DNA from: Anabaena subtropica FACHB-260
GTDB lineage: Bacteria > Cyanobacteriota > Cyanobacteriia > Cyanobacteriales > Nostocaceae
DNA: 50,240 bases
Assembly: GCF_014697105.1 (NCBI RefSeq)
Contig: NZ_JACJRF010000040.1
Span: forward strand, 1-50,240
Reading direction: 5' to 3'
Position numbers and translations under genes: made by a program. Shown one piece after another: positions 1 to 50,240 of the stretch; within the stretch, counting starts at the first letter, position 1; each line of letters opens with the position of its first letter. The notes beneath the pieces are model-generated. The model ran no database searches, had not been told where the DNA came from, and saw only the letters and a list, made by a program, of their open reading frames with translations.

Positions 1-108
1 GATATCGGGCATGGGCTGATTGTGGTTTTTGAGTTGTCGTTGTGAGAGACAATAACTCTACTACATCGGCCCTCTCTCTTCATCCTCTTATTTTGGCTAA
101 GGTATTGC

Positions 109-483
109 CAAAAGCATTGGAATGAATTAAAGAAAATAGCTGATAGTGATGGTAACGATGAAGTCAGCTTAGATGAATGGTACAAATACAGCGAGAACAT
201 TATTAATGACCAGAAGCAATTTGATCAATACGTAATTGATTCAACCAGCCGACTTGTAGAGTTAATCGATAGTGATAATGACGGTAAACTTACTCTAGAA
301 AATTACAAGCGGTTCTTCACGGCTTATGGTTTAGGAGCAAGTGAAGAAGAGGCAATCTTTAAAAAGCTTGACACAAATGGTGATGGTTTTGTTACAAAGG
401 ACGAAGTTTTAAAGCTTGTCCGAGAGTTCTATCTCTCTCAAGATGAAAATTCTCCTGGTAACTGGATTCTTGGTAAATTTTAA
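109..483 (+). pseudogene. EF-hand calcium-binding protein, 3' remnant
   Basis: The frame ending at TAA 481-483 encodes three EF-hand loops. They lie at nt 142-177 (DSDGNDEVSLDE, near canonical), 268-303 (DSDNDGKLTLEN, with Asn instead of Glu at position 12, so probably weak) and 370-405 (DTNGDGFVTKDE, canonical). The spacing resembles small cyanobacterial and actinobacterial calerythrin-type calcium sensors, which are usually about 170-180 residues. Only about 125 residues remain. There is no ATG in this frame, which is closed by a stop at 43-45, and residues encoded before about nt 109 do not look like an EF-hand protein. I infer that the 5' part was lost by rearrangement near nt 100. A frameshift in a longer gene beginning outside the window is less likely, because no other frame in 1-108 looks EF-hand-like. 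Confidence 0.7.
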
Positions 484-973
484 TAATTGCTTGGCTGGCA
501 CTTTTCCTTAACCCTTTTATCTCACTCTGGAACAAAATCTTGATTTTTCGTTAACTAAAATCATGAAGAATTGTCATTTTGTTCAAGATTGATCAAAGAG
601 TAGTAGGAGTCTCCAAAGTATGATTCGTAGATGGCTGGATTTATTAAAATTCAGCCATCTAGTAAAGAGAAAAACTTTACGTCTGGATCTAATATGAAAG
701 AGGATAAAGATAGTACCTACACTCGATCAATAACTAAAAAGTATAGTCGTTTCAATAATATTTTTTTGCAAAACTATGATTGAGTTTTTGATGCTTTCAC
801 TCTTCGATGAAAAACGATCGCGGGGTATTTTGTGACTTATATTAATTGTCCAAAAGTAGGCTATAGATGATGCCGAGAAGACTTAGTAATTGATATGTTA
901 CAACATTTTAGAGAACTAGTATTTCTGACATCTACTTTAGAGCTTGTTATAGCAAACTTATAAAGCGAGTCTT
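484..973. other. Intergenic leader upstream of the PKS-NRPS cluster
   Basis: This 490-bp AT-rich stretch has no convincing gene. It holds the hairpin at 629-660 and a 25-codon ORF (620-697, preceded by GGAG at 606-609) that overlaps the hairpin. That ORF is too short to call as a gene. The promoter for the cluster should lie here, but I do not see a convincing -35/-10 pair close to the first gene. Confidence 0.5.
629..660. repeat. Long perfect-stem inverted repeat (hairpin)
   Basis: AGATGGCTG at 629-637 pairs exactly with CAGCCATCT at 652-660. The stem continues inward through one G:U and several A:T pairs to a loop of about 4 nt, giving roughly 14 bp in all. Neither side is followed by a T-run, so this is not a canonical intrinsic terminator. 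It lies 314 bp before the first cluster gene and could be a leader RNA structure or a protein-binding palindrome. Confidence 0.55.
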
Positions 974-2092
974 ATGATTCTAAGTCAAGAACGAGCAACC
1001 CTCGAAAAGTTTTTTCCAGGATTGGACGCAGTTCTTATAAATATTCCTCTGCTAGAAATGGAAAGCCGAAATAATCCTGCTTTCCAAGTTTTTAGGGAAT
1101 TTGGTGGGCCTGGTTTATTAATCCCAACCGAGTATGCTGGTTTAGGAGCGTCTCCACTCCAAGCTATTCGTATTCTACGTGCAATTGCAAGTCGTTCTCC
1201 TTCGTTAGCAGTTGCAACGACTATGCACCATATCACAGTAGTTATGACTCAGGTGATGATCACTAATCAGCCTGGTTTTGCTCTACTAGAGCGTGTTGCT
1301 CGACAAAACCTCTATTTTGCTTCTGGTTTTGCAGAAGGACAAGTAGGACAAAACATACTTGCTTCATGTATGCAAGTCAAAGAAACTGTGGGTGGTCTAA
1401 TCATCAGTGGTAGCAAGAAGCCTTGTAGTTTGTCTAGGTCTATGGACTTGATGGCTGCTAGTGTTATGCTTCCAGCACACCAAGGAGACGAAGATGAATT
1501 AGTAATGGTAATTATCCCAGCGAGTGAACCAGGTGTAGAGCGCTACCCTTTCTGGGAAACTTGGCCTCTTGCAGGAACAGAAAGTGATGAGGTCAGACTT
1601 CAAGAGGTTTATGTACCCAAAGAATGTATTTACTATATGGGTAAGCCTGGTCATTTAAATTCGGTACAGGCTCAGACATTTATTTGGTTTGAACTATTCA
1701 TCTCAGCTGCTTATCTTGGCATTGCTAGTGCTTTAGTTGAGCGTGTATTCAAAGATGGCAAAGGTATACCTTCTGAGCGTGTTTTACTAGCAACAGAGGT
1801 GGAAGGTGCAATGGCTGCACTTGAGGGTTTGGCTTATTCCATAATGAATGGAGATAAAGATGAGAAAACAGTAGCGAAATCTCTATTTGTACGTTACTTG
1901 GTTCAACGTGCGATCGCATGTGTCACAACGCAGGCTGTAGAAATTTTAGGTGGTATGTCATTTCTTAAATCATCTGAGGTTGCTTACCTACTTGCTTCTG
2001 TCCATGCTCTTGCATTTCATCCCCCTTCACGCCTCAGTATTTCACCAGCATTAGATAAATATTTATTAGGTGAAACTCTTCTTTTAATGTAA
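974..2092 (+). CDS. Acyl-CoA dehydrogenase-like flavoprotein of the PKS-NRPS cluster
   Basis: This 372-residue protein has the acyl-CoA dehydrogenase fold. The N-terminal helical part includes a GGPGLLIPTEYAGLG segment (about residues 44-58), typical of ACADs. A central beta region and a C-terminal four-helix region containing an AVEILGGMSFLKSSEVAYL stretch follow. ACADs in secondary-metabolite clusters often desaturate carrier-protein-bound acyl or aminoacyl groups (for example the prolyl-S-carrier oxidases), so it may oxidise a tethered starter or intermediate. The C-terminus reads FHPPSR..SPALDKYLLGE, and I do not see the usual IYEGT-type segment that carries the catalytic Glu in many family members; the base may therefore be elsewhere. 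The ATG start has only a weak purine-rich RBS. It is the first gene of a co-directional series, 71 bp before the decarboxylase. The substrate is unknown. Confidence 0.8.
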   Translation: MILSQERATLEKFFPGLDAVLINIPLLEMESRNNPAFQVFREFGGPGLLIPTEYAGLGASPLQAIRILRAIASRSPSLAVATTMHHITVVMTQVMITNQPGFALLERVARQNLYFASGFAEGQVGQNILASCMQVKETVGGLIISGSKKPCSLSRSMDLMAASVMLPAHQGDEDELVMVIIPASEPGVERYPFWETWPLAGTESDEVRLQEVYVPKECIYYMGKPGHLNSVQAQTFIWFELFISAAYLGIASALVERVFKDGKGIPSERVLLATEVEGAMAALEGLAYSIMNGDKDEKTVAKSLFVRYLVQRAIACVTTQAVEILGGMSFLKSSEVAYLLASVHALAFHPPSRLSISPALDKYLLGETLLLM

Positions 2093-2163
2093 AAAAGGAG
2101 AAAATTTAACGCTAAAATTTATTCCTGATTCAAGTAAATTTTCACGATTAAATAATTTTTAAA

Positions 2164-3861
2164 ATGATTAAGGCAATACATCAAGAAAAACATGGCTTTT
2201 ATTTAATTAATCAAAACCAAAAATTAAATAATTCACTTTTAAAATATAGTAAATATTGTCTTAACAACACAAATTTAGATGATGATTTTTTGGATGTTGT
2301 TACTCAATTGTTAACCGGGTTAAAAAAAATATTAATTGATGCAAATTTAACAGATTCGATAAATTCAGAATTCAAAGTTGAATTAGAAATCAATAAAATC
2401 CCTACAAAAGGTTGGTCAATTGAAGATGTTATTCAAAATATTATCCTAAATTATTTAGGAAATGTTCCCAATTATTCAGCAGGATATGCTCCTCTAAATG
2501 TTATTCCTCCTCCTTTAATACCAGCTATTCTTGCTAAATTTGCTTGTGCTATTATTAATCCAAATTTAGTTTATGAAAGCTATGCTGGAAAAGCCATTGA
2601 AGCTGAACAGTTAGCTATTTCACATTTAGCTGAAATTATAGGTTTTGAACCAAAAATATCAGGAGGATATTTTACATCAGGAGGCTCTGCAAGTAATTAC
2701 TGGGCAGTTAGATGTGCCTTGGAAAAAGCATTCCCTGGTTTAGGCGAAAAAGGCTTTAAAGCCTTTTCTAATCAAGAACCTGTGGTTATACAATCAGTTC
2801 TTGGTCATTATACCAATGTCAACGCAGCTCGCTTACTTGGTATCGGCACTGAAAATGTTATATCTGTTTCTGTTACACCTGATTTTAGTATATCTTTGCC
2901 AGCTTTCCAATCTCAGATGGAGAAAGCTATCAAAGAAAATAAACAGGTTGTCTGTATATATTTAATTGCTGGACAAACTGATTCTTTTGGTGTGGATGAT
3001 GTTAAAGGTGTTGTGAGAATTTGCGAAGAATTATGCCGAAAATATCATGTCCCTAAACCTCATATTCATGTAGATGCTGCTGTTGGGTGGGTTTATAGTA
3101 TATTTAAAAATTATCAAATTACTGATAATTCTTTAGGATTTTCTACAGATACTCTTGATGTTATTCGAAAATTAAACAATTTATATTCTAGTTTATCTTA
3201 TGCAGATTCTATTACAGTCGACCCACATAAACATGGTTTTACAGCTTATACTTCTAGTGCCTTAATCTTTAAAAATAAACGAGATTTGTTATTACTACAA
3301 AAGGATTTCCACGAAACCCCGTATTTTACTGAAGATATCTTCTGCTCATTTCCAGGTGCTTACACGCCTGAAAGTTCTCGTCCAGGAGATGGCCCTTTAA
3401 TGATTTTAGCTAATTTATATGCGTTGGGTTATGAAGGATACCAAACTATGATTGGTTATGCTATCCAACAAAGCATCATTTTTCAATCTAAATTGCAATT
3501 CAGTTTTAAAAATTCTGTCCAAGTTTTAAATCAAAATGTTCCTGGAACAAGCACACTTTGGCGGTTTTATCCACCTGGGATGGAAGCGCAAGAGGCTTAC
3601 AACAGAGAGTTACTTGGAACTAGTGAAGAAGATTGTAATTTTACTCAAAAAATAAATGAATATAATCACAATTTGTTTGCCAAAAGTAAGAATATGCGAA
3701 GTCATAACACACCTATTTTAGGATATTCTCATCAGGTAATTGTCAACAAATCAGGGATGCCAATTAGTGCTTGGAAATGTATAATAATTAATCCTTTTGT
3801 TAATATTTTATCAATAATTGATAATTTGCATATTCTCCTAGATATGGTTGTAGAAAATTAA
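2164..3861 (+). CDS. PLP-dependent group II amino-acid decarboxylase
   Basis: This 565-residue protein has the fold-type I layout of pyridoxal-dependent (glutamate/tyrosine/aromatic) decarboxylases. A TSGGSASNYWA phosphate-binding segment lies near residue 177. HVDAAVGW near residue 300 carries the Asp that pairs with the PLP nitrogen. SITVDPHKHG near residue 350 holds the Schiff-base Lys. The DPHK context resembles the long tyrosine-decarboxylase type more than short GadB-like enzymes, but His replaces the Met common after the Lys there. It could make an amine used as a starter, a building block or a chain-releasing nucleophile; the sequence does not tell which amino acid is used. Codon use is markedly AT-rich compared with the PKS genes, like the KAS III and Rieske genes at the other end of the cluster. 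It lies 58 bp upstream of PKS1. Confidence 0.85.
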   Translation: MIKAIHQEKHGFYLINQNQKLNNSLLKYSKYCLNNTNLDDDFLDVVTQLLTGLKKILIDANLTDSINSEFKVELEINKIPTKGWSIEDVIQNIILNYLGNVPNYSAGYAPLNVIPPPLIPAILAKFACAIINPNLVYESYAGKAIEAEQLAISHLAEIIGFEPKISGGYFTSGGSASNYWAVRCALEKAFPGLGEKGFKAFSNQEPVVIQSVLGHYTNVNAARLLGIGTENVISVSVTPDFSISLPAFQSQMEKAIKENKQVVCIYLIAGQTDSFGVDDVKGVVRICEELCRKYHVPKPHIHVDAAVGWVYSIFKNYQITDNSLGFSTDTLDVIRKLNNLYSSLSYADSITVDPHKHGFTAYTSSALIFKNKRDLLLLQKDFHETPYFTEDIFCSFPGAYTPESSRPGDGPLMILANLYALGYEGYQTMIGYAIQQSIIFQSKLQFSFKNSVQVLNQNVPGTSTLWRFYPPGMEAQEAYNRELLGTSEEDCNFTQKINEYNHNLFAKSKNMRSHNTPILGYSHQVIVNKSGMPISAWKCIIINPFVNILSIIDNLHILLDMVVEN

Positions 3862-3919
3862 TCCATTAACGCCGCCAAAGACTGTTACAAAATTACTGAA
3901 ATTTTCAAATTTAATTAGT

Positions 3920-6900
3920 ATGACACAATCAGAAAATTTAGTTGCAATCATTGGCATGGCGTGCCGATTTCCTGGGGCTAATAACTATCACCAGTTTTGG
4001 AACAATCTTGAGCAAGGAATCAATAGCATTACTGAAGTTCCTGCAAATCGGTGGAATATGGAGAAGTTATATTCTGCAAATCCCCATGAAATTAACAAAA
4101 GTATTAGTAAATGGGGTGGATTTATAGAAGATGCAGACAAATTTGATCCCTTGTTTTTTGGTATCTCTCCACGAGAAGCACAAATCATAGACCCTCAACA
4201 AAGGTTAATGCTTGAGCTTACTTGGTCATGTCTAGAAGATGCTGGATATTCCCCTACAGACTTATCAGGAGCTAATGTAGGTGTTTTTATCGGAGTTTGT
4301 AATTTTGACTATAAAGAATTACTGGAAAAGTACCAAAATCATATTGAAGGTCACATCGCCACCGGTACTTATACTTGTATTATTCCCAATCGTATATCCT
4401 ACTTTTTCAATTTTCATGGCCCCAGCGTACCTGTAGACACAGCTTGTTCCAGCTCGCTTGTGGCACTTCATCAGGCAATCAATGCGCTGAAAGACAATGA
4501 ATGTAAGCTAGCGTTAGTCGGTGGAGTCAGTGTGTTGTCTACTCCTACCTATTACGTTTCTTTCAGTAAATTGGGTATGTTATCACCGCAAGGACAATGT
4601 AAAACTTTTGATGCGGAAGCGGATGGTTATGTGCGAGGTGAAGGGGCAGGAGTTCTTTTATTAAAATCTCTGAAAAATGCAATTAAAGATAAAGATCATA
4701 TTTATGGCGTGATTAGAGGAAGTGCTGTTAATCATGGCGGCGCTGCCCGGACTTTAACTTCTCCTAATGCTTATGCTCAATCACAAGTCATTCGCTCTGC
4801 ATATACAAAGGCAAATATTCCACCTAATACAGTCTCTTACATCGAAACTCATGGTACAGGAACCCCATTAGGAGACCCAATTGAAATTAATGGCATCAAA
4901 CGAGCATTTACGCAACTCTATCAACACTACAACATTCTCCCATCTCATGAAATTTATTGTGGATTAGGTTCTGTCAAGACAAATATTGGACATTTAGAAG
5001 CAGCAGCCGGCATAGCTGGAATAATTAAAGTTTTATTGGCAATGCAGCACAAGAAATTGCCGAAAATAATTAATTATCAGCAACTAAATCCACGAATTAA
5101 ATTAGATAATAGTCCGTTTTACGTAGTAGAAGAAACAAAAGATTGGCAGCAGTTAAGGACAAAAGAAGGGGACTCGATCCCTAGACGATCTGGGGTAAGT
5201 TCCTTCGGTTTCGGCGGTGTTAATGCCCATATAGTTTTAGAAGAAGCACCAGCACCAGATTGTGTAGTGGCGGAAGTTGAGCGCCCTCTCCATGTATTGA
5301 CGCTTTCGGCAAAAACTGAGGAGGCTCTCAAGGAACTTCTACAGTCTTATCAAAAGTATTTAAAATTAAATTTGGGAATACCACTAGCTGATACGTGCTT
5401 TACGACAAATACAGGGCGATCGCATTTTGATTATCGCCTTGCTGTCGTCGCTGAGTCCACCACCCACTTGCAAGCGCAACTACAAGCTTTTGCGGAAAAT
5501 CAGGAAACTTTTGGTCTATATAGCAACTATCTACATAGAAATAATTCTCCCAAAGTAGCCTTTTTATTCACAGGTCAGGGGTCACAGTACATTGGTATGG
5601 GGCGCACGCTCTACAAGACACAGCCGACCTTTCGCGCCACCATTGACCGTTGTGAGGAAATTCTGCGCCCTTATCTAGATGTACCTTTGCTCAAAATTCT
5701 TTATCCAGAAGCAGGAGAAACTTCACCCATAGATGAAACAGCATACACTCAACCTGTTTTATTTGCCATAGAGTACGCCTTAGCAGAATTATGGCAGTCT
5801 TGGGGAATTAAATCCGCAGCAGTAATGGGTCATAGCGTCGGTGAATACGTAGCCGCTTGTGTCGCAGGGGTCTTCAGCCTGGAAGATGGTTTAAGGTTGA
5901 TTGCCGCACGCGGACGACTGATGCAAGCGTTGCCTGCTAATGGAGAAATGGTGGCCTTGTTAGCCTCAGAATCTCAGGTTGTGCCAATTATTGCACCTTA
6001 TGCAGATAAAGTAGCAATCGCTGCCTTTAACAGCCCTGAAAGTGTGGTTATCTCAGGAGAGCGCGATACTGTCCGCTTAGTGGTAGTAAAACTAGAAGCA
6101 ATGGGAATCAAGGCTACACCTCTACAAGTCTCCCATGCTTTCCACTCTCCCCTCATAGAGCCAATGCTGGCGGAGTTTACGCGGGTGGCAAGTGAGATAA
6201 CTTATTTCCCCCCGAAAATTGACTTCATTTCTAATGTCACTGGGGAGTTAGCAAAGGCTGAAGTAGCTACAGTTGAATATTGGTGTCAGCATATCCGGCA
6301 ACCAGTGCGCTTTGCCGCAGGTATGGAAGCTCTGTATCGTGCTGGTTATGAAATTTTTGTAGAATGTGGAGCAAAACCGATTCTACTAGGAATGGGTCGC
6401 AAGTGCCTACCAGAAACAGTTGGTCTATGGCTGCCCTCTTTGCGTCCAGGGCAAGAAGATTGGCATCAAATACTCGACAGTTTAAGTCAGCTTTATTTGG
6501 CAGGCGTGCAGGTGAATTGGTCAGGCTTTGACCGAGACTATGAGCGACGAAAGGTTGCATTGCCGACATACCCGTTTCAACGCCAACGATACTGGATTGA
6601 TACAAATCAAAAAGCATCAACTTCCAATTCTCTTCATCCCCTTTTGGGTCAACGGTTACGTTCAGCTCATCAAGATATTTTGTTTGAATCCTCCCTAGCT
6701 AGCGATGCACCGGCTTTTCTCCAGCATCATTGTGTTTACGAAAAAGCTGTTTTGCCTGCTGCTGCTTACTTAGAAATGGCGATAGTCGCTGCGATCGCTA
6801 CGTTCAAATCTGAGAATTTAGTTATAGAGGATGTCATCATCTCTGATGCGCTGATTTTGCCAGCAGAGAAAATCCAAACAGTGCAGTTGATTTTGGGCCA

Positions 6901-9900
6901 AAACTCTGCGGAGTCTGCATTTAGGATTTATAGCTTGCAATCGGATGATGAATCATGGAAATTACATACCTCCGGCAAGATTGTAGTTAAAGAACAAAAG
7001 CCACAACTAGAGCAAGTAAACCTCTGCCAGTTAAGGAGTCGCTGTTTCCTAGAGATATCTGTCAAAGCTTACTATCAACAGTGTCAAGAGAGGGGCATTA
7101 ATTACGGTGCAAGTTTCCAAGTTATTGAACAACTATGGCGGCAGCAAGGAGAAGCTTTAGGGCGCATTCGGATATCTGAGACATTAGTAGCCGAAGCTTT
7201 GGATTATCATCTGCATCCGGTGTTGCTGGATGGTTGCTTGCAAGTGGCGATCGCAGTTTTCCCTGAAACAGTAAAATCAGAAATTTATTTACCCGTAGCC
7301 GTAGAACGCTTAGAAGTCTACAACCATCTGGGGCTGAACCTGTGGAGTCATGCTCAGTTACGCCCTGTTAAAGCTTCTCATCCAGAAACTTTAATAGTTG
7401 ATTTACGCTTGTACGATGAAAACGGGACTATCGTAGTCCGAGTTGATGGGCTTTCCTGTAAGCGAACCAGTCAACAAGCAATCTTGGGAACTAATGATAA
7501 ATCTTGGTTAGACTGGCTTTATGAGGTGGAATGGCGACCCCAGGCGAATTTTAGCCGTTCTCTACCACGGGACTTTTTAGTAACTCCTAGTGAAATTAGC
7601 GATCGCCTCACACCTGTGCTAGCTGAGTTCAGTCCGCAACCGCAGCTATTCCATCAAATGGAAGCTTTGAGTGTTGCTTATGTTTTGTCTGCTTTCAAAC
7701 AACTGGGATGGAAGTTTCAATCCCAGACAACCTTTAGTACTGCATTCATAGCAGAGCAATTAAGCATAGTTAGCCAACACTATCGACTACTAAATCGTCT
7801 ACTAGAGATGTTGGTAGAAGTCGATATACTGCGACGAGTAGGACAAAAGTGGCAAGTAGTTTCAGTCCCGCAAATTCAAGATCCACAAGAGTATTGGATT
7901 ACCCTGTTAGAGCAATACCCCAGCGCCCAAGCGGAGCTAACCTTGCTCAGGCGTTGCGGCTTGAAACTAGCAGAAGTACTGCAAGGAAATTGTCCTCCCT
8001 TAGAATTGCTATTTCCTGCTGGGGATGTCACAACAGCAGCCAGCTTATATGAAAATTCTCCCGCCTTCGCGCCCATGAATGTATTGGTGCAGAAGGCAAT
8101 CTCCACTTTCTTGGAGCGTTTGCCTGCTCAACTTGGGGTGCGAATTTTGGAAATTGGCGCAGGTACTGGGGGAACAACCTCTTATATTCTGCCGCACCTC
8201 AACGCCCATCAAGTAGAGTATGTATTTACCGATATTGGCAGTTTTTTTACAACTCAGGCACAAAAGAAATTTCACAATTACCCCTTTGTGGAGTATCGGG
8301 TTTTAGATATTGAGAAACCACCTGAAAATCAAGAATTTAATTTACATGAATATGATTTAATCTTGGCAGCCAATGTACTCCATGCTACTAGAGATTTAAC
8401 TTTCACGCTCAAACACGTACAGCAGTTATTGGCTCCTGGCGGGATGTTAGTCTTACTGGAAGGAACAGCCCGGAGGGGCTGGACAGACTTAACCTTTGGT
8501 TTACTGGATGGGTGGTGGAAATTTACCGACCACGATTTACGTCCAGAATATCCCTTACTTTCTGCTAACCAATGGTTAAAATTATTACAACAAACTGGAT
8601 TTACAGAAGCTACAGCCCTTAGCTCTGACAAAGAGAATGTATTTCCACAATCGGTAATTGTGGCCCAAGTGCCATGTATAAATTCAGAACTCACAACATC
8701 TCAACCAAGCCATTGGCTAATTTTGGCAGATAGTTTTGGTATTGGTGAAGATTTAGCGAAATTACTACAGTCTCAAGGAGAAGTTTGTACTTTAGTCTTC
8801 CCTGGACAAGAGTATAAACAGCTACCAGATAAATTCATAGCAGACCCCAGCAACCCGACCGACTTTCAACAACTCCTCCAGGCATTAGCAACAAACCAGC
8901 CTTTGCGAGGAGTGGTGCATCTGTGGAGTTTGGACGCTAGAGGAGTAGATTTAGAGGTAGATACAAAAAAAGGATGTGCTAGTACATTACATCTAGTCCA
9001 AGCTTTGGTAAAAGCAGGATTTTCTACGCCGCCTTCCCTTTGGTTAGTAACCAAAGGTGCAGTACCAGCCACAACTCAAAACTTTCTAGGAGCAGCACAG
9101 TCTCCTTTATGGGGAATGGGAAAAGTCATTACTCTAGAACATCCAGAGCTTAACTGTGTGCGAGTGGATTTAGACCCCTACAAAGTCGAGAGTCAGGTAC
9201 AAGACTTATTTGCAGAGATTTGGTTAGGTGTTGGCGAATATGAGGTGGCTTTCCGTGATGGTGTACGTCTAGTGGCTAGGTTAGTACGTAGCCGTTCAGT
9301 TGCCAACCGCTTGAATGTTCCTCATAACCAACCATTTCAACTCAGTATCTCAACGCGAGGACAACTAGAAAATTTACAACTACAGCCTAGCGATCGCTGT
9401 AAACCTCGTGCTGGTGAGTTAGAGATTCGAGTTTTCACCACCGGGCTGAATTTTAAAGATGTTCTCAATGCACTAGGCTTGTACCCTGGCGATCCTGGTT
9501 CATTGGGGCTGGAGTGTGCTGGTGAGGTGGTCGCTATTGGGGAAGGAGTAGAAGGTTTTGAGATTGGAGATGCAGTTTTAACTATTACTCCTGGCAGTTG
9601 CCAACAGTATGTCACAGTCAACGCTGCTCTAGTAGCCATGAAGCCAGAAACTCTCAGTTTCGAGGAGGCTGCAACCATCCCATCTGCTTTTTTAACAGCT
9701 TACTACACGCTACACCACCTGGCTAAAATCTCTCCTGGGGACAGGGTGTTGATTCATGCGGCTAGTGGCGGGGTAGGTCAAGCCGCAGTGCAACTAGCGC
9801 AGTTGGCTGGATCTGAAGTGTTTGCTACAGCTAGTAATGGTAAATGGGAATCTCTCAAGTCTTTGGGAGTAAAACATATTATGAACTCCCGTACCTTAGA

Positions 9901-11482
9901 TTTTGCTGATCAAGTTATGGCAATTACTCAAGGTAAAGGGGTGAATATTGTCCTTAATTGTCTAACAGGAGAATTCATCCCTAAAAGTTTATCGATTCTC
10001 AGTCCTCAAGGTCGCTTTTTAGAAATTGGTAAAAGGGGCATTTGGGAAGCGGAGCGAGTAGTGAAACTCAGGTCTGATGTCTCTTATTTTGTGATTGATC
10101 TTATGGAGGTATGTCAACAACAGCCTGCTTTGATCAAGTCGCTGCTAAATCACTTGATGCAAAAATTCTCAGAGGGCAAACTCAAGCCTTTACCACGAAA
10201 GGTCTTTTCTATACAAGATGCAGTTAGTGCCTTTCGCTACTTCCAGCAAGCTAAACACATTGGCAAAATTGTTCTATCTCAGCAGTTAGTAGCCTTTTCT
10301 AGCGATCGCACTTATTTAATCACTGGCGGTTTAGGAGATTTAGGGTTATTGGTGGCTCGCTGGATGGTAGAAAAGGGAGCGCGTCATTTAGTGCTTGTGG
10401 GGCGTAGTATTGCTAATGATTCTGTGCAGAGTCAGTTGAGGGAGTTAGAGCAATCAGGTGCTAATGTCAGGGTAGTCCAAGCTGATGTTACTGATGCAGA
10501 GCAAGTCGCTCAAGTGCTGGCGGATATTGAGAGTTCCCAACCACCATTGCGGGGAGTTATTCACGCCGTTGGGGTTTTGGATGATGGTATTTTGTTGCAA
10601 CAGAATTGGGAGCGTTTCCAACGAGTTATGGCTCCTAAAGTCCAAGGAGCATGGAATTTACACGTTTTGACCCAAAACCAGCCCTTAGACTTTTTTGTGT
10701 TATTCTCCTCTACTGCTTCTCTACTGGGCAATTCAGGTCAAGCCAACCATGCAGCAGCAAATGCCTTTCTGGATGCCCTAGCCTCTGCTCGTCGGGCTAA
10801 AGGATTACCAGGATTAAGCATCAATTGGGGCGCTTGGGCTGATTTCGGATCTGTCGTCAAACATCAGGTAGCCGAACAGTTCAAAATTAAGGGGATAGGA
10901 AGCATAGCCCCACAGCAGGGGTTGGAAGTGCTGGAAATGTTATTGTCTCAGCCCTTGGTTCAGGTTGGGGTAGCCTCTATCAACTGGGCGCAGTTTATGA
11001 AGCAATCACCACCTTTACCCTTCTTTGCTGACTTTACAGAAGTTTCTGAGCAGCCAGCGATCGCTCCTGTAAAATTCATCCAACAACTTCAAGCAGCTCA
11101 ACAAAGCGATCGTCAAGAGCTTTTGATTGCTCATGTCCGCTCACAAGTCAACAAAGTTTTAGGTTTAAATCCATCTAAATCTCTAGATCCACAGCAGGGA
11201 TTTTTCGAGATGGGGATGGATTCTCTCACATCTGTGGAATTGAGAAATCGTCTGCAAACCAGTCTGGGATGTACTTTGTCTCCCACCTTAATATTTGATT
11301 ATCCCACTATGAAAACCCTGATTAATTATTTGACTCAGGAAGTATTAGTAACAGAATTCTCGCCAGCATCTCTCAAATCACAACTTAATAAAAAATCTGA
11401 GTTAGAAGAACTATCCCCAGATGACATTGCAGATTTACTAGCCCAAGAATTAGCAGCGATCGAGGAGGGCAAAGCTTTATGA
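3920..11482 (+). CDS. Type I PKS, KS-AT-DH-cMT-ER-KR-ACP (fully reducing, C-methylating)
   Basis: This 2520-residue module has, in order: KS (about 5-440, Cys176 in TACSSS, with HGTGT and NIGHLE histidines); AT (about 544-890, Ser639 in GHSVGEY and HAFH, which suggest malonyl); DH (about 905-1195, His937 in an HxxxExxxxP motif where Gly is usual, Asp1104 in DGCLQ); cMT (about 1226-1590, LEIGAGTGG near 1410); the KR structural half; ER (about 1820-2105, NADPH motif GGVGQAAVQ near 1950); KR (about 2131-2357, LDD motif of B-type); and ACP (about 2404-2470, Ser2435). The KR has His2277 where the catalytic Tyr is expected (QANHAAANAF). The module should add a malonyl unit, methylate it and reduce it fully if the KR works. 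There is no loading domain. The stop overlaps the next ATG (ATGA), so translation is coupled. Confidence 0.95.
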   Translation: MTQSENLVAIIGMACRFPGANNYHQFWNNLEQGINSITEVPANRWNMEKLYSANPHEINKSISKWGGFIEDADKFDPLFFGISPREAQIIDPQQRLMLELTWSCLEDAGYSPTDLSGANVGVFIGVCNFDYKELLEKYQNHIEGHIATGTYTCIIPNRISYFFNFHGPSVPVDTACSSSLVALHQAINALKDNECKLALVGGVSVLSTPTYYVSFSKLGMLSPQGQCKTFDAEADGYVRGEGAGVLLLKSLKNAIKDKDHIYGVIRGSAVNHGGAARTLTSPNAYAQSQVIRSAYTKANIPPNTVSYIETHGTGTPLGDPIEINGIKRAFTQLYQHYNILPSHEIYCGLGSVKTNIGHLEAAAGIAGIIKVLLAMQHKKLPKIINYQQLNPRIKLDNSPFYVVEETKDWQQLRTKEGDSIPRRSGVSSFGFGGVNAHIVLEEAPAPDCVVAEVERPLHVLTLSAKTEEALKELLQSYQKYLKLNLGIPLADTCFTTNTGRSHFDYRLAVVAESTTHLQAQLQAFAENQETFGLYSNYLHRNNSPKVAFLFTGQGSQYIGMGRTLYKTQPTFRATIDRCEEILRPYLDVPLLKILYPEAGETSPIDETAYTQPVLFAIEYALAELWQSWGIKSAAVMGHSVGEYVAACVAGVFSLEDGLRLIAARGRLMQALPANGEMVALLASESQVVPIIAPYADKVAIAAFNSPESVVISGERDTVRLVVVKLEAMGIKATPLQVSHAFHSPLIEPMLAEFTRVASEITYFPPKIDFISNVTGELAKAEVATVEYWCQHIRQPVRFAAGMEALYRAGYEIFVECGAKPILLGMGRKCLPETVGLWLPSLRPGQEDWHQILDSLSQLYLAGVQVNWSGFDRDYERRKVALPTYPFQRQRYWIDTNQKASTSNSLHPLLGQRLRSAHQDILFESSLASDAPAFLQHHCVYEKAVLPAAAYLEMAIVAAIATFKSENLVIEDVIISDALILPAEKIQTVQLILGQNSAESAFRIYSLQSDDESWKLHTSGKIVVKEQKPQLEQVNLCQLRSRCFLEISVKAYYQQCQERGINYGASFQVIEQLWRQQGEALGRIRISETLVAEALDYHLHPVLLDGCLQVAIAVFPETVKSEIYLPVAVERLEVYNHLGLNLWSHAQLRPVKASHPETLIVDLRLYDENGTIVVRVDGLSCKRTSQQAILGTNDKSWLDWLYEVEWRPQANFSRSLPRDFLVTPSEISDRLTPVLAEFSPQPQLFHQMEALSVAYVLSAFKQLGWKFQSQTTFSTAFIAEQLSIVSQHYRLLNRLLEMLVEVDILRRVGQKWQVVSVPQIQDPQEYWITLLEQYPSAQAELTLLRRCGLKLAEVLQGNCPPLELLFPAGDVTTAASLYENSPAFAPMNVLVQKAISTFLERLPAQLGVRILEIGAGTGGTTSYILPHLNAHQVEYVFTDIGSFFTTQAQKKFHNYPFVEYRVLDIEKPPENQEFNLHEYDLILAANVLHATRDLTFTLKHVQQLLAPGGMLVLLEGTARRGWTDLTFGLLDGWWKFTDHDLRPEYPLLSANQWLKLLQQTGFTEATALSSDKENVFPQSVIVAQVPCINSELTTSQPSHWLILADSFGIGEDLAKLLQSQGEVCTLVFPGQEYKQLPDKFIADPSNPTDFQQLLQALATNQPLRGVVHLWSLDARGVDLEVDTKKGCASTLHLVQALVKAGFSTPPSLWLVTKGAVPATTQNFLGAAQSPLWGMGKVITLEHPELNCVRVDLDPYKVESQVQDLFAEIWLGVGEYEVAFRDGVRLVARLVRSRSVANRLNVPHNQPFQLSISTRGQLENLQLQPSDRCKPRAGELEIRVFTTGLNFKDVLNALGLYPGDPGSLGLECAGEVVAIGEGVEGFEIGDAVLTITPGSCQQYVTVNAALVAMKPETLSFEEAATIPSAFLTAYYTLHHLAKISPGDRVLIHAASGGVGQAAVQLAQLAGSEVFATASNGKWESLKSLGVKHIMNSRTLDFADQVMAITQGKGVNIVLNCLTGEFIPKSLSILSPQGRFLEIGKRGIWEAERVVKLRSDVSYFVIDLMEVCQQQPALIKSLLNHLMQKFSEGKLKPLPRKVFSIQDAVSAFRYFQQAKHIGKIVLSQQLVAFSSDRTYLITGGLGDLGLLVARWMVEKGARHLVLVGRSIANDSVQSQLRELEQSGANVRVVQADVTDAEQVAQVLADIESSQPPLRGVIHAVGVLDDGILLQQNWERFQRVMAPKVQGAWNLHVLTQNQPLDFFVLFSSTASLLGNSGQANHAAANAFLDALASARRAKGLPGLSINWGAWADFGSVVKHQVAEQFKIKGIGSIAPQQGLEVLEMLLSQPLVQVGVASINWAQFMKQSPPLPFFADFTEVSEQPAIAPVKFIQQLQAAQQSDRQELLIAHVRSQVNKVLGLNPSKSLDPQQGFFEMGMDSLTSVELRNRLQTSLGCTLSPTLIFDYPTMKTLINYLTQEVLVTEFSPASLKSQLNKKSELEELSPDDIADLLAQELAAIEEGKAL

Positions 11483-14400
11483 GCAATAATTCCGTAAATA
11501 CCGATCATCAATCTTTGATGAAAAAGGCACTGCTGGAACTTAGGGAAATGAAATCCCAACTGCAAACTTTAGAACGTGCCAAGACTGAACCTATTGCCAT
11601 TATCGGGATGAGTTGCCGATTTCCCGGTAGCGCGAATAGTCCTGAAGCTTTCTGGCAGTTGCTATGCAATAAAGTAGATGCCATTACTGAAATACCGCCA
11701 GATCGATGGAATATTGATGCTTACTACGACTCAAACCCAGATACTCCGGGGAAAACATATACCCGGCATGGTGGGTTTGTCGATCGCTTACGTGAATTTG
11801 ACTCTCAATTTTTCAACATCTCACCACGGGAAGCCGCCAGCCTTGACCCCCAGCAACGGCTGCTTCTAGAGGTCAGTTGGGAAGCACTGGAAAATGCAGG
11901 TTTATTACCCGAACAACTAGTTAACAGTCAAACTGGTGTATTTATTGGTATCTCTAGCAATGATTATTTTCAACGACTTTTGACTAGAGAGCCTACAGAA
12001 ATTGACCCTTACTTAGCAACAGGTACTTCCCATAGCGTCGCATCGGGTCGCTTATCTTATATTTTAGGTTTACAAGGGCCAAGTTTATCAGTGGATACAG
12101 CTTGTTCCTCATCATTGGTAGCTGTTCATTTATCTTGTCAAAGTCTGCGTAATCAAGAGTGTGATTTAGCACTAGCAGGCAGTGTAAATCGACTCCTGTC
12201 ACCAGAATATAGTATTAATTTCTCCAAAGCCAAAATGTTAGCTGCCGATGGTCGTTGTAAGACCTTTGATGCCTCAGCCGATGGCTTTGTGCGTGCGGAA
12301 GGCTGCGGAGTCATAGTCCTGAAGCGTTTGTCAGATGCAGTAGCTGATGGAGACAACATTTTAGCCCTAATTCGTGGTTCAGCAGTTAACCAGGATGGGC
12401 GCACCAGTGGACTAACTGTTCCCAATGGCCCGGCTCAACAAGCTGTGATTTCTCATGCCCTGAAGAATGCCAGGGTCAAGCCAGAGGAAATAAGTTATGT
12501 AGAGGCTCATGGCACTGGCACATCTTTGGGCGATCCGATCGAGGTGGGGGCGTTAGCAACAGTTTTTGGTAAGCACCGCTCCCCAGACCAGCCATTGATA
12601 ATTGGTTCGGTAAAGACCAACATTGGTCACTTAGAAGCGGCATCTGGAATTGCAGGTTTAATCAAAGTGGTATTAGCTCTCAAGCATCAGGAAATTCCAC
12701 CTAATTTACACTTTCAGCAGCCCAATCCTTATATTAGCTGGAATGAAATTCCGGTAGTCGTACCAACTGAACAAACGCCCTGGCGAGCAGGGACAACCCC
12801 TCGGTTGGCGGGAGTGAGTGCCTTTGGTTTTAGTGGCACTAATGCCCATTTAGTGCTGGAAGAAGCCCCACCATCCCCAGTAGTACCAGCAAATACAAAA
12901 CGCTCATGGCATTTGTTGACATTATCAGCTAAGACACTAGAGGCGCTAAAGCAATTGTCACAGCGTTATCAAGATTATTTAGCCGCTAACTTAGATTTAG
13001 CTATAGAAGATATTTGCTTTAGTGCTAGTACCAAGCGATCGCACTTTAATCATCGGTTGAGTGTGGTGGCTGACTCGACTGCAACCATGAGGGACAAATT
13101 AGCTGCCTTTGTTACCGGACAAAAACTGCCAGGAATTTTCTGTGAGCAAGTGCTGGGTACGAGTCAACCGAAAGTAGCCTTTCTCTTCACGGGTCAGGGG
13201 TCACAATATATAGGCATGGGTCGTCAGTTATACGAGACAGATCCGAAATTTCGCCAAGTGCTTGATCGCTGTGATGAAATCCTGCGTCCTCTTGGGGAAA
13301 AATCAATCCTGTCAGTACTTTACCCACCAGGTACAAGTTCTCCCATCGATGAAACTGCCTATACTCAACCCATCTTATTTGCCTTTGAATATGCCCTAGC
13401 TGAGTTATGGAAATCTTGGGGCATAGAACCAGCAATAGTCATGGGTCATAGTGTGGGTGAGTATGTTGCTGCCTGTGTAGCGGGAGCATTCAGCCTGGAA
13501 GATGGTTTGCAGCTAATTGCTAAAAGAGCGCGTTTGATGCAAGCTTTACCCCAAGATGGTGAGATGGTAGTAGTCTTCGCCGATGAGAATCAGGTGCAAG
13601 CAGCCATTCAACCTTACGCACAGCAGGTAAGTATTGCCGCGATTAATGGCTTACAAAATATTGTCATTTCTGGCAGGCGTGAAGAAGTCAGAGCAATAAT
13701 TGCTGCTTTGCAATTAAAAGGAATCGAAACTCAGCGTTTAAAAGTTTCTCATGCCTTCCACTCTCCTTTAATGGAACCGATGCTGGATGAGTTGGCAGAA
13801 GCTATTAACCAAGTTTCGCTGCAACCGCTTTGCTTACCACTCATTTCTAATTTAACTGGGGAACTGATACCGCCAGGGGTTGTACTTAACGCTCACCATT
13901 GGCGAGAACACACTCGCCAAGCTGTGAAATTCAGCGCCGGCATTGATTATCTATTACAACAAGGTTACGAGTTGTTTCTAGAAATAGGATCGAAGCCGAT
14001 TCTATGCAGTATGAGTCAACGCGATCGCTCCACAACAAACGCGCTTTGGCTACCTTCTTTAAACCCAATTAAGCATGACTGGCAAGTGTTAGAGGAAAGC
14101 CTTGCTACTTTGTACGTCCGGGGAGCAGATATCAACTGGATCGAGTTCAATCGGGACTACTCACAAAATCGGGTATCACTTCCTACATATCCCTTTCAGC
14201 AAAAAATTCACTGGTTTGATGACAAGAGTGTACTGATGAAAACAAAAGACTCCAACTCCCAGGCAAATACTTCCTTTCAAACCACCCAGCGAGACAAAAT
14301 CTTGGGAACATTGAGTTTGTTAATTGCCAATTTGCTGCAATTGTCCCCACTGGAAGTAGATATTTATAAACCTTTTCTAGAAATGGGGGTTGATTCCATT

Positions 14401-17400
14401 GTCCTTGCTAATGCAACGCGCAGCATTGAAAATACCTATGGAATGAAGATTGCCATGCGCCAGTTCTTTGAAGAATTGACAACACTGGATGCACTGGCAA
14501 ATTACATCAACCAAAATTTAGGCGAACAGCAAACTGAAATCGATGCGCCACAGCCTCAAGTACAATTGCCGCAGCCAATTCAACCGCCTATCGTTGTCAC
14601 ACCTACACCAGAACCGGAAAATCAACAGATAGTACCAGAGACAGGGCTACAAGGAATTATCCAGCAGCAGCTTCAGGTAATGTCTCAGATCATGTCGCAG
14701 CAGTTAGAAGTCTTAAGCAACAACAAATTACCTCCCAAGCGATCGCCTTCATCAGAAACTAATACTGTCGATTCTCAAGAGCAACCGCAGCATCACCAAG
14801 TTGCTCAATCGGCAGATGCTACTACTCAACCTGAGTTGCCAGCAAGTACCCCTCCATCTTCCTCAGCTATTCCTTTTTGGCAAGTTGAACAATCCCAGTC
14901 CAGACAATTGCATCCCCAACAACAGCATCATTTGGAAACTCTGATCGCTCGTTATACCCAACGGACTGAAAAATCAAAACAACTAGCACAAGCCTATCGG
15001 CCAATTTGGGCAGATAGGAGAGCATTAAACCAGTTTCGTTTGGAAACCAAAGAGATGTGTTATCCCATAGTGGGCGATCGCTCTTTGGGATCAAAGTTTT
15101 GGGATATCGATGGCAATGAATATATAGACTTAACAATGGGTTTTGGTGTCCACCTTTTTGGTCATAATCCCCCCTTTATTACTGAGGCTTTGGCAGAGCA
15201 GTTACAGCAAGGGATACAAATTGGCACTCAATCAAAAATTGCTGGTGAAGTAGCCCAATTGATTTGTAAACTAACGGGTGTAGAGCGAGTTACCTTCTGT
15301 AATACAGGAACAGAGGCAATGATGACAGCCGTGCGTTTGGCACGCGCAGCCACAGGCCGCTCTAAGATTGCTATATTCAGCTGCTCTTACCACGGACATT
15401 TTGATGGTGTTTTGGCGATCGCAGAAAATATCAATGGGGAATTAAGCTCTGCACCGATGGTTCCTGGGGTATTGCAATCTATGGTTGATGATGTTTTAGT
15501 TCTCACCTATGATGCGCCCCAATCTCTGGAAATTATCAAAAATTACGCTCATGAATTGGCTGCTGTTTTGGTTGAACCGATACCAAGCCGCCGGCCGGAT
15601 CTACAACCCAAAGCATTTTTGCAACAATTACGGCATTTAACGCAAGAAACTGGAATTGCATTAATTTTCGATGAAATAGTCACAGGTTTTCGTATTCATC
15701 CTGGTGGAGCGCAAGCTTGGTTTGGTATTCAAGCAGACATCATCGCTTATGGTAAGCTCATCGGCGGTGGGATGCCCATTGGCATTATTGCTGGTAAGGC
15801 GACTTACATGGATAGAATTGATGGCGGTTTGTGGCGTTACGGTGATGATTCATATCCTGCGGTTGAAACAACATTTTTTGCTGGGACTTTCTCCAAGCAT
15901 CCATTAGCTATGGTGGCAGCACGAGCTGTACTCAAGTACTTGAAGATGCAGGGAACCGCACTTCACGAGCAGTTGAATCAGAGAACATCACGGTTAGCCG
16001 AAACCCTCAACGCTTACTTTGAAGCACAGAAAATTCCCATTAAAGTCTTATATTGTGGTTCAATTTTACGTTTTACTTTCTTAGGAAATATTAGTTATCT
16101 ATATCAGCCGTTAGAGATGGATTTACTCTTCTATCATCTAGCACAGAAGGGAATTTACATCTGGGAAGCACGCTCCTGTTTTCTATCCACGGCGCATACA
16201 GAAGAAGATATTGATTATATAATTCAAGCTTTTAAGGATTGTATATATAACTTGCAACAGGGAGGTTTTTTCTCCAAGCATTCCCCAACTGCGACTCAAA
16301 AAAGTCAGCATTTGCCATCAGAGGCGATGCTAACACCAAAAAGCATTAGCGATCGCCTCAGACCAGAATTCACTCAATTGCCCTCCCAGCAAAATTTAGA
16401 TGCTTACAAACAGTTATTAACCAAACTGGAAGACTTGAGCATCAACTATGTTCTCAGGGCTTTTGCACAAATGGGATGGAATTTCTCTCTTCACCATCGC
16501 TTTTCAACGCTATTAGCTGCAAAGCAAATGGGCGTAGTCGAGCAATATCAGCCGTTACTCAATCACTTACTTTTTATGCTGGCAGAAGTGGGGGTGCTGC
16601 GTCACGTAGACGGAGAGTGGGAAGTTACCCAACTGCCAAAGCATACAGACTTACAAGAACCAGAGATTGCAACTTTAATTCAACAGTACCCAATCGCCAA
16701 AGCTGAACTGACTTTGTTGGGGCGTTGTGGGCAAAGACTAGCACAGATACTACAAGGAGAATGCCACGCTCTGCAAGTGTTATTTCCCCAAGGAGATTTA
16801 AGCACAACAACCCAGCTTTATCAAGATTCTCCTGGGGCTGTAGTCATAAATACCTTGGTGCAGAAAGTTATTTCTACAGCTTTACAGCATCGGCAAGGAC
16901 GAAAAGTCAGAATCCTAGAAATTGGCGCTGGTACTGGCGGCACAACTTCACATATTCTGCCTTATCTGGGCGATGAAACTAAGTATGTATTTACGGATAT
17001 CTCTCCCTTGTTCGTCTCTAAGGCAGAGAAAAAATATAGTAATTACTCTAATATTAAATGTCAAATTTTAGATATTGAGCAAGAACCTTCTACTCAAGGC
17101 TTTGGTGTTCATGAGTATGATTTGGTGATAGCAGCCAATGTACTCCACGCTACTCAAAATCTCAGACAAACAATCAACCATGTGCAGCAGTTATTAGCTC
17201 CTGGTGGATTACTTCTTTTAGTAGAGACAACAGCTCCCCAACGCTGGTTAGACCTAACTTTTGGGTTAACAGCAGGTTGGTGGAAATTTGCTGACCATGA
17301 TTTGCGACCTGCCTACCCCTTGCTTTCTGCAGGGCAATGGCGGCAACTACTACAGGATAATGGATTTAGGGAAGCTGTCACCATTCCCCATGAGATGGAA

Positions 17401-20400
17401 GAAACCAGACTTTTATCTCAACAAGCTCTGATTATTGCCCAAGTAGCAGACACAATTCCCTTGAATGCAGCCCAAAAACAATTAGGTATTTTGGCACAAA
17501 TGGGGAACGATGCTTCGCTAGCATACAATGTTTCCCTTGGTCTGGAGTTGAAAGGTTTGTTGAATCAAGGGGCAATAACTCAAGCTATCCAAACAATTGT
17601 TAACCGTCACGAAGCTCTACGTACAGTTATCAGCAGCCAGAACGATTTGCAGGAGATTTTACCATCTCTAATAGTAGAGGTTCCTTTAATTGACTTTTCT
17701 AATTTAAATAATAGCGATCGCAATTTGCAAGTAGCTGATTGGTTCCAAAAAGAAAACCAACAACCTTTCGACTTTAACCAAAAACCCCTCTGTCGCTTCT
17801 CAATTCTCAAACTAGAGCCACAACTGCATTTGTTGGTTTTGACTATTCATCACATTATTGTTGATGGTTGGTCAATGGGCATCATCCTCAAGGAGTTAGG
17901 TGCATTATATTCTGCTCAGTGCCAGGGTGCTGATTGCCACTTAAAGCCATCTATGCAATTTAAAGAATATCTGCAATGGCAAGAGCAACAAAGCCAAACT
18001 GAGGCAATGGCAGTCCATGAATCTTACTGGTTAGAACAATTTGCTGGCTCCATCCCCATTTTAGACCTACCCACTGACCATTCTCGCCCCCCCATCAAAA
18101 CCTATAAGGGTAGCAGACAAACGATGCGGCTTAACCCTAGCCTGACTAGTGATGTCAAACGGTTCAGCGTAGACAATGGCTGCACTCTATTTATGACTCT
18201 TCTATCAGCCTATGGAGCTTTGCTGCACCGATTAACAAACCAAAACGATATCATCATCGGTACTCCCACAGCCGGACGCTCTTTTGCTGGCAGTGAAGAA
18301 TTAGTAGGTTATTGCGCTCATATACTACCTATTAAAAGTTCTATTGTTGACTCTTTAACAATCGGAGAATACGTAAAAAATCTCAAATCTCAATTATTCA
18401 ATGCTTACGAACATCAGGATTATCCCTTTGCCAAGCTAATTGACAAACTTAATATAGCCAGAGATGCCAGCCGCTCCCCTTTAATTGCGACAACATTTAA
18501 CTTCGACCAACCTGTTTTTCTGCCCAAGATGTTTGGGCTGGAGACAGATTTATTCCCTAAACCTATTAGTTTTACTCCATTTGATCTCAGCTTGAATGTT
18601 GTCGAGATAGATGGTGAATTGCTGTTGGATTTTGATTACAACACAGACTTATTTGCAGCTGCCACAATTGAGCGCATCATGGGGTATTTTCAAACCTTGC
18701 TGCAAGGAATTGTGACTGATTCTCAGCAATATCTGACGCAATTGCCCTTACTATCTGCTACTGAGCAGTATCAGCTGCTGGCGCAATGGAATAACACCCA
18801 GGTAGCCTATCCCCAAGATAAATGTATCCATCAATTATTTGCAGAGCAAGTCGAGCAAGAGCCAAATGCTGTAGCAGTAATATTTGGAGATGAGCAACTA
18901 ACTTATCAAGAGTTGAACATCCGCGCTAACAAAATAGCCGGTCATTTGCAAAGCTTGGGTGTAGGCTCAGAGATGCTGGTGGGTATCTGCGTTGAGCGTT
19001 CTTTAGAGATGGTAGCAGGGCTATTGGGAATTCTCAAAGCTGGTGCAGCTTATCTACCTTTAGATATAGGATATCCCCAAGAGCGGCTTGCTTTGATGTT
19101 GGAGGATGCCCAAGTTTCAGTTTTGTTAACTCAACAGTCGTTACTTGAGAAATTACCTGCTTGCAGTGCCAAGGTCGTTTGTTTAGATTCTGACTGGGAA
19201 CTAATTAACGAAAACAGTGAAGAAAATCCCCACAGTGCCATAACAGCCGACAATTTAGCTTATGTTATGTACACTTCAGGGTCTACTGGTAAACCAAAGG
19301 GTGTTAGCATCATCCATCGTGGTGTAGTAAGGTTAGTCAAAGCAGCTAACTATGCTCATCTCACTCCAGCAGAAGTTTTTTTACAACTGGCTCCCATATC
19401 ATTTGATGCCTCGACTTTTGAGATTTGGGGTTGTTTACTCAACGGTGGACGGTTAGTGGTTTCCCCTGCTCACACACCGTCTTTAGAGGAGTTAGGGCAA
19501 ATTATTCAGCAATACCAAGTCACAACCCTATGGTTGACCGCAGGCTTATTCAACTTAATGGTAGATTGGCGACTGGAGGATTTAAAGCCTGTACGTCAAT
19601 TGTTGGTAGGAGGTGATACTCTATCTGTTTCCCACGTCCAGAAAGCTTTACAAGAGTTGCCAAACTGTCAGTTAATTAACGGTTATGGGCCAACAGAAAA
19701 CACGACCTTCACTTGCTGTTTCCCGATCACAAACTCCAGCCAACTTGGTCTTTGTGTCCCCATTGGTCGCCCAATTTCTAATACTCAAGTTTATATTCTC
19801 AATCGCCATCTGCAATTAGTTCCCATTGGCGTGATTGGTGAACTATATGTTGGTGGTGCTGGTCTTGCCAGAGGTTATCTCCATCGCCCTGATTTGACTA
19901 CAGAGAAATTCATTAATCACCCTTTCAGGAATGAACCAGGGACACGTCTCTACAAAACTGGTGACTTAGCTCGTTACCTAGCCGACGGTAACATTGAGTT
20001 TATTGGTCGCATCGATAACCAAGTAAAAGTACGGGGCTTCAGGATTGAACTGGAAGAAATTGAAGCTGTGTTAGCTCAACATCCCAATGTACTCCAGACA
20101 GTAGTTACTACCCAGGAAGACAAAATAGGTAATCAGCAACTAGTGGCTTATATCGTCACGCAGCCAGACAAAGCGCCTAGCACCACTACAATGCGCGACT
20201 TTCTCTTGGAGTTGTTGCCCGATTATATGGTTCCCTCTACTTTTGTTGTATTGGATACTTTGCCTTTAACTCCGAATGGGAAAGTAGACCGTCGAAATCT
20301 ACCAGCACCAGATCCAGACCAGAGGAATTACCAAGTAGATTTTGTACCACCAAATACCTCTACTGAAGAGATGTTAGCTAATATCTGGGCTGATATCTTA

Positions 20401-23400
20401 GAAGTTCAAAAAATAGGCATTGACGACAACTTCTTTGAATTAGGAGGCAATTCCCTACTAGCTACCCAGATTGTTTCTCGCATCCGCGCTGCCTTTGCAG
20501 TCGAATTGCAATTATCAGATGTGTTTGCCGCTCCTACGATCGCCCAGTTGGCTGCTAAGATTGTCAACGTCTTCAGCGATTCCTGCGGTATTCTACCCCA
20601 GATACTTCCTAGAGCGATCGCAGGTGATGCACCTTTGTCTTTTGCTCAAGGGCGTTTATGGTTCTTAAATAATTTTGACCCAGGCAATCCTGCATACAAT
20701 ATCGTTATCAGTTATCGTATTCACGGCAGCTTAAACGCAGATATCCTAGCAGATGCCTTACAAGCGATCGCTACGCGTCAAGAATCTTTACGCACCTGCT
20801 TTCCTATAATTAATGGAGAGCCAGTACAAAGAATCGAGTCATCGGTGCAGGTAGCGCTCAACGTCATTGAGATTACAGATGAAAACACCATTGCAGAGAT
20901 TTGCAAGGATGAATATCTCTGGCGTTACGATTTGAGCCAAACACCACTTTTCCGCTTTACCCTGCTTAAACTCAAGGCAGACGAGTACATTTTCCTGATC
21001 AATTTGCATCACATCATCGCTGATGGTTGGTCAATTGGAGTCTTTAACCGTGAACTCAGTCAGCATTACCAAGCAGTTCTCACCAAAGAAACGCCACACC
21101 TACCCGAATTGTCAATAAGCTACGCTGATTTTGCTGTTGGTCAACGTGCCTGGCTACAAGGTGAGGTACAAGAAAAGCAACTTGCTTACTGGAAATATCA
21201 ATTAGCAGGGTTGCCACCTTTAAAATTACCTAAAGACTATGCGCGTCCAGAGGTGCAGACCTTCGTTGGTGCTAGCGTACAGTTCCATTTAACCACTGAG
21301 ATAGCGATCGCCCTAGAAAAACTGAGCCAGAAACATAGTGCCACCCTGTTCATGACTTTGGTAGCGGCCTTTTTTGTTCTACTCTACCGCTACTCAGGTC
21401 AAGAAGACATAGCAATAGGAACGCCGATCGCCAACCGCAACCGTAGCGAAATCGAAAATCTCATTGGCTTTTTCGTGAATACATTGGTGCTGCGTTGTCA
21501 AGTTTCCCAAGACATGACTTTTTCAGACTTGTTGCAACAGGTACGCCAAGTTACCCAAGCAGCTTATGCACGGCAAGACTTTCCTTTTGAGCAGGCAGTA
21601 GAGGTACTGGCTCCAGAAAGGGATAGTAGCCAAAATCCGTTGATCCAAGTGATTTTCGCTTTTCAGAATGCGTCCATGAAACCATCAGTTATCCCTGGTT
21701 TGGAGATTGCCACCAGTGATTTTCAGGCACATACTGTACGTTTTGACCTAGAGATGCATCTGTTACAGGCTGACGATGGATTAACTGGTTATCTAATTTA
21801 TAATACTGATCTGTTTCAGGCTGCGACCATCGAGAAATTAGCCAGCCACTATGTCAATTTATTGCGATCGCTCAGTACTGATGCTGATCAAAATATTCAA
21901 CAAGTGGCAATTCTCGAAACTGCGGAAAAGATGGAATTGCTCAAAGCCGGGCGACATAACTGGCAGATTTCATACCCACGAGACAAGACAATCCACGAAC
22001 TTTTTGCAGCCAAAGCAGCTGAACAAGCAGAGGCAGTTGCCCTGGTCTATGGAGAACAAACGCTGACCTACGAATCGCTAAACGCTAGAGCTAATCAGCT
22101 TGCCCGATATTTGCAAACCTTGGGTGTGACACCAGAAACGTTAATCGGAATCTACCTGGAACGGGGGATAGATAGCATAGTGGCAATGCTGGCGATTCTC
22201 AAGGCTTCTGCTGGCTATGTTCCTCTTAACCCAGAAGATCCATCGGCACGCATTCAATTTATTGTCCAAGATACAAACCTTGACCTGATTATCACTGACA
22301 GTCAAACGGTACAACAGCTACCCAAAGAATTTAAAGGCATTGCACCACAACTAGTTTGCCTAGACCAAAACCAAGGCATCATCGCGGCTCAACAGGAAAC
22401 TAACTTACCTGTGCAAATTGGTGCTGAAAATCTTTGTTATATCATGTATACTTCTGGCTCTACCGGACAGCCTAATGGCGTGAGTGTAGTCCATCGCGGT
22501 GTAGTGCGACTAGTGAAAGAATGCAACTACGTTAAACTGGATGCATCAGAAGTACTCTTACAATTAGCACCATTAACTTTTGACGCTGCTACTTTTGAAA
22601 TTTGGGGTGCGTTGTTGAACGGAGGTCGTTTAGTAATTGCCACACCCAGCCGTCCCTCCTTAAAAGAATTAGGGCAACTGATTCAGCAACAAGGCATAAC
22701 CACTGCTTGGCTAACTGCCAGTTTATTTCATTTGATGGTTGACGAAAATATTGATGGGCTGCGAGGACTTCGCCAACTCCTTGCTGGAGGCGATGTACTT
22801 TCTGTGCAGCAGGTTCGACGAGCATTAACCCATCTTGGTAGTGACTGCGTAATCATTAATGGCTACGGCCCCACAGAGAACACAACTTTCAGTTGCTGTC
22901 ATGGGATGCAAGACATTTCCGACTGTGATGGAGAGCAAGTTCCCATTGGCCAGCCAATCTCTAACACCTACGTTTACATCCTTGATACTCAGCGAGAACC
23001 CGTTCCAGATGGTGTTGTTGGGGAATTGTACGTTGGTGGAGATGGTTTGGCGCGGGGTTACTGGCGACGACCAGATTTAACAACAGAAAATTTTATCCCA
23101 GATCCTTTTAGTTTAGATCCTCACGCCAAAATCTATCGCACCAGGGATCTTGTCCGCAGACGTGCCGATGGTATCCTTGAATTTGTCGGTCGTGTAGATG
23201 ATCAGCTGAAAATCCGTGGCTTTCGGATTGAACCCACCGAAATCCAATCTTGTCTGGCTCAACATCCAGCAGTTCGAGACTCTTTAGTTTTAGCTGTAGG
23301 TTCTCAAACTGAGGATAAAGCTTTAGTTGCTTATGTTGTACCCAAACCAGAATTTGTTTCCACAGTGGTTAACGAGAACAATAGCGAGTCATTGTTGGAA

Positions 23401-25137
23401 CATCAAAAAGCTAACTGGGCAGAATTATTTGACAAGCACCTTTATACCCAGTCCCATGTCACATCTGACCCCACCTTCAACCTAACTGGCTGGGTTGATA
23501 GTTACACAGGAGAACCCATTCCTGTAGCTCAGATGCGAGAATGGTTAGACTATCGCATCGAGCAAATCCTCTCTTACCAACCAAAACAGGTGTTAGAAAT
23601 TGGTTGCGGTACTGGGCTGGTGTTGTTCCGACTTGTGCCTGTGGTAGAAAAATATGTCGGCATTGATATCTCTCAAGTTGGCTTAGACTACATTACAGAA
23701 TATCTGCAAAACAAACCTGCGGAATCAGAAAAGGTAGAATTACACCTTGCTAGTGCAGAACAAATCAAAGGACTGTATCAACAAAAGTTTGATACTTGTA
23801 TTGTGAATTCCACGGTTCAATACTTTCCTAGTGCCGACTATTTAATTAACGTTTTAGAAATTGCTATTGAGGCAATGAAACCAGGCGGTACAATTTATCT
23901 AGGTGATATCCGTAACCTAGCTACACTAGAAGCCTTTCATGCTGCTGTGGCATTGCGTCGGGCAGAAGACTCGACTTCCAAAAGCGAGTTACAGCGTCGT
24001 GTACGCCAACGGGTCTTCCACCAGAATGAGTTGTTAGTAGATCCCCGCTTCTTCCAAGCATTAAAACAACTTTTCCCCCGCATATCTCATGTCAAAATTC
24101 AACTCCAGCGTGGTAGTGCTTTCAACGAATTAACTCGCCACCGTTACGATGTAATTATTCAGCTCGACGGCAACGATGAGAAATCTGTAGGACGGGAAAT
24201 CTGTTTAGATTGGCGCATAGATCAAATCAGTATGACCTCTCTTCCAGCTCGTCTGCGGAACCGAGATTGGCATCGATTGACTGTGCGAAACATACCCAAT
24301 GCCCGCATGGTAGAGGATTTGCAGGCTGTAGATTGGCTGAGGGACAACGGTGAACCCAACACAGTTGGGGCATGGCGAGCTAAAAATCAGGAACAGCCTG
24401 ACAGTGATGCGGTGAATCCTAATGATTTAGTGATCATGGCTAGAGAGATGGGGTTGGATGTGGAGATTAACTGGGCTTTATCGGGAAATCTCCAGTATTT
24501 TGATACAACTTTCCAAATTGCTGCCCCACAACCCCAACAGCCTCATCAAAAGACAATCAAGTCCACTCTACGCGCCCTTAACCCCAATTCCTTGCCAGAT
24601 TTGACGCGCATGGCTAACCTGCCGCTACAAGGTGAACTCAGTTCCTTATTAGGGCCGCAGTTAAGGGAATATCTGCACGCCCATTTGCCCGACTATATGA
24701 TTCCCACTTACATCTTGATTCTGAGCCACCTTCCCCTCAAACCATCGGGCAAAGTTGATCGAGTGGCGCTACCACAAACACATGATTTGACTTTAAATAA
24801 CCAGAAACAAAGGAGTCTGCCGGAACATGGCATTGAACAGAAGATTGCTCAAGTGTGGCAGGACATCCTGCAAATCGAAAACGTCAGCAGAGAGGATAAC
24901 TTCTTTGATTTGGGTGGTAACTCCTTAACAATGGTACGAGTCTGTAGCATTCTCCAAAAAACCTTAGAGATGGAACTAAGTGTTGTAGAGATGTTCCAAT
25001 ATCCGACAATTCGCAAATTGGCAGATCATCTCAAAACCAGAGAAGGCAAAATCACCCGGTCTACACCTGAGAAAACTCGGTCACAACAACAGCAGAATGC
25101 TTATCACACAGTTACTTTTCCCAGAAAAAGGAGATGA
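11479..25137 (+). CDS. Hybrid PKS-aminotransferase-NRPS, KS-AT-ACP-AMT-cMT-C-A-PCP-C-A(N-MT)-PCP
   Basis: A 4552-residue megasynthase. KS about 37-460 (Cys209). AT about 565-911 (Ser658, GHSVGEY and HAFH: malonyl). ACP about 940-1014 (Ser973). A Gln/Pro-rich linker. GSA-type aminotransferase about 1165-1590 (PLP Lys1426 in AYGKLIGGG). cMT about 1620-1985. C1 about 1992-2425 (HHIIVDG). A1 about 2445-2945. PCP1 Ser2992. C2 about 3044-3475 (HHIIADG). A2 from about 3487, with an N-methyltransferase (VLEIGCGTG near 4038) inserted between A8 and A9. PCP2 Ser4482. By-eye pocket alignment to PheA gives DAFWLGGTFK for both A domains, a valine-like code. The layout recalls McyE-type beta-amino acid modules, but the cMT follows the AMT rather than preceding the ACP. 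Expected output: a 3-amino (2-methyl) acyl unit, then Val, then N-Me-Val. There is no epimerase or thioesterase. Confidence 0.95.
25127..25134 (+). promoter_or_regulatory. Ribosome binding site that fixes the PKS3 start
   Basis: AAAGGAGA at 25127-25134 lies 7 nt before ATG 25142. An earlier in-frame ATG at 25097 sits inside the previous gene without a comparable site. I therefore start the third PKS at 25142, just after the megasynthase stop. Confidence 0.75.
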
Positions 25138-25141
25138 CCCC

Positions 25142-28100
25142 ATGACTGAACAGCAAAATTTGGATAACTTAGCTATTGCTGTAATTGGCATGGCTGGAAA
25201 ATTTCCGGGTGCAGACGACCTCGATTCATTCTGGAAAAATCTGTGCAATGGAGTGGAATCAATACGTCATTTTACAACCGAGGAATTACTAGATGTTGGA
25301 GTTAATCAAACAACAGTTAGTGATTCTCACTACGTAGCAGCAAAGGGCGTTTTGTCAGATATCGACCTATTTGATGCAGATTTTTTTGGGGTCAATCCTC
25401 ACGAAGCCGAGTTGATGGACCCGCAACATCGCTTATTTTTGGAAACTGCATGGACGGCGCTGGAAAATTCAGGATACGATCCGCACCGATATGATGGTTG
25501 GATAGGTGTTTACGCAGGTTCTGGTAATACAACATACCTAAACCATGTTCTACAGGATAGCGAGGATCTCAATCTGAGAGCCGGACAAACTCATGTCTTT
25601 TTTGGCAATTACCCTGATTTCTTTGCCTCTAGAGTAGCTTACAAATTAGGTCTGAAAGGCCCGGCTGTGGTCGTTCGCACAGCCTGCTCAACTTCACTGG
25701 TTGCCATCAATATGGCTTGTCAGTCGCTGCTTAACTATCAGTGTGATATGGCCTTAGCTGGTGGTTGCTCAATTCATGTGCCGCAAAAAGCAGGCTATGT
25801 CTATGAAAAGGGCGGAATTTTATCGCCAGATGGACATTGTATGACGTTCGATCAACGTGCTGCTGGTACTGTTCCTGGTGACGGAGTAGGTATATTAGTT
25901 CTCAAACGGCTTGATGATGCTTTGCAAGACCAAGACAACATCCTCGCCATTATTAGAGGTTTTGCTCTCAACAACGATGGCTCAGACAAAGTAGGTTTCA
26001 CTGCTCCCAGCGTCGATGGTCAAGCTGAGGTTATTTCCCTGGCCCATGAAATGGCAGGGGCAGATTTTGAGGCTGTTGGTTATATCGAAGCTCACGGTAC
26101 AGCTACTCCATTAGGCGATCCTGTTGAGGTCGCAGCCTTAACTCAAGCTTTCCGACAAAAGACCCAAAAAATTAACTTTTGTGCTATCGGGTCAGTCAAA
26201 ACTAATATTGGACACTTGGATGCGGCGGCTGGAGTCGCTAGTGCGATCAAAACTATTCTCTCACTGCGTCATGGATTGCTGTTACCCAGTCTGCATTTTC
26301 AAACCCCCAACCCAAAAATAGATTTTGCTCACAGTCCCTTTTATGTAAATACGACATTGAAGGAATGGCCTCAGCAAGATCAACCACGACGGGCGGGTGT
26401 AAGTTCCTTTGGGATGGGTGGAACTAATGCTCACTTGGTTTTGGAAGCAGCCCCAAGCCATAAAAGTGAATCTCAGGCTGATACTTTTCAGGTGCTACCG
26501 CTCTCGGCTAAAACTCCCGAAGCATTAGAACAACTGACACATAATTTAGCTGATTATTTAACTTCTCATCCAGATATCTGTCTCAATGATGTAGCTTATA
26601 CATTACAGGTAGGTCGCGCTCAACACTCGTGCCGACGGGCAATTATCTGTAAAACCCATGCCGAAGCTATTGAAGGTTTGCGCGGTGTTGGCGTTAATCA
26701 GGTAAATTTGCTGCCTAAAGAGAATGTTCGCCAACCGATTTTTATATTCCACGGTTTAGGGACTATAAATTTAGCAGTTATCCGCAAATTATATGTAGAT
26801 GAACCTATTTTTACACAAGCACTCGATCGCTGTTTTCAAGTCCTCAAACCCTATTACCAAGATGATCTGTATCAAATATTCTCTTCACTTGAGTCAGAAC
26901 TGTCTTTACACTTAGCCAATACTCAACCGATCTTTTTGGCTGTTGCATACGCTCTGGCTCAACTGTTGCAATCTTTAGGGATTGAGCCTGGGGGAGTAGT
27001 TGGTTTTGGTCTGGGGAAATATATTTGCGCCTCTATTGCTGGGGTGATGGCTATTGAAGATGCCCTCATATTAATTGCTAAACATGATATATCTTCCTCA
27101 GAAAAACTAACTACATTACTGCAAACTATGGATTTGCAGTCACCTCAGATATCTGTATTTGATCCTGTTGTAGGTGATTGGATAGATAAAACAGAATTAA
27201 TCAGCCCAGAATATTGGGTAGACCAACTCAAACAACAAGCTTCTGTCTCTAAATTACCTCTTGATTCTCAATACCTTTTACTGGAATTAGCACCTGGGAC
27301 AATACTCGATTCCCAAACAGCAAAGGAGAACAGCGAGACAATCATTAACGTCTATAGCACTATTGAATCTGCGCCGAACCAGCAAAAACCTATTTTTCAG
27401 TCCCTACTGCACATCTGGCTGGCTGGGGGTCAAATCAATTGGCAGCAGCTTCATGTGGGAACAACTCCCAGACGGGTGGAGTTACCAACCTATCCTTTCC
27501 AGCGTCGGCGTTATTGGTATGAACCAGGCCAAACTGTGAGAGTTGCTACGCAACCAGCACCGATTTTTAAGCAACTACCACCGACACCATTAAAAAAGAA
27601 AAAGAATTTGGCGGAATGGTTTTATGTACCGCAGTGGCGGCCGACACTGCCACTTTTACCATTTAGTTCTTTGAATTTAACTGGTTCTCAAAATAGCTGG
27701 CTTTTATTTTTGGATGAGTGCGGTGTTGGTCAAAATTTTGCCCAGTATTTGCAAAGTTTGGGAATTAACGTATTTACTGTGAGCCACAGTACCAGTTTTC
27801 AAGTTTTATCGGAGCGGGAATATACCATAAATTCCACTACAGCAGAACATTACGGACTGCTATTGGATGATTTGGCTCAACGTCATCAAATGCCCAGCTA
27901 TATCTTAAACTTCTGGTTTGTGACATCGCTGAGTGATGAGCTTGCTCCCGAAACTGGCTTCGAGATGCTATTGTTTTTAGCACAAGCGTTAGGTAAGTGC
28001 GATCGCTCTTTCACCACACATTTAACAATCGTCTCCACAAACCTCCACGCAATTGAGCCAAGCGATCGCATTAGTCCTGCCAAAGCTACTCTACTTGGGC

Positions 28101-31100
28101 CTTGTCGCGTTATTCCACTTGAGTATGCCAATATTACTTGTCGCAGTCTCGATATCGAATTACCGAAGAACGAAACAGAAACAGCACGATTGTTAGATAG
28201 TTTGTTCTGTGAGTCTACTGCACTCAATGAGGAACTAATAGTTGCTTATCGCGGCGAAAGCCGTCTGATTCTTGAGTACGAACACAAGCAGTTAACCCCG
28301 GATGATGGCAACGAAAATATTCCCTTGCAAAATCATGGAGTTTATGTAATCGCTGGCGGACTTGGTGGCGTGGGTTTATCTTTAGCAACTTTTTTGGCTG
28401 AAGAATACGCAGCGAAAATTGCACTGATTACGCGATCGCCATTTCCACCACGAGAATCTTGGTATGACCTCTTGACACAAACGCATATATGTGATTTTCG
28501 CACTTATCTAGAGAATTTATATGATGCTGAGTCAGTATGGTCAGAAAAACTGGCGATCGCATCTCTGGCTGATTACCCAGGTTTAGAATCAGGGCTACGA
28601 GAATTGTGTTGTTGCTATGCTCTTGATTACCTCAAGGGAGCGCTGAGAAAATCAAAGACGGTAACAGGTATAGATACCGAGAAACTTTTAGAATGTCTTG
28701 AGGTATTGCCCTCAATGGTACGATTCGTCGATTTTATGATCGACTTACTGCAAGAGCAAGAAGTACTCATCAAACAAAATAGGCGACTTCATTTTGGCCC
28801 AAATTTTAACCAATTACAAGATTCTTCTCGTTTGAATGCTTCATTACGTGCTAGCTACCCGGCATTTACTGGCATTATTGATGTTTTAGAACGCGCTGCT
28901 ACAAACTACCATGAAGCTCTTTCAGGTAAAATTCCGGCAATTAGTGTGTTGTACCCAGACGGTCGCTCCGATTTTCTAGAACAAGCTACAAAAAAGACTT
29001 TAGAGTATACTCAGGAGCCGATCTATCGCCGGGTATTAGCCGAATTAGTGCGGATCTTGGCACAGCAGCAGGAGAAACGCCCTCTACGGATTTTGGAAGT
29101 CGGTGCTGGTAGCGGGTTATTAACACAAGTTGTTGCTGAGGAACTATCGCAACTAACTTCCTCAAAGGTCGAGTATTGGGTAACTGATATTAGCCCCAGC
29201 TTTATGGAACAGCTTCAGCATCGGATTGCAGACAATGGTTTTGACTTCATCCAAACAAGGGTATTCGATATTTCCAGAGATACGATAACTCAAGGTTATG
29301 CTCCTGGCAGCTTTGATGTTATTTTGGCACTCAACGTTGTTCACGCAACACCAAATATTGAAAACACAGTATTTAACCTGCGATCGCTTTTAGCTCCTAA
29401 CGGAATTTTGGCACTGATTGAAGCCACGAAGATGCCCCCTTGGATTGATATGATCTGGGGATTATCTAAGGGCTGGTGGCAGTTTGAGGACACTCATTTA
29501 CGCAACCGATCGCCCCTTTTAAGTCAGCACAAATGGGAAAAGCTGTTGACAGAACAGGGTTTCACAACGGTTGACAGCTTACCGGCTCATGCTGAGATGC
29601 AAAGTACTACAGATACAGCTTTAATTATTGCTCAAGTCAGCAGTGAGCGAGTTGCAGTCTCACCTAGTTGGCATAGTGAAGCCAATCCCCAAGAATTAAC
29701 ACAACATCGAATTCGCCGGATTCAGGAAATCGAACTCCGGGGGGGAGAGGTGGAAATTTATCACTGTGATATTTGCGATCGCGATGCACTATCGGCAACA
29801 ATTGGCGATGTTGAGCAACGTTTTGGTGCAATTAATGGTGTCATCCAATCCGCTATGGTACTCGATGACGGATTAATGCAGTTAGAAACTTCTCAGAAAG
29901 CGATGGAGGTGCTGCGTCCAAAGATCCAAGGTACGCAATTACTGTTTGAATTAACTGACAATCCCCAGAGGCGCTTTTTTGCTATTAGTTCTTCTCTAGC
30001 TTCCACTCTTGGACTCCACGCCCAGGCAGATTATTGTGCTGCCAATGCTTTCCAAGATGCTTTTGCTCACAAGATGAATGCTGAGTCTGAGTCTTTTGTC
30101 TGTTCTATCAATTGGGGCAATTGGAGTGATGCTGGCGCGGCAATGCGTCTGCTTATGGACAAGTCTTCTGCTGCACCGCAACTACATTGGGTGTCTCATC
30201 CTCTATTTGATCATTGTGTAGAAACTATTCCAGGTAGAAGAGTTTATCACACCCGCTTGTCAGTACCACGACATTGGATTGTGAACGAGCATCGGCTTGA
30301 CGAGCGTCCGCTAGTCCCAGGTACAGCCTTCCTAGAATTGGCTAGGGCAGCTTATCAACATTGGCACCCAAGTCAGGCGATAGAATTGCGCGATGTCTTG
30401 TTTCTGAATACGTTAGAGGTGGATGAATCCCAGGAGCGTGAAGTGCGTGTTGTTCTAGAAGATAGAGGAGATTACTGCAACTTTACTATTCTTAGCCAAG
30501 ATGATGCGTCCTACTGGTATGAAAATGCACGAGGAGAAATTGCCCTACTCAAAGAGTATCAACCAAAACTCTACGATATTCAAGCCTTAAGGCGTGCTTG
30601 TCAGGAGAAAAGAGCAGCTGATACAGGGCTGACAAGTGCCAGAGATAACATGAAGCATTACGGCCCTGTTAGTGTTGGGCCACGTTGGTATCAGGCGATC
30701 GCAGATAGATATTTCGGTCAAAATCAGGCTATGGCTGAGTTGACTTTACCAGAAGATTATAGTGATGATTTATACCATTATAAGTTGCACCCCGCCTTGC
30801 TTGATGTCGCCACCAGTTTTGCGATCGCTGCCAAAGATTTCTACTTTCCCTTTAGTTATCAAAAGTTGCGGCTTTACGGGTCACTACCATCAAAGATAGT
30901 AGCTTATGCACGCTATCTCGATGACGGCCGCTCAGGTAAAGAAACTATTTCTTTCGATATTCTGTTACTAGATGAAGCTGGTTATGAATGTGCTTTGATA
31001 GAAGGCTTTATGCTCAAGAGCAGCCCTGATCGCTCCACCAATAAAGCTATTAGTCCAGTTGCATCTCCTGATCTACATCCGGAATTACAGCAGGGGATGA

Positions 31101-31579
31101 CTTCCCTAGAGGGAGCCAAAGCCTTCCGTCGGATACTGAAACAATCGTCATCCCAAGTGTTGGTTTCTACTCAAGATTTTGCCAGTGTCCAGGCTGAAAA
31201 CAAAACTATGAGGGTATTACGCTTCAAGGAAAATGCCTTGCCCTTATTACGAGAGTGGACAACAAATCATGTAAACTCTCAACCCCACTCTATTACAATC
31301 AACAATTCTTGGAACGATTATCGTCAAGGATTAACTTCTCCATTATCAGAGGAAATGACAGCCCTAGTAAACATTTTTCGAGAGGTCTTACGCATACAAG
31401 AAATTAAAACCAGTGACGACTTTTTCAATCTTAATGGAGATTCATTACAAGCGATTATGGTGACTTCTCGCATCAGAGAGATATTTGGTGTAGAACTAGG
31501 GCCAGATGCACTTTTTGATTGCCCTACTCCGGAGAAACTTCTGCAATCTATCAAGCAAAAACTAGTCGTAGTTAAATAA
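25142..31579 (+). CDS. Type I PKS with dead AT and KR split by a C-methyltransferase: KS-AT0-KR(cMT)-DH-ACP
   Basis: 2145 residues from ATG 25142. KS about 8-440 (Cys182 in TACSTS, HGTAT, NIGHLD), of the type that accepts peptidyl chains. AT remnant about 533-795: GHSVG reads GFGLG (Ser replaced by Gly at 623), and about 95 residues with the HAFH region are missing. KR structural half about 823-1060. The KR Rossmann start (GGLGGVG near 1073) breaks off after about 1105. A full cMT follows (VGAGSG near 1319), and the KR resumes near 1515 with LDD and Tyr1631. DH about 1683-1966 lies after the KR, with His1717 in HRLDERPLVP and Asp1888 but DVATS instead of DxxxQ. The C-terminal ACP has Ser2101. 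It probably extends the N-methyl-aminoacyl chain by a methylated, dehydrated C2 unit, using malonyl loaded in trans. There is no thioesterase or reductase at the end. Confidence 0.93.
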   Translation: MTEQQNLDNLAIAVIGMAGKFPGADDLDSFWKNLCNGVESIRHFTTEELLDVGVNQTTVSDSHYVAAKGVLSDIDLFDADFFGVNPHEAELMDPQHRLFLETAWTALENSGYDPHRYDGWIGVYAGSGNTTYLNHVLQDSEDLNLRAGQTHVFFGNYPDFFASRVAYKLGLKGPAVVVRTACSTSLVAINMACQSLLNYQCDMALAGGCSIHVPQKAGYVYEKGGILSPDGHCMTFDQRAAGTVPGDGVGILVLKRLDDALQDQDNILAIIRGFALNNDGSDKVGFTAPSVDGQAEVISLAHEMAGADFEAVGYIEAHGTATPLGDPVEVAALTQAFRQKTQKINFCAIGSVKTNIGHLDAAAGVASAIKTILSLRHGLLLPSLHFQTPNPKIDFAHSPFYVNTTLKEWPQQDQPRRAGVSSFGMGGTNAHLVLEAAPSHKSESQADTFQVLPLSAKTPEALEQLTHNLADYLTSHPDICLNDVAYTLQVGRAQHSCRRAIICKTHAEAIEGLRGVGVNQVNLLPKENVRQPIFIFHGLGTINLAVIRKLYVDEPIFTQALDRCFQVLKPYYQDDLYQIFSSLESELSLHLANTQPIFLAVAYALAQLLQSLGIEPGGVVGFGLGKYICASIAGVMAIEDALILIAKHDISSSEKLTTLLQTMDLQSPQISVFDPVVGDWIDKTELISPEYWVDQLKQQASVSKLPLDSQYLLLELAPGTILDSQTAKENSETIINVYSTIESAPNQQKPIFQSLLHIWLAGGQINWQQLHVGTTPRRVELPTYPFQRRRYWYEPGQTVRVATQPAPIFKQLPPTPLKKKKNLAEWFYVPQWRPTLPLLPFSSLNLTGSQNSWLLFLDECGVGQNFAQYLQSLGINVFTVSHSTSFQVLSEREYTINSTTAEHYGLLLDDLAQRHQMPSYILNFWFVTSLSDELAPETGFEMLLFLAQALGKCDRSFTTHLTIVSTNLHAIEPSDRISPAKATLLGPCRVIPLEYANITCRSLDIELPKNETETARLLDSLFCESTALNEELIVAYRGESRLILEYEHKQLTPDDGNENIPLQNHGVYVIAGGLGGVGLSLATFLAEEYAAKIALITRSPFPPRESWYDLLTQTHICDFRTYLENLYDAESVWSEKLAIASLADYPGLESGLRELCCCYALDYLKGALRKSKTVTGIDTEKLLECLEVLPSMVRFVDFMIDLLQEQEVLIKQNRRLHFGPNFNQLQDSSRLNASLRASYPAFTGIIDVLERAATNYHEALSGKIPAISVLYPDGRSDFLEQATKKTLEYTQEPIYRRVLAELVRILAQQQEKRPLRILEVGAGSGLLTQVVAEELSQLTSSKVEYWVTDISPSFMEQLQHRIADNGFDFIQTRVFDISRDTITQGYAPGSFDVILALNVVHATPNIENTVFNLRSLLAPNGILALIEATKMPPWIDMIWGLSKGWWQFEDTHLRNRSPLLSQHKWEKLLTEQGFTTVDSLPAHAEMQSTTDTALIIAQVSSERVAVSPSWHSEANPQELTQHRIRRIQEIELRGGEVEIYHCDICDRDALSATIGDVEQRFGAINGVIQSAMVLDDGLMQLETSQKAMEVLRPKIQGTQLLFELTDNPQRRFFAISSSLASTLGLHAQADYCAANAFQDAFAHKMNAESESFVCSINWGNWSDAGAAMRLLMDKSSAAPQLHWVSHPLFDHCVETIPGRRVYHTRLSVPRHWIVNEHRLDERPLVPGTAFLELARAAYQHWHPSQAIELRDVLFLNTLEVDESQEREVRVVLEDRGDYCNFTILSQDDASYWYENARGEIALLKEYQPKLYDIQALRRACQEKRAADTGLTSARDNMKHYGPVSVGPRWYQAIADRYFGQNQAMAELTLPEDYSDDLYHYKLHPALLDVATSFAIAAKDFYFPFSYQKLRLYGSLPSKIVAYARYLDDGRSGKETISFDILLLDEAGYECALIEGFMLKSSPDRSTNKAISPVASPDLHPELQQGMTSLEGAKAFRRILKQSSSQVLVSTQDFASVQAENKTMRVLRFKENALPLLREWTTNHVNSQPHSITINNSWNDYRQGLTSPLSEEMTALVNIFREVLRIQEIKTSDDFFNLNGDSLQAIMVTSRIREIFGVELGPDALFDCPTPEKLLQSIKQKLVVVK

Positions 31580-31657
31580 AAGTACTGCTATATCAAGATG
31601 TTCGGAATTGTACGAAGTAGCAATTAGAAATTAAACATTGAAAATCGACATAAATAT

Positions 31658-32590
31658 ATGTTCAGCAATAAAAAAGTTTATTTAACAGCACCATCATACG
31701 AATTAGGCAATCTTAAAGATATCGAAACTTTAGATGAGCTTAAAGAAGATAATCAAATTTTAGAAACACTGTTAAAATTCGGATTAAAAAAATATGCTAA
31801 AAGTCACTTACCACCACTAGCTATGGCTAAACAAACTGCAAAGCATACTTTAGAAAAAGTAAGTATAACTAGAAAAGAAATTGATGTTTTAATCTATGCC
31901 ACTAGCAGTTTTTGGGATTCTAGATTCTATGATGGTAAGGAAGTCAGTCGTTTAAGTTATGAACTAGGTTTAGAGAATGCATACCCAATTGGTGTTTTTC
32001 TTTCTGAATGTGGAAACATACACACTGCCATACGTACTGCTGCTAGCTTAATCCAAGCTGGAGAATGTAGAAATATTTTAGTCGTGACTACAGATCAAAC
32101 TCAGGAAGGCGAAACGAGAATAATTCCACCAAATATTTCTATAGCAAGTGACGCAGCAGCAAGTTGCATTGTTAGTGCGGAAAAAGGAGACTTTGAAATC
32201 ATCCATATAACTCAACACACTAATGCAGCAATGAGTGAACTAGATATAAATGAGAAAAGTGAGGAGTATATGTATGCTGTAACAGAAGGTATCAAGCAAA
32301 CTTTGTGGAAAGCAATGAAATTCATCGAAAAAGAACCAAGAGATTTTCAGCAATTAATTACTAATAACTATAGTTTATTATTGTCAAAAACTATTAGTGA
32401 CTTAGGAGGCTTTGAATTTGAGCAAGTTTACACCGAAAACATAGCAAGATTTGCTCATGCTTTAGCATCTGATAATTTAATAAACTTATGTGATTTACTC
32501 AATAACAATTATTTAAATTCACAGGACTTGCTTCTTCTATTAGGAACAGGATCAAATATGTGGGGAGCTACAATTGTAAGTAAATTATAG
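31658..32590 (+). CDS. KAS III-like (beta-ketoacyl-ACP synthase III family) thiolase-fold protein
   Basis: 310 residues of thiolase fold. Cys118 in FLSECGN is in the nucleophile position of FabH. The later catalytic positions differ from FabH: the IPHQAN-type histidine segment reads ITNNYS (near 231-238), and the Asn segment reads HALASDNL (near 270). Such changes occur in KAS III-like acyltransferases that move an acyl group onto O or N nucleophiles instead of condensing malonyl-ACP; CerJ is one example. Because the assembly line lacks a thioesterase, an acyl-transfer or release role is plausible. Starter selection is the alternative. It lies 78 bp after PKS3 and is AT-rich, with no clear Shine-Dalgarno sequence before the ATG. 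Confidence 0.8.
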   Translation: MFSNKKVYLTAPSYELGNLKDIETLDELKEDNQILETLLKFGLKKYAKSHLPPLAMAKQTAKHTLEKVSITRKEIDVLIYATSSFWDSRFYDGKEVSRLSYELGLENAYPIGVFLSECGNIHTAIRTAASLIQAGECRNILVVTTDQTQEGETRIIPPNISIASDAAASCIVSAEKGDFEIIHITQHTNAAMSELDINEKSEEYMYAVTEGIKQTLWKAMKFIEKEPRDFQQLITNNYSLLLSKTISDLGGFEFEQVYTENIARFAHALASDNLINLCDLLNNNYLNSQDLLLLLGTGSNMWGATIVSKL

Positions 32591-32693
32591 AGAAAAACAT
32601 GATTACTTAATAGTTATATTTAGCTAAATTATTTCGCCTTTACTTAAATAGTTAGCAAAGCAAGATAAATTTATTCCAAACGAGCTTAAATAT

Positions 32694-33695
32694 ATGAAAC
32701 AACGTTTTCCATTTACGTCATTTCCCAATGGTTGGTTCCGTATTGCCTACAGTCATGAATTACCACTTGAAGGCGTTAAGCCACTTTATTATTTTGGAAA
32801 AAACTTAGTACTATTCCGTACTAAACAAGGATCTCCCCATGTACTTGATGCCTACTGTCCTCATTTAGGAGCAAACTTGGGTTACGGTGGACGTGTTGAA
32901 GGTGAAACTATTAAATGTCCGTTTCACGGGTGGTGTTTTAATAAGTATGGAAAATGTACAGATGTACCTTATGCAAATAGAAGTTTACCTAATGTACAGA
33001 TTCCGACTTGGCACGTTAGAGAAATTAACGGCTTGATTTTTTTATACTACCATGCTCAAGGAGAAGCTCCAACGTGGGAATTACCACAGATACCTGAATT
33101 AACTTCTCGAGAATGGACTCAGTTAAAACAAGGTAGCCAGTGCCAAATTAATTCTCATGTTCAAGAACTACATGAACAAGTTGTAGATATTGCTCATTTT
33201 CCAACAGTACATTCCGATCATTCTACTAAAAGTCAAGGTTCAGAGATAGATGGTTCGATTTGGAAACAATATCTTCTTTCACAACAAGCTCTTAAAATTG
33301 CAACATTAAACTTGCAGATAGAAACTAAAATCGAAATAATTCTCTATGGCTTGGGATATAGTTTACAAAGATATTGTATTAGTGGAATCGGTAAGCTAGA
33401 ATTCATTCTCTTATTTTTGACAACACCAGTGAATGAAGAAGAGCTTGAGATACATATGCTTATTAGTATTAAGAGCTTTTTTAGTAAAACCATAACCTCA
33501 GCTTTGACACCATTGCTGATCAAGACCTTAGAAAATGAAGTGAAAAAAGACTTCCCCATCTGGAAAAACAAACTTTACCGCACTCATCCAATTCTCTGTG
33601 AGGGTGATGGTGAAATTATGAGATATCGTTATTGGGCTAGCCAGTTTTATTCCGAACTTATTGAAATTTCTAGGGGGAGCAACACGATTTTGTGA
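32694..33695 (+). CDS. Rieske [2Fe-2S] non-haem iron oxygenase
   Basis: 333 residues. The Rieske cluster ligands are CPH and CPFH (CxH...CxxH), with 17 residues between the two motifs, near residues 57-81. A mononuclear-iron segment ELHEQVVDIAHFPTVH near residue 160 carries the Asp/Glu and two His ligands. The C-terminal GDG...YRYWASQFY stretch resembles the KshA / DAF-36 (Neverland) branch of Rieske oxygenases. It most likely hydroxylates or desaturates the finished product or a late intermediate. It needs a ferredoxin and a reductase, which are not in this window. It is 103 bp after the KAS III-like gene, has the same AT-rich base composition, and is the last gene of the cluster before mobile DNA. 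Confidence 0.88.
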   Translation: MKQRFPFTSFPNGWFRIAYSHELPLEGVKPLYYFGKNLVLFRTKQGSPHVLDAYCPHLGANLGYGGRVEGETIKCPFHGWCFNKYGKCTDVPYANRSLPNVQIPTWHVREINGLIFLYYHAQGEAPTWELPQIPELTSREWTQLKQGSQCQINSHVQELHEQVVDIAHFPTVHSDHSTKSQGSEIDGSIWKQYLLSQQALKIATLNLQIETKIEIILYGLGYSLQRYCISGIGKLEFILLFLTTPVNEEELEIHMLISIKSFFSKTITSALTPLLIKTLENEVKKDFPIWKNKLYRTHPILCEGDGEIMRYRYWASQFYSELIEISRGSNTIL

Positions 33696-33922
33696 GGTTA
33701 GACAAAGGGACTACCAAGCAGTTTTGTTTTAAAAATAACTTAAATAATGCTATTAATACAGAGAAAGCAAGATGACGGAATGCAGATTATAAAGCCATTA
33801 TTAGGCAAAGTATAGGTTAAGCTGAAGTATTGAATCGCAGATTTTACACAAGCGATCGCTCTTGCTGAAAAGAAGTGCGATCGCCCCTCCTCAAACGCAA
33901 CGTCCTATTGACCAGTGCCGCT
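33696..33922. other. Intergenic, end of the cluster
   Basis: No gene is seen. Two HIP1-like GCGATCGC sites lie at about 33851-33890. No clear terminator follows the Rieske gene. The MITE-like element starts at 33923. Confidence 0.5.
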
Positions 33923-34069
33923 CCAATACGGTTCGGATAAGAGATTTATTCGTAAAGGCAGGTAAGGGAGCAGGGAGCAAAGAGCAGGGAGAGGAAATTT
34001 CCCCTCTGTCCCCCGCACCCTGCCCCTCTGCTGCCTCAATGAAGATATGTCTTAACCGAACTGTATTGC
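33923..34069. mobile_element. MITE-like element with 19-bp terminal inverted repeats
   Basis: The left end (33923-33941, CCAATACGGTTCGGATAAG) is an imperfect inverted copy of the right end (34051-34069, CTTAACCGAACTGTATTGC). Between them is a G-rich arm (gggagcagggagc...) followed by a C-rich arm (cccctctg...ccctgcccc) that can fold on itself. At 147 bp with no coding capacity it fits a non-autonomous element. It abuts the truncated end of an IS4-type transposase fragment that has the same terminal repeat on its other side, which suggests that IS mobilises it. Confidence 0.7.
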
Positions 34070-34393
34070 CCCTGCTCCTACTCGCTGTCGGGCTTCTGTT
34101 ATTGATGATTTACAGGGTATTTGCCAATATTTTCCCACTCTCACCGACGCTTCACTTAACCCATCCACTAAGTTTTTTAGCACTGTTCTCATTGACGCTT
34201 TTGACCACAAGCTCATACCTATCACCAGACAGATCACCAGGTGCGACGGTAAAGCCCGCTTTCGTTCTTGATTACTCTGTGTGTCTGCAATGGCTTGTTC
34301 AATAGCCTCTGCTCTGATAGCTTTTTTTAACGCTTTGAGTACCGTACCTGATTCAATCGCAGGCGAGATCAGTGAGAATTCTTTGAGTTGCAT
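34052..34393 (-). pseudogene. IS4-family transposase, N-terminal fragment
   Basis: 113 residues read from ATG 34393 leftward. They match the N-terminal domain typical of IS4-family transposases: the leader, then LPSHLVICLVIGMSLW, then the SSITEARQRVG segment. The catalytic DDE domain is absent. Homology stops where the terminal repeat of the MITE-like element begins (34051-34069); the last residues are encoded by that repeat. The truncation is therefore explained by insertion or recombination at the repeat. It cannot be an active transposase. Confidence 0.75.
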
Positions 34394-34442
34394 TCAATGT
34401 CAGTACACTGGGGTGATAACCCCCAGTTTATCTGGTTTTTGG

Positions 34443-34461
34443 CTTAACCGAACCGTATTGG
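34443..34461. repeat. Outer terminal repeat of the IS4-type remnant
   Basis: CTTAACCGAACCGTATTGG is the inverted partner (18 of 19 positions) of the repeat at 33923-33941 and differs by 2 bases from the repeat at 34051-34069. It lies about 50 bp upstream of the transposase fragment, where an IS end should be. The whole 33923-34461 block therefore looks like an internally deleted IS plus a MITE sharing one set of ends. I saw no clear target-site duplication. Confidence 0.65.
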
Positions 34462-34499
34462 GTCTGCTATAAATTAGTCCACTTAATCCTGGGGGAAAG

Positions 34500-34877
34500 T
34501 TAGCTAGACAGTAGTGCATCTTCTACCACCAAGCGTGATCTGCGGAAATAGGAAGCAGAATTGAGTCCCATCGCGTTGCAATGTTGAGCGCACTTGCGGC
34601 AAATAGCAGCACAGAACATCATTGTGGCATCGCTACTCATTTGTTCACAAGCCATTGCGGTGCGATCGCAAATTTGGGCGCACAAACTACAGATGTTTCC
34701 CATAAATTCCGAACCATCATTAATCATGTTGACGCACATCATGCACATTTCCGCACAGTCTCGCAACATGGACATCATAGTCATATCTATATATCTACCA
34801 CCCTGATTCTTGCTGTATTTGAGGGTATCGATGCAAGTAGTTTTGCATTCGATGCAGACTTCTTTGCAAGCTTCCAT
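34500..34877 (-). CDS. Four-helix-bundle copper-binding (DUF326-type) Cys-rich protein
   Basis: 125 residues with 15 cysteines in helical CxxxC / CxxC / CxxxxxxC spacing (EACKEVCIEC, DCAEMCMMC, ICSLCAQIC, FCAAICRKCAQHC), and rich in Met. This is the pattern of the DUF326 / Csp-type four-helix bundles that store or sequester Cu(I). The last 20 or so residues have no Cys and form a tail. An intact IS ends 10 bp upstream of its ATG, so its native promoter has probably been displaced. The start at 34877 leaves a slightly short first helix compared with family members, so the IS may also have removed a few N-terminal codons. No signal peptide is seen, so it would be cytosolic. Confidence 0.85.
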   Translation of the reverse strand: MEACKEVCIECKTTCIDTLKYSKNQGGRYIDMTMMSMLRDCAEMCMMCVNMINDGSEFMGNICSLCAQICDRTAMACEQMSSDATMMFCAAICRKCAQHCNAMGLNSASYFRRSRLVVEDALLSS

Positions 34878-34950
34878 TTCAATGAGTCAGGACTTACGCA
34901 ACTGGCACAAATAGTAGGCAGGGCGTAGCAGTGGCACACGACAATTTAAA

Positions 34951-36032
34951 TCAAACCAAGCACATAGGAATACTTGGGCGTTTTAGTTGCTGAATTAAAT
35001 AATTAGAAAGCAAATTATGCTTGATTTGATAAATAGTGTTACCAGTTTGATAGGCTAAATTCTTTAATCTAACCCAAACCAACATTGCACAAGCGATATG
35101 GTTTCTTTGGAGCCTAGCTTTACGACATTGACAAGATTCAATGCCTGTTAGTTGTTTAATCTCTCGGTGAAACTCCTCGATTTTCCAACGAATTTTACAC
35201 GCCTTTTGTACAACATCCGTGGAACTTTGAGATAAATCGTTAGTAGCGACATAATCCGTTCTGTTGGTAGAAACAGTAACCCAGAATAGTTTCACTTTTT
35301 TATTAGCTGGGAACCCTTTAATTTTGATTATCTTACCACAGTCTAATTCTTCTTGGCTCCATTCTAATAATTCAATACGTTTATATTTTTCTTTACCAAA
35401 AGTATCATCAACTAACCGATTATTTTTTACAGGGCAATAATAAATTTTGTCGATTGCATCAATATAAAGCATTAAACTGTTTACCGCATACCACGTATCC
35501 ATCAAAACCGTATCAAACGGTAAAAGCTTATGATACACAAGGTTTTGCAGCATATCTTTCACATGGTAAGCCAGTCCTGAAGGCGGGTTTCCCGCAGTAG
35601 GGAACTGGCGCACCCGTAAGGGTCTATCTTGGTTTTACCATCGGCATCAGGATTAAAAATGCGGTAATCTATTACCCAATATCTTTGTAGAATAGGGTTA
35701 ACATAGACGCAGCTAACTACACCAATACCTTTGAGGACACCATGCTCATTACCACTATATTGCCTTCTGACTATTTCTATTTCTTCAGAATACCTTTTAT
35801 CTAAAACGCTATCATCAAATATTATGTAACCATTGGCATCAGGCTCAACTACCTCTTTCACGTTCTCCCAGAGTAATCGAGGTGTTAACTTTTCTTTTTT
35901 CAAATAATAGTTAATGGCATCATGGCTAATATTCTCTAAATGCTCTGCTAAATTTGTAATGGTATAATTAATTTGACTACTTAATAAGTATTGGCAGTAA
36001 TTAAGCTTAGTGAATCTCATTACCGTAAGCAA
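34951..36032 (-). pseudogene. DDE transposase of the 1.3-kb IS, frameshifted
   Basis: The reading frame from ATG 36032 (first acidic residue in IIFDDSVLDKRYS) runs to 35559, and the rest continues in another frame from about 35568 to 34951 (second acidic residue in VLMDTWYAVNSL, and the final Glu near WKIEEFHREIKQ). The break coincides with a foreign segment of about 56 bp at 35569-35624. Removing it rejoins the frames as ...KTKI-YHVKDML.... Family assignment is by eye to IS701/IS4-type DDE transposases. The element should not transpose by itself unless a related transposase acts in trans. Confidence 0.85.
35569..35624. repeat. Small dispersed repeat inserted in the transposase
   Basis: This segment of about 56 nt is absent from the expected coding sequence and contains two nested inverted repeats: GCGGG/CCCGC, and CCAGT/ACTGG outside it. 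It is GC-rich against an AT-rich gene. It resembles the very short palindromic repeats dispersed in Nostoc-type genomes. Exact edges are uncertain by a few bases. Confidence 0.65.
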
Positions 36033-36196
36033 TATTTATCTCATACAACCTCTACCTATTTTCTCATAAATATTTCATGTTTTGCTTCCCAGGCAGCGAC
36101 TTTTACTGCGAAGACAAAGCTTTCGGAATCGGATTTATTTAATACTTTTGTACTATTGAATAGCAATCGCATTGTGCCAGTTGCGTAAGTCCTGAA

Positions 36197-37276
36197 ATCA
36201 TAATTTTTTGTCAAAAAAAGATTATTGTCAGATTTACCCGACAACAGCAGTTATTATCTGCTTTACCAATAAAAGTTACCGGAGCATTTCTTACTGGCTT
36301 ATGCCTCAGCTTGCTATTTGCCGCTTGCACAGCTAATAATGCAATTAACACTACTGCTGTATCTGCTAATAATTCAAATCCAACCAAAGCATCAGTAGTG
36401 AGAATAGGCTATCAAAAATCAGCCATTCTCTTGAAAAGTAAAGGGCTTTTAGAAAAGCGCTTGCAACCGGAAGGCGTATCTGTGGAATGGATTGAATTTC
36501 CTGCTGGGCCACAGCTTTTAGAAGCTATGAATGTTGGCAGTGTTGACTTTGGACATACTGGAGAATCACCACCAATTTTTGCTCAAGCCGCCGGTGCCGC
36601 AATCACATATATCGCGGGAATCGTACCCAGTGCGGCTAGTTCAGCAATTCTTGTACCTAAAAATTCTGCTATCAAGACAGTCAATGATCTCAAAGGCAAA
36701 AAGATTGCTTTTCAAAAAGGCTCTAGCGCCCATTATATGCTGGTGCAAATTTTAGAAAAAAATGGACTGAAATATAGCGATATTCAACCGATATATTTGC
36801 CACCAGCCGATGCGCGTGCAGCTTTTGTTAAAGGTAGTGTTAATGCTTGGTCAATTTGGGACCCGTTTTATGCAGCAGCCGAAAAATCTGCTGATACTCG
36901 TGTGTTAATTGATGGCACAGGAATTAATAAGCAAGGCGGATATTATCTTGCTAGTAAAAACTTTGCTAACCAGCAGCCAGCAATTGTTAAAGCCATCCTA
37001 GAAGAAATTCAAAATCTGGAACAATGGTCTGATCAAAATCGCGCTGAAGTAGCGGCTACTCTTTCTCCTATCTTGGGTATTGATTTGGAAACGATGCAAA
37101 AAAGTACTAACCGAAGAAAATTTGGCATCACACCAATCACTCCAGAATTAATTACTCTCCAGCAGGAAGTTGCTGATAAATTCTCGGAACTAAAATTGAT
37201 TCCCAAACCAATAAACGTCAGAGAAGCTATGCTAACACCTGAGCAATATGCAGCTTTTTCACCTAAGAATCAATAA
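36197..37276 (+). CDS. ABC transporter substrate-binding lipoprotein (aliphatic sulfonate / SsuA type), start codon lost to IS
   Basis: The open frame contains a signal peptide (GAFLTGLCLSLLFAAC, lipobox FAAC, Cys at nt 36326-36328) followed by the SsuA/NMT1-type periplasmic domain. That domain begins VVRIGYQKS and includes EFPAGPQLLEAMNVGSVDFG, KGKKIAFQKGSSAHY and NAWSIWDPF. The mature domain is full length. The frame has no ATG, GTG or TTG between the IS end at 36195 and the hydrophobic segment. The first possible start (TTG 36311) lies inside the signal peptide and would give a cytosolic protein. I infer that the IS removed the original start, so the gene is probably non-functional or poorly expressed. 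No ATPase or permease partner lies next to it. Confidence 0.85.
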   Translation: MIIFCQKKIIVRFTRQQQLLSALPIKVTGAFLTGLCLSLLFAACTANNAINTTAVSANNSNPTKASVVRIGYQKSAILLKSKGLLEKRLQPEGVSVEWIEFPAGPQLLEAMNVGSVDFGHTGESPPIFAQAAGAAITYIAGIVPSAASSAILVPKNSAIKTVNDLKGKKIAFQKGSSAHYMLVQILEKNGLKYSDIQPIYLPPADARAAFVKGSVNAWSIWDPFYAAAEKSADTRVLIDGTGINKQGGYYLASKNFANQQPAIVKAILEEIQNLEQWSDQNRAEVAATLSPILGIDLETMQKSTNRRKFGITPITPELITLQQEVADKFSELKLIPKPINVREAMLTPEQYAAFSPKNQ

Positions 37277-37289
37277 ATAATTCGTGATT

Positions 37290-38111
37290 ATGAACAATCC
37301 AACTGAGTTATTTCATCGTCGTTATGGTGTAAACGGGTTTAATGCAGATATTCCTTGGAATGAGATAATATCTAATTTGCTGTCTCACCGTTCAATTCGT
37401 GCTTATTTGCATGATCCCCTACCCGCAAACACTCTAGAAACTTTGATAGCAGCAGCACAATCTGCATCGACTTCTTCAAATCTTCAGACGTGGAGTGTAA
37501 TTGCTGTCCAAGATCCCCAACGTAAAGAGAAGTTATCGCAGTTGGCGAATAATCAAGCACATATTCGCCAGTGTCCTTTATTTCTGGTGTGGTTGGCAGA
37601 TTTAGCGAGATTAACATACATCGCTGAAAGTCAAGGATTACCCCATGAAGGTCTGAATTATCTGGAAATGTTTTTGGTGGCGGCTATAGATGCAGCATTA
37701 GCAGCGCAAAATGCAGTCGTCGCTGCTGAATCTTTAGGTTTGGGAACAGTTTATATTGGTGCATTACGCAATCGTCCAGAAGCAGTGGCAGAGGTGTTAA
37801 ATTTACCGCCTCATGTTGTTGCTGTGTTTGGGTTGTGTGTTGGTTATGCAGATTCAGCCGTAAATGTAGAAATTAAACCGCGTTTACCCCAAGCGGCGGT
37901 ATTGCATCAAGAGACTTATCAGTTAGAGAAACAAGACCAGGAAATTGCTGTTTACAACCAAATCATGAAAGCATTCTACAATTCCCAACAGATGGATGTT
38001 CCCGGTGATTGGTCAGAACACTCAGCTAAACGAATCGCGTTTGTGGAATCTCTATCGGGACGCGATCGCTTGCGGGAAGTTTTGAACAATTTGGGGTTTG
38101 AGTTGCGTTAG
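37290..38111 (+). CDS. Nitroreductase-family FMN oxidoreductase (NfsA/FRP-like)
   Basis: About 274 residues. The N-terminal HRSIRAYLHDPLP segment is the conserved FMN-binding Arg/Ser motif. SASTSSNLQTWSVIAV follows, then central AALAAQNAVVAAESLGLGTVYIGALRN, and the GLCVGYAD loop. The long C-terminal tail fits the NfsA/FRP NADPH-dependent group. It lies 13 bp after the sulfonate-binding protein, so the two probably formed an operon. That context suggests a flavin reductase or redox step linked to sulfonate use, though a general quinone/nitro reductase is equally possible. GTG 37284 is an alternative start two codons earlier. Confidence 0.88.
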   Translation: MNNPTELFHRRYGVNGFNADIPWNEIISNLLSHRSIRAYLHDPLPANTLETLIAAAQSASTSSNLQTWSVIAVQDPQRKEKLSQLANNQAHIRQCPLFLVWLADLARLTYIAESQGLPHEGLNYLEMFLVAAIDAALAAQNAVVAAESLGLGTVYIGALRNRPEAVAEVLNLPPHVVAVFGLCVGYADSAVNVEIKPRLPQAAVLHQETYQLEKQDQEIAVYNQIMKAFYNSQQMDVPGDWSEHSAKRIAFVESLSGRDRLREVLNNLGFELR

Positions 38112-38136
38112 AAAGAGGCAAATCATCATATCAAAA

Positions 38137-38176
38137 ATTGTGCGATTGGCTATTGTGAGGTAGGCGATCGCACAAT
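38137..38176. terminator. Inverted repeat between convergent genes, possible bidirectional terminator
   Basis: ATTGTGCGAT (38137-38146) and ATCGCACAAT (38167-38176) are perfect complements with a 20-nt loop. They lie between the 3' ends of the nitroreductase gene (38111) and the PIWI-like gene (38206). A short A-run precedes the repeat on the left and there is no good T-run on the right. The right arm contains a HIP1 site. Confidence 0.4.
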
Positions 38177-38205
38177 ATAATTCACCAGTATTCTAGATAT
38201 CCTGT

Positions 38206-41200
38206 CTATGAATTTGCGTCTTCATTCTCGGTTTCTTCATCATCAATAGTGAAATCACTGATATAGTCCCGCACAACACGCTCAAAAAATAGGGGAGCAG
38301 GCAAACCTGTCCAATCGCTGTAGTGACCAAAGCCATAGCGCAGTGACTCCACAAGGGCAGCTAGATCATCAGGATTATCTTCCGGTTGCCTCAAGGTAAC
38401 AACAATCTCAAGGGGGTTGGGAGTAGGCCAGCGACCCGCAAATGGAGGTTTTTTAGAGAGTTGACTTATCTTTAACCCAGTTTGTTTTACTAGAGTATCG
38501 GTTGAGCGATAGCAACTTTGCCCACGAGCTTTTCTTTGTGGTAATTCACGCGCCACAGATAGATAAGCTACGCATCCAGTTTGGTTAGTCGCGCTGAGTC
38601 GAAATAACCCAGTCGCACTTGACGCTGAAGGAATTTCTAGATTAGGCGGCAGTTTATTTAGTTCTTCTTTAGTTCTGGTATCTTCTACAGAAGTTTCTAT
38701 TAAATGTCTTGATTTTTTCTCAATAATGCCAGGGGCAAGTTCTTGGCGAATGCGAATTAAACGCGCGCCTTGCCATTCATCCTGCATATTCTCATACTGT
38801 TGACCAAGGTTAATTTGATTAGCATTAATTCTGATATCAGCTAACCAATTCCAAAGTTTAACGCAGTTGGAAGAATCAATCATAACTAAGGGTTGCATCC
38901 CTTCTTTCACAGAGTTAGTAATAATCTGTTTTACAAATTCCATGAATCGAGTTTTACGTACATCCTCTTTGTCAGCTAGTTTGATTGGAGTAAGTTGGGC
39001 AATAAAAGCTCGTGCATCAGTAAAGCTACTCCAAGGAGTTATTGCTAAATTTCCTTTATCATAAGCACAGCAAAACTCACATTTACCTGTATCTACATTC
39101 AGGCGTATTGCTATTGGTAAAAATGTATTTCCAATACTGCCACGAGCGCGACCCTTTTGTTTACGGACGATTGTAATTGCAATAATTTCTTTTGGTCTGG
39201 CTTCTAGCGGGATACTTTGCAGATACTTATCAACTTTTTCTCTCAGATCATTAATGTAACCAGAATGAGCAAAGAGCAAATCTTTTAATGCTGACTGCAT
39301 CCGATGGAAAAAGTCTGTGAGTTTAAGACAGTTTGTTTTTCGTATCTTTGCGATGGGTAGTAGAAACTGGACACCAGCACCAACCTTTGCTAATACTTGG
39401 CGGGTTGAAGGTTTATTAACTTTATCATCAGGTTTCACAGTGTTTTGACCAGTAGGATCTGGGTAAAAGTTCCGCGCCATGATTAAGCAGAAAGTTGGCT
39501 GATTTAGCTTTTCAATCTGTTTTGCAGTGGATTCCCATGCTTTAATTCGCTCACGCGATCGCTCTTTAGCTTTGAATTTTTTTCCAGGTAAACCTTCTCG
39601 TGGCCCGTGGGTCTTTTTTGGTAAGAGATTAATCTCTACTTTGAGTGTGTCTCCCCACAAGATTTGAGTAATTTTCTGCAATAGTTTCGCTTCTGTTTGC
39701 AACTCAGATTCATAAAAGATAAATAATAAGGGTCGCTCATTAGGATACAATTGCTGAATAGCTGCTTGGTTTGCTTGAATGATTTTTTGAAGTTCATCTG
39801 TCTGATTCAGCGTGCGTCCCTTAAATTGAAAGGCTTTTCTTCCCCAATGAATCCCTTCTAAACGAAGGTCAAAGTATTTACATAGCAAGTCATCAATTTG
39901 TTTCTCGTTGAGTTGATCTAAATATTTTGGAGTAAACTCCAATTTGGTATTTGTTTCAAGAGCTTCCAAAACACCACCAAGCAGTGTCGGAAGATTAATC
40001 ATACGCGATGCTGTATCATCTAGTTTATGCTTAGATGGTACTTCTGTGTAACCATCGAATATTTTGATTCCTAATGGTTGAAGAATTTTAGCGATCGCCT
40101 CAAACGCATCTAATTTATCAATTTCTGGTACACCTGTTTCAATACCATATTTTTCTGAAGTTTCTTCTTCGTCTTCTGAATTATCTTGAAGTCCATTACG
40201 GTAAGTTAGAACTACTTCACAGCTATCAGTAGAGGCTAAACCAGAAGCTATTTCTTGACCATCACAAGATTGTTTTAGTTTTAATTCTCTTTGCAGAATG
40301 TTAAAATCTGTATCTGCCACCCAACGAAAACTTTTATTTTCTTGTTTGTTATTTTTACCCTTTTTGTTATTTTTATCTTGTTGGCATTTTACTTGATAGC
40401 TAAAGGAGCGATTGCAATGGTCTTGGGAAAATATGAAACCGCTAATATTCCTACGGTCATACTTAGGAGCTTTTAATTGAGTAAACCAGCGACGTTTGGA
40501 AACCTCAACTTTCAGCAAAGGTTGATGCAAAGATGGATAAGTAACGACTTCCAGACGCACTACAAAACTGAATTTTCCTTTTGTGTTAGGTAGGGTAATC
40601 GGATCAATAATCAGTTCTGCCATGCCAGAGGTAAATGTTCCGTTGCTGGAAATAATGCGTTTAATCGGCCCTAACTCTGGGAAAATTACCTGTCCAGCAA
40701 TTTGGCGAGCCGCGTAATCTGCCAGCATCCGATAGGCATACTTGTCTTTTGGTTGAGTTGTACCTGTCTTTTCATCTGAACCCCAAGGTAATACTTGAGA
40801 TTTAAATGGAGAAATTTTTATTAACTCTCCTATTTCTCGCAAATCTTCTAATCGCTCAATAATCCCTATGGATATATCCTCTTTTTCAACAAACGGTTTG
40901 AGATAATTTATGAACCAATCATTAATAATTGGGCGAAGCACTTTATTTATTTCTTCTTCATCGCCATCAGTCAGGTAAACAAAAGGTTCTGGCTCATCCC
41001 CTCTGTTAGCATGATAAAATGCACCCTTGCTCAGACCTACTTCTGGTTCAATTCGCGCCGCATCTTTTAGTACTACTTGTAGAAAACCTCGCAATGAGGC
41101 ATAGGGGAGATTTTTGAGATTAGCTCCTTTTTGAATCTCGGCAAAACTTAGCATAGATGCTTTTGTCCAGCTAAGTGTTAAACCCTCTACTATGATTGGA

Positions 41201-41370
41201 GGTAGTTTATCTGGTACAGTGAAGGCTAAAGGAAATTGTTTGATTGGTTTGATTTGACCTTGCTGAATATAAAAGGTATCTGAAACTAAACTACCATCAG
41301 TTTCTTGTTCTTCCTCTTCTTCAAAAAAGTCTTCTTCCAATTCCATTTCATTATCAAAATTGTCGGTCAT
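38206..41370 (-). CDS. PIWI-like protein of the pPIWI-RE type (Argonaute-related)
   Basis: 1054 residues. The N- and C-terminal ends are acidic. The body matches what I know of pPIWI-RE proteins: a long N-terminal region, a MID-like part, and an RNase H-fold/PIWI-like C-terminal domain. Visible marks are the strand IIAITIVRKQKGRARGSIG (near 725-742), a second strand PLVMIDSSN (near 825) with its Asp, and a C-terminal GFGHYSDWTGLPAPLFFERVV (near 1012-1032). The family was named for conserved Arg and Glu residues, and Arg/Glu-rich segments are present, but I cannot assign the exact catalytic set by eye. A Lys/Asn-rich low-complexity stretch lies near 335. It follows the helicase gene with a 2-nt gap, so translation is coupled. 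Predicted role: guide-dependent recognition or cleavage of invading nucleic acid. Function is inferred, not shown. Confidence 0.8.
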   Translation of the reverse strand: MTDNFDNEMELEEDFFEEEEEQETDGSLVSDTFYIQQGQIKPIKQFPLAFTVPDKLPPIIVEGLTLSWTKASMLSFAEIQKGANLKNLPYASLRGFLQVVLKDAARIEPEVGLSKGAFYHANRGDEPEPFVYLTDGDEEEINKVLRPIINDWFINYLKPFVEKEDISIGIIERLEDLREIGELIKISPFKSQVLPWGSDEKTGTTQPKDKYAYRMLADYAARQIAGQVIFPELGPIKRIISSNGTFTSGMAELIIDPITLPNTKGKFSFVVRLEVVTYPSLHQPLLKVEVSKRRWFTQLKAPKYDRRNISGFIFSQDHCNRSFSYQVKCQQDKNNKKGKNNKQENKSFRWVADTDFNILQRELKLKQSCDGQEIASGLASTDSCEVVLTYRNGLQDNSEDEEETSEKYGIETGVPEIDKLDAFEAIAKILQPLGIKIFDGYTEVPSKHKLDDTASRMINLPTLLGGVLEALETNTKLEFTPKYLDQLNEKQIDDLLCKYFDLRLEGIHWGRKAFQFKGRTLNQTDELQKIIQANQAAIQQLYPNERPLLFIFYESELQTEAKLLQKITQILWGDTLKVEINLLPKKTHGPREGLPGKKFKAKERSRERIKAWESTAKQIEKLNQPTFCLIMARNFYPDPTGQNTVKPDDKVNKPSTRQVLAKVGAGVQFLLPIAKIRKTNCLKLTDFFHRMQSALKDLLFAHSGYINDLREKVDKYLQSIPLEARPKEIIAITIVRKQKGRARGSIGNTFLPIAIRLNVDTGKCEFCCAYDKGNLAITPWSSFTDARAFIAQLTPIKLADKEDVRKTRFMEFVKQIITNSVKEGMQPLVMIDSSNCVKLWNWLADIRINANQINLGQQYENMQDEWQGARLIRIRQELAPGIIEKKSRHLIETSVEDTRTKEELNKLPPNLEIPSASSATGLFRLSATNQTGCVAYLSVARELPQRKARGQSCYRSTDTLVKQTGLKISQLSKKPPFAGRWPTPNPLEIVVTLRQPEDNPDDLAALVESLRYGFGHYSDWTGLPAPLFFERVVRDYISDFTIDDEETENEDANS

Positions 41371-41372
41371 TT

Positions 41373-44300
41373 TTACATCTCCAATAGTGGTGAAAAATCA
41401 TTAAAACCGTCTTCTTCATCCGTCAAATCTTGTGAATTAGCTAGCTCATCAGGGTAAATGAGTCCTTCAATACGTTTTAAGGGTGCTAAAAATGCGCCAT
41501 AAAGTTCTTGATAAATTTCCCGAATTACGGGGTCTTTATGGTTGACACATTCTTCTAAAATGATTCGCATCTGAACCAGCATACTGTCTCGCCCAGAGTC
41601 GGGTTTACCTTCTGCTGATTTTTTAGCCCAAGCTGCATCCACAAAGTAAACTGATACCGGGCATCCATTCCGCATTCCTCGCCCAATTGTTTGCAAAATC
41701 GCAACCATTTGATTAGCTGTAAACGATTTGAATAGTTCAGGGCCTAAACGGCTAGCCATTAAGGGTTCACGTAACAATCTATTGGCAGTTTTCCAAAGGT
41801 CTTTTCTCGATTGCTGCCAAGAAGTTGCGATCGCATTTAAATCTTCTGTTTCACCAAAAACTCGACTATCAAATTCTTGTGTTGCGCGTCCTGCCAAGCT
41901 ATACAAAAGCTGCATATCATCCTTGGTAGGATGAGGACGAGTCAGGAAGTAAATCGAGCCAATTGCCGCATCTAGTTTTCTATCTCCTTTGGTGAAAACG
42001 ATGTTCACACCTCTACCAATTGCCAACATGGGAAAAATTAAAATATCACAGTTTTCATCGTCTCCTAACGCTTCACATTGAGCAGAGGTAACAAAATCTG
42101 CCGGTTGTTCTCCATCTCTGAGGGACTGAACAATTGCCTTTGTATATCTACCAACTTCAGGATGATAGTCATTGATATATTTCTTGATAGAACGAGCCTG
42201 TTCATAACTATTGACAACTAAAGCGGCTTTGCGACGAATACCAGACTTTACATCAAATCTATTCATAGACTTGTAAATTTCAGGTTTACTTCCTCCTACA
42301 AGAGCATTTACCATTCGCAGAAGATTACGCTTTTGAAGGTCGCCAGCACCGCTATATTTGAGGGGTTCATCACCACGTTCACTATCTGGGAACCATTTGA
42401 AACGATAAACGCTCTGCTCTGCTTTATTTTCTGACTGACGCGGTTTTAGTAAATAATGTGGGCCAGCGTTAATGTGGTAGGCAGGACTAGCTTCTAAAAA
42501 TGAAGTTGCCGAGGTAATTAAAACGGCTGGGCTTGGATGTCCATCATCTGCCTCTAACAACCGATGAAAGCGATGCATTAACATTCGAGGCGCACCAACA
42601 AATGTAATGTAGGACAATTGCACATTTTTGGCGGCGGTACGTGTTGTTTGTGCTTTGGAAAAACTGTATCGCACTCCAGAAAATGAACCTAAAATACTTT
42701 CTGGAATAAATTTTCGGAGTTCTGGTGATGCAGTTGATTCCACAATTGGTTCACGAATGAAACCATCTGCAACCATCGTTCTAGTTCCTGGTACAATTCG
42801 CTGGTAGCCCACAATTACGAAAGTAACAGTTATAAGTAATTTAGCTAAATCTTCTGCTTCTATTGTTGATAAATGATCTGGAAAACAGAGCTTGAGAAAT
42901 AATTCGGCAATTTCTTCAACGATCGCATCACGTCGCTTAATCAGATTTTCAGCCAGGTAACGGCGGAAATGACTAATGAGAGTTTCCCATTGCTTTTCAA
43001 GGATTTCACGGTTATAGCCTAAAATCCGAGGCCACAAATCTGCTTTAAAGTTTTGAGGGTTCTCAACACCTGTGCGATCATAGAAGGCGTTATATGCTGC
43101 CGCTTCCCAAAATTCAGTTAGCGCCCGACTTTTACTAAAGCCTAGTTTGGCTTCTTGTTCATCAAGGTCATCCTGCTGAGAGGATTTCTTTAAAGTATTC
43201 AATAGTTCGCTAACAATCCGTAATACAGTCAATAATTGATTTTCGTAGCGTTCTCCCACCCGCGACTTAGACATATTCTGAAGGGTGGTAATTAAGGAAG
43301 TATTATAGCTACCAAATTCTGCCGAGTCACGGCTGTAGAGTTCTACATCTCGATCGAATAATCGATGGCTCTCGCTGCCAGCAAAGCGGTTATGGATTTG
43401 TTCTAAAATTACCCGATGAATGGATCGCTCTGAGCCTGAAATACTTAAAGTTGCTGCCCCATAGCCATCTAACACTGTCTGCACCATATCACCTTCGTCG
43501 CAAACAACTACATCGAAGGTACGAGCAATTAATTCAAAATATCGTACTTGTTCCTGAATCGCGTGAGGTGATATTTGAGTATCGAGCGATCGCACATGAC
43601 CAACCCAAATATTAGCATCCAACAAATCTCGCGGTGCTTTGTTTCGACCGCACATTGTCCATAAGGGACACAGGCATTTCTTCATCTTTCCCTGTTTCCC
43701 TCCGCCTTGCAATATCTCGTTGCAAGGTGCGTAACCAAAGCCCCACAGAGACATATCGGCAGTTGAAAAGGCTGGTAGGACGCAGTTCATCCCAAAAACT
43801 TCTGCCTGTTCTAAGGTGTGAGCAAAACCACCATTACCTTGTGTTGCTATAGCTTCAGCAATATTATCTGCATGACGACGACGAGTTTCATCACTTTGTC
43901 CGACAAGCATTCCCACTTTTACCTGATGAAATGCCAGTTCAGCCATGTACTGTCTAGCAACTTCAATAGAGGGAAACACAAACATTGCTTTATAGTCATG
44001 TAATCCTAGCCAGATAGCTATCAACACGAGAATGGTTGTTTTACCTGACCCTGGCAAACCAATTAAGTGCTTGATGTCTTCTAATTCCAGAACATCATTT
44101 TCTTTCCGCAGACCTTTTCCGTCCTCCGATACCATGAGGTCAAAGCGTTCAAAACGATCTGCCCAGTTACCACGTCGTCGCTCAGTATCTTGCTTTTCAC
44201 GCTCGTCCATCTCAATAGCCAGATCGCGCAGTTCACTTAGGGGAATGCGAATTTTTCCTCTTGGTTGGCGGTTGAGAGAATGTGTACGACGTGCAATAAT

Positions 44301-44780
44301 CGGGGCATTTATACGAGGGATGTCTAACTTCACGGCGGTTGACTCTTCACCTAATGCAACCGCCATCGCCTGACGAGGATCGGCAAATGTAAAACCATAC
44401 GAATCGTATGACAAAGGGGCACTTAAAATTTGACGCGCTTGTGTAATTTGAGAATCTTCTAAAGGATCTGTTCTTTTGAAGTGCAGTGTTTCGGTATCAA
44501 TCTCATACGCTCCTTTAGTATGGTTGCAGTAATGATGATTGTTATAGAGAGCAATTGCGTGTTGAACTGACTGCCGTGTAACAAAAGTCAAGGACATCTG
44601 CCGCATATTGAAAATAGCTTGACGGGCTTGCTCTAATACAGCTGCATTTAAAATGCTGGCCATACCTGACATAATTACTGGCGCGTACTCCAGTGAATTA
44701 GTATCAATAAATTCCTCCATTAAGACGCAAAGCCAGCAAATTCGGTCTACACCTTTCCAAAAATCAGGTTTGGTTCGCAT
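41373..44780 (-). CDS. DinG-like superfamily 2 helicase of the pPIWI-RE operon
   Basis: 1135 residues. Walker A is GLPGSGKTT (near 243), preceded by an N-terminal domain of about 230 residues. Walker B reads VVVCDEGDMVQ (near 428), DEGD instead of the usual DEAH/DEAD. Between them CNEI...CLCPLWTMC (near 350-378) gives four cysteines in C-x15-C-x-C-x5-C spacing, which fits a 4Fe-4S cluster as in DinG/XPD helicases. The C-terminal motor has a GRATQEF segment and motif VI QTIGRGMRNG (near 1030). It probably unwinds DNA or R-loops for the PIWI-like partner. Its start overlaps the end of the REase-like gene by 17 nt, and its stop lies 2 nt before the PIWI-like gene. The DNA between the two motor halves is long, which may indicate an accessory domain. 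Confidence 0.85.
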   Translation of the reverse strand: MRTKPDFWKGVDRICWLCVLMEEFIDTNSLEYAPVIMSGMASILNAAVLEQARQAIFNMRQMSLTFVTRQSVQHAIALYNNHHYCNHTKGAYEIDTETLHFKRTDPLEDSQITQARQILSAPLSYDSYGFTFADPRQAMAVALGEESTAVKLDIPRINAPIIARRTHSLNRQPRGKIRIPLSELRDLAIEMDEREKQDTERRRGNWADRFERFDLMVSEDGKGLRKENDVLELEDIKHLIGLPGSGKTTILVLIAIWLGLHDYKAMFVFPSIEVARQYMAELAFHQVKVGMLVGQSDETRRRHADNIAEAIATQGNGGFAHTLEQAEVFGMNCVLPAFSTADMSLWGFGYAPCNEILQGGGKQGKMKKCLCPLWTMCGRNKAPRDLLDANIWVGHVRSLDTQISPHAIQEQVRYFELIARTFDVVVCDEGDMVQTVLDGYGAATLSISGSERSIHRVILEQIHNRFAGSESHRLFDRDVELYSRDSAEFGSYNTSLITTLQNMSKSRVGERYENQLLTVLRIVSELLNTLKKSSQQDDLDEQEAKLGFSKSRALTEFWEAAAYNAFYDRTGVENPQNFKADLWPRILGYNREILEKQWETLISHFRRYLAENLIKRRDAIVEEIAELFLKLCFPDHLSTIEAEDLAKLLITVTFVIVGYQRIVPGTRTMVADGFIREPIVESTASPELRKFIPESILGSFSGVRYSFSKAQTTRTAAKNVQLSYITFVGAPRMLMHRFHRLLEADDGHPSPAVLITSATSFLEASPAYHINAGPHYLLKPRQSENKAEQSVYRFKWFPDSERGDEPLKYSGAGDLQKRNLLRMVNALVGGSKPEIYKSMNRFDVKSGIRRKAALVVNSYEQARSIKKYINDYHPEVGRYTKAIVQSLRDGEQPADFVTSAQCEALGDDENCDILIFPMLAIGRGVNIVFTKGDRKLDAAIGSIYFLTRPHPTKDDMQLLYSLAGRATQEFDSRVFGETEDLNAIATSWQQSRKDLWKTANRLLREPLMASRLGPELFKSFTANQMVAILQTIGRGMRNGCPVSVYFVDAAWAKKSAEGKPDSGRDSMLVQMRIILEECVNHKDPVIREIYQELYGAFLAPLKRIEGLIYPDELANSQDLTDEEDGFNDFSPLLEM

Positions 44781-46281
44781 AAGGCATCTTCTTTAAAAAA
44801 TCAATTACAGACGAAACCGACATAATTTCTAAACTGGCGGGATCGCCCTTCTTATCTAGTGTTGAGATGAGGGTAGAAATGTAGCTTGGGTTGTCTTCTA
44901 TTAAGCGATCGCTCACAGCAAGAATCCGGCGGCGATAGTGAATCAGCCCGCCAATACTACGATTGAGACGCAAAGCCAGAGTCACCGGACTTGTGTAAGA
45001 CTTAGCATCAATTCCAATTGCCCGTTCGTTAATTGCCACATCGCATAAATCCGACTCCGGGTAAAGTTCAGCATTGAGTTTATTTTGTCGGGCTGTATCA
45101 AAAATGGCTAATTCGTCAATTGCTGGGCCTGTCCAGTAGGTAAGAATTCGTGGCTCGGCAATTCGTAAAATGTCTTTGGGATCTAGTTTTTCAGATACTT
45201 TTGGCGAGTTGTGGCCAATGCACTGGCGAATTGGACAACGCCCTTGTGAAAAAAGTTTTTTGTTGGGATGCGATCGCATCAATGTTCCACAGTGGGCACA
45301 ACGATGTGCTAGTCCATCAACTAGCCAGATATCTGGCACTAAGTGGAAGAAATTTTCAACGATCATTCGCTGTAAAGGGGTCAAGTCATTTTCAACCAAG
45401 TAGTCTAATAGTTGCCGTTCTCCTATCAGAGAGTACCTGCCAAATAACTCTCGTAGCGCGGTGTAAGCTTTGTGTTGGCGACGACCGCCCAATCGTTCAG
45501 TTGCTTCGCATAACTGAGTATATAAGCGATGCTCAATCACATTATCTTCACCAAAAGCCCCGCTCAGGTTGGCAATCTCTGCACAGTCTGAAGTAGGTAC
45601 TCGTAAATCTGGATCGATTAAGGTAACGCTAGAAAAGCGAAAGTCTAATTGGCTAAAAACCCCTAACTGCCAGCGATCGCCACCAAGAGAGTATCGAGCG
45701 TTATCTAAAACAGTATGCACACAGGCAGCGCGATCGCTTAATCCTTCTTCAATATATAGACGGCCCAATTTGCACAGTGCTTGATAGAGTTCTGGTGGCA
45801 GTGTACTATCCTCTTGGCGCACAATTTCTCGACCTGGGAGAACCCGTTCATATTGGCGAAGAATTCCCTGAGCAAGTAACACCACAGCATCTTCAGCCAG
45901 ATCCATCGCTGGGCGGTGTCCAGTAGGTAACGGTAAAGAGGTTGCTGAAATTGCAGGTAACCATGTGGGGTCTTGACCTTGAGCCTCTGCCAGAATTTGC
46001 ATCTCTAAAGTATCTTCACCAAAGGAAGGTAAAACTTGAGCGATCGCTGCAAGTGTCCAACCTTTCTTTAATAGTAAAATTATTACCAATCCCTCCAAAA
46101 TTTGACGGAATCCAAATTCCTGCCCTTTGGGTTGTGATAAAAGTTGCTTTGCTCTCCACGAGCGCACAGTTCGCAAAGCTGGTGGCTCTACTGATAGTTT
46201 AAGTTGTTCAATCTGGCGTTTAAGTTCTTTTGTAAGTGCATCCGCAGTTCCCTGCCACTGACGCACACTTTCAAATTCCAT
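44764..46281 (-). CDS. REase-like protein of the pPIWI-RE operon (HTH, zinc ribbon, PD-(D/E)xK nuclease)
   Basis: 505 residues, first gene of the operon. The N-terminus has a helix-turn-helix-like stretch (LVIILLLKKGWTLAAIAQVL, near 70-90) resembling MerR-type HTH. A zinc-ribbon-like motif CAHC...CPIRQC lies near 327-354. The C-terminal part carries ESDLCDVAINERAIGIDAKSY (near 409-430), an Asp followed by D-A-K in the pattern of PD-(D/E)xK restriction nucleases. This fits the third component described for pPIWI-RE three-gene islands. The HTH suggests it may also bind its own promoter. The start ATG 46281 has no Shine-Dalgarno sequence, and the leader is very short if the promoter proposed here is right. 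It overlaps the helicase gene by 17 nt. Confidence 0.8.
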   Translation of the reverse strand: MEFESVRQWQGTADALTKELKRQIEQLKLSVEPPALRTVRSWRAKQLLSQPKGQEFGFRQILEGLVIILLLKKGWTLAAIAQVLPSFGEDTLEMQILAEAQGQDPTWLPAISATSLPLPTGHRPAMDLAEDAVVLLAQGILRQYERVLPGREIVRQEDSTLPPELYQALCKLGRLYIEEGLSDRAACVHTVLDNARYSLGGDRWQLGVFSQLDFRFSSVTLIDPDLRVPTSDCAEIANLSGAFGEDNVIEHRLYTQLCEATERLGGRRQHKAYTALRELFGRYSLIGERQLLDYLVENDLTPLQRMIVENFFHLVPDIWLVDGLAHRCAHCGTLMRSHPNKKLFSQGRCPIRQCIGHNSPKVSEKLDPKDILRIAEPRILTYWTGPAIDELAIFDTARQNKLNAELYPESDLCDVAINERAIGIDAKSYTSPVTLALRLNRSIGGLIHYRRRILAVSDRLIEDNPSYISTLISTLDKKGDPASLEIMSVSSVIDFLKKMPYANQT

Positions 46282-46288
46282 ATATTTT

Positions 46289-46324
46289 TTTACATTAATA
46301 TATGTTTACATTAAATGATGTAAA
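46289..46324. promoter_or_regulatory. Operator-like TTTACAT repeats over the operon promoter
   Basis: TTTACATTAA occurs at 46289-46298 and again at 46305-46314, exactly 16 bp apart. ATGTAAA at 46318-46324 makes an inverted repeat with the second copy (7 bp arms, 6 bp spacer). All three lie on the predicted -35/-10 region, so a bound protein should block transcription. The HTH-bearing first gene product is a candidate autorepressor (inference). Confidence 0.5.
46297..46324 (-). promoter_or_regulatory. Sigma-70-type promoter of the pPIWI-RE operon
   Basis: On the minus strand TTTACA (46324-46319) and TATATT (46302-46297) are separated by 16 nt. The expected start of transcription is about 10 nt before the ATG at 46281, giving a nearly leaderless message, in line with the missing Shine-Dalgarno sequence. 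Confidence 0.55.
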
Positions 46325-46567
46325 ACAAAATGTCAATAGGTCATGCTGAATAAAACAAAGGGTAAAGTCTAAATTGAAACAATATTTTTGAAAAAGCCAC
46401 CCCCGAAAGTTAAATTAAATAAACTGGCATAAGTCTTGACATAAAATGGTTTTCAGTCATAAGCGATCGTGCAGAAGAACAAAAATAAGTTATGGCTCAA
46501 GTCACATCAACGACCATCCTCTTAACACCAATCAGACTCTTGACTTTTAAATAAAATGTGCGAAGCT
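46325..46567. other. Divergent intergenic region between the defence operon and the exporter operon
   Basis: Non-coding, AT-rich. A TTGACA lies at about 46436-46441 and a TTGACT at 46540-46545, but neither has a well-spaced -10 (TAATAT at 46567-46572 is 21 bp from the latter). One partial HIP1 site. No gene seen. Confidence 0.45.
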
Positions 46568-46590
46568 AATATTTAGATAAACTAAATATT
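46568..46590. promoter_or_regulatory. Palindrome upstream of the exporter operon, candidate MarR operator
   Basis: AATATTTAG (46568-46576) and CTAAATATT (46582-46590) are a perfect 9-bp inverted repeat with a 5-bp spacer, ending 18 bp before the ATPase start. Size and position fit a MarR-family binding site, and a MarR gene is the third gene of the operon. The assignment is inferred from position only. Confidence 0.5.
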
Positions 46591-46608
46591 TGAAAGCGCA
46601 TCAAACTA

Positions 46609-47463
46609 GTGACAAGACTTACGGAAAACACTGATTTGTCTAAATCACTTACTAGAAGCCCTAACGCAGTGATTTTAGAAACGCAAGGAATGACACGTTA
46701 CTTCGGTAAAGCAGTTGCAGTCAATGATTTGAATATCACAGTAGAACAAGGTCAGATATTTGGCTTACTCGGCCCCAATGGAGCGGGGAAAAGCACAGCC
46801 ATCAAGATGTTGACTACTCTATTGCCCCTGAGTGCAGGCAGAGTAACTATAGCTGGCTATGACGTAACTCGTCAGGCTGCTGCTGTCAGACGGCTATTTG
46901 GTTATGTACCCCAGGCTCTGTCTGCTGATGGTAGTCTTACAGGTTACGAAAACCTCTTAACTTTTGCCAAGCTATACGACATTCCTGTCAAGCATAGGCA
47001 AAAGCGTATTCGGGAAGTGCTGGATTTTATGGGTTTGCAAGCAGCAGCCCATCGTTTAGTGCGTAACTACTCTGGTGGGATGATTCGCAAGCTAGAAATT
47101 GCCCAATCTATCATGCACCAGCCCAAGATTTTGTTCCTCGATGAACCGACTGTCGGACTAGATCCCATTGCCCGGACTCAGGTATGGCAACTTGTGGAAC
47201 AACTGCGTGCAGATTACGGTACAACCATATTTTTAACTACCCACTTTTTAGAAGAAGCCGATAATCTGTGTAGCCGAGTGACGATTATGCAGCAAGGCGA
47301 AGTTGTGATTACAGGCACACCCAGTGATTTAAAAGCTTCTTTGGGTAAGCCGAATGCAACCTTAGATGATGTCTTTATTCACTACACAGGCGATCAATTA
47401 ACATCGGGAGTTAGCTATCGTGATACAGCCAGAACCAGACGTACAGCCCAACGGTTGGGTTAA
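46609..47463 (+). CDS. ABC transporter ATPase, DrrA-like drug exporter type
   Basis: 284 residues from a GTG start. Walker A GPNGAGKST (near 55), Q-loop region, signature YSGGM (near 154, Tyr-Ser-Gly-Gly), Walker B ILFLDEPTVGLDP (near 173), and the H-loop TTHFLEEAD. The motif set and the DDVFIHYTG end match the DrrA / ABC-2 exporter ATPases used for antibiotic and lipid export. The start is uncertain: GTG 46609 lacks a clear RBS, and ATG 46690 is a shorter alternative that begins just before the conserved domain. Its end overlaps the permease gene by 44 nt. It could export the PKS-NRPS product, but it lies beyond mobile DNA and the defence operon, so a general drug-efflux role is as likely. 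Confidence 0.9.
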   Translation: MTRLTENTDLSKSLTRSPNAVILETQGMTRYFGKAVAVNDLNITVEQGQIFGLLGPNGAGKSTAIKMLTTLLPLSAGRVTIAGYDVTRQAAAVRRLFGYVPQALSADGSLTGYENLLTFAKLYDIPVKHRQKRIREVLDFMGLQAAAHRLVRNYSGGMIRKLEIAQSIMHQPKILFLDEPTVGLDPIARTQVWQLVEQLRADYGTTIFLTTHFLEEADNLCSRVTIMQQGEVVITGTPSDLKASLGKPNATLDDVFIHYTGDQLTSGVSYRDTARTRRTAQRLG

Positions 47464-48274
47464 GTCCAAACCTACTTATCGAGCCAATGTGATTTCTACA
47501 ATTGCTCAGGTATTCACCAAAACCCTGGTGATTGCCGAGATGGAAGTGCGGAAACTCCGGCATGATCCCACTGATTTAATAGTCCGAGCCGTGCAACCAT
47601 CACTGTGGCTGTTGATTTTCGGGCAAGTTTTCACCAGGATTAGGGCAATTCCGACAGGTGACTTACCTTATCTAGACTTCATGTCTGCGGGTATTTTAGC
47701 GCAGAGCGTGTTATTCGTTGCTATTTTTACAGGCGGGATGACACTGATTTGGGAGCGAGACTTAGGAGTTGTGCATAAATTTTTGGCTAGTCCGACACCT
47801 AGAGTAGCAATGGTGTTAGGAAAATCCCTAGCCTGTGGAGTGCGTTGTTTATCACAGGTATTTGTGATTTATGGATTGGCACTACTGTTAGGTGTCAAAC
47901 TCAACCTTCATCCTTTAGCTTTTTTGCAAGTCCTATTAGTCGTCATGTTGGGAGCAGGTTGTTTTTGCACATTTTCTTTAATCATTGGCTGTCTGGTAAA
48001 AACTAGAGAACGAATGACCGGAATTGGGCAGTTGTTAACTATGCCGTTGTTTTTTGCTAGTAATGCCATCTATCCCATTTCCATGATGCCCGACTGGTTA
48101 AAGTTTTTGTCTCGTGTTAATCCCTTAACTTACGAAGTGGATGCGTTACGCGGCACGATGCTAGCAAATGGAACTAGTATCTATGGGTTTGGTTTGAATT
48201 GTGCAGTTCTCTTGTTAACATTAGTAGTCTTGACCTCAATCTGTGGAAAACTTTATCCACGGGTAGCAATGTAA
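47420..48274 (+). CDS. ABC-2 type permease, DrrB-like
   Basis: 284 residues from GTG 47420. It has an N-terminal cytosolic stretch, then about six hydrophobic segments: around LIVRAVQPSLWLLIFGQVF, GILAQSVLFVAIFTGG, VFVIYGLALLLGV, FLQVLLVVMLGAG, the MPLFFASNAIYPI loop and helix, and a C-terminal CAVLLLTLVVLTSICG. RVNPLTYEVDALRG is the conserved ABC-2 family motif before the last helix. It pairs with the ATPase just upstream through a 44-nt overlap and forms the membrane part of the exporter. Confidence 0.9.
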   Translation: MIQPEPDVQPNGWVKSKPTYRANVISTIAQVFTKTLVIAEMEVRKLRHDPTDLIVRAVQPSLWLLIFGQVFTRIRAIPTGDLPYLDFMSAGILAQSVLFVAIFTGGMTLIWERDLGVVHKFLASPTPRVAMVLGKSLACGVRCLSQVFVIYGLALLLGVKLNLHPLAFLQVLLVVMLGAGCFCTFSLIIGCLVKTRERMTGIGQLLTMPLFFASNAIYPISMMPDWLKFLSRVNPLTYEVDALRGTMLANGTSIYGFGLNCAVLLLTLVVLTSICGKLYPRVAM

Positions 48275-48294
48275 TTAGGAGAACAAAGAGCTTC

Positions 48295-48774
48295 ATGACC
48301 CCAGATAAACCTAACCAAAGCACAACTTCTGAAAAATGTGCTACTGGAGTAATGGATACAATTCCGTTAGTGATGCGGTTTATCCGGGCGGATATGCGAG
48401 CTAATAGTGCCGCTTCTTTATCGATACCACAGTTGAGAACATTAGCATTTCTTAACCGCAGTCCAGGTGCTTCGTTGTCTGATTTGGCAGATCATTTAGG
48501 TGTCACCTGTGCGACAGCATCAGCCACAACAGAACGGCTAGTACAACGCAACTTGGTACAACGTATAGACGATCCCCAAGAAAGGCGGCGAGTTCTTCTG
48601 AATCTGACTGAAGAAGGAAAGCATCAATTAAAACAATCCCAAGACCAAACTCGCACACATATTGCCGACCTTTTGGCAGGTCTGACACCAAAGCAAGTTT
48701 CCCATATTGAAGAAGGGTTGGCTTTACTAAAAAATGTCTTCGAGCAAACGGAACTTAAACCTCCCCAACGCTAA
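48295..48774 (+). CDS. MarR-family transcriptional regulator
   Basis: 159 residues from ATG 48295. I chose this start because TAGGAGA lies at 48276-48282 and because an earlier in-frame ATG (48199) is inside the permease gene. The winged helix is clear: LSIPQLRTLAFL, then SLSDLADHLGVTCATASATTERLVQRNLVQRIDDPQERRRVLLNLTEEG, where DPxxRRxxxxxLT is the MarR wing. Helices at both ends should form the dimer interface. It lies 20 bp after the exporter permease and overlaps the MFS gene by 41 nt, so it very probably controls this efflux operon, perhaps through the palindrome at 46568-46590. Confidence 0.9.
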   Translation: MTPDKPNQSTTSEKCATGVMDTIPLVMRFIRADMRANSAASLSIPQLRTLAFLNRSPGASLSDLADHLGVTCATASATTERLVQRNLVQRIDDPQERRRVLLNLTEEGKHQLKQSQDQTRTHIADLLAGLTPKQVSHIEEGLALLKNVFEQTELKPPQR

Positions 48775-48898
48775 GTCTGCAAAACATGATCCTTTTGCGG
48801 CACTGAGGTTTCGAGATTATCGACTATTTACTATCGGGCGTGTACTCTTGTTCATCGGGTCACAAATGCAGACTGTGGCTATTGGCTGGGAACTGTAC

Positions 48899-48930
48899 GT
48901 AGACGCGGAGCGGCTTGTCGTAGACATCGC
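48899..48930 (+). repeat. Small dispersed repeat 1 in the MFS gene
   Basis: GC-rich stretch that starts GTAGACGCGG and ends GTAGACATCGC. It replaces about two expected codons between GWELY and TNSALALGG and shifts the frame. Its ends resemble those of the repeats at 49025 and 49534. Confidence 0.65.
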
Positions 48931-49024
48931 ACAAATTCAGCTTTGGCCTTAGGTGGTGTGGGGTTAGCCCAAGTCCTACCGATGATTGCCCTCACTTTGA
49001 TTACTGGCGATGTCGCCGATCGCC

Positions 49025-49053
49025 GCGATGCCTACGGCGGGCTGCGCCTACGC
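49025..49053 (-). repeat. Small dispersed repeat 2 in the MFS gene
   Basis: 29 bp. On the minus strand it matches the repeat at 49534-49562 with only 2 differences. It lies in frame within a cytosolic loop and adds roughly seven codons. Confidence 0.75.
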
Positions 49054-49533
49054 AAACTCACAATGTTACTATCAGTGTTGCTGTTAGTCTTATGTTCCCT
49101 AGCATTGGCGGTATTTTCCTGGACTAAAAGCGCAGTCATTTTATTTTATGCTTGCTTAATCTTCACAGGAATTGCCAGAGCCTTCTTGAAACCCGCTAGT
49201 GATACCTTGATGTGGCAATTAATACCTACTAGTGCTTTTACTAATGCAGCCACTTGGAATAGTAGTAGCTTTCAGTTAGCCTCAGTTATTGGCCCAGCTT
49301 TGAGAGGATTTGGTATAGCCTTTTTGGGAGGTGCTACAGGTGTATACGTACTGGCGGCGATCGCAGGTTTGCTATGTTTTATCTTAACGGTGGCAATCTC
49401 AAAACAAGAAACCATTCGTACCAAAGAACCAATTTCCCTCAAAGTCTTGTCAGCAGGAGCTAAGTTTGTCTGGCAAAATCAACTGATTTTAGCAGCCATT
49501 ACCTTAGATATGTTTGCAGTGTTATTGGGTGGT

Positions 49534-49562
49534 GCGTAGGCGTAGCCCGCCGCAGGCATCGC
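49534..49562 (+). repeat. Small dispersed repeat 3 in the MFS gene
   Basis: 29 bp, starting GCGTAGGCGTAGCC and ending GCAGGCATCGC. It is nearly identical to the inverted copy at 49025-49053. Its insertion after LLGG creates an immediate TAG and a frame change; reading resumes as LLPIFAKDIL. Confidence 0.75.
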
Positions 49563-50076
49563 TCTACTACCGATATTCGCCAAAGATATTTTGTAGGTAG
49601 GGCCATTAGAGTTAGGCTACCTGCAAGCAGCCCCATCAATTGGGGCTTTATTTATGGCGGTTGTATTGGCATATTTACCACCTTTACGCAAAGCTGGCCC
49701 TGCCTTACTTTGGTCAGTCGTTGGCTTTGGTATTGTCACAATTATCTTTGGGCTATCACGTTGGTTTTGGCTATCACTCTTGATGTTAGTGTTGAGTGGC
49801 GCACTAGATACCATTAGCGTTGTGATTCGCCATACCTTAGTACAGATTAGAACGCCAGATCATTTACGTGGTCGTGTAGCGGCGATTAATAGTGTATTTA
49901 TTAGTGCATCAAACGAGTTAGGAGACTTTGAATCCGGCTTGACAGCAGCTTTATTTGGCCCGGTCATCTCCGTAGTTGGTGGTGGAATTGGCACAATTTT
50001 TGTAGTAATTGCTGTGGCTGCTATTTGGCCAGGAATTGCCAAGTTAGGAACATTACAGGAGTATGAAGGTAGTTAA

Positions 50077-50240
50077 CTTAAGCTGATGCCTCACTCTTGG
50101 AAGTGAAAATAATGAAATTAGTAATACTAATTCACGCCTAATGTGAATTAAGAAAAAAGGCGGGAGAAGTAAGAAGATGAAAGTTACCAGCTTCTCAAAT
50201 CAAACTTCCCCCATGACTAGCATAAACTTTGGAACGCTAT
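50077..50240. other. Downstream intergenic with a short inverted repeat
   Basis: AATTCAC (50129-50135) and GTGAATT (50143-50149) form a 7-bp inverted repeat followed by an A-rich tract on the plus strand, which is a T-rich tract on the other strand. It could terminate a gene coming from the right on the minus strand. No gene is visible before the window ends. Confidence 0.35.

Follow-up and report, generated by a model that had tools for sequence, protein, structure and literature searches.

The locus analysed here lies in a 50,240-nucleotide stretch of Anabaena subtropica FACHB-260 (contig NZ_JACJRF010000040.1; hereafter, the window) and is, by profiles and gene order, an intact pPIWI-RE three-gene island whose PIWI protein seems to be non-slicing. 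We lean, with confidence only a little above even, towards an explanation in which a guide-binding, non-slicing PIWI protein recruits a helicase, a REase does the cutting and the invader is destroyed, with the dose controlled through a promoter palindrome. The triad is a further member of an already known, barely tested family and probably finds and destroys foreign DNA. pPIWI-RE is a neglected Argonaute branch, for which the dedicated literature that was found is computational (PMC3702460) and biochemical (PMC10991935), and about one quarter of the sampled genomes in the window's order carry it. The window copy is intact, its insertion is defined, a putative operator accompanies it and the prediction it offers is clear (a sensor without cutting and a nuclease with cutting), so the 2013 hypothesis is directly testable in tractable cyanobacteria. 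New with respect to the 2013 description are the apparent lack, throughout the sampled rows, of the first catalytic Asp, the clade-specific promoter motifs and the empty insertion site.

Identity and gene layout of the triad

The three genes are tightly coupled minus-strand ORFs, with a 17-nt overlap (44764-44780) and a 2-nt gap (41371-41372), and the coordinates reported in the preliminary description proved exact.

44764..46281, minus strand, PprRE nuclease gene (first), 505 aa
41373..44780, minus strand, PprDinG helicase gene (second), 1135 aa
38206..41370, minus strand, PprPIWI gene (third), 1054 aa

Pfam and PADLOC profile matches to all three proteins, together with the gene order, upheld the pPIWI-RE identity proposed for them. 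The PADLOC matches were to PprPIWI (3.6e-88), PprDinG (E=0), which is the model of the triad helicases, and PprRE (6.2e-118). Additionally, the 1054-aa protein, whose assignment had been made to depend on pPIWI_RE profiles, matched RNaseH_pPIWI_RE (2.8e-51), pPIWI_RE_X (5.2e-35) and MID_pPIWI_RE (4.2e-19), all three above the Pfam cut-offs. Chance or mis-assembled ORFs were ruled out because of the E-values of these Pfam and PADLOC matches and the ORF layout. The NCBIfam search gave zero matches for the three proteins at E up to 0.1, and the Rfam search of the window gave no match at gathering score, thus none beside the operon. The surroundings had been described as a mobile-element-rich area, for which the evidence is thin: two overlapping transposase fragments were recovered at 34951-36032 (DDE_Tnp_1 5.9e-8; DDE_5 8.7e-4, below the DDE_5 cut-off), and there was no other transposase match among the 17 window proteins scanned.

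According to the account of pPIWI-RE islands (PMC3702460), the same three families occur there in the same order with close or overlapping ends. As in the window, these islands combine a protein bearing a zinc ribbon, a REase domain and an optional N-terminal HTH (MerR among those named) with a Cys-rich helicase, there assigned to the DinG type, and an X-MID-PIWI protein, and no categorical difference from the window triad appeared in the available passages of that account.

Domains and catalytic site of the PIWI protein

The three domains of PprPIWI were located as follows.

40033..41226, minus strand, pPIWI_RE_X domain, residues 49-446
39244..39705, minus strand, MID domain, residues 556-709, with K653-x3-R657-x10-Q668
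38257..39186, minus strand, RNase H-like PIWI domain, residues 729-1038

The MID residues form a guide-pocket-like motif, with K, R and Q present in 73/87, 75/87 and 79/87 cyanobacterial rows, respectively. The family R (R873/R875) and the family E (E988) are also kept (80 and 80, and 75, of the 87 rows). The Argonaute-type catalytic Asp pair seems to be incomplete at the two sites, which were placed by motif: T733 occupies the inferred first RNase H Asp position, where Asp was found in 0/87 cyanobacterial rows and 0/47 partly overlapping rows, and D832 occupies the inferred second position, where Asp was found in 34/87. Because the first catalytic position was never Asp in the sampled rows, the window protein seems to be non-slicing. 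A Pseudomonadota match (G687) is, by alignment, without both Asp. The solved-structure search with the PIWI profile yielded no relative (best E 0.44).

The retained D832 would suit R-loop-directed restriction by a cutting PIWI (Burroughs 2013; Huang 2022), which would sense DNA-RNA hybrids of transcribed invaders and cut a strand, the helicase and the REase assisting. Also in its favour, PsPIWI-RE of Pseudomonas stutzeri, a protein of the same family whose gene lies beside dinG and a nuclease gene, is described as capable of both RNA-guided cleavage of DNA and DNA-guided cleavage of RNA, with D525 and D610 required (PMC10991935); therefore, non-slicing is not valid for every triad. Yet the threonine at the first Asp position, the absence of Asp there from both sets of rows and its minority at position 832 make this mechanism unlikely in the window. 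Compared by its published description (PMC10991935), PsPIWI-RE is of 783-aa scale and cuts with two catalytic Asp, whereas the window protein has 1054 aa and seems to be without the first of them.

Helicase and nuclease proteins

The features of the two partner proteins are given below.

44274..44771, minus strand, pPIWI_RE_Z domain, helicase residues 4-169, Pfam 5.7e-35
43650..43784, minus strand, putative iron-sulphur Cys 333, 353, 371 and 377, between helicase motifs I and II
46027..46173, minus strand, N-terminal MerR-like helix-turn-helix, nuclease residues 37-85
45220..45300, minus strand, zinc ribbon Cys 328, 331, 349 and 354, invariant in 41 aligned rows
44794..45117, minus strand, REase domain, nuclease residues 389-496, E390...D411..D414...D425-A-K427

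In the helicase, Walker A (G246-K247) and D428-E429 were found in 75/75 cyanobacterial rows. Between the Walker motifs, where four cysteines had been noted, five are present (333, 353, 369, 371 and 377), of which the four at 333, 353, 371 and 377 show no variation in an alignment of 42 helicases and occur in 75/75 cyanobacterial rows. By hhalign, the helicase profile matched E. coli DinG insignificantly (2.2%, E 0.022) and no better than it did the control RhlE (5.4%, E 0.0072); in the otherwise insignificant DinG alignment, C371 and C377 fall opposite two E. coli DinG Cys. Solved structures matched the helicase over short P-loop regions only, the best being reverse gyrase (5e-5 over 53 positions).

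The D...DAK nuclease motif and zinc ribbon seen earlier in the 505-aa protein were borne out by the Pfam match to pPIWI_RE_REase (4.1e-13) and by residue conservation, since E390, D411, D414, D425 and K427 were each found in 84/84 cyanobacterial rows. R277 is likewise invariant in the PprRE alignment of 41 rows. Two further domains scored below cut-off in the window protein: the Y domain (0.064), which 33/41 aligned members match, and MerR_1 (E=0.041), which 4/41 match with a best value of 2.9e-6. A solved-structure search with the nuclease profile gave no relative (best E 0.59).

Proposed mechanism and likeness to DdmDE

In the favoured explanation, the PIWI protein would load a short guide via its MID pocket and would pair that guide with the DNA of an invader, or with an R-loop, while leaving the target uncut. 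The helicase, of iron-sulphur type, would be recruited and would unwind or translocate, the zinc-ribbon REase subunit would cut the exposed DNA, and the N-terminal helix-turn-helix of the REase protein probably binds the promoter palindrome and would thereby set the dose. The analysis establishes the identity and order of the genes, the conservation of their residues, the insertion at the present site and the conserved palindrome; we infer the guide, the target, the recruitment, the cutting by the REase, the autoregulation and the defence role, and Argonaute-related immunity by the triad, as had been proposed, is a prediction. Short pAgo systems such as SPARDA can be likened to the triad in pairing a non-slicing guide sensor with an effector nuclease, but they have another architecture, with an abortive collateral nuclease and no known helicase.

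DdmE is described as catalytically inactive and DNA-guided, and it recruits the helicase-nuclease DdmD (PMC12409362). The window triad can be likened to DdmDE, which combines an inactive Argonaute-like sensor, an SF2 helicase and a PD-(D/E)XK-type nuclease (PMC12409362), and a WYL regulator adjoins ddmDE as one does at three plasmid-borne proteobacterial pPIWI-RE loci. In contrast, helicase and nuclease are fused in DdmD (PMC12409362) and are separate proteins in the window triad, which has the iron-sulphur-type Cys and the zinc ribbon. For the window protein we infer a non-slicing sensor that would recruit helicase and nuclease in the manner of DdmE. The triad would then correspond, with three proteins instead of two, to the anti-plasmid system DdmDE; it may work in a similar way but is not classed as DdmDE, and PADLOC, whose library is assumed to hold the models, gave no DdmD or DdmE match to the three window proteins at E up to 0.1.

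Insertion, distribution and co-inheritance

The cassette is an insertion at its present site, as shown by an empty site in a same-genus genome (L257), where the flanks are 117 bp apart.

38115..46535, segment missing at the same site in the same-genus genome

The part from 38117 to 46404 is common to triads at other places (L179/L259, L260). The nearest homologue of the cassette (94% DNA identity) is located elsewhere, and the flanking genes of the other insertion site are on different contigs in the window's genome. Transposon ends were considered, and neither terminal inverted repeats nor a duplicated target was noticed at the cassette, inside which there is neither a transposase nor a toxin-antitoxin-like small gene. 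The absence of terminal repeats, of a transposase and of such a small gene tells against a mobile module that persists by promoting its own transfer or maintenance, through plasmid competition or addiction, with defence as a by-product. Such a module would account for the relocation of the cassette as a transcription unit and for plasmid-borne copies (16 plasmid records matched by PIWI and 26 by helicase; the G687 protein as query found nothing on plasmids), and overall we regard it as improbable. A phage-borne origin was rejected, with no PIWI or helicase match in 50,697 phage records and none of 28 viral-contig candidates confirmed.

Literature searches found no phage or plasmid challenge of any pPIWI-RE triad, and the available passages of PMC10991935 report nuclease activity and ciprofloxacin sensitivity for PIWI-RE, not defence. 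A replication or repair module that resolves R-loops or stalled replication on the host chromosome would agree with the ciprofloxacin-sensitive, filamentous phenotype of the P. stutzeri piwi-re deletion (PMC10991935) and with R-loops being a substrate of DinG-type helicases (PMC3702460). However, the distribution is patchy: 100/388 genomes of the window's order, the window's own included, have a PF13032 match, and the figure for Pseudomonadota is 3/398 genomes. Furthermore, 17 of 109 loci are broken and the nuclease or helicase was not found in 9 more, and there are plasmid-borne copies and differing insertion sites, all of which render a housekeeping role rather doubtful. The nuclease-helicase-PIWI order on one strand was found in 68/68 intact loci among these 109 and in 62/62 intact loci among 79 (the sets overlap). 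In addition, trees built from 112 loci point to co-inheritance, since 59/82 well-supported splits occur in both the PIWI tree and the helicase tree; at any support, 69 were observed against a mean of 0.2 in the relabelled control.

Putative promoter and operator, and 3' hairpin

The candidate regulatory elements around the operon are the following.

46304..46324, minus strand, palindromic putative operator TTTACATCATTTAATGTAAAC
46290-46295, extra half-site ATGTAA
46297-46302, TATATT
46331-46336, TTGACA
38137..38176, hairpin lying 3' of the operon, with arms of 16 nt that are 88% complementary

The sigma-70 scan returned 19 sites against 18.9 expected; therefore, the promoter call rests on conservation. 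The palindrome overlaps the putative promoter and, at up to 5 mismatches, was found in 52/58 loci of the window's clade and 0/96 others. Another clade has its own promoter repeats, three GAAAC(A/T)T copies. This clade-restricted palindrome over a putative promoter suggests autoregulation of the operon by the N-terminal helix-turn-helix of the nuclease protein. As a speculative extension, which we hold to be rather doubtful too, the nuclease subunit could be a switch: its helix-turn-helix would repress at the palindrome until the subunit is drawn onto invader DNA by the guide-loaded, non-slicing PIWI protein and the helicase, and the vacated operator would permit induction. Clades would then carry different helix-turn-helix/operator pairs on the same nuclease, with a separate WYL regulator in proteobacteria.

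Lastly, the 3' hairpin is common to L259 and L260 and looks terminator-like by eye; it was not called in the terminator scan. In a third clade, TTGCATAGG-like promoter repeats were also seen by eye.

Identity and distribution of the triad

The preliminary description had read three tightly coupled genes as a pPIWI-RE island. Their coordinates and lengths, as well as the 17-nt overlap and the 2-nt gap between them, were borne out, and the assignment itself was confirmed by profile matches (Pfam domains, and PADLOC names for all three proteins):

44764-46281, minus strand, nuclease PprRE (505 aa; pPIWI-RE REase domain)
41373-44780, minus strand, helicase PprDinG (1135 aa; pPIWI-RE domain Z)
38206-41370, minus strand, PprPIWI (1054 aa; pPIWI-RE domains X, MID and RNaseH)

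No match was found in NCBIfam for any of the three proteins at E up to 0.1. The triad is the island described in the available text of PMC3702460.

PF13032, the family used to find PIWI loci, matched 100 of the 388 genomes of the window's order (97 above the cut-off, the window's genome counted) and 3/398 genomes in Pseudomonadota (2 above the cut-off), a sample centred on one PF13032-positive genome picked for having a match. The window, one entire 50,240-bp contig, holds the only match of its genome (5.81 Mb, 104 contigs). Of 124 places listed in the order, 109 were used (L031-L139), the other 15 being the window and mostly fragments; a further 79 named loci (L140-L218) came from the best 80 of 102 confirmed. 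The two sets have assemblies in common and are not independent; because the assemblies behind many of the loci overlap, counts do not stand for independent events. By our length limits, triads were intact in 68/109 and 62/79 loci, every one in nuclease-helicase-PIWI order on a single strand. All three genes were present with at least one broken in 17/109 and 7/79, and the locus ran past the available stretch in 15/109 and 10/79. Nuclease or helicase was not found in 9/109 loci despite at least 5.5 kb available 5' of PIWI.

Across 112 loci, the trees of the three proteins agreed in most well-supported splits (59 common to PIWI and helicase, 50 to PIWI and nuclease, 52 to helicase and nuclease), and strong conflicts were few (5/71, 7/71 and 3/73, respectively). 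Cyanobacterial helicases split into two or more deep groups; among the sequences of a smaller set, 24 were 53-100% identical to the window's and the remainder at most 20%. The closest helicase among the matches listed was that of Nostoc sp. 'Peltigera membranacea cyanobiont' 210A (96%), and we infer a Nostoc-like host for the window. One clade member (L169, 59% identity) lies on a contig binned as Myxococcales, reflecting either transfer or a binning error.

Conserved residues and a possible mechanism

In PprPIWI, position 733 was tentatively assigned as the first RNase H Asp by the first-strand pattern (IIAITIV). Among 87 cyanobacterial rows the residue there is T, Y, C, W, R, H, A, Q, S or F, with neither D nor E in any row; the 47 rows of a second, partly overlapping PIWI alignment carry T, W, S, Y, H or F. 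Position 832, D in the window, is D in 34/87 and 30/47 rows. The MID residues K653, R657 and Q668 are kept in 73, 75 and 79 of the 87 rows and in 44, 46 and 44 of the 47. The spacing K653-x3-R657-x10-Q668 fits that of the Argonaute 5'-end pocket. Since the MID residues are kept and 733 is never acidic, the guide pocket seems retained and the slicer lost in these PIWI proteins, with the catalytic column placed by motif. In contrast, Pseudomonas stutzeri PsPIWI-RE cuts and requires two Asp, according to the available text of PMC10991935, so loss of slicing is not to be generalised across pPIWI-RE.

The two enzymes seem kept, judging by residue conservation. In the helicase, Cys 333, 353, 371 and 377, Walker A G246-K247 and D428-E429 are present in 75/75 cyanobacterial rows, and the four Cys are likewise invariant in 42 rows reaching other phyla. 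In the nuclease, E390, D411, D414, D425 and K427 are present in 84/84 cyanobacterial rows and nearly invariant in a 41-row alignment, where the zinc Cys are invariant. The Cys position in the helicase suits DinG/XPD. Its profile aligned insignificantly with E. coli DinG in hhalign (2.2%, E 0.022), with C371 and C377 opposite two DinG Cys, and the control helicase RhlE did no worse (5.4%, E 0.0072); the name DinG-like thus rests on the PADLOC triad model, PMC3702460 and the Cys. In Spirosoma fluviale, two more short helicase-like matches lie on the 5' side of the triad (L196:2030-4925).

The best reading for the triad is that a guide-loaded, non-slicing PIWI would locate the invader, the helicase would open its DNA and the REase would then cut. 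According to the available text of PMC12409362, the anti-plasmid system DdmDE follows this sequence of steps with two proteins.

Mobility of the triad

The window's flanks, one ending at 38114 and the other starting at 46536, lie 8,421 bp apart in the window and 117 bp apart in one genome of the same genus (G792); in another (G796), the distance is 1,049 bp, filled by other sequence. Out of 12 other genomes of the genus, these are the two in which both flanks matched side by side; the comparison covered this site only. The match to the closest homologue, L140, spans 38234-46337 (94.1%) and then ends. The L140 site, beside a coaBC-like gene (named by eye), is common to eight more Nostoc loci (L141-L146, L149, L155), and the window is not at this site (30 loci compared). 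Furthermore, L179 (record L259) and L260 match the window over 38117-46404 and 38124-46404, respectively, at ~84%, with different flanks. The shared stretch includes the promoter region and the 3' hairpin, so this mobile transcription unit travels with both. Triads were also found on plasmids: among 72,556 records, the PIWI search picked out 16 and the helicase search 26; hosts include Calothrix, Tolypothrix/Microchaete, Azospirillum and Bradyrhizobium elkanii (conjugative plasmids).

Putative operators upstream of the nuclease gene

A candidate operator lies upstream of the nuclease gene:

46304-46324, minus strand, putative operator TTTACATCATTTAATGTAAAC

In the window and 31 named loci of its clade, it occurred with up to 5 mismatches in 31/32 and up to 4 in 28; 0/960 shuffles and 0/2,758 windows of 220 bp taken elsewhere in the same loci reached 4 mismatches, and 2 shuffles and 4 such windows reached 5. 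This count took 31 of 40 named clade loci (L140-L179); of the nine omitted, seven had no usable 5' gene end, and L156 and L166 were left out without good reason. In a fuller run, which took in all nuclease ORFs from 340 aa upwards, the sequence occurred with up to 5 mismatches in 52/58 clade loci (8-12 in the six misses) and in 0/96 outside the clade (best, 7 mismatches). In the window's genome, the sequence occurs once without mismatch and twice as a near copy, with 2 (G000:C26:60550-60570) and 3 (G000:C12:51752-51772) mismatches.

In a second clade, three GAAAC(A/T)T repeats were present in 19/23 loci, and even two in 0/131 other loci. Three also occurred in 8/1,674 control windows taken from these loci, some of which are probably the site itself, the exclusion being loose. 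A third clade has TTGCATAGG-like repeats, seen by eye. The nuclease N-terminus is MerR-like, weakly in the window (E 0.041) and clearly in a few members. Autoregulation is among the options suggested in the available text of PMC3702460; as far as our literature search goes, the motifs that match this idea are not in print.

Giant relatives and other genes of the window

Giant pPIWI-RE proteins, not mentioned in the available text of section 6 of PMC3702460, are encoded on plasmids of Azospirillum oryzae (3256 aa, L225:7947-17717), Microvirga (3394 aa, L228:7899-18083) and Bradyrhizobium elkanii (3100 aa, L229:10609-19911). In each, a PIWI module is followed by ~1400-1700 aa without Pfam match and then by an ATPase domain of the AAA_22 type (4.1e-6 to 3.2e-9). 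Upstream of each of the three genes lies one for a WYL regulator, and downstream one annotated as an AAA ATPase, which in L229 matches AAA_33 (3.2e-11). Open frames of at least 3000 aa of the same type run to the stretch end in L180-L183.

The window also carries:

3920-31579, three giant PKS/NRPS genes (2520, 4552 and 2160 aa)
34951-36032, two overlapping transposase-family ORFs (Pfam match)

The transposase ORFs are probably a broken IS element. The PKS/NRPS genes encode methyltransferase domains and a class III aminotransferase domain, with acyl-CoA dehydrogenase, decarboxylase, KAS III-like and Rieske genes nearby.
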